A stretch of DNA of 33,476 nucleotides, taken from contig NZ_CALXRN010000101.1 in NCBI RefSeq assembly GCF_944390595.1, positions 1-33,476 on the forward strand, in the 5' to 3' direction. Below are positions 1 to 33,476 of this stretch, one piece after another. Position 1 is the first letter of the stretch; each line of letters opens with the position of its first letter. A program made the position numbers and the translations under genes. Origin of the DNA: an uncultured Brachyspira sp. (GTDB taxonomy: Bacteria > Spirochaetota > Brachyspiria > Brachyspirales > Brachyspiraceae). Below the pieces are notes generated by a model. It was given only the letters and a program-made list of their open reading frames with translations. It had not been told where the DNA came from and ran no database searches.

Positions 1-47
1 AAAGAAAATGCAAACATTAATGTTACAATAAATATTTTCTTGAGCAT
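1..47 (-). CDS. N-terminal fragment of a secreted protein (runs off window)
   Basis: Reading leftward from an ATG at 47-45, the sequence encodes MLKKIFIVTLMFAFS before the window ends. A lysine pair followed by a hydrophobic run is the start of a signal peptide. An AAGGGG Shine-Dalgarno-like site lies at 55-60 with a spacer of about seven bases. It would be divergent from the dihydroxyacetone kinase genes. Only 15 codons are visible, so the mature protein cannot be identified. Confidence 0.55.
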   Translation of the reverse strand, partial: MLKKIFIVTLMFAFS

Positions 48-181
48 TATACAACCCCTTAATATATTAAGTTCTACTAATAATACTCTATTATTCAATA
101 ATTGCAAGTAAATTTATAAAATTTATATTTATTATAATAATAAATTTTTATTTACATTTATACAAATTCTTAAAGAATGCC

Positions 182-209
182 TTGAAAAAACATCTATTTC
201 TATTATACT
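182..209 (+). promoter_or_regulatory. Candidate sigma-70 promoter of the dha operon
   Basis: TTGAAA at 182-187 and TATACT at 204-209 are separated by 16 bp, close to the sigma-70 consensus. The expected start near 216 would give a leader of about 50 nt before the dhaK ATG at 267. No operator is evident. AT-rich DNA produces chance matches, so this remains a prediction. Confidence 0.5.
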
Positions 210-266
210 TTATATTAGTTTATATTTTTAATGTATTTAACTAATATTATAATGTGTAGGCAGTAT

Positions 267-1268
267 ATGAAAAAGATTATAAACAATATAGATAATATCA
301 TATTAGAAGAACTTAAAGGTATGCATAAAGCCCATAATAACATTATAAATATATGTTATGATCCTATTTTTATTACAAGAATTAATAAAAGTAACAAAGT
401 TTCTTTAGTATCTGGAGGCGGTTCTGGGCATGAGCCGCTTCATGGAGGATTTGTAGGGTATGGTATGGTATGTTGGATGCTGCCTGTCCTGGAGCTGTAT
501 TTACTTCTCCCACTCCTGATCAGATGGAAGAGGCTGCAAAGACTGTTAATAGCGGTAATGGTGTAGTATTTTTAGTAAAAAACTATACTGGTGATGTTAT
601 GAATTTTCAAATGGCTGAGGAGCTTTGCAAAGCAGAAGGTATTGATGTAAGAAGCGTTATTATAGAAGATGATGTATCTGTTAAAGATAGTTTATATACT
701 ACCGGAAGAAGAGGGGTTGGAGCTACTGTATTTTTTGAAAAAATATGCGGAGCTTATGCTGAACGCGGTGATAATATAGATAAGGTTTTGGAATATGCTG
801 ATTATTGTAAAGAGAATGCACGTTCTATGGGTATGGCTTTGACTTCATGTACAGTACCTGCAGTTGGTAAACCTACATTTGATATATCTGATGATGAAAT
901 AGAAATGGGTATTGGAATACATGGAGAACCTGGAAGAGAAAGGATGAAAATAAAAACTGCTGATGAGATTGCAGATATTATGATGGATTCTATATGTTCA
1001 GATATACCTTATAAAAGCAATGATGAACTTATTTGTATGGTTAATGGTATGGGGGCTACTCCTTTAATGGAGCTTTACCTTTTTTTATAATTCTGTTGAA
1101 GAAATTGCTTTAAAAAAAGGATTAAAAATAATAAGAAATCTTGTTGGTAATTATGTTACCTCTATAGATATGGCTGGGGTTTCTATTAGTTTAATTAAAG
1201 CCAACGATGAAATATTAAAGTTGTGGGATTATCCAGTATATACAGCAGCTTTAAGATGGGGAATGTAA
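267..1268 (+). pseudogene. dhaK: DhaK, dihydroxyacetone kinase substrate-binding subunit, broken by two frameshifts
   Basis: DhaK binds dihydroxyacetone covalently through a histidine and receives phosphate from DhaL-ADP in the PTS-dependent kinase. Three reading frames joined end to end give a complete DhaK: the N-terminus with SGGGSGHEP and HGGFVGYGM, the middle with [13 protein letters not shown] and the substrate-binding histidine region [10 protein letters not shown], and a C-terminus ending AALRWGM. The first break is a triple GGTAT at 457-471, where two copies would restore the frame. The second is a T7 run at 1080-1086, where T6 would restore it (giving LYLFYNS). Removing these six bases leaves 331 codons plus stop, a normal DhaK length. 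The start is taken at ATG 267, with AGG at 258-260, because it matches the family N-terminus. dhaL follows 4 bp downstream. The broken gene should abolish the kinase unless the repeats slip back or the sequence has errors. Confidence 0.9.
457..471 (+). repeat. Triple GGTAT pentanucleotide at the dhaK frameshift
   Basis: Three tandem GGTAT units sit inside dhaK at the glycine-tyrosine-glycine-methionine stretch. The family sequence needs two units (GGG TAT GGT ATG TTG GAT). The third unit shifts the frame and reaches a premature stop at 564-566. A tandem gain of one unit is typical of slipped-strand mispairing. Confidence 0.8.
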
Positions 1269-1272
1269 TATT

Positions 1273-1914
1273 ATGTATACTAAGGCTAAAATAAAAGAAT
1301 GGCTTATCAATTTATCATATACTTATGAAGAAAATAAAGATTATTTAACAAAGTTGGATTCTGATATAGGGGATGCTGATCATGGAATAAATATGAATAG
1401 GGGATTTAATTTTGTAAGAGATATGATTAATGCTTTAGATGAAAATGCTAGTATATCATCTATATTTAAACAAACAGCAACCTTGCTTATAAAAAATGTA
1501 GGCGGTTCTTCTGGTCCTTTGTATGGTACTTTTTTTCTTAATGCTAGTATAGTTTCTTCAAATAAAGAAGAATTATCTTTGACGGATATATTAGAAATAT
1601 TTAATAAAGGTACAAATGCCATAGCAGCACTGGGGAAATCAAAAGCTGGTGAAAAAACTATGCTTGATACTTTTTATCCTACATTGGAAGCTATAAAAGA
1701 ATTTGCATCAAAAAATAATGATATAACGAATGAAAATTTAGAAGATTTTAAAAATAATATTTTGAATATTTCAGAAAATGCTATGAAGTCTACTGTAGAT
1801 ATGCTTGCTACTAAGGGTAGGGCTAGTTATTTAGGAGATAGAAGCATAGGGCATCAAGATCCAGGAGCAACATCTTCTTATATGTTAATAAAAGAATTAA
1901 TAAATGTTTTATAA
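1273..1914 (+). CDS. dhaL: DhaL, ADP-binding subunit of PTS-dependent dihydroxyacetone kinase
   Basis: DhaL holds ADP/ATP as a tightly bound cofactor, accepts phosphate from DhaM and passes it to dihydroxyacetone on DhaK. At 213 residues it has the usual length. The Mg-nucleotide motif LDSDIGDADHG is at residues 28-38, followed by GGSSGPLYGTFF and, near the C-terminus, GRASYLGDRSIGHQDPGATSS, all diagnostic of the family. The ATG at 1273 lies 4 bp after the dhaK stop, and dhaM starts 22 bp after this gene, so the three form one operon. The frame is intact although dhaK upstream is broken, which may reduce its translation through polarity. Confidence 0.95.
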   Translation: MYTKAKIKEWLINLSYTYEENKDYLTKLDSDIGDADHGINMNRGFNFVRDMINALDENASISSIFKQTATLLIKNVGGSSGPLYGTFFLNASIVSSNKEELSLTDILEIFNKGTNAIAALGKSKAGEKTMLDTFYPTLEAIKEFASKNNDITNENLEDFKNNILNISENAMKSTVDMLATKGRASYLGDRSIGHQDPGATSSYMLIKELINVL

Positions 1915-1936
1915 AAATTAATAAAAAGGAATTAAT

Positions 1937-3376
1937 GTGGTTAGTTTAATATTTGTTTCACATAGTTATGAACTTGCTAAAACAGCAGTTGATTATATAA
2001 GGAAAGTAACAAATACAAATGTAAAAATGGCTTTTTCTGGAGGAACTGGTGATAATCATAGTGAAATGGGTACGGATTCAATAGATGTTTTTAATGCTAT
2101 AGAAAGTGTATATTCTGATGACGGAGTTTTAATATTTTGCGATTTAGGAAGTGCTCTTATAAGTTCAGAACTTGCAATATCTATGCTTGATGAAGAAAAA
2201 TCAGTTAATGTAAGAATGACATCGGCGCCATTTATAGAAGGCGGTATTAATGCGGCAATACAATCATCTCTTAATAAATCATTAGATGAAGTTGTATCTG
2301 AAGCTATAGAAAGTTTAACTCCTAAAATATCTTATGTAAAAGATAAATTGGATTATAATACTGTTGAAGTTTCAAATGATATAGAGTTTAAAGACTATGT
2401 AAAAGGTGAATATAAAATTTTGCTTGAAAATGGTTTTCATGCAAGACCGGTATTTATGTTTATTAATATAATAGCCAATTCCAAAAGTTTAGTATACATA
2501 TCCAATAAAACTAAGCATAAAGCCCCAGTATCTGCTGACAGTATAACAAAAGTTACATTGCTTAATATAGAATACGGCGATATAATGGAAATATATGCCA
2601 AAGGTCCTGATGCTGAACAGGTATTGGAAAGATTTGAATATTTAGTTAATGGTAAATTTGAAACTAGAAATAAAACTGTAAAAATAAAAGATATAGATAG
2701 TAATTTGATAGTTGTTTCTGATGGTTATGCTGAAGGAACTGCATTGTATATATATTTTGGTGTAAATATAAAGAAAGAATACATAAAAGATCCTAAAGCT
2801 GAGAAAGAAAAGTTTATACTTGCTATTAATAATGTTAAAAAAGATTTATTAGAACAAAAAAGCATAATAGAAGAAAAGAATCTTGAAAATAATGAATATT
2901 TGATATTTGAAACTTATATATCTATGTTGTTTGATGATTATGTATTAAAAGAAGTTTATGATTTGATAGAAAATAAAAAATATTCAGCAGCATATTCTTA
3001 TAATAAAGTTATGAAAAATATATTTAAAAGTTTTGATGCTTTGGATGACGGATATATAAAAGAAAGAAAATATGATATAGAAGATATTCTTTATCAAGTA
3101 TTAAAATATTTATTAGATATAAAATTAGATTTGCCTAAAGAAGAAAATACTATATTAATAGTTGATAATATATATGCTTCTATTGTAACAGAGATTAAAC
3201 AGAATATTAAAGGAGTAATATCTATAAATGGAAGCCCTATGTCTCATGCTGCAATTTTATTAAAGGCATTAAATATACCTTATGTTATATTTTCAGGAGC
3301 TATGCAATTAAAGGGAAAAAGTATTATTATAGATACAAAAAATAAGGAAGATAAGATAATTTCTTTCAAGAAATAA
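1937..3376 (+). CDS. dhaM: DhaM, multidomain phosphotransferase of dihydroxyacetone kinase
   Basis: DhaM relays phosphate from the PTS to DhaL. It has three domains in order: a mannose-type EIIA domain at about 1-130 with the phosphorylated His9 in FVSHS; an HPr-like domain at about 155-245 with FHARP (His168); and a partial Enzyme I-like domain at about 255-479 ending with GSPMSHAAILLKALNIPYV (His437). This fusion matches the long enterobacterial DhaM type rather than the single-domain form. The start is GTG at 1937, preceded by AAAAAGGA with a 6-bp spacer; the overlapping ATG at 1935 is in another frame. Last gene of the operon. Confidence 0.93.
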   Translation: MVSLIFVSHSYELAKTAVDYIRKVTNTNVKMAFSGGTGDNHSEMGTDSIDVFNAIESVYSDDGVLIFCDLGSALISSELAISMLDEEKSVNVRMTSAPFIEGGINAAIQSSLNKSLDEVVSEAIESLTPKISYVKDKLDYNTVEVSNDIEFKDYVKGEYKILLENGFHARPVFMFINIIANSKSLVYISNKTKHKAPVSADSITKVTLLNIEYGDIMEIYAKGPDAEQVLERFEYLVNGKFETRNKTVKIKDIDSNLIVVSDGYAEGTALYIYFGVNIKKEYIKDPKAEKEKFILAINNVKKDLLEQKSIIEEKNLENNEYLIFETYISMLFDDYVLKEVYDLIENKKYSAAYSYNKVMKNIFKSFDALDDGYIKERKYDIEDILYQVLKYLLDIKLDLPKEENTILIVDNIYASIVTEIKQNIKGVISINGSPMSHAAILLKALNIPYVIFSGAMQLKGKSIIIDTKNKEDKIISFKK

Positions 3377-3385
3377 TATATTATG

Positions 3386-3411
3386 CCTGTTTTACTGTGA
3401 AAGGTTTTTTA
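3386..3411 (+). terminator. Weak intrinsic terminator after dhaM
   Basis: A short imperfect hairpin, CCTGTT pairing with AAAGG, is followed directly by TTTTTT at 3405-3410, ten bases after the dhaM stop. The stem is weak; its position and T-run are the main support. Confidence 0.35.
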
Positions 3412-3463
3412 TTGTTATATGCATATATAAATGTTATTATATTTTTTATGACTGGATAAAAAT

Positions 3464-3964
3464 ATGAGTATTAATACTATAGTTATAATAGTAATCGTTT
3501 CTATTGTTATATTATGGCCTATATTAAAGAAGGCTGCTAAGCATATAAGAATAGATAATTCTGAAGAGAGTATACATATAGCATGTTTATATGGAGATTT
3601 GCCAAAAATAAAAAGGCTTTTAGAGTCAGGTGTAAATATAAATTCTAAAGATTTCAGCAATAAAACTCCATTAATGTATGCTGCGGAGGATGGTGCTGTT
3701 GATACTATAGATTATCTGATTAGAAATGGTGCTAATATTAATGATATTGATGTTAGAGGCGACAGTGCTTTAATAATAGCATTAAAAAATAATAATGTAA
3801 AAGCATCAAAACTGCTAATAGAAAGCGGAGCTAATTTAGATATAAGAAATGAGGATAATAAAGATGCTTTGAATATAGCGTCAGATATAGATTCTAAAGA
3901 AATGGTTGAATTAATAAAAAATAAAAGAGATGATAATAAAGATATTACCATCTCTTCTAATTAA
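3464..3964 (+). CDS. Membrane-anchored ankyrin repeat protein
   Basis: This 166-residue protein begins with one hydrophobic helix (about residues 5-20) followed by lysines, then three or four ankyrin repeats: HIACLYGDLPKIKRLLESGV, KTPLMYAAEDGAVDTIDYLI, DSALIIALKNNNVKASKLLI and DALNIASDIDSKEMVELI. Ankyrin repeats mediate protein-protein contacts; the partner is unknown. The ATG at 3464 has GGA at 3454-3456. It stands alone between the dha operon and a leftward gene that ends 2 bp after it. The repeats face the cytoplasm if the helix is a stop-transfer anchor and the periplasm if it is an uncleaved signal. Confidence 0.85.
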   Translation: MSINTIVIIVIVSIVILWPILKKAAKHIRIDNSEESIHIACLYGDLPKIKRLLESGVNINSKDFSNKTPLMYAAEDGAVDTIDYLIRNGANINDIDVRGDSALIIALKNNNVKASKLLIESGANLDIRNEDNKDALNIASDIDSKEMVELIKNKRDDNKDITISSN

Positions 3965-3965
3965 A

Positions 3966-4205
3966 TTATCTATTATTGTTGCTTCTTGTTATATTTGTAG
4001 AACCGCATATAGGGCAATGAGATACTGAGTCTTCTATGATATCATCAATTTGAGTTATATCATCATCTTCTGATATATTTATCTCTTTATCATCAACTGC
4101 CCAAAAATTAGAACAGTCCTTACAATAAAAATGTATTAAATATTCTCTATAAGTTGGATAATTTCCTTCTATTTTTCTATATCCGTCTATAATATTATGT
4201 TCCAT
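3966..4205 (-). CDS. Small zinc-ribbon-like protein
   Basis: A 79-residue protein with two cysteine pairs, YCKDCSNFW near the middle and CPICGSTNI near the end, separated by an acidic stretch. Paired CxxC knuckles suggest zinc binding. I chose the ATG at 4205 because GGAGGG lies just upstream (4209-4214); a longer frame starting at 4229 would place that ribosome site inside the gene. It converges on the ankyrin gene with 1 bp between stops. The function is unknown. It could be a nucleic-acid binding or adaptor ribbon. Confidence 0.7.
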   Translation of the reverse strand: MEHNIIDGYRKIEGNYPTYREYLIHFYCKDCSNFWAVDDKEINISEDDDITQIDDIIEDSVSHCPICGSTNITRSNNNR

Positions 4206-4388
4206 GTACCCTCCATTTTTATATATCATTCATTATTTAATTTAGTATTTTTTTTAAAAAAGTCAAATACATTATTTTGTCGAAATATTCTATATTAAAA
4301 ATTAAAAAAAATAAACAATTATTTATATATTTTTTACATTAGGTATTATTATTATGTTTTATTAGTAACAAGGATAAAGGAGCTACTA

Positions 4389-4823
4389 ATGATAAACAGT
4401 ATGAAAATTTTTATTTTAATTATTTCTTTAACTGTGTTATCTATTTCAAATGTATTTGCTGCTGATATGCCTATACAAGCAAATCAATTACCTCAAAATG
4501 CTCAAAGTTTTGTAAAAACTAATTTCCCATCTGATCAAATAGTTTATGCTGAACAGGATAGAAATAGTTTTAAAGTAGAATTGCAAAGCGGTGTGGAAAT
4601 TGATTTTGACAGAGGCGGTAATTGGACAGATGTAAGTTCTAAAATGCCTTTACCTACTGGTTTTATACCAGCTAATGTTTTGAAAGCAGTACAGGGAAAA
4701 TATCCTCAAGTTGCTATAATGGAAATAAGTAAAGAATACAATAGTTATCAATTAAAATTAGCTAATAGAATGGAAGTTTATGTTGATAATAATGGCAACC
4801 TAATGGGAGAAAAATTAGATTAA
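4389..4823 (+). CDS. Secreted PepSY-like (DUF2874-type) protein, copy 1
   Basis: A 144-residue protein with a signal peptide (cleavage likely after NVFA, before ADMPIQ) followed by two similar halves, each with the pattern 'residues rise to a basic/aromatic strand, then ExDxxGNWxDV or VYVDNNGN'. This matches the PepSY-like family of periplasmic proteins. AAAGGAG at 4376-4382 precedes the ATG by six bases. The next rightward gene is a close paralogue, with QANQLP, YAEQDRNSF, LQSGVEIDFD and VYVDNNG all shared. A strong terminator follows. The biochemical role of the family is not established. Confidence 0.85.
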   Translation: MINSMKIFILIISLTVLSISNVFAADMPIQANQLPQNAQSFVKTNFPSDQIVYAEQDRNSFKVELQSGVEIDFDRGGNWTDVSSKMPLPTGFIPANVLKAVQGKYPQVAIMEISKEYNSYQLKLANRMEVYVDNNGNLMGEKLD

Positions 4824-4841
4824 TAAAATTTTATTTAATAT

Positions 4842-4890
4842 AAAGCTAGTATGAATTGTTTAATTATTCATGCTAGCTTTTTTATTTTTT
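4842..4890 (+). terminator. Rho-independent terminator after PepSY-like copy 1
   Basis: A 15-bp stem with one G-T wobble (arms 4842-4856 and 4866-4880, core AAGCTAG/CTAGCTT) has a 9-base loop and is followed by a T-rich run to about 4890. It separates the two PepSY-like paralogues, so they are transcribed separately. Confidence 0.9.
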
Positions 4891-5056
4891 TTATTAAATT
4901 CTTTGTTTTTTGTAAAAATATCTTGTTTTTTAGTAAAATAATAGTAAAAAACGTATTAAATAACAAAAATTTATTTACAATTAAATTTTATAATTTACTG
5001 TTATTTTACATTTTGATATAAAATGTAATTTTTTTATAAAATTTAAGTAAAAAATA

Positions 5057-5085
5057 TTGACAAAACTTGTTTTATGTATTATATT
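5057..5085 (+). promoter_or_regulatory. Consensus promoter of PepSY-like copy 2
   Basis: A perfect TTGACA at 5057-5062 is followed after 17 bp by TATATT at 5080-5085. The predicted start near 5092 excludes the longer frame beginning at 5074 and supports translation from ATG 5122. Confidence 0.7.
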
Positions 5086-5121
5086 ATAAATATAACAATT
5101 AAACAACAAGGAGCATTTTTT

Positions 5122-5559
5122 ATGAAAAAACAATTAAAACAAATCATTTTAGCAGCATCTGTAATGATGTTATCTATCGCTACTGTATTTGGAGCTGACA
5201 TACCTATACAAGCAAATCAGCTTCCAAAAGCTGCCCAGGATTTTATCAAAGCTAATTTTGCTAATGATCCTATAGTATATGCTGAACAAGACAGAAACAG
5301 TTTTTTGGCCGAACTGCAAAGCGGTGTAGAAATTGATTTTGATAAAGATGGAAATTGGACTGATGTATCTGCTAATAATAAACCATTACCTACAGCATTT
5401 ATACCTGCAAATATAATGCAGGCTGTTGAAGCAAAATACAAAGGTGTTGCTGTATTAGAAATTAGTAAAGAATATCTTAGCTACAAATTAAAATTAGGTA
5501 ATAACAGAGAAGTTTATGTTGATAATAATGGAAAAGTAATAGGTGATAAATTAGATTGA
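5122..5559 (+). CDS. Secreted PepSY-like (DUF2874-type) protein, copy 2
   Basis: A 145-residue paralogue of the preceding gene with signal peptide MKKQLKQIILAASVMMLS...FGA and mature start ADIPIQANQLP. The two-half PepSY-like architecture is kept and ends IGDKLD. ATG 5122 is chosen because AAGGAG at 5108-5113 lies eight bases upstream and the promoter -10 box lies inside the longer frame. It has its own consensus promoter and terminator, so it is a single-gene unit, probably well expressed. The divergence between copies is mostly conservative, indicating a fairly old tandem duplication with both copies maintained. Confidence 0.88.
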   Translation: MKKQLKQIILAASVMMLSIATVFGADIPIQANQLPKAAQDFIKANFANDPIVYAEQDRNSFLAELQSGVEIDFDKDGNWTDVSANNKPLPTAFIPANIMQAVEAKYKGVAVLEISKEYLSYKLKLGNNREVYVDNNGKVIGDKLD

Positions 5560-5578
5560 TAGAAAAGCTTAATTAAGT

Positions 5579-5617
5579 AAGGGCTGGTGATAAATTCACT
5601 AGCCCTTTCATTTTTTT
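5579..5617 (+). terminator. Rho-independent terminator after PepSY-like copy 2
   Basis: GGGCTGGTGA (5581-5590) pairs with TCACTAGCCC (5596-5605) with one wobble and a 5-base loop, followed by TTTCATTTTTTT. It lies between this gene and the convergent lipoprotein gene ending at 5622. Confidence 0.9.
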
Positions 5618-5621
5618 ATAA

Positions 5622-6448
5622 CTATTTTAAGCTAGGATCGAAAATACTATCTTCATTCAATAAATCTTTATATTCAGTAAGATAATAAGCTATAAGTTCA
5701 TTAATCTGTTTTGAATATTTATTTCCCATATTTGAATCTTTCCACAATATTTCATTTAAAATTCCAGTTACTACATTCTGAAGAGTATAAGGAACGGCAT
5801 ATTGTCCTTCATGATGAAAACCTATATTATGCATATGTTCATGAAACATTAAACCTGCTGTATTAGCGTATTCTTGACTTTGCATATAAGTAAAATAGTC
5901 TCCAAATAAAACAGAATCTAAACTGCCCCAATTACCAGAGTGAAAACCTACCCATTCTCCTATAGGTATTTCATTTTCTGGCTGAAGTCCGTAACGCAAA
6001 TATCTAGATTTACCTTGCCAACCAGTACCGGTGCCAACAGCAACATTCATTTTTCTATATACAAAATCATATTTAAGAGAACGAACACAGTCAATAACTT
6101 TTTGAGCTTCGTATTTATCTCCTTTTTTAAGATTATGTCCATTATAGCTGTCATTTACAGAAGAACCCAATTGAGAATCAGCTGCCTTTACACGGTTGGC
6201 AAACTCCTCAGTGTTAACTGCCATTCTAATAAGAGCCATACATACTAACATATATTTTTTTTCATCTACTGTAATAATAGTATATTTATTTAGTATGCTG
6301 TCTATTTCAAAATTTTCTATACCAACCTGCCAGTATGGATATTTTTTGTTTATAGTTTCTTTACTGAAATCATCGGGTTTTAATATATTATTATTGCATC
6401 CCAACATAAATAACAATAATAAATTAAGTGTAAATAATTTTTTATCAT
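5622..6448 (-). pseudogene. Metzincin-like lipoprotein, copy 2; signal peptide out of frame (A6 tract)
   Basis: The mature part is intact: GCNNNILKPDDFSKETINKKY and a zinc-protease motif HEHMHNIGFHH (HExxHxxGxxH), ending IFDPSLK. The natural start, by comparison with the tandem paralogue, is ATG 6448-6446. Its reading ATG ATA AAA AAT diverges from the paralogue's ATG ATA AAA AAA TTA because the A-run (T-run at 6438-6443 on the plus strand) has six bases instead of seven. Adding one base restores a 275-residue lipoprotein with a MIKKLFTLNLLLLFMLGC signal. In this sequence only a TTG at 6416 or a later codon could start the frame, and then without a proper signal sequence. It could be a pseudogene, a poly-A phase switch, or a sequencing error. 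It lies 12 bp downstream of its paralogue, in the same operon. Confidence 0.75.
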
Positions 6449-6460
6449 AATAACCAACTT

Positions 6461-7261
6461 TTATTTTATATTAGGATCGAAAATACTATCTTCTCTTAAT
6501 AAATTTTTATATTCAGTGTAATAGTAAGCTGTAAGTTCATCTAATTGTCTTGCATATTTATCTTTTAAATCATCATATAATATTCTTTCAATTAATTTTT
6601 GTACAACATCTTGAAGCCCGTAAGGTACATTACTATTTTTATTAACATCGTTATGAGTAAATCCAATATTATGCATATGTTCATGGAACATTAAGCCTGA
6701 AAAACTTGCATATCCATATAAACTATCACCGGACCATTTTATCCAATTATCATTTTCAAATCCTACCCAATCTGCTGTCGGTATTTGATCTGGGTTCTGA
6801 CCTCCCATATATCTTGCATATCTTGAAACACCTACAGTACCTAAACCTGCTCCGCCTGTTTTTAGTTTTTCATAGGTGAAATTATATTTTAATGTACGTA
6901 CTACTTCTGTTAATTTATCAGGATTGTATGCTTCTCCAGCCTTAATACTAAAATTTCCATAAGAGTAATTTGCTGCTGCTGTTAGATTTCCTTTAGCTTT
7001 TACTGCAGTTGGAAATTCATCAGAATTTAAAGCTGTTCTAATAAGTGCCATACATCTTAATATAAAACGTTTTTCTTCAACTGTTATTGTGGCATAAGAT
7101 GTTAAATTATTAGCTATTTGAAAGTTAGCAACTCCTACCTGCCAATAAGGATATTTTTTATTAATGGTTTCTTTGCTGAAATCATCAGGTTTTAACATGC
7201 TGCTATTACAGCCAAATATAAATAACAATAATAAATTAAGTATAAATAATTTTTTTATCAT
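6461..7261 (-). CDS. Metzincin-like zinc metalloprotease lipoprotein, copy 1
   Basis: A 266-residue lipoprotein precursor: signal MIKKLFILNLLLLFIFGC with lipobox cysteine at about residue 18, then a domain with HEHMHNIGFTH at 193-203, which fits HExxHxxGxxH (His193, Glu194, His197, Gly200, His203), the zinc site of metzincin peptidases. No clear Met-turn is visible downstream, so the family assignment rests on the motif alone. GGAGAA lies just before the ATG, whose third codon sits in an A7 run. It shares the N-terminal LKPDDFSKETINKKYPYWQVG block with the downstream paralogue. Probably exported and lipid-anchored; the substrate is unknown, and a surface or host protein is possible. Confidence 0.8.
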   Translation of the reverse strand: MIKKLFILNLLLLFIFGCNSSMLKPDDFSKETINKKYPYWQVGVANFQIANNLTSYATITVEEKRFILRCMALIRTALNSDEFPTAVKAKGNLTAAANYSYGNFSIKAGEAYNPDKLTEVVRTLKYNFTYEKLKTGGAGLGTVGVSRYARYMGGQNPDQIPTADWVGFENDNWIKWSGDSLYGYASFSGLMFHEHMHNIGFTHNDVNKNSNVPYGLQDVVQKLIERILYDDLKDKYARQLDELTAYYYTEYKNLLREDSIFDPNIK

Positions 7262-7281
7262 TAATATTTCTCCAATATAAT

Positions 7282-8058
7282 TTAATTAGAAGGCAGTATC
7301 TTAATACCTGCTTGAAAACCAATATCAAAGCTGGATATGGTTTGTTTTGTCATTTTGGCAAGAGCCTGATTATTATTAAGTGTAGGGTTTTTTAATGTCA
7401 TTCCGAAATCTCCTCCTATATAACCTCCTAAAGCAATAGCAAATTTTTTATCAGTATAAATAGAGTATTCTACTGAAAATTTCAGATAAGGTATTATAAT
7501 AGGATTGCTGAATATTTTTTCAATTTGCGATGCATTATAATGTTCTATATTTCTATTGATATATAATGTATTATAATTCATATATGATGACATTATTCTA
7601 GCATATAAAGGTACTTTGATGCCTGCATTAATCCCAAATGAAAATTTTTTCCAATTTAATTTTGGATAAATACCAAAGGCAAGACTTTCAAACATATATT
7701 TAAAATCATTTTTATAAATTTTATCACCGCTTTTTCTATAAAATACAAATTCATCATGTGTATATCCTATTTCACCAAGCAGGCTGAAACTGAAATCTCT
7801 GTTTATGTTAAATCTGTATCCTATATGAAATAAAACCCCTGCATCAAAACCAACACCTGAGTTTCTATTGGCCTGTTTAACAGCTGCATTAAAATTTTCC
7901 TGCTGCTGCTGAGTCGCCTTATTATTTGTCAAAGCATATTGATTAATTCCAACTCCAATTCCTAACGGTACAAATATACCAATCTCTAAACCGCTTTTAG
8001 CAAATAAACTTCCGGATGCTAATAATACTATTATAAATATATTTAATAATTTTTTCAT
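7282..8058 (-). CDS. Outer-membrane beta-barrel-like protein, intact copy
   Basis: A 258-residue protein with a signal peptide (MKKLLNIFIIVLLASGSLFA) and then alternating hydrophobic/polar strands such as GLEIGIFVPLGIGVGI, GVGFDAGVLFHIGYRFNI and FSFSLLGEIGY, ending DIGFQAGIKILPSN. Glycine-rich amphipathic strands separated by polar loops fit a small outer-membrane barrel. The upstream neighbour is a paralogue. Twenty bases separate it from the metalloprotease lipoprotein, so barrels and proteases are probably co-transcribed. The terminal residue is not aromatic, so I cannot claim a standard BAM signal. Specific function unknown. Confidence 0.75.
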   Translation of the reverse strand: MKKLLNIFIIVLLASGSLFAKSGLEIGIFVPLGIGVGINQYALTNNKATQQQQENFNAAVKQANRNSGVGFDAGVLFHIGYRFNINRDFSFSLLGEIGYTHDEFVFYRKSGDKIYKNDFKYMFESLAFGIYPKLNWKKFSFGINAGIKVPLYARIMSSYMNYNTLYINRNIEHYNASQIEKIFSNPIIIPYLKFSVEYSIYTDKKFAIALGGYIGGDFGMTLKNPTLNNNQALAKMTKQTISSFDIGFQAGIKILPSN

Positions 8059-8092
8059 AATTTTCTCTGTTTATAACCTTATTTTATATTTT

Positions 8093-8871
8093 CTAATTCA
8101 TTGGCCTTATTTTAGTACCAAGCTGCAAACCTATATCAAGACTGGATATATTTTCTATAGGATTGTTAAGCTGATTGTTGCCTTTGCTTTTATCATTATA
8201 TTTCAAAGCAAAATCATAACTAATATATCCGCCTATAACAAAATCAAATTTACGTGATGTATATACTGCATAATCCAATGTTAATTTTAGATATGGTATT
8301 ATATTACTTGAAAAATAGTCTTTGTAATTTTTTGTATTAATGATTTTTATAGTTTCATCGCTATAGCCTAATAATTTATTATAATATGAATCATTAATGG
8401 TGCCGTGAACAAAAATTTTCATTCCTGCTCCTATACCTATAGAAAATCGTTTATAATTGAATTTAGGCATACTCCAATAACTATGCTGTCAAAACTATAA
8501 TATTTATAATGCTGCATTTTTAGATATAAAGAGTTTGTATTCTCATCTTTAAGTCTGTAATTAAATGTATCTCTATTGTATCCAAATTCACCCATAAAAC
8601 TAAAACTTATATCTCTATTAAGCTCTAATCTGTATCCTGCCTGAAATAATACACCAGCTTCAAAACCTACATGCGAAGTTCTTGTATTATTGCTTATATT
8701 TGCATTATATTGATTAGTTTGAGCTTTATTAAAATGTGAAGGAGGTTTATTAAAGTAATGTATTCCTATACTCATTCCTAGAGGTACAAAAATACCTAGT
8801 TCTAACCCGCTTTTTGCAAATGATGTTGAACTTATAACTAGTAATATAATTAGTATTTTTATTGATTTCAT
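8093..8871 (-). pseudogene. Outer-membrane beta-barrel-like paralogue, frameshifted in the middle
   Basis: Two overlapping frames make one protein. The first (8871 leftward) has signal MKSIKILIILLVISSTSFA, GLELGIFVPLGMSIGI, FEAGVLFQAGYRLEL and FSFMGEFGY. The second (from 8470) has PKFNYKRFSIGIGAGMK and ends DIGLQLGTKIRPMN. Alignment to the intact paralogue (GIYPKLNWKKFSFGINAG) places the break at about 8466-8473, where GTA TGC CTA should read GTA-NNN-CCT: one base is missing. The restored length is 259 residues against 258 in the paralogue. There is no homopolymer at the break. First gene of the leftward run. Confidence 0.8.
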
Positions 8872-8904
8872 TTTTGACCTTATATTGATTTATTTTAGTA
8901 TAAT

Positions 8905-8945
8905 AACATACGTTAACATATTATACAACATATTTAATTAACATA
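8905..8945. repeat. Four AACATA direct repeats between divergent genes
   Basis: AACATA occurs at 8905-8910, 8915-8920, 8927-8932 and 8940-8945, spacings of 10, 12 and 13 bp, all in the same orientation. They lie in the divergent region between the barrel gene (start 8871) and the LTA-synthase-like gene (start 9046). Roughly helical spacing could reflect a regulator array; chance in AT-rich DNA is possible. Confidence 0.35.
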
Positions 8946-8992
8946 AAAATATATATCTTTTACAAATGAAACATTTTTTTATTAAAAAATAT

Positions 8993-9020
8993 TTGTAGAA
9001 AATAAATAATATTATATAAT
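8993..9020 (+). promoter_or_regulatory. Candidate promoter of the LTA-synthase-like gene
   Basis: TTGTAG at 8993-8998, a 16-bp spacer and a perfect TATAAT at 9015-9020. The start near 9027 leaves a leader of about 19 nt, supporting ATG 9046 over the upstream TTG at 9022. Confidence 0.5.
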
Positions 9021-9045
9021 CTTGATATTTAATACGGATAAATAT

Positions 9046-10788
9046 ATGAAAAAATTAACATTAAAAAATAATAGTTTTTATATACTTTCTTTTTTTATTG
9101 TACTATTATTATACTATTCTATAACTCAATTATTGTTTCCTATGTTTTCGGTAAACAAATTTGATTTTAATATAATAGATATTATCTATGCTTATATATT
9201 TTCTTTAATATCATATATACTTTCTAATAAAAATAAAATAACATCATATTTATTTATAGTAGTTGTGGTATTTTCTTTTTTTACTATAGAGCCTCTTTGT
9301 ATAACAATAGATGCTAAACCATTATTTTTTACTGATATGCCTGATTTATATCCTTCTTTGATTGAAGTATTGCCTTTATATATGCAGATAATTACAATAT
9401 CGGCAACTACACTTTATTTTGGTCTTCTATTGGCTTATGCTGTATATTTTATATATGGACTTTATAGAATATATAAAATAAATATAAAGAAAGCTGTTAT
9501 AATGACTTTAATAGTTGCTGCTGTAACTTATATATCGTTTTTCAGACCTGTAGCTATAAAATCAATATATGCTGATTATATAGATATAGCGAATAGATAT
9601 GGTATTATAAATACTATAAGTTATAGAATATCTTATGATAAATCAATAAAAATAACTGCAGATAAAGATAATGTAGAGGCAGCATTTAATTTATTAAAAG
9701 AAGCAGAAAGTATAAGAGATATATCAAAGCTGATAGTTCCTTATAATGATAATATAAAAAGAGATGTATTTGTTATATTTATGGAATCTTTTTATGATTA
9801 TGAGCATTTTTTACCTCTTATGGATAAAGATCCTTTTCCTAAAGAATATAGAGAATGGGCAAGCAATTCTACAAAGGTAGGACCTAATGACAGTTACGGC
9901 AGTTTATTTGCAAGAACATCCGGTTTGATAGGATCTTCTCCATTATTTCCAAAAAAACAAAAAACACCTATATATTCAGCTCTTCCATATTTGATGAAAG
10001 AAAATGGATATCATACGATAGCATTAGAAGAATCAGGAGTTACATATTATCTTGATGCATTATTTCCTAATATTGGAATGGATGATGTTGTATTCAATTT
10101 GGGGCTTACAAATATAAAAAATTATATAAAAACAAATGAAAGTGATAAGCCTATATTTTTATCTGGTTTTACATTTATGGGACATGCAGGAAGTCATGTT
10201 GAAAATGATTTAGATGTGTATGAGAATAACAAAAGACTCATGGATAAAATAAGTAAAAAAGATATACCTGTTCTTGTAGAAACAATGGAAAACTCTGCAT
10301 TATCAGCAAAGGATATAATAGATACTAGAGATGTAATATTAGAAAAATATCCGGATGCTCTTATAATATTTAAACATGATCATTTATATCCATATTTAAA
10401 AAATATAATATATAATTCAGATATAGATGAAGATATCAAAAAAAATTTTTTCTATACATATACAATTTCTCCTATATTAATATGGAATGGCACAAATGGT
10501 AGTTATAAATTTGAAGAGGATGGTTTTCCTCCTGAGAATATACCTATGTTTATTGCTGCTAATACAAAAGTAAATTATACAAACTCTATAATATCATTGC
10601 TTTATAAAGATAAAACGGATAATATTATAAAATTTTATAATTCTTTTTATACAAATGATAATGGTAAGATAGTAAAAATTGAAGTGGATAAAGATAGTTT
10701 ATCATACAAACAAAATGAAGCTCAAAGAATATTGTCTGAGGATATATTAAGAGGCAAAAAGTATTTTCATGTTTTAATAAATAAATAG
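9046..10788 (+). CDS. LTA-synthase-like membrane sulfatase/phosphotransferase
   Basis: A 580-residue protein with about five N-terminal membrane helices (to residue ~180) and a large extracytoplasmic alkaline-phosphatase-superfamily domain. Landmarks are VIFMESFYDY (metal-binding Glu near 247), GSLFARTSGLIG (candidate nucleophile Thr291 or a nearby Ser), GYHTIALEESG, FTFMGHAGSH, and IIFKHDH (Asp445, His446), which resemble the metal site of LtaS and phosphoethanolamine or phosphoglycerol transferases. It probably adds a phospho-alcohol head group to a surface glycan, glycolipid or lipid. CGGA at 9035-9038 serves ATG 9046. It converges on the next operon with 2 bp between stops. Exact substrate unknown. 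Confidence 0.8.
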   Translation: MKKLTLKNNSFYILSFFIVLLLYYSITQLLFPMFSVNKFDFNIIDIIYAYIFSLISYILSNKNKITSYLFIVVVVFSFFTIEPLCITIDAKPLFFTDMPDLYPSLIEVLPLYMQIITISATTLYFGLLLAYAVYFIYGLYRIYKINIKKAVIMTLIVAAVTYISFFRPVAIKSIYADYIDIANRYGIINTISYRISYDKSIKITADKDNVEAAFNLLKEAESIRDISKLIVPYNDNIKRDVFVIFMESFYDYEHFLPLMDKDPFPKEYREWASNSTKVGPNDSYGSLFARTSGLIGSSPLFPKKQKTPIYSALPYLMKENGYHTIALEESGVTYYLDALFPNIGMDDVVFNLGLTNIKNYIKTNESDKPIFLSGFTFMGHAGSHVENDLDVYENNKRLMDKISKKDIPVLVETMENSALSAKDIIDTRDVILEKYPDALIIFKHDHLYPYLKNIIYNSDIDEDIKKNFFYTYTISPILIWNGTNGSYKFEEDGFPPENIPMFIAANTKVNYTNSIISLLYKDKTDNIIKFYNSFYTNDNGKIVKIEVDKDSLSYKQNEAQRILSEDILRGKKYFHVLINK

Positions 10789-10790
10789 TT

Positions 10791-11303
10791 TTATTCATTG
10801 TTATATAATATCATTGTTATAATACCTACTACGCTTCCTGTTATAAGCGATAATATAAATACTGGAACTATCAAAAATCTAATATCCGGCAGGTTAAATA
10901 AATATTTTGATAAAAATGCCTGAGATAAATTACTTACTAAAGCTCCTGCTAAACTTATACCAAAAATTGAAAATGTATTTTTTAAATAACTCATCATCTT
11001 CATTATTATTACAGATGTTATACCTCCGCATAATCCTAAATAGAATGGGGGAGTTAATATATATGCAAAAACTATTGCAACAGATACATTTTTTATAAAT
11101 ATAAGAAGCAGTAATTCTCTAAATTTAAATATATCTATAACCATTAATATAACTATAAATGAAAAGCCTATTCTAAAATATGGTATAGGTCTTGGAAACA
11201 TATTTTCAACTGCAGCAATAAATGATGATATAAAAGCAAAAAATATTATATCATAAATTCTTCTTTTTCCTGTATGCGATTTAATACTTTCAAAAAATAC
11301 CAT
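10791..11303 (-). CDS. Gx-transporter family membrane protein (heptaprenyl diphosphate synthase component I-like)
   Basis: A 170-residue integral membrane protein with about five helices and the family features AAVENMFPRPIPYFRIGFSF and PPFYLGLCGGITSVIIMKMM. Members are annotated as Gx transporters or heptaprenyl diphosphate synthase component I; biochemical evidence is thin. It is paired with a NusG domain II protein encoded 8 bp upstream, a common pairing in other bacteria and the main contextual support. Last gene of the cdaA operon. Confidence 0.8.
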   Translation of the reverse strand: MVFFESIKSHTGKRRIYDIIFFAFISSFIAAVENMFPRPIPYFRIGFSFIVILMVIDIFKFRELLLLIFIKNVSVAIVFAYILTPPFYLGLCGGITSVIIMKMMSYLKNTFSIFGISLAGALVSNLSQAFLSKYLFNLPDIRFLIVPVFILSLITGSVVGIITMILYNNE

Positions 11304-11311
11304 AATTATTC

Positions 11312-11674
11312 CTATTGAACAATAGAATCTATTTCTAAATTATCCTCAACATTTTTTTCAAATCTTATAATTATGCCATTAGGCATGCATATTATAGGAG
11401 CATTTTTTAATACTCCTGCTTTAACACATAATTTATCTCTGCAAGGGGATTCTTCAAACATAATTTGATTATTACTTATAACTATTTTAGATTCTCCTAA
11501 TAATCCGTTTACTTTTATTTCCCTATCTGTATTTAAATCATATCTAAAGGATTTTTCATAAGTATCTATAATTACTTTATTACTTTTACCTGTTATTATT
11601 TTCTTAGCATAAAAAAATGAGAATATTAGTATGAATAGAAATATTATTATATCCCCGTATCTTAATTTTTTCAT
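11312..11674 (-). CDS. NusG domain II-containing membrane-anchored protein
   Basis: A 120-residue protein with one N-terminal membrane helix (about residues 7-25) and an extracytoplasmic NusG-II (DUF1312) domain. The diagnostic cysteine pattern is ESPCRDKLCVKAG followed by PIICMPNGIIIRFE. Such proteins usually sit next to Gx-transporter and FMN-binding redox membrane proteins, as the first does here. The conserved cysteines suggest a redox or cofactor role, but none is established. It lies 15 bp after cdaR and 8 bp before the Gx gene. Confidence 0.85.
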   Translation of the reverse strand: MKKLRYGDIIIFLFILIFSFFYAKKIITGKSNKVIIDTYEKSFRYDLNTDREIKVNGLLGESKIVISNNQIMFEESPCRDKLCVKAGVLKNAPIICMPNGIIIRFEKNVEDNLEIDSIVQ

Positions 11675-11689
11675 TAATTATTGATTTAC

Positions 11690-12679
11690 CTATTTATTAT
11701 TATTTGTAGTGTCATTTTTAGCTGATATTTCTATGTCAAAATATGATGGTTCTATTTTTATTAATTTTGTATTCATAGGTATATTAGCTTCAACTGATAT
11801 ATTAGAATATTTACCAGTATTTGTTATATCCTTTAAATCTAATGATAATAATATATCATTAGCAGTTATATTGGTAAGAAAACTTCTATTTGCTTCTAAT
11901 ACAACTTTATTTACTATAAATCCTTCCGCTGAGTTTACTGCAAATCTGCTGTCCAAATTATCAAAGCTCACAATTATATTATTAAACTCTACTACTTCTA
12001 CATCTTTATTAAAAATAATACTGACATTAACTCTTGATACATCAGATTTAACATTTTTAGGTATATTTACTCTTGATATTGTAGAATAATCCAAATATTT
12101 ATCATTTAAGTCTATATTATATGTTTTTACACTGTCTATAGTAGATATTAATGTTTTAGGACCTGATATAATTGTATTTGACGGATTTATTATAATATTA
12201 TCAATATTTAATCCTAATGAAGTCATACCTGTAGTTGAAGGCTCTATTGGAACAGTTTTATATGCCAACTCATCTAATATAACAGGTATTTTACTTGGAT
12301 TTACTGTAATATTCATTTTTGTATAATCTATATCTCCAACCAAATAAACATCATACATATTGCTTCCTATAGATGCATTTGTGAGATCTATATAAGTACT
12401 GAATGCTGTCGGAAGCTCATACACATTATCTTTAAATCCTTTTAAAGTTATTGTAGCATTTTCCTGAACATCATTGGCTATTAATAATTTTGGAGGTATA
12501 TTTTTTATTTCTATTTTAGTAACATAATCTTTAGTGTATTCTTTTTGATATCTTACAAATAAAAATAATAAGAAAGACATAGCAAGACATAATAATTTAA
12601 TCCAAAATCTGTTCGTTATGTAATTTAACGCCTTTTTATAATTAAATTTCTTAATATTTAGCTTTTTCTTGTTACTCAT
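11690..12679 (-). CDS. cdaR: CdaR-like YbbR-domain protein, regulator of the diadenylate cyclase
   Basis: A 329-residue protein with one N-terminal membrane helix (about 31-46: FWIKLLCLAMSFLLFLFV) and several extracytoplasmic YbbR repeats rich in short beta strands, such as VNPSKIPVILDELAYKTVPIEPS and SNTIISGPKTLI. In other bacteria CdaR binds the cyclase CdaA through the membrane and tunes cyclic-di-AMP synthesis. Its ATG overlaps the end of cdaA by 4 bp (12676-12679), indicating translational coupling. The usual third partner, glmM, is absent from this operon. Confidence 0.88.
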   Translation of the reverse strand: MSNKKKLNIKKFNYKKALNYITNRFWIKLLCLAMSFLLFLFVRYQKEYTKDYVTKIEIKNIPPKLLIANDVQENATITLKGFKDNVYELPTAFSTYIDLTNASIGSNMYDVYLVGDIDYTKMNITVNPSKIPVILDELAYKTVPIEPSTTGMTSLGLNIDNIIINPSNTIISGPKTLISTIDSVKTYNIDLNDKYLDYSTISRVNIPKNVKSDVSRVNVSIIFNKDVEVVEFNNIIVSFDNLDSRFAVNSAEGFIVNKVVLEANRSFLTNITANDILLSLDLKDITNTGKYSNISVEANIPMNTKLIKIEPSYFDIEISAKNDTTNNNK

Positions 12680-13455
12680 TTTATTTCTAAAAGTTCTCCA
12701 AGTCTTTTATCCAATTCTTCTCTGCTTAAATTATATTCTAATATGCCATTATGCACTATAGATACGCATTGTGTCTCTTCTGAAACTACAACCACAACAG
12801 CATCAGTTTGTTCGGATACACCGAGTGCAGCTCTATGTCTTGTACCAAGTCTTCTATTTTTTATTTTAGGTTCTATTTCAGTTAGAGGCAAATATGCACT
12901 TGCTGCTACTATTCTATTTTCCATAATAATAGCTGCTCCGTCATGTATTGGATTATTCTTAAAAAATATAGATTCTATAAGTTCTATAGATATGTCAGCA
13001 TTAAGCTTAACAGCTCTATCAACTAAAGAATGCAATGATATATTTCTCTGGAATACTATTAATGCACCATATCCTTTATATGATAAGTTAAATGTTGCAC
13101 TTAAAATCTTTTGTATTTGATCTTCATCGTATCTAAATGATTTTTTTAGAAAAGCACGTCCGCCTAATATTCTAAGTCCATGCTTTATTTCTGCTTGGAA
13201 AAGCACTACTATAGCAATAAGTCCAACCTGAAAGAATTTGTCAAATATCCATGATAATGTTGCAAGTCCGAATATTTTTACTATTAAAGTGATAAAAAAT
13301 AATATTATAAATCCTATGGCTATACTATATGCTCTTGTATTATACATAAGCATATATATTATATAAAATAATATTGCAACTAATATTATATCAATACCAT
13401 AAGAAAGATATCTCCAGTTTGTTGTCGATATAAAATTGTTAATACTATAAAGCAT
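12676..13455 (-). CDS. cdaA: CdaA-type diadenylate cyclase
   Basis: CdaA makes cyclic-di-AMP from two ATP at the membrane. The 259-residue protein has three N-terminal membrane helices (about 20-36, 44-60, 64-86) and a cytoplasmic DisA_N domain with both catalytic motifs: IHDGAAI at residues 170-176 and GTRHRAALG at 204-212. The length is typical. It heads an operon with cdaR, the NusG-II gene and the Gx gene, all within 15 bp of each other or overlapping. A promoter lies immediately upstream, so close that the leader would be only a few bases. Confidence 0.93.
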   Translation of the reverse strand: MLYSINNFISTTNWRYLSYGIDIILVAILFYIIYMLMYNTRAYSIAIGFIILFFITLIVKIFGLATLSWIFDKFFQVGLIAIVVLFQAEIKHGLRILGGRAFLKKSFRYDEDQIQKILSATFNLSYKGYGALIVFQRNISLHSLVDRAVKLNADISIELIESIFFKNNPIHDGAAIIMENRIVAASAYLPLTEIEPKIKNRRLGTRHRAALGVSEQTDAVVVVVSEETQCVSIVHNGILEYNLSREELDKRLGELLEIK

Positions 13456-13465
13456 ATACCTACGT

Positions 13466-13494
13466 ATTATATCACATTTGTATGTATTTGTAAA
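13466..13494 (-). promoter_or_regulatory. Promoter of the cdaA operon
   Basis: On the minus strand TTTACA (13494-13489), a 17-bp spacer, then TATAAT (13471-13466). Only ten bases separate the -10 box from the cdaA ATG, so the message would have a very short or no leader unless transcription starts elsewhere. Confidence 0.55.
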
Positions 13495-13500
13495 TATATT

Positions 13501-15234
13501 TTATTTGTTAAAACTAAGGCCTACATTATTAAATCTTGTATTTATTTTGCTTCTTGAATAAAGAGTTTTTCCTTCTTTTATAGTTTCAATAACTTCAATA
13601 TCTTTTATACTCATAGGATCGCATTTTATAGGATTGCCGCTAAGTATTACCAAATCTGCCAATTTGCCTTCTTCTATAGTTCCTTTTAGATATTCTTCTT
13701 TATTTTGATATGCGGCATTTATAGTAATAGCTTTTAATGCTTCATAAGGTGTAACCTTTTGATTTTCTCCCAATAATACCCCGTCTTTAGTTATTCTATT
13801 AACTGCACACCATACTGTTTCAATCATATTAGGTTTTATAACAGGTGTGTCTTGATGATATGTGAAATCTAAATTATTATTCAATGCTGTTTTTGAGGCG
13901 CTTATTTGAGACGCTCTTTCTATTCCTAAATTTTCTAAATGTGTATCACCCCAATAATATACATGTGCCACAAATATTGAAGGTATTATATTGAGATTTG
14001 CCATAGATTTGTATTGTTCCTCCCGTATTATCTGACTATGTACTAATACGGCTCTGTAATTGTTAGTAGTTTTTCTTCTGTTCATAACATTGCTGAAAGC
14101 ATTAATGTATTGTTCTGCTGCGGCATCTCCGTTGCAATGTGCCTGAAGCTGCAATTCATCATCTAATGCTTTTTCAACATATTTTTCTACAGCTGCATCA
14201 TCATATATACCATATCCTCTGTATCTGGCAGGACCGCTTACATAAGGCTGACCCAACCAAGCTGTTTTTGCCTGAGGAGAACCGTCTAAAAATATTTTGT
14301 ATCCTCCTATTTTAAATCTATTAACATATTTTCCAACCATTTCTTTATTAGTTTCAACAATAGATTCTGAGTTCTTTAAATCTATAAAAGCAATGATATC
14401 TATATTAAATCTATTATTTGTTACCATATTGTTTATAAGAGGAAATTCTGCTGTTGAAATTAGAGCATCCTGTGCTGTTGTAATACCATATCCTAAATAT
14501 ACATTTTCTGCCTGATTGATGAAATTCATTAAATCTTCGTCTGTAATTGCAAAATTTATACTCTGGGCATAATGCATAAAGGCTGTTTCTTCCATATATC
14601 CGGTAGGTTTTTTACTGTTAGGATATCTTTCTATAACTCCTCCTTCTATATCCGGAGTATTTTCATCAACTCCAAATTCTTCTAACGCTTTTGAGTTCAT
14701 TGCACCTACATGGCCGGAAGCATGTGTTATAAATATTGGATGTGTAGTAGAAATTTTATCTAAATCATCTCTGTTTGGATTTTTTTTATCAGGCAATAAA
14801 TTATTATCATATCCGAATCCTATTACCCAAGAATCATCTTTTAATTTGTTTACCTGTATATAATTTGTAATCTTTTCAGCAATTTCTAATAAATTAGTTG
14901 ATCCAGTTAAATCTACAGTTGTAAGTGATTGGGCAAATCTTATTATATGGCTGTGCGAATCTATAAAAGACGGCATTAAAGTTTTTCCATCTAAATCTAT
15001 TACTTCAGCATAAGCATTATTTAATAAACTTTTTTCATCTTCATCAGTATATACTACTTTCATTATAGTATTATCTCTTATTTCAATAGCTTTAGCGTAA
15101 GTAGGCTCATCTCCTTTCATTGTAAGTATGTCGCCGTTATGATAAACTTTTATCTTATGTGTTATACTGTCATAGCATGAATTTGATGATATTACAATTA
15201 TTATACAAACAAGAAAGAAATATATTTTTTTCAT
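13501..15234 (-). CDS. YtcJ-like amidohydrolase lipoprotein
   Basis: A 577-residue metal-dependent amidohydrolase of the YtcJ / amidohydrolase-3 type. The signal ends in a lipobox-like ISSNSC. The catalytic features are DSHSH (metal ligands, about residues 90-95), ITHASGHVGAMNSKAL, LQAHCNGDAA, LVHSQII and YHQDTPV, with C-terminal GKLADLVILSGNP typical of the composite beta-sandwich domain. Family members hydrolyse amides or related bonds of diverse small molecules; no substrate can be inferred here. AAGAGGC precedes the ATG. The lipoprotein signal predicts an exported, membrane-anchored enzyme. Confidence 0.88.
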   Translation of the reverse strand: MKKIYFFLVCIIIVISSNSCYDSITHKIKVYHNGDILTMKGDEPTYAKAIEIRDNTIMKVVYTDEDEKSLLNNAYAEVIDLDGKTLMPSFIDSHSHIIRFAQSLTTVDLTGSTNLLEIAEKITNYIQVNKLKDDSWVIGFGYDNNLLPDKKNPNRDDLDKISTTHPIFITHASGHVGAMNSKALEEFGVDENTPDIEGGVIERYPNSKKPTGYMEETAFMHYAQSINFAITDEDLMNFINQAENVYLGYGITTAQDALISTAEFPLINNMVTNNRFNIDIIAFIDLKNSESIVETNKEMVGKYVNRFKIGGYKIFLDGSPQAKTAWLGQPYVSGPARYRGYGIYDDAAVEKYVEKALDDELQLQAHCNGDAAAEQYINAFSNVMNRRKTTNNYRAVLVHSQIIREEQYKSMANLNIIPSIFVAHVYYWGDTHLENLGIERASQISASKTALNNNLDFTYHQDTPVIKPNMIETVWCAVNRITKDGVLLGENQKVTPYEALKAITINAAYQNKEEYLKGTIEEGKLADLVILSGNPIKCDPMSIKDIEVIETIKEGKTLYSRSKINTRFNNVGLSFNK

Positions 15235-15360
15235 TATAAAGCCTCTTAAATAGTATTTTGAAACTGTTTTATTTTTTATACTTTCTAAATATATACAACT
15301 GCATATAATATAATTATAACATTAACAATAAAAATATATACAAAATTTTTTATAATAATC

Positions 15361-15401
15361 AAAATAAAAAGCACCTCCTATAATAAATATAAGAGATGCT
15401 T
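15361..15401 (-). terminator. Rho-independent terminator of the beta-propeller gene
   Basis: On the minus strand AAGCATCTC (15401-15393) pairs with GAGGTGCTT (15377-15369) with one wobble, followed by TTTTTATTTT. It sits 32 bp beyond the stop of the beta-propeller lipoprotein gene. Confidence 0.85.
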
Positions 15402-15432
15402 AGGAATTAATTATGTACTATGAACGAAAAAA

Positions 15433-16377
15433 TTATAATTGTACTTTTTTGATTAAGCTAGTAGAAAGTTCTGGTATATATATAACATTATTAACTAAAT
15501 CTATATCAGCAACTCCGCTTAATTCTCCTTCAATTTTTTCTAATTGTTCTTTGGTATTCAAATCAAATACATATATGCAGGCATTATTATTAGCACCGTT
15601 TTCTCCCCAATCAGAAACATATAATTTGCCGTTAGCTATAGCTATACCGTCTAAAGCACCGGCTCCTAATCTTGAAGCTGTCCATTTAGTTAAACCAGTG
15701 CCGTCTATATTTAATGTGTAAATGTCTCCTCCGTTAGGATCTCCTCCAAATGTACTTCCAGCTACATATAAAACACCGTTATCTAAGAATATTCCATTAG
15801 CACCAACTACATTTGTAACTGAAGAAGTTATTGATAAAGCTGAATTGTTATCTACTTTTATGAAATGAACTGTAGAAGCCCCTGTATCAGTTAAAGCTAC
15901 AGTTGTAGGATCTATAACAACTGTATCATTTAAGAATTTAGATCCTTCTATTGGAAGTTTAGTAATGATTTTTTTATCTTTTATGTTAGCTAATACTAAG
16001 TTTCCTACCATAGAGCTATCGTTAACTTGATCTGGTATGATAATAATATCATCAGTTAGGAAAGAGAAACCTTTTGGGCTGTCTAATTCTCCTTCAAATA
16101 ATTTTTCAATACCTGTTCCGTCTTCATTAGCAACGATTATAAAACCGTCTTTAGGAGCATTAGGATCGCCTAAATTAGCAATATATAATTTACCATTTCT
16201 AAATTTTATACTTTCCGGTGCAGCTGCTCCTTCAACATTTATTGCAACAGCTTGTTTTACTGCATTAGTATCAGTAGTATTAGCATTAGTTGATGCTGTA
16301 TCTTTATTGGCATTATTTGAACATGATACTATAAAAATAAAAGCAAATAAAGCTATAACATTAAAAATTTTATTCAT
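15433..16377 (-). CDS. Beta-propeller lipoprotein (SMP-30/NHL-like)
   Basis: A 314-residue lipoprotein with signal MNKIFNVIALFAFIFIVSC, a short Asn/Thr/Ala-rich linker, then repeated blade-like segments such as APESIKFRNGKLYIANLG, LDSPKGFSFLTDDIIIIPD, GANGIFLDNGVLYVAG, LDGIAIANGKLYVSDWG and VADIDLVNNVIYIPE. This fits a six-bladed propeller binding a ligand or acting as a sensor in the periplasm. The start at 16377 is chosen for the AAGGAG site just upstream; a longer frame to 16434 has no such site. It is divergent from the Rrf2 regulator, which may control it. Confidence 0.82.
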   Translation of the reverse strand: MNKIFNVIALFAFIFIVSCSNNANKDTASTNANTTDTNAVKQAVAINVEGAAAPESIKFRNGKLYIANLGDPNAPKDGFIIVANEDGTGIEKLFEGELDSPKGFSFLTDDIIIIPDQVNDSSMVGNLVLANIKDKKIITKLPIEGSKFLNDTVVIDPTTVALTDTGASTVHFIKVDNNSALSITSSVTNVVGANGIFLDNGVLYVAGSTFGGDPNGGDIYTLNIDGTGLTKWTASRLGAGALDGIAIANGKLYVSDWGENGANNNACIYVFDLNTKEQLEKIEGELSGVADIDLVNNVIYIPELSTSLIKKVQL

Positions 16378-16405
16378 TTCGAATCTCCTTAAAATTATTT
16401 GCAAT

Positions 16406-16434
16406 AATATATACTTTGACAATATATATATCAA
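16406..16434 (-). promoter_or_regulatory. Promoter of the beta-propeller gene with possible operator
   Basis: On the minus strand TTGATA (16434-16429), a 17-bp spacer and TATATT (16411-16406). On the plus strand TTGA at 16416-16419 and TCAA at 16431-16434 form a small inverted repeat around the spacer that could bind the divergent Rrf2 regulator. The repeat arms are short, so the operator idea is weak. Confidence 0.45.
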
Positions 16435-16523
16435 GAATAAAATGTATAAAAATTGTTACCAAAGTTGTTACAATAAATTTTTATAATATTAAATAAAAAT
16501 ATTTTATGATTTATATTCAATTA

Positions 16524-16552
16524 TTGACTATAATTATTTTTTATTTTATCAT
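16524..16552 (+). promoter_or_regulatory. Candidate promoter of the Rrf2 gene
   Basis: TTGACT at 16524-16529 and TATCAT at 16547-16552 with a 17-bp spacer. Only seven bases remain before the ATG at 16560 and no Shine-Dalgarno site is present, which would imply a leaderless message. An alternative -10, TATAAT at 16529-16534, lacks a good -35. Confidence 0.4.
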
Positions 16553-16559
16553 ATAAAGT

Positions 16560-17000
16560 ATGAAGATTAATACAAAATTATCAGTTGCTACTCATATAGT
16601 ATTATGTATAGCATTTTTTGAAAATGAAGGCACTACATCTCATTTGCTAGCCAAAAGTGTAAAAACAAATCCGGCTGTTATAAGAAGAATTTTGCTTAAA
16701 TTGCAAGATGCTGGAATTGTAGAAACGGATAAAAAGGGCAGCAGATTAATAAAAGATGAAAAAGATATAACTTTATTATCAATATATGAGGCAGTATTTA
16801 CAGAAGAGGAGAGGGGACTTTTTAATTTCCATGAACCTAATCATATTTGCCCTGTTGGATGTGCTATGTTCGATGTTTTAGGAGATGAATTTAATTCTGT
16901 AAGACTTGATTTTGAAAAGTCCATGTCTAAAATAACATTAAAAAAAATAGTTGATGAAGTTAGAAAAAGAAAAAAGCATTTAAATTTTATGAATAAATAA
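16560..17000 (+). CDS. Rrf2-family transcriptional regulator
   Basis: A 146-residue winged-helix regulator: INTKLSVATHIVLCIAFF, the helix-turn-helix TSHLLAKSVKTNPAVIRRILLKLQDAGIVE, then a wing GSRLIKDEKDITLLSIYEAVF. Iron-sulfur Rrf2 proteins carry three cysteines; here only Cys97 and Cys101 (ICPVGC) are available, so it more likely resembles the non-cluster YwnA type or senses thiols or another ligand. It is divergent from the beta-propeller lipoprotein, its most likely target besides itself. It converges on the TPR gene with 7 bp between stops. Confidence 0.88.
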   Translation: MKINTKLSVATHIVLCIAFFENEGTTSHLLAKSVKTNPAVIRRILLKLQDAGIVETDKKGSRLIKDEKDITLLSIYEAVFTEEERGLFNFHEPNHICPVGCAMFDVLGDEFNSVRLDFEKSMSKITLKKIVDEVRKRKKHLNFMNK

Positions 17001-17007
17001 TATTATA

Positions 17008-18276
17008 TTAAATGGATTTTAATGCTTCTTCTTTATTTAATTTTGCTTTTGTGTAATTAGGATCTATTTCAAGAGCTTTGTCATAATCTTTTACAGCTTC
17101 TTGATATAGTCCCATTTTATATTTTGCAAATCCTCTATTATTATAAGCATCAGCAGATTTAGGATTTAATTCTATAACTTTATCATAATTCTCTATTGCC
17201 TTTTCGTAATTAGATAAACTATGATATGAAAGAGCTTTATTGTAATAAGCATTTATATAAGTATTGTCAAGCTCTATTGTTTTCTCATAATCTTTAATGG
17301 CCTCTTGATGAAGTTCCATATTATTTTTTGCTAATCCTCTGTTATAATATGCTTCAATATATGAAGGTTCTATATTTATTGCAGCATCAAAATCTTTAAT
17401 AGCTTCTTCATAAAGTCATAATGCACTTTTAGAATTTCCTCTATTGTTATATGCGTAAAAATATTGAGGAGATAAATTTATTGCTATGCTGCAGTCTTCA
17501 ATAGATTCTTTATAAAGTTCTAAACGATATTCTGCTATTGCTCTGTTATTATATGCGTCTGTATATTCATTGTATATTTCTAAAGCCTTATTTATATCAA
17601 TTATAGCTTCATTATACATCCCAAGTCCTATTTTACAAATTCCTATATTATTATAAGCATAAGAACTGTTTGCATGAGAAAGTTCTAAAACTTTATTATA
17701 GTAAGTAATAGCTTCTTCATAAAGTCCCATATTTCTTTTTACATCGCCTATGCCATTATAAGCATGTATTTCAGTATCATCTAATTCTAATACTTTTTTA
17801 TAATCATCTATAGCTTCAATATATTTTCCTGACATTAATTTTATGAATGCTCTGTCAATGTATGCATCAATATTATTGCCGTCTAAAATTATAGCTTTAT
17901 CAATATCTTTAACTGCTTCTTTATAATATCCTAAATTTCCTTTAGCAAATCCTCTGTCATCATAAGCCTTTGAATGATTAGGCATTAATTCTATTACTTT
18001 GTCATAATCCTTAATAGCTTCTTCATAATATCCTAAATTGCATTTGCAGTCTGCTCTGTTATAATAAAGTTCCGCATAGTTTTCATCTATTGCTATTCCC
18101 TTACTATAGTAATTAACTGCTTCTTCAAAAAATCCTAAAGCCTGTTTAGAAATACCTAAATAATTATATATTTCAGAATTATTACTATCTTCTTCTAAAG
18201 CTTTAATAAATAATTCTGCTGCTTTTTCAAATTGAGTTTCTCTAAATAATTCTAAACCTTTTTCAAAGTATGACAT
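17008..18276 (-). pseudogene. TPR-repeat protein split by an in-frame TGA
   Basis: The frame from ATG 18276 encodes successive tetratricopeptide repeats (pattern: AY-NRG--K---G-YEEAIKDYDKVIEL) and stops at TGA 17418-17416. The same frame continues without another stop to 17008, with more repeats, for a total of 422 codons and about twelve repeats. The stop sits where neighbouring repeats read GLYEEAI, so GGA became TGA by one base change; no indel is involved. Upstream of the stop 286 residues remain, and this shorter TPR protein could still fold. The 3' part has an internal ATG at 17319 but no ribosome site that I can see. Cytoplasmic: no signal peptide. It lies 34 bp after the Crp/Fnr-type gene. 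Confidence 0.82.
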
Positions 18277-18310
18277 TTTATTTCCTTAAATAATTGTGTT
18301 TTAATAAAAA

Positions 18311-18970
18311 TTATATATTGATAATGCTTATTTTATTTCCGTTTAAGTTTATGATATTTTCTTTATAGAGTCTGTTTAATTCTCTTGACAATGCACTTCT
18401 ATCCGCTGATATGAATTCAGCAAGTTTATCTCTGTTATATGGTATTACAACATTTGATGATTTTTGAATATTAGACATGTATTTTAAGTATATAATTATT
18501 TTATTTCTTAGACTTTTTTGACTTAATATATCATTTTTAAAAGCTAAAAATTTATTTTTATCAGAAATTACTCTTAGCAGATTTTCTATAAATTTATCTT
18601 TTGTATAATTATTTTTTGAATTAAATATATTCATAGCTTCTATTTCTATTATATCTGATGGATCTAAAGAAATGGCTTGTATTGATGATATTTTATTGCT
18701 TGAAAATGCAAATGCTTCAGCAAATATATCTCCGTCTGTTAAAATATTAACTATATTTTTTCTTGCATCTTCATATTCTTTTGAAATTTCTATTTTTCCT
18801 TTTGCTATTATATATATATTATGAACTTTATCGCCAATATCTATTATAGTACTGCCTTTAGAAAAATGTTTGTTTTTGTATTTAAAATCATTTAATATAT
18901 TTATTATTTCTTCTTTTGGTATTTCATTGAAAATATTTGAATTTATTAAAGTATCTATATATTTTTCCAT
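18311..18970 (-). CDS. Crp/Fnr-family transcriptional regulator
   Basis: A 219-residue protein with an N-terminal cyclic-nucleotide-binding-like beta-roll (FSKGSTIIDIGDKVHNIYIIAKGKIEIS, then LTDGDIFAEAFAF) and a C-terminal helix-turn-helix (YNRDKLAEFISADRSALSRELNRLYKENIINLNG). No cysteine cluster of true Fnr is present, and the canonical cAMP-binding arginine-serine pair is not seen, so the ligand is unknown. It is divergent from the symporter/NanM operon and could act on the palindrome at 19135-19152, although that site also fits other families. The TPR gene follows. Confidence 0.88.
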   Translation of the reverse strand: MEKYIDTLINSNIFNEIPKEEIINILNDFKYKNKHFSKGSTIIDIGDKVHNIYIIAKGKIEISKEYEDARKNIVNILTDGDIFAEAFAFSSNKISSIQAISLDPSDIIEIEAMNIFNSKNNYTKDKFIENLLRVISDKNKFLAFKNDILSQKSLRNKIIIYLKYMSNIQKSSNVVIPYNRDKLAEFISADRSALSRELNRLYKENIINLNGNKISIINI

Positions 18971-18979
18971 AGTTTTACT

Positions 18980-19007
18980 ATTCTAACTATTTTCATTAAA
19001 AAATCAA
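18980..19007 (-). promoter_or_regulatory. Candidate promoter of the Crp/Fnr-type gene
   Basis: On the minus strand TTGATT (19007-19002), a 16-bp spacer and TAGAAT (18985-18980). The -10 lies nine bases before the ATG and there is no clear ribosome site, another possible leaderless arrangement. Confidence 0.35.
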
Positions 19008-19102
19008 TGAGTTTTTATATTTAATATACAAAAATAATGATTTTAAATAGGATTATTTTTATTTCTTATTAAAATAAAGTACTTATAATTTTATATTTTT
19101 TA

Positions 19103-19131
19103 TTGACAATGTAACTTTATTTTGCTATACT
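19103..19131 (+). promoter_or_regulatory. Consensus promoter of the symporter/nanM operon
   Basis: A perfect TTGACA at 19103-19108, a 17-bp spacer and TATACT at 19126-19131. The expected start near 19138 falls inside the palindrome at 19135-19152, giving a leader of about 35 nt with AGGAG before ATG 19173. Confidence 0.75.
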
Positions 19132-19134
19132 ATA

Positions 19135-19152
19135 ATTGTTCACGTGAACAAT
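19135..19152. promoter_or_regulatory. Perfect 18-bp palindromic operator at the symporter start site
   Basis: ATTGTTCACGTGAACAAT is a perfect inverted repeat centred at 19143/19144, beginning three bases after the -10 box and covering the transcription start. A protein bound here would block initiation, so a repressor is expected. The central CpG and A/T flanks recall LacI-type operators; the TTGTT-N6-AACAA spacing would also suit the divergently encoded Crp/Fnr-type protein. Confidence 0.75.
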
Positions 19153-19172
19153 ATGTATAATAGGAGAACTAT

Positions 19173-20705
19173 ATGGCTTGGCATTGGTTTGACTGGGTAG
19201 TCATTGGATTATATTTTGTTGCAATGTTTTTAATTGGTATGTTCTTTGCTAGAAGAACAAAATCAACAAATGATTATTTCAAAGCTGGCGGTAGGGTACC
19301 TGCTTTAGTAACAGCTATGAGTATTTATGCTACAGCTTTATCATCTATTTCATTTATCGCTATACCAGCTTCTGTTTATAATAATAGCTGGCTTTTAGGT
19401 ATGGCTCCATTGGGAATTATTTTAATGGTATTATGGGCTGCCTATACTTTTGTACCATTTTTTAGAAGAGTTAATGTAACCACTGCTTATGAATATTTAG
19501 GAAAAAGATTTGATAATTCTTTCAGACTTGTTGGTAGTTTAACTTTCATACTTTTCCACATTGTAAGAATGGCTATAGTTATTTTTCTTCCTACATTAGC
19601 TATACAGCAGGTACTTCCTGCTCTTAACCCTGTTTTAATAACAGTTATAGTATCAGTATTTTGTGTTGCTTATACATCTATGGGCGGTATAGAGGCAGTA
19701 TTATGGTCTGATGCTATACAAACAGTTGTACTTCTTTTGGGTGCTTTCTTAGTAATTATAGTTGGTTTTTCATCAGCTCCTGAAGGAATAGGTCAAGGAT
19801 TTAAACTTTTGGCTGACGATGGTAAAATTATAAGTCCTGATTTCTTCTCATTTGATTTAGCTAAAACTAGTATATGGACTATTGTAATAGGCGGTGTTGT
19901 TAATTCTATATATTCTTATGTTGGAAGCCAAGATATAGTTCAAAGGTATGCTACAAATAAAGATGAACATGAAGCTAAAAAAAGTTTGTTTATGAATGTT
20001 CCTCTGCTTTGTACTAGTATAATAATATTTATAGGTATGGGTTCTGCTTTATATATTTACTTCCATTTCAAAGCTGCTTTACCTGGAAATCTTGATGCTA
20101 ATGCTATACTTCCTTATTTTGTTATAAATGCTTTACCTGTTGGTATTTCTGGTTTGGTAATAGCTGCTATATTCGCTGCTGCTCAATCTACTGTATCATC
20201 TAGTCTTAACTCTGTTTCTACTTGTATGACTACAGATATATTGGAATATTTAAAACCTGATATGGAAGATTCTTCTAAATTAAAATTTGCTAGATTATCA
20301 AGCTGGATAGTAGGTATATTCAGTACATCATTAGCCATTTATTTTGTATGTAAAGGTGAGCAGGGAGATATGTTTTTATACTTCCAAGCTGTAACAGGTC
20401 TTTTAGGAGGTCCTATAGCTGCTGTATTCTTGGTAGGTATATTCTTTGATAAAATTGAAACTAAAGCAGTATGGGTTGGATTTATAGTATCTGTAATAGT
20501 AGCATTCTATGTTAGCGATCCTGCCGGTATGCTTACTAAATTTATACCTGGTTATGCTAAACCAAAAATATTTGAGTTTATGATTTCATTTATAATTATA
20601 GGTGTAGGCGTATTGGGTTCTTTTTTAGCTTCTTTTGCTTTTGGAAAACCATCTGCAGAAAAAATAAAAGGACTTACTTATTCTACTACTATAAAAAACA
20701 AATAA
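19173..20705 (+). CDS. Sodium:solute symporter, probably sialic acid (SiaT-like)
   Basis: A 510-residue SSS-family transporter with about 13 membrane helices. Family marks include FFARRTKSTNDYFKAGGR, ATALSSISFIAIPA, AYTSMGGIEAVLWSDAIQTVVLL (the SSS signature) and FAAAQSTVSSSLNSVST. Length and the immediately following NanM-type mutarotase suggest sodium-driven uptake of sialic acid released from host mucin; substrate is inferred from context, not from residues. AGGAG lies before ATG 19173. Transcribed from a consensus promoter with an operator on the start site, so it is likely inducible. Confidence 0.85.
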   Translation: MAWHWFDWVVIGLYFVAMFLIGMFFARRTKSTNDYFKAGGRVPALVTAMSIYATALSSISFIAIPASVYNNSWLLGMAPLGIILMVLWAAYTFVPFFRRVNVTTAYEYLGKRFDNSFRLVGSLTFILFHIVRMAIVIFLPTLAIQQVLPALNPVLITVIVSVFCVAYTSMGGIEAVLWSDAIQTVVLLLGAFLVIIVGFSSAPEGIGQGFKLLADDGKIISPDFFSFDLAKTSIWTIVIGGVVNSIYSYVGSQDIVQRYATNKDEHEAKKSLFMNVPLLCTSIIIFIGMGSALYIYFHFKAALPGNLDANAILPYFVINALPVGISGLVIAAIFAAAQSTVSSSLNSVSTCMTTDILEYLKPDMEDSSKLKFARLSSWIVGIFSTSLAIYFVCKGEQGDMFLYFQAVTGLLGGPIAAVFLVGIFFDKIETKAVWVGFIVSVIVAFYVSDPAGMLTKFIPGYAKPKIFEFMISFIIIGVGVLGSFLASFAFGKPSAEKIKGLTYSTTIKNK

Positions 20706-20726
20706 TAAATGTAAGGATATAGATTT

Positions 20727-21885
20727 ATGAAAAGAATATACTTAATTTTATTTGCTGCTTTTATTATGTTTATTTGCGGATGTTCTAATTCAAGCAGTAA
20801 TAATATTAATGTATTAGATTCTAAAGTTAATAAGAAAATAGTTTGGGAAGTCGGAGGGCATTTACCGGCTCAAACAGGAACGGATAAAAATATTGGAACT
20901 GCTGGGCTTCTATATGGTTCTTTAGGCGGTAAATATATAGTTGTAGGCGGAGGAGCTAATTTTCCTGATGAGCCTGTTATTAATGGCGGAGTGAAAAAGA
21001 CTTATTCTGATATTTATATGTTAGAAGATAAAAACGGAGTATTAGAGGTTGTAGAACATATTAATTGGGAGAATGAAATAGGTTACGGAGCTTCTATAAC
21101 CGTTGAAAATGGAATATATTATATCGGCGGTTCTTCTAACCCTGAAGCTGATGATGATATATTATTTATAACATTAAAAGATAATAAATTAAATGTTGAA
21201 AAAATAGGTGATTTGACTTTCGCATTACAAAATGGTGCGGCTGTTTATAAGGATAATAAATTATATGTTATTACTGGCAAGCAGGCAGGTAAAGGAAGCA
21301 ATAAAGTTTATGAGTATGATTTAAATACTAAAGAAGTTAAAGAATTAGCTTCTGTACCTGGTGAAGAAAGCAGAACTCAGGCTATTGCTCAATTATTGAA
21401 TGGAAATATATATATTCAGCGGAGGAGATTTAACAGCTTATACAGACGGATACAAATATGATTTTGAAAACAATACTTGGGAAGCTGCAGCTGATGTAGT
21501 TTTAAATGGTGAAGCAATATCTTTACTTGGTGCTGCATCTGTAAAAATTAATGAAACAGAAATGCTTGTGATAGGCGGTTTTAATAAAGCCGTTTATGAT
21601 GATGCTGTTTATAATTTAGGAAATCTAAAAGGAAACGAATTATCTAATTTCAAGCAGGAATATTTTGGTGCTGATCCTTATAAATTTAATTGGAATAGAA
21701 ATGTATTAATTTATAATTGTGAATCTAATAGTTGGAGAACAATAGGAGAAATTCCTTTTGATGCTCCTTGCGGAGAAGGTTTAGTGCTGATAGGAAATAA
21801 AATTTACTCTATAAACGGAGAGATTAAACCGGGTATTAGGACAGATAAAATGTATATTGGTACAATTATTGCTATATCTAACTAA
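20727..21885 (+). pseudogene. nanM: NanM-type sialic acid mutarotase lipoprotein, frameshifted
   Basis: NanM interconverts sialic acid anomers in the periplasm, speeding uptake of the released sugar. Two overlapping frames form a kelch-type propeller. The first (from 20727) has a lipoprotein signal MKRIYLILFAAFIMFICGC, then WEVGGHLPAQTG and VVGGGANFPDEP. The second has IFSGGDLTAYTDGYKYD, MLVIGGFN and a C-terminal propeller closure. The break is at an (AT)5 run, 21406-21415: adding one AT gives NIYIFSGGDLT and a 386-residue protein of normal length. AAGGAT precedes the ATG. It follows the symporter by 21 bp. As written it lacks its C-terminal third. Confidence 0.85.
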
Positions 21886-21901
21886 AAAGTTTTCCATAAA
21901 A

Positions 21902-21941
21902 AACGGCTTGCCTTTTGTTAATAAGATAAGCCGTTATTGTT
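21902..21941. terminator. Bidirectional terminator between nanM and the DUF3343 gene
   Basis: AACGGCTT (21902-21909) and AAGCCGTT (21928-21935) form a perfect 8-bp stem with an 18-base loop. On the minus strand it is followed by TTTTTT, ending the selenium cluster; on the plus strand by a weaker T-rich stretch, ending nanM. Confidence 0.8.
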
Positions 21942-21956
21942 TATTTATAATATTTT

Positions 21957-22178
21957 TTAGTTTTCCATATCTTTTATAACAACAACTAAACCAGCAGCTT
22001 CAAGTAATGAAACTATATATGCTCTGTCATTATCTTCTATATCTATAGCCATATTGCATACTCCAAATACAGGTTCAGGAGCAGGGCGTACAACAACTTC
22101 TATACCAGCATCCAATAATATTTTTTCTGCTTTTATTAAATCTCTAGGTGTTTGTAAATAACAAAAACTTTTTACCAT
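21957..22178 (-). CDS. DUF3343 putative Se/S carrier-like protein
   Basis: A 73-residue protein of the DUF3343 type: FCYLQTPRDLIKAEKILLDAGIEVVVRPAPEPVFGVCNMAIDI. Both cysteines (about residues 6 and 41) are available. Family members are known from genomes with selenium or sulfur carrier systems and are found beside yedF and cysteine desulfurase-like genes, as here. The ATG overlaps the end of the upstream gene by seven bases (ATGGTAA), indicating translational coupling. Role as a selenium or sulfur carrier is inferred. Confidence 0.85.
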   Translation of the reverse strand: MVKSFCYLQTPRDLIKAEKILLDAGIEVVVRPAPEPVFGVCNMAIDIEDNDRAYIVSLLEAAGLVVVIKDMEN

Positions 22179-23302
22179 AATTTATTTCCTAATGTATTTT
22201 TTAAATATTCTAAATCTTTTTTTGTAGTATATGGCGAGAATGAAAACCTTATAGCACCATTTTCATTTTTATAAAAATTATGGGCCAAAAAAGCACAATG
22301 AAAACCATATCTGCATTCTATATTATAATCATCATACAGTTTATGAGATAAATCTGACATACTTATAGAATTATTATCCGTTGTTATTGAAAATACAAAT
22401 CCTTGAGTATCTTTATTTTTAGACCATATAACTTTATATTTATTCATATTTTCTATATGTTTTATAGTATCAATTAAATCATCTATGGTAATATTCCAAA
22501 CAGGTCTATTTTTTAATGCTGCTAGAAGTCCTATTATACCTACAGTATTTGGAGTTCCTGGTTCATATATTTCAGGCACACTGTAAGGAGTTTCATATCC
22601 GTCACCAAATCCGCCTCCGAAATATCCTGCAGGTAAATTCTTTGGATCTTTTACATAAAATCCTCCGGTACCAGTAGGACCAAGTAATCCTTTATGACCG
22701 GTAAAAGCAATAAAATCTGCATTCCATTCATCAGCTTTTATTTCATGCACCCCAATAGCTTGTGTAGCGTCTATAAGCAAAGGTATTTCACCTATAGTTT
22801 CTTTTATTTTTTGTATAGGCTGTATAACTCCGCTTATATTACTTTCCATATTTATAATAACTAATGATATTTTATCTTTTTTTATAATATTGGAAAGTGC
22901 TTCAATATCTATTATACCTCCATCCAAAGAAGGTATGATATTATATTCTACATTTCTATTTTTACTTAATTTATGAACTGGTCTCAATGCGGCATTATGC
23001 TCTAATGTTGATATAAGAATTTTGCAGTCATGAAAATTAAGACCATTAAGTATATCATTGATAGCTCTAGTAGCACCGGGTGTAAATATTACATTAGCAT
23101 CATTTCTAGTACCAATAAATTTATTAGCTAATATTTCCCTGCATTCTTCTATTTTTTGTGTTGTTATTTTTCCTCTTTGAGTATTAACTCTGCCGTATGT
23201 TCCTCCAATATTGATTATGAAATCATACATTGCATCGGCTACTTCTTTAGGTTTAGGAAAACTAGTTGTGGAATTATCAAAATAATAATATTTATGTTCC
23301 AT
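22172..23302 (-). CDS. Cysteine desulfurase-like class V aminotransferase
   Basis: A 376-residue PLP enzyme of the selenium-associated cysteine desulfurase family. The PLP lysine is in AFTGHKGLLGPTGTGG (Lys204); the catalytic cysteine in CRYGFHCAFLAH (Cys336), with a normal loop. The substrate-binding STL-EHNAALRP and VIINMESNISG segments are also present. It would mobilise sulfur or selenium from cysteine or selenocysteine and pass it to YedF and/or the DUF3343 protein, its immediate neighbours. It lies 12 bp after yedF and overlaps the next gene by 7 bp. Confidence 0.88.
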   Translation of the reverse strand: MEHKYYYFDNSTTSFPKPKEVADAMYDFIINIGGTYGRVNTQRGKITTQKIEECREILANKFIGTRNDANVIFTPGATRAINDILNGLNFHDCKILISTLEHNAALRPVHKLSKNRNVEYNIIPSLDGGIIDIEALSNIIKKDKISLVIINMESNISGVIQPIQKIKETIGEIPLLIDATQAIGVHEIKADEWNADFIAFTGHKGLLGPTGTGGFYVKDPKNLPAGYFGGGFGDGYETPYSVPEIYEPGTPNTVGIIGLLAALKNRPVWNITIDDLIDTIKHIENMNKYKVIWSKNKDTQGFVFSITTDNNSISMSDLSHKLYDDYNIECRYGFHCAFLAHNFYKNENGAIRFSFSPYTTKKDLEYLKNTLGNKLW

Positions 23303-23314
23303 AATAAATTAAAC

Positions 23315-23884
23315 TTATGCTCTTATTACAGCAGATGCATTTGACATAGCTTCTATAATGCCAAGCATATTTGTTTGTTCTTCTACTTTTATACCTTCTA
23401 ATTCATAGAATTTTACACAAGTTCCGCAGAAGAATATTTTTATTCCAGCATCTCTTAATTCCTGTAATAATTTTTTATAAGGTTCTTCTACTCCCAAATA
23501 AACCCCTCCATTATAGCAATATAATGCTTCAGGTTTAGGTGTAGAATCTTTTAATGCTCCTAAAAATGATTTTAATAATAATTCTCCAAGCTCATCATTA
23601 CCTTGTCCCATAACTTTTTTATCAACAACAGCAATTATAGGTCCTGATGGCTTTTCTTTGTTAGATGCTAAAGATAATTCTTTATTTTTAATAATTTTAA
23701 AGTTTTTACCTTCATTAGTGTAAGTAATACCATTATTTTTTAGGAAATCAGTTATATTATGAAATGCAACATCATCATCTATTAATACTTCTATTTCCTC
23801 ATTTAATGCTGCATTTGTTATTGCAGTTTTAGTTAGAATTAATGGTTTTGGGCAAGGTATGCCTCTAGCGTCTATTGTTTTCAT
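23315..23884 (-). CDS. yedF: YedF, selenium metabolism sulfurtransferase-like protein
   Basis: A 189-residue YedF: N-terminal TusA-like domain with DARGIPCPKPLILTK (Cys11) and a C-terminal DsrE-like domain with FFCGTCVKFYELEGIK. This two-domain form is the selenium-linked version. The start at 23884 is chosen because AGGAAG lies just upstream and the promoter at 23916-23944 makes the longer frame (to 23944) impossible. First gene of the three-gene cluster. No selD, selA or selB lies in the window, so selenium use in this organism cannot be confirmed from here. Confidence 0.9.
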   Translation of the reverse strand: MKTIDARGIPCPKPLILTKTAITNAALNEEIEVLIDDDVAFHNITDFLKNNGITYTNEGKNFKIIKNKELSLASNKEKPSGPIIAVVDKKVMGQGNDELGELLLKSFLGALKDSTPKPEALYCYNGGVYLGVEEPYKKLLQELRDAGIKIFFCGTCVKFYELEGIKVEEQTNMLGIIEAMSNASAVIRA

Positions 23885-23915
23885 ATTTACTTCCTTAAAT
23901 AAAATTTGCAGTAAT

Positions 23916-23944
23916 ATAATATAATAAAATGATTTTATTGTCAA
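23916..23944 (-). promoter_or_regulatory. Consensus promoter of the yedF cluster
   Basis: On the minus strand TTGACA (23944-23939), a 17-bp spacer and TATTAT (23921-23916). The start near 23909 gives a 25-nt leader containing AAGGAAG. Confidence 0.65.
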
Positions 23945-23950
23945 TTATAA

Positions 23951-24409
23951 TTAAACTAATAAACTATAATTACTTTTACTAAAGATATTGTAAATATATA
24001 TTGCTATTTTTGATTGATTGATTATATCATTGTATTGGCTATCTAATGATTTTATTAAAGAAACTATTATTGCAATAATGAAACATGATATAAATAATAA
24101 TACTACTGCTCCAAGAACTCTGTCAACCCAATCTAAAAATATTGCTTTTAATATTTTTTTAAAATTTATTTCTATTTTTGATAGAATTATTCTTATAATG
24201 GAATAACTAGCTATAAGCGATATTATTTTTAGTATTAGAGAATGATTAAAATATTTAGATATATGATTATATATTAAAGGTGCTGCTATAAGAGTTATAA
24301 TTATTGCTATAATAGGTATAGTCATAGATATTAAACCCTTGCAAAAACCATATATAAAAAGTATGGCCAATATTATAATCAATACAGTATCAACTGTTGT
24401 AAACATCAT
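23951..24409 (-). CDS. CvpA-family membrane protein
   Basis: A 152-residue protein with four hydrophobic helices and the CvpA-type pattern TVDTVLIIILAILFIYGFCKGLISM at the start and DWVDRVLGAVVLLF in the middle. CvpA proteins are poorly understood; they affect envelope integrity, secretion and bile resistance in other bacteria. The ATG overlaps the stop of the upstream chemoreceptor-like gene in an ATGA arrangement (24406-24409), so the two are translationally coupled. Confidence 0.85.
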   Translation of the reverse strand: MMFTTVDTVLIIILAILFIYGFCKGLISMTIPIIAIIITLIAAPLIYNHISKYFNHSLILKIISLIASYSIIRIILSKIEINFKKILKAIFLDWVDRVLGAVVLLFISCFIIAIIVSLIKSLDSQYNDIINQSKIAIYIYNIFSKSNYSLLV

Positions 24410-26358
24410 GATTTCTTTAATAAAGCAATTATAGGGGCAAATGTAAAGCTGCTTTTTTTCCTATGAGTATTAATAATATTAGATAATGCTTCTATATCAG
24501 TATGTGAGAATGATGAATAATTTCCTATTTTTTTAGTTATATCATTTAATTCATTTTTCGCTTTTATCATATTATTAAAATTATTGAATATTTTGGATAT
24601 ATCCTGATTTTGATAATCTATTTTAGAGTTTAAATTATTTTGAACTTCAAGTATAGCAGCTATATTTTCTTTAACAGATAATACTATTAAATTTTGATTT
24701 ACTAATATATTTGACATAGTTTCATTATATTGATCTAATGATTTGAAATGACTAAGCTTTTTAGAATCAGTATTAATATTTGTTTCTATGTCATTTATGT
24801 ATTTATCAATACCCTTTATCATTTTATTAACTTCTCTTTCTATTATTTTACAGCGGTCTTTTATATAGAAAGAAGAGTTTTCTATAACTACCAATCCGGC
24901 AAATATATCTGTAAGCATCTTTTCTATAGATTCTGTACCTTTAGAAATTTCAAATGACAGAGTACCTATTTCTTTTGCTACAACCGAGAAGCTTTTACCA
25001 TAAAAACCCGCTTTAGATGCTTGAATTCCAGCATTTATTGATAATAGGTTTGTTTTATTAGTTATTGATTTTATATACTCTATAGTTTCATATATAGAAT
25101 CTGTTATATTATTTACATCTCTGAATTGATTAGCAGATTCCATTATATTATTTAAGAATTTATCAGAAGTTTCTTTTAATCCAATTTTAATATTTTTTAG
25201 ATCATTATTTAATGATATAATCTGATCATTAGAGAAGTCAGATTCTTTCATGTTTGCAATAGTTTGATTTAATATTCTAAAATGATCCTGCATTTGATTT
25301 TTATATTTATCAAAAAATGTAAAGATTGTATTTGTGTATTTTAATCCGTCTTTTATTATGCTTTTCTTTGTATTTTTTACATCTACTAAATTTTCATTTG
25401 CTTCTAATATAGCATCTATTTTATGATTAATAATATTATAAGCATCTTTACTTTCTTTATCTATCTCAAATACAAACATAGAAGTATCCATTAAATTTTT
25501 ATCTATTGTATTTAATGCTTCAGATATTCTATCTATATTGTTTAATGTTTTTAAATTTAAATGCAGTCTATTATTTAATAAACTCTCTTTCTTTATAGAA
25601 TCAAGAGCATTCTTAGTAAATGAGGCAAATATAGCTATAGATCTAAAAGAAGAAGATATTATAATAGCTAAACCTATTCTGTCAAAATCTAATCCGTCCA
25701 ATGTTTTATCTACATAAAGATATCTAATTATTAATATCAATGCTAATATATTTGAAATAACCATAAGTATATTATTTTTATAATTAGAATTTATAACCAT
25801 ATCTGATATTATAGATATAAATGTTAAGAAAAATACAAATAATATTATATATGTTTTATAAACAAAGAAGTTTCCAGTTGGTCTTATAAAATATGATATG
25901 CTTGTAGAATCATAATAATTTACTGTGGTTGTAAAAAAAGTATTTGAATACATTATACTTAAAGCAATTAAAAGAACTGATGAAACTATGCTAATTATGA
26001 ATATACCTGTATTAATATTTTTTAATGCTTTTATATTTCCTATAAAACTTGTGGAGTTTATAGGCATTAATATTACAGCAGTAAGTATTATAATATTATT
26101 TGATATGACTAGTACAGAAGAAAGCTGCTGATTTATTCCGTATAATTCTAAAAATATTATAATAAGAGATATAATACTATACATTAAAATTAATATAAGT
26201 GTAATAGAAATAGTTATGTATATTGCCTTTTTTGTTTTTATTGATAATAACAAATATAACATAATAAATATTGACATTACAGAAACACCGATTACGGGTA
26301 CTAATAATTTTAATATTGTTATATTATATCCAGATATTAAATTTGATAATATATTCAT
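24406..26358 (-). CDS. Polytopic chemoreceptor-like (MCP) protein 1
   Basis: A 650-residue protein with about seven N-terminal membrane helices (to ~250), a long coiled-coil region, and an MCP-type signalling hairpin: KTNLLSINAGIQASKAGFYGKSFSVVAKEIGTLSFEIS. The hairpin matches the usual TNLLALNAAIEAARAGE-GF-VVA-EV-LA sequence, but the conserved Glu and Arg (equivalent to Tsr E385 and R388) are Gln and Lys. There is no periplasmic ligand domain, so the membrane bundle is the probable sensor. It lies 12 bp downstream of a paralogue and overlaps cvpA. Whether it engages CheA/CheW is uncertain. Confidence 0.8.
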   Translation of the reverse strand: MNILSNLISGYNITILKLLVPVIGVSVMSIFIMLYLLLSIKTKKAIYITISITLILILMYSIISLIIIFLELYGINQQLSSVLVISNNIIILTAVILMPINSTSFIGNIKALKNINTGIFIISIVSSVLLIALSIMYSNTFFTTTVNYYDSTSISYFIRPTGNFFVYKTYIILFVFFLTFISIISDMVINSNYKNNILMVISNILALILIIRYLYVDKTLDGLDFDRIGLAIIISSSFRSIAIFASFTKNALDSIKKESLLNNRLHLNLKTLNNIDRISEALNTIDKNLMDTSMFVFEIDKESKDAYNIINHKIDAILEANENLVDVKNTKKSIIKDGLKYTNTIFTFFDKYKNQMQDHFRILNQTIANMKESDFSNDQIISLNNDLKNIKIGLKETSDKFLNNIMESANQFRDVNNITDSIYETIEYIKSITNKTNLLSINAGIQASKAGFYGKSFSVVAKEIGTLSFEISKGTESIEKMLTDIFAGLVVIENSSFYIKDRCKIIEREVNKMIKGIDKYINDIETNINTDSKKLSHFKSLDQYNETMSNILVNQNLIVLSVKENIAAILEVQNNLNSKIDYQNQDISKIFNNFNNMIKAKNELNDITKKIGNYSSFSHTDIEALSNIINTHRKKSSFTFAPIIALLKKS

Positions 26359-26370
26359 AACTATTCCTCT

Positions 26371-28305
26371 TTATATAACTTTAGAATATTCATCAACTTT
26401 AGATTCTAAATCATCAGCATATTCTAAGAATTTTGTAATTTCTTCATTAAGTTTATTTGTTACAGATTCCAAATCATCAGAGGTAGCTAATAATTTATTC
26501 ATATCACGCATTAGATTTTTTACTTCTAAATTTTGTATAGAAGCTTTTTCTGATATACTTTCTATGTAATTATTAATTTCCTCTATTTTATTTTTTATAT
26601 TAATAAAATCATTTTCTTCATTAACTATAATGTTTGTCATATTAGATATAGAGCTATACATTTTTTCTGTACTTTTTATGATATTCATATTATAATCATT
26701 TTGTTTTTCCATACCTCTGTTAAATCTATTTAATTTACCATAATAGCTTGATATTTCTTCTATTAGACTTGATATATTATTATTAATATTATTTTTTGAA
26801 TAATTAAATTTCTTAAATATATCTTCTATTTTGAATAATAAATTTTGCATTCTGCTTGTGGCCTGAGCTGTTTCAGTTACAAGTTCTGATACCTCTTTAG
26901 ATACAACAGAAAAGTTATTATACCATTCTCCAGATTTTGATGCTTGTATACTTGAGTTTATTGCTAAAGTTTTTGTTTTATCTGACATATTAGTCATAAA
27001 CAATATAATTCTATTAATTTGGAAACTTAATTGATTAAAAGTTTCTGATTTTCCAAGTTCTTTAGCAAAATTTAATTCTTCCGCATTAAGTTTATCTTGG
27101 AAATACTCAAATTCAGTTATTAGTTTTTTACTTTCAGATTGTAAATAATATATTTTTTCTATAGATTCTTGTAATTTGGCATTAGATTCTTCTAATGTTT
27201 TCTTTTGTAATTCTACAGACATTTGCAAATTAGGGTAGGTGTTTATAAGTTCTTCTATTTTTTCTAAATTTGTATTACCATCATTTAATTGGAAACTTTC
27301 TATGGTAATAAATTCATTTGTATAATCTATAATTTTATTTATATCATTTTTAAAATTATTTATAGTTGAGTATGTATTTTCTACTTTAGCTACCAAATTG
27401 CTTACAGATTCTTTAAAACTTTCTTTTAGTCCTGATAATTTTTCAGATGTATTTATTGCTGTATTTATTATAATAGAATCCTGAGCTTTTATACTTTCTA
27501 AATCGTAATATTGACTGCTTTTTTTATGTATCGCTGATATAAATCTGCTTACGGATGAATATATCATTACTATATTAAATATAGCATAAATAAGTGTTAC
27601 TCTTGAAAAAGTCCAATTAGGGAATATTAAAAAACCGCTTGAATATTGATAGTATATTGATATTCCATTAAAATCATCAAAAAATGCTAAGGATATTAAC
27701 GATATTAATACTAATCCTAATATATTTTCTCTGATTAATTTATTCACTGACATTTCATATATGAAAGAACATATTATAATAAAAGAGTATATTGTAAATA
27801 CAAAATCTCTAAATATATATGCTGCTCCTAATTCTCCTCTGCTTTTTATACTTTTCTGCATTGTTTCATTAAGAGTTGTCATTGGATCTTTTGTAGATAT
27901 AAATAATTGAGGATATAATAAAGCTATTGCTGATATCAAAATAAATAAAAATACAGCCGCTATATATAGTTTTTCTAATACAGAATGATAATGTTCGCTT
28001 AATTTTAATTTATTTTTTATATATATTAACCATGGTATTATAGTAAGTGATAGAGCTATTTGCTCAAACTTATACAGATTAAGAGAAATTTCTGAATTAG
28101 GACTGGACAATGATATAATTATATTAGCTGCCTCTAAAGCAGAGAATACAAAAGAAAGAAAACCTATAGATAATATTATAGCCTGAGTTTCTTCATATAA
28201 TTGAAGATATATATATGCGTATAATATTATACCAACTAATGATATGATAGTTGCTATAACAGGAATTCCTAATTCTAATGTTATTATAGTAAAATTATAA
28301 TTCAT
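26371..28305 (-). CDS. Polytopic chemoreceptor-like (MCP) protein 2
   Basis: A 644-residue paralogue with the same design: about seven membrane helices (to ~265), coiled coils, then the hairpin DKTKTLAINSSIQASKSGEWYNNFSVVSKEVSELV. The same E-to-Q and R-to-K changes occur (SSIQASKSGE), so the variant is shared rather than random. GAGGACTT lies before the ATG at 28305. First gene of the three-gene operon with MCP-like 1 and cvpA. Long coiled-coil sections around residues 290-420 and 520-640 flank the hairpin, as in normal receptors. Confidence 0.8.
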   Translation of the reverse strand: MNYNFTIITLELGIPVIATIISLVGIILYAYIYLQLYEETQAIILSIGFLSFVFSALEAANIIISLSSPNSEISLNLYKFEQIALSLTIIPWLIYIKNKLKLSEHYHSVLEKLYIAAVFLFILISAIALLYPQLFISTKDPMTTLNETMQKSIKSRGELGAAYIFRDFVFTIYSFIIICSFIYEMSVNKLIRENILGLVLISLISLAFFDDFNGISIYYQYSSGFLIFPNWTFSRVTLIYAIFNIVMIYSSVSRFISAIHKKSSQYYDLESIKAQDSIIINTAINTSEKLSGLKESFKESVSNLVAKVENTYSTINNFKNDINKIIDYTNEFITIESFQLNDGNTNLEKIEELINTYPNLQMSVELQKKTLEESNAKLQESIEKIYYLQSESKKLITEFEYFQDKLNAEELNFAKELGKSETFNQLSFQINRIILFMTNMSDKTKTLAINSSIQASKSGEWYNNFSVVSKEVSELVTETAQATSRMQNLLFKIEDIFKKFNYSKNNINNNISSLIEEISSYYGKLNRFNRGMEKQNDYNMNIIKSTEKMYSSISNMTNIIVNEENDFINIKNKIEEINNYIESISEKASIQNLEVKNLMRDMNKLLATSDDLESVTNKLNEEITKFLEYADDLESKVDEYSKVI

Positions 28306-28477
28306 AAGTCCTCTGAAATATAAATATATTTAGGATATTATAAGTTAATTTTTATAATTATAAAGCATAAAAAATAAAATTAACCAAAAAATAAAATATC
28401 GTTTATATATTCGGAATTACTTTATTAACTATTTACATGCAATAGCATTTTTTCTATTATATATCTATATAGTATTG

Positions 28478-29875
28478 TTATTCTGTAAGCTTTTTAACCC
28501 ATCGTTCTTTTCTAAGCATTATAATACCAATAGTTATTTTTATGAAATCAGTTAATTTAGCTATTCCAAACATTGCAACAGGACCTACAGATGTAAATTT
28601 AGCTAATATTAAAGCTATAGGTGCAAATAAGAGCAAAGATACTGGAACATCTACAGCCACTCCGAATATTGTATCGCCTCCGGCCCTAGAAACAGCAAAT
28701 TGTGAATTAATGTAAGTCCATACAGGCATATAGCATGATACCAATATGACCAAGTTTCTAGTTATTGTTTGAGCATCAGGGGTTAATTTTGAAAATATAA
28801 TAGGTATTAAGAATATTGATGACATTTCTATTAAACCTATTATAATACCAGCAACTATAGAACCGCTTCGTATCCATTTTGCTTTTTTTCTGGCATCATC
28901 AAGTTCTCCGCGTCCTAATGTACCTCCTACAACAACCATGGTGGAAACAAATATACCTTGAAATACTAAAAAGAAAATATTTGCTATTGTAAATCCTGAT
29001 GCCATACCTGCTACTGTTTCAGCACCGCCTCTGCTATTATAGAGAGCAGTCATAAACATTTCACTTATACCCCAGCTTATTTCACTCAAAAATATTAAAC
29101 TTGATTTACTGAGCATAGAATAAAATACGCTTAATTTTACTTTCAATATTTCTCTAGTTCTTACATAAAATTTCTCTTTATGAAGTTTTATATATACTAT
29201 AAATAAAACCATTTCTATTATTCTAGCTATTAATGTGGCAATAGCAGCACCTTTTTCTTCTAATCTTGGAGCACCAAAATTACCATATATAAGTATGTAA
29301 TTTCCAGTTGCATTACAGAATGTGGCTATAACAGATATTATAAGAGGAATATGAGGTTTTCCTATTTCTCTATATGATGTACCTATAGCACCTGATATTG
29401 ATATTGGTATAAAAGTAAATGCTATTATACTCATATATTTTGTGCTGGATATTAATATTTCTTCCTGAGATGCATTTCCATGAGTCATTAAACGCATAAA
29501 TATTTCAGGATTAACAAGCATTAATATCATATATGCAATAGATATTGTAAGAGGAAGTATAACTTTGAATCTAAATGCCTGCTGCATACCTTCTTTATTG
29601 TCAGCACCATTGTTTTGAGCCATATATATTCCGCCTGCACCATAACATGTATTCAATATAACCAAATATATAAAGTTCATCTGATTAGACACATTTACAG
29701 CAGCCATTTTTATATCGCCCAATTCTGCTACCATGAAATTATCTATTAATGATACCATTCCCATAATAAGCTGCTGAAGCATTACAGGTACTGCAATAGA
29801 TATGCATAATTTATAAAAATCAAAATTACCAAACATAGTTATTTTATTGTTAGCTTTTATTGAATTGGTATTCAT
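28478..29875 (-). CDS. MATE-family efflux transporter
   Basis: A 465-residue protein with twelve predicted helices in two halves: AVPVMLQQLIMGMVSLIDNFMVAELGD at the start and a repeated motif in the second half. This is the MATE pattern of Na+- or H+-driven drug and metabolite exporters. Substrate unknown. It is divergent from an HxlR-type regulator and may be controlled by it, as MATE pumps often are. A promoter lies about 60 bp upstream of the start. Confidence 0.9.
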   Translation of the reverse strand: MNTNSIKANNKITMFGNFDFYKLCISIAVPVMLQQLIMGMVSLIDNFMVAELGDIKMAAVNVSNQMNFIYLVILNTCYGAGGIYMAQNNGADNKEGMQQAFRFKVILPLTISIAYMILMLVNPEIFMRLMTHGNASQEEILISSTKYMSIIAFTFIPISISGAIGTSYREIGKPHIPLIISVIATFCNATGNYILIYGNFGAPRLEEKGAAIATLIARIIEMVLFIVYIKLHKEKFYVRTREILKVKLSVFYSMLSKSSLIFLSEISWGISEMFMTALYNSRGGAETVAGMASGFTIANIFFLVFQGIFVSTMVVVGGTLGRGELDDARKKAKWIRSGSIVAGIIIGLIEMSSIFLIPIIFSKLTPDAQTITRNLVILVSCYMPVWTYINSQFAVSRAGGDTIFGVAVDVPVSLLLFAPIALILAKFTSVGPVAMFGIAKLTDFIKITIGIIMLRKERWVKKLTE

Positions 29876-29935
29876 AATATATCTCTTTTGTTTTCTAGAA
29901 GTATGTTTTCAGTCTATTAATTAAGAACGTGATGT

Positions 29936-29963
29936 AATATATAGCTATTTTAATATTTGTCAA
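29936..29963 (-). promoter_or_regulatory. Promoter of the MATE gene
   Basis: On the minus strand TTGACA (29963-29958), a 16-bp spacer and TATATT (29941-29936). The expected start near 29929 gives a leader of about 54 nt. Confidence 0.6.
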
Positions 29964-30078
29964 TATGTTTTATAAAATTTTTTTACTAGATATATAATAA
30001 AATTTTTATTTAATTAAAATATTTACTAATTGAATTCTTATATTTTTAGATTAGTTTATTTTAGAATTATTAATAATA

Positions 30079-30107
30079 TTGATAAATAAAATATTATAAT
30101 TTATATT
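30079..30107 (+). promoter_or_regulatory. Candidate promoter of the HxlR gene
   Basis: TTGATA at 30079-30084, a 17-bp spacer and TATATT at 30102-30107. The start near 30114 leaves 25 nt before ATG 30139, including AAAGGA. Confidence 0.45.
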
Positions 30108-30138
30108 AATAGAAATATGTTATATTAAAGGATCTAAT

Positions 30139-30495
30139 ATGAATAAAGATACTATGTGTCCTATAGAATATGGATTAGATGTATTTGGGGGTAAATGTAA
30201 ATCACGTATTATATGTGTTTTATCATTTAAAGATAATATGCGTTATAATGAAATAAAAAAATATCTTGGAAATATTACAGATGCAGTTTTAGCTTCTATG
30301 CTTAAGGAGCTTATTTTTGATGATATGGTTTCAAGAAAGCAGTATAATGAAATACCTCCTAAAGTGGAATATTCTTTAACTAATAGAGGAAAAACAGTAA
30401 TTCCTATACTACAAAATATTTGTGTATGGTCCAGAAAACAGACAAAAAATAATTTATCAAAAAAACTTCCTCCTTGTATAAATTGCCCTTTATAA
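30139..30495 (+). CDS. HxlR/DUF24-family transcriptional regulator
   Basis: A 118-residue winged-helix regulator with the family's N-terminal CPIEYGLDVFGGKCKSRIICVLS, the helix-turn-helix MRYNEIKKYLGNITDAVLASMLKEL, and the wing KVEYSLTNRGKTVIP. Cys7 is at the position of the redox-sensing cysteine of family members such as YodB and HxlR; further cysteines occur at the C-terminus (PPCINCPL). It may sense electrophiles or aldehydes. Divergent from the MATE exporter and followed by a small ABM-like enzyme, both plausible targets. AAGGA lies six bases before the ATG. Confidence 0.9.
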   Translation: MNKDTMCPIEYGLDVFGGKCKSRIICVLSFKDNMRYNEIKKYLGNITDAVLASMLKELIFDDMVSRKQYNEIPPKVEYSLTNRGKTVIPILQNICVWSRKQTKNNLSKKLPPCINCPL

Positions 30496-30503
30496 ATATA
30501 TAT

Positions 30504-30521
30504 ACTATTAAATTTAATAGT
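30504..30521. promoter_or_regulatory. Perfect 18-bp palindrome between HxlR and ABM-like genes
   Basis: ACTATTAAATTTAATAGT is a perfect inverted repeat eight bases after the HxlR stop and ~90 bp before the next ATG. It has no GC-rich stem or T-run for a terminator, so an operator for the downstream gene is more likely. Half-site ACTATT resembles TACT-type sites reported for DUF24 regulators, which is only suggestive. Confidence 0.5.
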
Positions 30522-30611
30522 TTCTATGAAATTTATTAATATATTGAATCTTATTAGTAAATCAATTATATTTATTAATAAAATAAATATTTATAATAAA
30601 TGGAGGAAGCA

Positions 30612-30902
30612 ATGAAAACAAATGCCTATCTTGAAATTACAATGAAAATTACTAATTCTAACCGCGAAAAGGCTGCTAAAGTATATTCAGATTATAAAGA
30701 GCCTTTTTTAAAAAATATTAATGGTGCTTTAACTAAGTCTTTATTAATAAGAGATGAAGATGTGCAAGTACTTCATGGATTTGATAGCATTGATAATGCT
30801 AAATTATATTTAGAAAGTGATTTATTTAAACAAGATGTTTTTACTTCTCTTAAGCCATTATTAAGTGATAATCCGGAAGTAAAAATATATTCTGTAATTT
30901 AA
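30612..30902 (+). CDS. Small dimeric alpha-beta barrel (ABM-like) protein
   Basis: A 96-residue protein with the ferredoxin-like pattern of antibiotic-biosynthesis-monooxygenase-like domains: strand YLEITMKI, helix around REKAAKVYSDYKEPFL, strand SLLIRDEDVQVLHGF, helix DNAKLYLESDLFKQ, strand EVKIYSVI. The start at 30612 is chosen because GGAGG (30602-30606) lies just before it; an upstream in-frame ATG at 30600 overlaps that site. It follows HxlR by 116 bp with a palindrome between. A quinone/small-molecule oxygenase or stress protein is possible. A terminator follows. Confidence 0.78.
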   Translation: MKTNAYLEITMKITNSNREKAAKVYSDYKEPFLKNINGALTKSLLIRDEDVQVLHGFDSIDNAKLYLESDLFKQDVFTSLKPLLSDNPEVKIYSVI

Positions 30903-30922
30903 GTTTTTTATTTGCTAAATTA

Positions 30923-30966
30923 AAATACCTGTTCTATAAGATAATTTAGAGCAGGTTATTTATTAT
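30923..30966 (+). terminator. Terminator after the ABM-like gene
   Basis: AAATACCTGTTCT (30923-30935) pairs with AGAGCAGGTTATTT (30948-30961) with one bulge and one wobble, loop of 12. The 3' side is T-rich but lacks a long T-run. Confidence 0.6.
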
Positions 30967-31071
30967 AGTTGAAATTTTTAGAAATAAACAATATTAATAC
31001 TTTAAATATTTTTGATTCTAATTCAGATTTTTAATTTATTATTAAAATAAAATAAATTGTTTATTGTGTTG

Positions 31072-31099
31072 TTGACAAATTCAAAAAGTAATGTATATT
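31072..31099 (+). promoter_or_regulatory. Consensus promoter of the repeat-led glycan locus
   Basis: A perfect TTGACA at 31072-31077, a 16-bp spacer and TATATT at 31094-31099. The start near 31106 leads a short leader with AGGA at 31120-31123 and ATG at 31131. It is the only strong promoter before the repeat array. Confidence 0.75.
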
Positions 31100-31130
31100 A
31101 TTTTTAACTTTTAATAGTTAGGATTATATA

Positions 31131-31429
31131 ATGTTTAATCGCATCGCATCGCATCGCATCGCATCGCATCGCATCGCATCGCATCGCATCGCATCGCATC
31201 GCATCGCATCGCATCGCATCCTAATAAATTAATTTTTATATTATTAATTATTATATTTTCCCTATTTTTTATTATAAAATATTTTCTTAAGTTAGAAATA
31301 TATATAATATATTTTATTTGTCTAATTTTTCTTTTAAAAAATATTAACTGTATACTTAAAATAATACTAAATAAAACTCAATTATATATTTCATTATTTA
31401 TATATGGAGTAAATAATGCCTATATTTAA
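31131..31429 (+). CDS. Phase-variable two-helix membrane protein, OFF in this sequence
   Basis: ATG 31131 (AGGA, 7-bp spacer) is followed by TTT AAT and sixteen GCATC units. In the present frame it encodes MFN-(RIASH)x5-RI-LIN and stops at TAA 31230-31232. A different frame beginning at 31223 is open for 68 codons to TAA 31427-31429: NKLIFILLIIIFSLFFIIKY is helix one and EIYIIYFICLIFLLK helix two, followed by a basic/polar tail. Loss of one unit (15) or gain of two (18) puts this in frame with the ATG, giving a 97-residue protein MFN-(RIASH)n-P-NKLIF. With seventeen units the frame stops at once. The other two frames close just after the array. The stop overlaps the GT61 start by 14 bp. Function unknown; two membrane helices beside a glycosyltransferase suggest a glycan-assembly or surface role. 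A true gene is inferred from frame, promoter and array, not from homology. Confidence 0.65.
31141..31220 (+). repeat. (GCATC)16 pentanucleotide microsatellite
   Basis: Sixteen perfect tandem copies of GCATC (80 bp, 60% GC) follow TTTAATC directly after the ATG at 31131 and precede CTAATAAATT. Unit length five is not a multiple of three, so each gain or loss changes the downstream frame. The array itself contains no stop codon in any forward frame. Its composition stands out in surroundings of more than 75% A+T. Sequence purity implies recent or ongoing slippage. Confidence 0.97.
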
Positions 31430-32498
31430 TAAGCTGCTCCATTCCAGTATAAGAAATAAATTATCAAAATATATATATGATGATTTAAAAAATAGAGAAA
31501 TTGAAGCTAAAGATTCAGAGTATACAAATTATATACCTATAAAGTATCCATCATCTGAAAAAATTGATTATATATGTTCTATAAAGAATGCTGTGGTTTA
31601 TTCAGATTGGGGATTTATATTTAGCAAAGATGGTAAGATTATAAAAGATAATTTGCCTAATAATATATTTGAACCTAATGCAGAATTATCAGGCAGATTT
31701 TTATTTTATAAATTTAGAAGAAATGTAAAAATTAGAGGAAATGTTTTTTTATTGAAATCTCAATGGCAGAATTATTACGGGCATTGGATTCATGATATAT
31801 TGTCAAGATTATTTATATTGAAGGATTCAGGATTGTTCGATGAAATAGATACTTTTATCATAAGTGAAGGATGTAAATCTAAATTTTATAGAGAAAGTCT
31901 TGAATTATTTGGTGTAAAAAATGTTATAAATGTGCCAGATGATAAAAAGATAGAATGTGAGCATTTATTTTTTAGTTCTTTTCCATGTTTAGAGGTTTCA
32001 AAGCCTTTTAAATGGGAATGTGATAAATTTTTGGAATTAACAAAGCAATTGCTTCCAAAATGTAATATTGGTTTCTACGATAAAATATATATAAGCCGTA
32101 AAAAAGTAAAGACTAGAAATATAATTAATGAAAAAGAATTGATTAATATACTTATTCCTTTAGGATATAAAGTTATTTATCCTGAAGATTATTCTATATC
32201 AGAACAATTTTGTATATTTAATAAAGCTAAAAAAATAATATCTACTTTAGGAAGCGGTTTAACTAATATTGTATGCTGTGAAGCAACAACTTCTATTTTA
32301 GGAATAGTTGCTAGTGTTCGTTATGAGGATCATCATAAGCATATATGTAGTACAATAGGTATGAAATATTTTGAATATATAGAAGATAATCCTAAAAATA
32401 TTCATTATTTTTATAATATTAAAGATAGAGATAGATATAATTTTACTATAGATTTGTCTAAATTTAGAAAAGTTCTTGAAGATTTTGAGAAATGTTGA
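31416..32498 (+). CDS. Glycosyltransferase family 61 (DUF563) protein
   Basis: A 360-residue cytoplasmic enzyme with the family pattern: QWQNYYGHWIHDILSRLFIL (about residues 109-128), DKIYISRKKVKTRNIINEKELINIL, then GYKVIYPEDYSISEQFCIFNKAKKIISTLGSGLTNIVCC. GT61 members transfer sugars such as xylose or N-acetylglucosamine, and bacterial members lie in capsule and lipopolysaccharide loci. GGAG at 31406-31409 serves ATG 31416, inside the 3' end of the phase-variable frame. When that frame is on, ribosomes would terminate 14 bp past this ATG, favouring reinitiation; when off they stop about 180 bp earlier. The switch could therefore change expression of this enzyme too. Confidence 0.88.
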   Translation: MPIFNKLLHSSIRNKLSKYIYDDLKNREIEAKDSEYTNYIPIKYPSSEKIDYICSIKNAVVYSDWGFIFSKDGKIIKDNLPNNIFEPNAELSGRFLFYKFRRNVKIRGNVFLLKSQWQNYYGHWIHDILSRLFILKDSGLFDEIDTFIISEGCKSKFYRESLELFGVKNVINVPDDKKIECEHLFFSSFPCLEVSKPFKWECDKFLELTKQLLPKCNIGFYDKIYISRKKVKTRNIINEKELINILIPLGYKVIYPEDYSISEQFCIFNKAKKIISTLGSGLTNIVCCEATTSILGIVASVRYEDHHKHICSTIGMKYFEYIEDNPKNIHYFYNIKDRDRYNFTIDLSKFRKVLEDFEKC

Positions 32499-32503
32499 TA
32501 TTT

Positions 32504-32605
32504 TTATTTTGTAAAACCTTTATTCTTTTCAAAAACTTCTATATATTGTTTGATTCCTTCAGCAGTGGCTTTAACCATTTTTAATCTTATTTCTTTTATG
32601 TTCAT
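32504..32605 (-). CDS. Short leftward reading frame, possible remnant
   Basis: Reading leftward from ATG 32605, 33 residues: MNIKEIRLKMVKATAEGIKQ then YIEVFEKNKGFTK, ending tail-to-tail with the GT61 gene. No ribosome site or promoter is seen. KATAEGIKQYIE resembles the C-terminal helix of amidases of the N-acetylmuramoyl-L-alanine type, so it may be the tail of a lost gene. This is weak; it could be chance. Confidence 0.25.
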   Translation of the reverse strand: MNIKEIRLKMVKATAEGIKQYIEVFEKNKGFTK

Positions 32606-32673
32606 AAATTTAGTATTATATGAATTTGTATGTTATTAAATATAATGAAAATTTATTTGTATTTATTGTAGTA

Positions 32674-32702
32674 TTGACAAATAAAATATGTAAGTTTATA
32701 CT
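32674..32702 (+). promoter_or_regulatory. Consensus promoter of the GT11 gene
   Basis: A perfect TTGACA at 32674-32679, a 17-bp spacer and TATACT at 32697-32702. The start near 32709 gives a leader of about 100 nt. Together with the upstream promoter it shows that the two glycosyltransferase genes are transcribed separately. Confidence 0.75.
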
Positions 32703-32807
32703 ATTATGAATAGTTATTTAAGATTTTGTATAATTGTTAATTCTGTTTTTATATTAATGATTATATTCAAAAATTAAATATTCTTTATGGAGAAAATCAA
32801 TTAATTT

Positions 32808-33476
32808 ATGATTTATAAATATTATAATAAATTAATAAATAAAATAGCATGGTTCATTCCTATTAAGAAACATAGAGATACATTTAGAGAAATATTACTA
32901 GATATTGTGCATACTATGTATAAAATAGATAATATTAATAAGATGAGTAACAGAGTAAATTCATCAATATGTAATGATGATTTTGTTGTAATAAATTGTA
33001 ATAGCGGTTTATCCGACCAATTGTATCATTATTTTCTTGGAGAATATATAACTAATAATATAATAGAAAAGTAAAATATGATATAAGTTGGTTTAAATAT
33101 AATGGTAAGGATGATAACAAAAACGACAGCAGAAATTTTTGTTTGCTAGATATGCTTCCTGATGCTAACTTTGAGGTATTGAATGAAGATGAAGCAAATT
33201 ATTATAAAATTTGTTTTTCTAAATCTTTTTCTACAGATTATAATATAGCTATAAATGATCTAGATTTTTATTTGAAGAATTATAAAAAAATTTATATAGA
33301 TTTTTTTCAAAAATTGTACGGTAATATAGTGCTTGACATAATAAAAGATATTGATTTAGATAAATATATACTGCCTAAACTTAATTCTAAAAATTTATAT
33401 TTACATGATGAAATAGTTAAACATGATGTTTCAGTAGCAGTTCATGTTAGACTTGGAGATGTAAATGTTATGAAAA
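32808..33476 (+). pseudogene. Glycosyltransferase family 11-like (fucosyltransferase-type), frameshifted, runs off window
   Basis: The first frame (to 33074) has FVVINCNSGLSDQLYHYFLGEYI, matching the GGLGNQLFQYALGRAL start of family 11. The next frame, VKYDISWFKYNGKDD onward, reaches VSVAVHVRLGDV (about 33430-33465), matching the family VHIRRGDY nucleotide-sugar site. One base is missing near the A4 run at 33067-33070, since GAA-AAN-GTA-AAA would join the two parts. Family 11 includes alpha-1,2-fucosyltransferases; the acceptor is unknown. ATG 32808 has no close ribosome site. The 3' end lies beyond the window. Confidence 0.75.

Follow-up and report, generated by a model that had tools for sequence, protein, structure and literature searches.

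What does a perfect array of pentanucleotides switch when it stands at the beginning of a short open reading frame: the peptide of that frame, or the gene behind it? This question is raised by a locus in contig NZ_CALXRN010000101.1 (assembly GCF_944390595.1) of an uncultured Brachyspira sp., a member of a genus of gut spirochaetes of animals and humans. The whole stretch analysed, 33,476 nucleotides, is called the window here. An earlier note on this DNA had proposed a phase-variable gene for a small membrane protein, built like the contingency loci of Neisseria.

Tandem Repeats Finder reported an array of period 5 with 16.6 copies and 100% matches at 31138-31220, and the perfect run of sixteen GCATC units described in the earlier note lies within it. 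The promoter, ribosome site and ATG that the note had placed ahead of the array were likewise found. The features of the locus are listed below.

31072-31099, plus strand: sigma-70-like promoter, TTGACA (-35, 31072-31077), 16-nt spacer and TATATT (-10, 31094-31099), 11/12 matches
31120-31133, plus strand: Shine-Dalgarno-like AGGA (31120-31123) and leader start codon ATG (31131-31133), read from the sequence
31141-31220, plus strand: exact (GCATC)16 array, stop codon absent in all three frames
31221-31232, plus strand: early stops of the two closed exit frames
31223-31429, plus strand: open exit frame of the leader, 68 codons (31223-31426) and stop codon (31427-31429); the peptide itself is not conserved
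31226-31397, plus strand: leader RNA rich in T and with C above G (C 7.0%, G 2.3%), where Rho is proposed to load
31406-31409, plus strand: GGAG, ribosome-binding site of the GT61 gene
31416-32498, plus strand: GT61 glycosyltransferase gene, 360 aa, ATG at 31416 (Pfam PF04577 Glyco_transf_61, E 7.3e-26), proposed switched gene

The promoter site alone is weak evidence, because 11 promoter-like sites were counted in the 560-nt region, compared with 6.8 in shuffled sequence. The array is beyond chance, since the reversed pattern gave 0 matches in the source genome and such arrays recur across the genus. An intrinsic terminator was looked for near the array and none was found.

Because the GCATC unit is free of stops in any frame, the array stays open in each of the three phases and selects the frame that follows. 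The three exit frames end at +4, +12 and +209 after the array. Only one is open, as had been claimed, and its stop lies 14 nt inside the GT61 gene, so that it overlaps the GT61 start. Frame arithmetic also upheld the reading that sixteen units mean off and fifteen or eighteen mean on, because sixteen units lead into the frame closing at +12.

In the sequence 3' of the GT61 gene (32640-33476), an ORF at 32808-33074 without a Pfam match is followed by similar-looking sequence in another frame. By eye, this gene is like the array-led GT11-type gene of another locus (L027). Ahead of it stand a promoter-like site and a short ORF that lacks an array, and the frame of the gene itself seems interrupted or misassembled.

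Arrays and open frames across the genus

Pentamer arrays of GCATC, GCACC or GCAAC were present in 22 of the 26 Brachyspira genomes, a union that includes one genome (G023) with four units at a contig edge. By unit, GCATC arrays of at least 5 units were found in 17/26 genomes, GCACC arrays of at least 4 units in 13/26 and GCAAC arrays of at least 4 units in 2/26; the source genome carries seven arrays. Six-unit GCAHC arrays occurred in 21/26 Brachyspira genomes and in 2/366 other genomes drawn from the phylum. These two (G099 and G293), both of one other genus in the phylum, had 1 and 6 forward matches.

From the survey 57 arrays were retrieved, 38 in a first set and 19 in a second, and the next gene was definable for 49, with its start picked by hand from the candidate starts. 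Excluded were L030, which probably duplicates L031 at overlapping contig ends, five arrays whose next gene lies off the contig (L010, L096, L097, L099 and the second array of L098), and two arrays inside a long ORF (L084 and L087). In the latter two, GCACC arrays stand at the very start of ORFs that are open to +1590 and +1068 past the array, and by their sequence these are in-gene contingency loci alongside the leader type.

The 49 arrays have 4 to 34 units (median 12). The earlier note had called for unit counts in other genomes, and the numbers do differ between near-identical flanks: 10 and 22 units in L011/L021 with 2 differences in 110 flanking nt, 13 and 15 in L010/L049 with 1/110, and 9 and 10 in L028/L033 with 5 flank differences. 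A counter-case is L009/L022, with 13 units in both and 4 flank differences. When two edge loci were skipped, a TTGAC/TANNNT site was found within 120 nt upstream of 42/47 arrays, compared with 0/47 reverse-complement controls, and an in-frame ATG within 45 nt upstream of 46/47. By eye, the leader ATG of L010, L034, L046, L049 and L092 stands only a few bases after the -10 box, which suggests leaderless translation of these leaders, located before TM2/zinc-ribbon-type genes.

An exit frame came to within 35 nt of the next gene's start, or passed it, at 46 of the 49 arrays, while about 13 are given by a random model. In the first set, such a gene-reaching frame was found in 34/36 loci, with exactly one frame in 32, against a Markov null of 1000 rounds with a mean of 7.2 and a maximum of 14. 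A control on real sequence, using matched positions upstream of 78 other genes, reached the gene in 444 of 2110 cases. The second set (n = 13; 12 GCACC arrays and one GCATC array) was retrieved after the rule was framed, and it gave 12/13, eight by exactly one frame and four by two, where the null had a mean of 6.2 and a maximum of 10. The misses were L032, L042 and L091, with gaps of 141, 76 and 38 nt, and two frames reach the gene in L018 and L019 of the first set and L083, L088, L095 and L098 of the second. In L026, L039 and L049, the open exit frame runs on in frame into the gene. With one locus per leader family, the gene-reaching frame was retained in 18/20.

The closed frames ended sooner than chance in the first 36 loci, and both were closed within 25 nt at 30/36 (null mean 16.4, maximum 25; 500 rounds). 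With the start codon picked mechanically, the leader was closed in 37/51 arrays (31/38 in the first set, 6/13 in the second); this tally is rough, with 7 open among 38 when L010 and L030 are included, and 7/13 open in the second set. Gene callers would easily miss these leaders, because so many are closed as assembled.

The genes behind the leaders are of many kinds. A Pfam run on 20 next genes returned MBOAT O-acyltransferase, glycosyltransferase 11, outer-membrane beta-barrel, BspA-type leucine-rich repeats and methyl-accepting chemotaxis protein, and further TM2, short-chain dehydrogenase, creatininase, DUF1232 and a glycine reductase component. Matches below the curated cut-off only were obtained for L009 (sugar-binding glycosyltransferase region) and L047 (Rv1893-like), and 8/20 had no Pfam family at E 0.01. 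The targets thus extend beyond surface proteins; of the genes without a family, several appear, when read by eye, to begin like lipoproteins. A 470-aa MBOAT gene lies behind a GCATC array in G004 (L025, the only such locus in the Pfam run), and genes with the same start lie behind GCACC arrays at nine loci in nine genomes (L083, L085, L088, L089, L090, L094, L095, L098 and L100), which indicates that the layout can persist through a change of unit. One leader family (L028, L033, L038, L044 and L048) was observed before unrelated genes, namely a DUF1232 protein, a short unknown ORF and lipoprotein-like genes, and this leader looks as if it had been shuffled as a module. The viral matches were four contigs of 54-62% G+C, unrelated to these loci. 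A plasmid search found no Brachyspira record.

Leader RNA and the proposed attenuator

The leaders are distinguished by their base composition. In 36 leaders, C was 10.9% and G 5.8%, with C above G in 36/36, compared with C 6.2% and G 7.2% and C above G in 20/64 in control upstream regions (Fisher 5e-13). C exceeded G in 12/13 leaders of the second set, L085 being a tie, and in 20/20 with one locus per leader family. The skew is strongest in the first half of the leader (C 11.3%, G 3.4%, 33/36), where YC occurs 6.9 times per 100 nt as against 2.1 in controls, and is weaker in the second half (C 10.4%, G 8.2%, 22/36). It stops at the gene (C 13.2, G 17.9, 8/36) and is missing ahead of the array (C 5.2, G 9.9, 1/34). 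Two array-less GT61 relatives do not have it in the 112 nt upstream (L013, C 4 and G 6; L017, C 6 and G 8). The skew extends to each of the three codon positions. When open frames were drawn at random with the composition of the controls, only 44% had C above G. Avoidance of start codons was rejected as the cause of the G depletion: ATG was depleted (30 versus 45.9, sd 6.6), GTG and TTG were not, and C was also raised.

In B. subtilis, Rho targets are marked by stretches of C above G together with T richness, and many Rho-terminated fragments have such stretches over 150 nt, according to the available part of one report (PMC13323073). Rho is encoded in the source genome (PF07497, E 1.6e-31), and we assume, by analogy, that the Brachyspira protein has the same preference. 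The MBOAT leaders are short (35-77 nt scored) and, for this reason, would leave little room for Rho.

By thermodynamic prediction on 130-nt stretches, the median unpaired probability of the gene start region was 0.442, and 0.432 in 64 controls (p 0.71). Accessibility of the gene's ribosome site is thus predicted to match that in controls, which argues against plain masking, and sequestration of this site by leader structure was rejected. In twelve loci (L028, L033, L038, L044, L048, L036, L050, L029, L040, L041, L043 and L051), a hairpin-like stretch followed by ATTGCA was observed 3' of the array, for example AATGCC...GGCATTGCAA; the stem of L050 is AATACC...GGTATT, in another frame. It is possibly a conserved RNA element. 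As a common mechanism, a hairpin with ATTGCAA was discarded, because most leaders lack it, including those of the GCATC-type GT61 loci.

From these features, we lean towards reading the window locus as a phase-variable attenuator. The array would slip in replication, so that the repeat number differs between cells. With 15 or 18 units, the leader would be translated to the GT61 start, its RNA would be shielded, and RNA polymerase would get to the gene (ON). With 16 or 17 units, ribosomes would drop off past the array, the naked leader would recruit Rho, and transcription would end ahead of GT61 (OFF), which would be the state of the assembled 16 units. Hand-over of ribosomes at the gene start by re-initiation may add to the Rho effect. 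The architecture of the switch is well supported by the sequence comparisons, and the involvement of Rho is inferred from leader composition. The phenotype would likely be an on/off change of a surface glycan.

Translational coupling gives the same frames another role, and we consider it the less probable account, though a possible one. A leader in the right frame would bring terminating ribosomes to the gene start for re-initiation, and out-of-frame ribosomes would end too far upstream; slippage still sets the phase and Rho is not needed. The positions of the stops fit this reading, since the nearest open-frame stop falls between 20 nt inside the gene and 35 nt before its ATG at 38/49 loci; the window stop is inside the gene, and leader stop and gene start form an ATGA overlap in L009. 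Such proximity alone is weak support, because a reading frame that runs into a gene in another phase will by chance soon meet a stop. Coupling does not predict leaders with C above G in every one of the 36, and with gene starts predicted to be as accessible as those of controls and the downstream ribosome-binding site not sequestered, it leaves silence in its absence unexplained. Coupling alone is possible above all for the short MBOAT leaders.

The same stop positions bear on occlusion, a reading of the opposite sign, in which translation through the gene's ribosome-binding site represses and the open frame means OFF. It is improbable: a nearest open-frame stop 23-71 nt inside the gene, as it would have it, was found at 5/49 loci, with the frame running on at 3 more, whereas 38/49 have the stop at most 20 nt inside or at most 35 nt before the start, and the C-over-G leader is not explained.

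The leader peptide

The earlier note had made the 68-codon frame the phase-variable product and a new membrane-protein family, with a (RIASH)n tail. A hydrophobic frame is indeed open after an in-frame ATG and the array. The search that the note had suggested for this frame as a protein returned no homologue of the window's 70-residue frame, in a search that needs shared exact words, and none was found for the leader of L009.

Five GT61 loci carry an array, the window, L031 and L035 with GCATC and L020 and L024 with GCAAC, and their divergence was compared by codon position. The open frame past the array is 68, 48, 52, 35 and 38 codons long in the five, so that orthologous frames are unequal in length, and in all five it stops 14-17 nt inside the GT61 gene. 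The codon-position comparison that had been set for a leader protein came out even: differences at first, second and third positions were 6, 7, 5 between the leaders of L031 and L035 and 7, 6, 7 between those of L020 and L024, whereas the GT61 genes of the same pairs differed mostly at third positions (19, 10, 50 and 11, 4, 45; Fisher p 0.008 and 0.002 for leader against gene). Pairs with the window leader were also flat (12, 10, 14 with L031; 11, 13, 10 with L035). By the terms that the earlier note had set for a refutation, this outcome counts against the protein.

Over 35 leaders, G occupies 6.5% of first codon positions, against 25.7% in the next genes. L051 and L029 share the same codon phase at only 42% of aligned bases, and both frames are open. 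On divergence, composition and the empty homologue searches, a leader that is a protein gene was rejected, and a small membrane protein as the product of this locus deserves very little credence. In the family of L028, L033, L038, L044 and L048, the peptide may matter, because a mild third-position bias was seen in several pairs (e.g., 3, 5, 11).

The 68-codon frame probably does not represent a protein family. Judged from these comparisons, conservation concerns the openness of the frame and its end at the GT61 start, not the peptide, and the gene switched is most likely GT61. The earlier note's design of a contingency locus driven by slippage is retained, and its placement of the repeat inside the switched gene, as in Neisseria opa, is given up with the peptide.

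A neutral microsatellite of no regulatory role is barely credible: arrays are absent from many GT61 homologues (the retrieved DNA of 14 such loci was checked and had none) and 4/26 genus genomes lack arrays of these units, but gene-reaching open frames (46/49) and promoter-like sites (42/47) speak against it, as do cases in which one gene is preceded, at an unchanged position, by one unit or another (GCATC or GCAAC for GT61, GCATC or GCACC for MBOAT-type genes).

Related systems and meaning for Brachyspira

The CTCTT pentamers of Neisseria opa and the tetramers of Haemophilus lic/mod are simple-sequence contingency loci. The Brachyspira loci resemble them in having a perfect non-triplet repeat near the start codon, in which slippage changes the frame, and in targets that include surface glycan enzymes and surface proteins. 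They differ in that the repeat of opa and lic/mod lies in the switched gene, while in Brachyspira it lies in a separate leader ORF and the next gene is proposed to be switched. The exceptions closer to the opa type are L084 and L087, with the array at the start of a long ORF, and L026, L039 and L049, with the open frame in frame.

In work attributed to Lavitola (1999), phase variation of siaD in Neisseria meningitidis by a poly-C tract reportedly involves intracistronic transcription termination. There a slippage frameshift exposes untranslated RNA to Rho, as is proposed for Brachyspira, but termination is inside the shifted gene, and the Brachyspira loci would use a dedicated leader of Rho-like composition. 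Regulatory upstream ORFs linked to Rho include tnaC and mgtL.

A further one is toiL-topAI (PMC12121999). In such systems the translation state of a short upstream ORF is tied to downstream Rho termination, as is proposed for the Brachyspira leaders; the input of the known ones is a ligand or ribosome stalling, whereas the Brachyspira input would be repeat number, a heritable random variable. In the flagellar switch of Clostridioides difficile, Rho preferentially terminates the OFF mRNA in the 5' leader, according to the abstract (PMC7446863). Phase variation is there also decided after transcription initiation, but by DNA inversion through RecV and not by repeat slippage, and the abstract does not mention a reading frame in the leader.

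In the literature searched, no description of these Brachyspira repeats stood among the matches listed (titles and abstract starts). A 2025 review on phase variation (PMC11868660), searched by term, does not contain the words Rho, leader, translational coupling, spirochaete, pentanucleotide or upstream open. In the parts available of two other papers, phase variation is mentioned once, for Vsp proteins in general (PMC5415613), and Brachyspira is not named in a survey of frame transitions (PMC3711429). The parts of the mechanism are known separately; no account that combines them in a dedicated leader was found in the literature searched.

The recurrent layout suggests that across Brachyspira surface genes are switched on and off by repeat count. 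We put at about an even chance a genus-wide class of phase-variable Rho attenuators, short sacrificial leader ORFs that each have their own promoter, a GCANC array, wrong frames that close early, one that stays open and a C-over-G leader before unrelated genes, forming a random valve independent of the downstream protein, as if it were a portable module. If this is true, phase variation in Brachyspira would be a modular device in which the random switch is set apart from the switched protein and repeat slippage is tied to transcription attenuation, and it could be tested whether naked leader RNA of a given composition suffices to silence a gene. The loci would then amount to a catalogue of genes that are likely phase-variable, with many surface genes among them, which would bear on serotyping and antigen variation in these spirochaetes.
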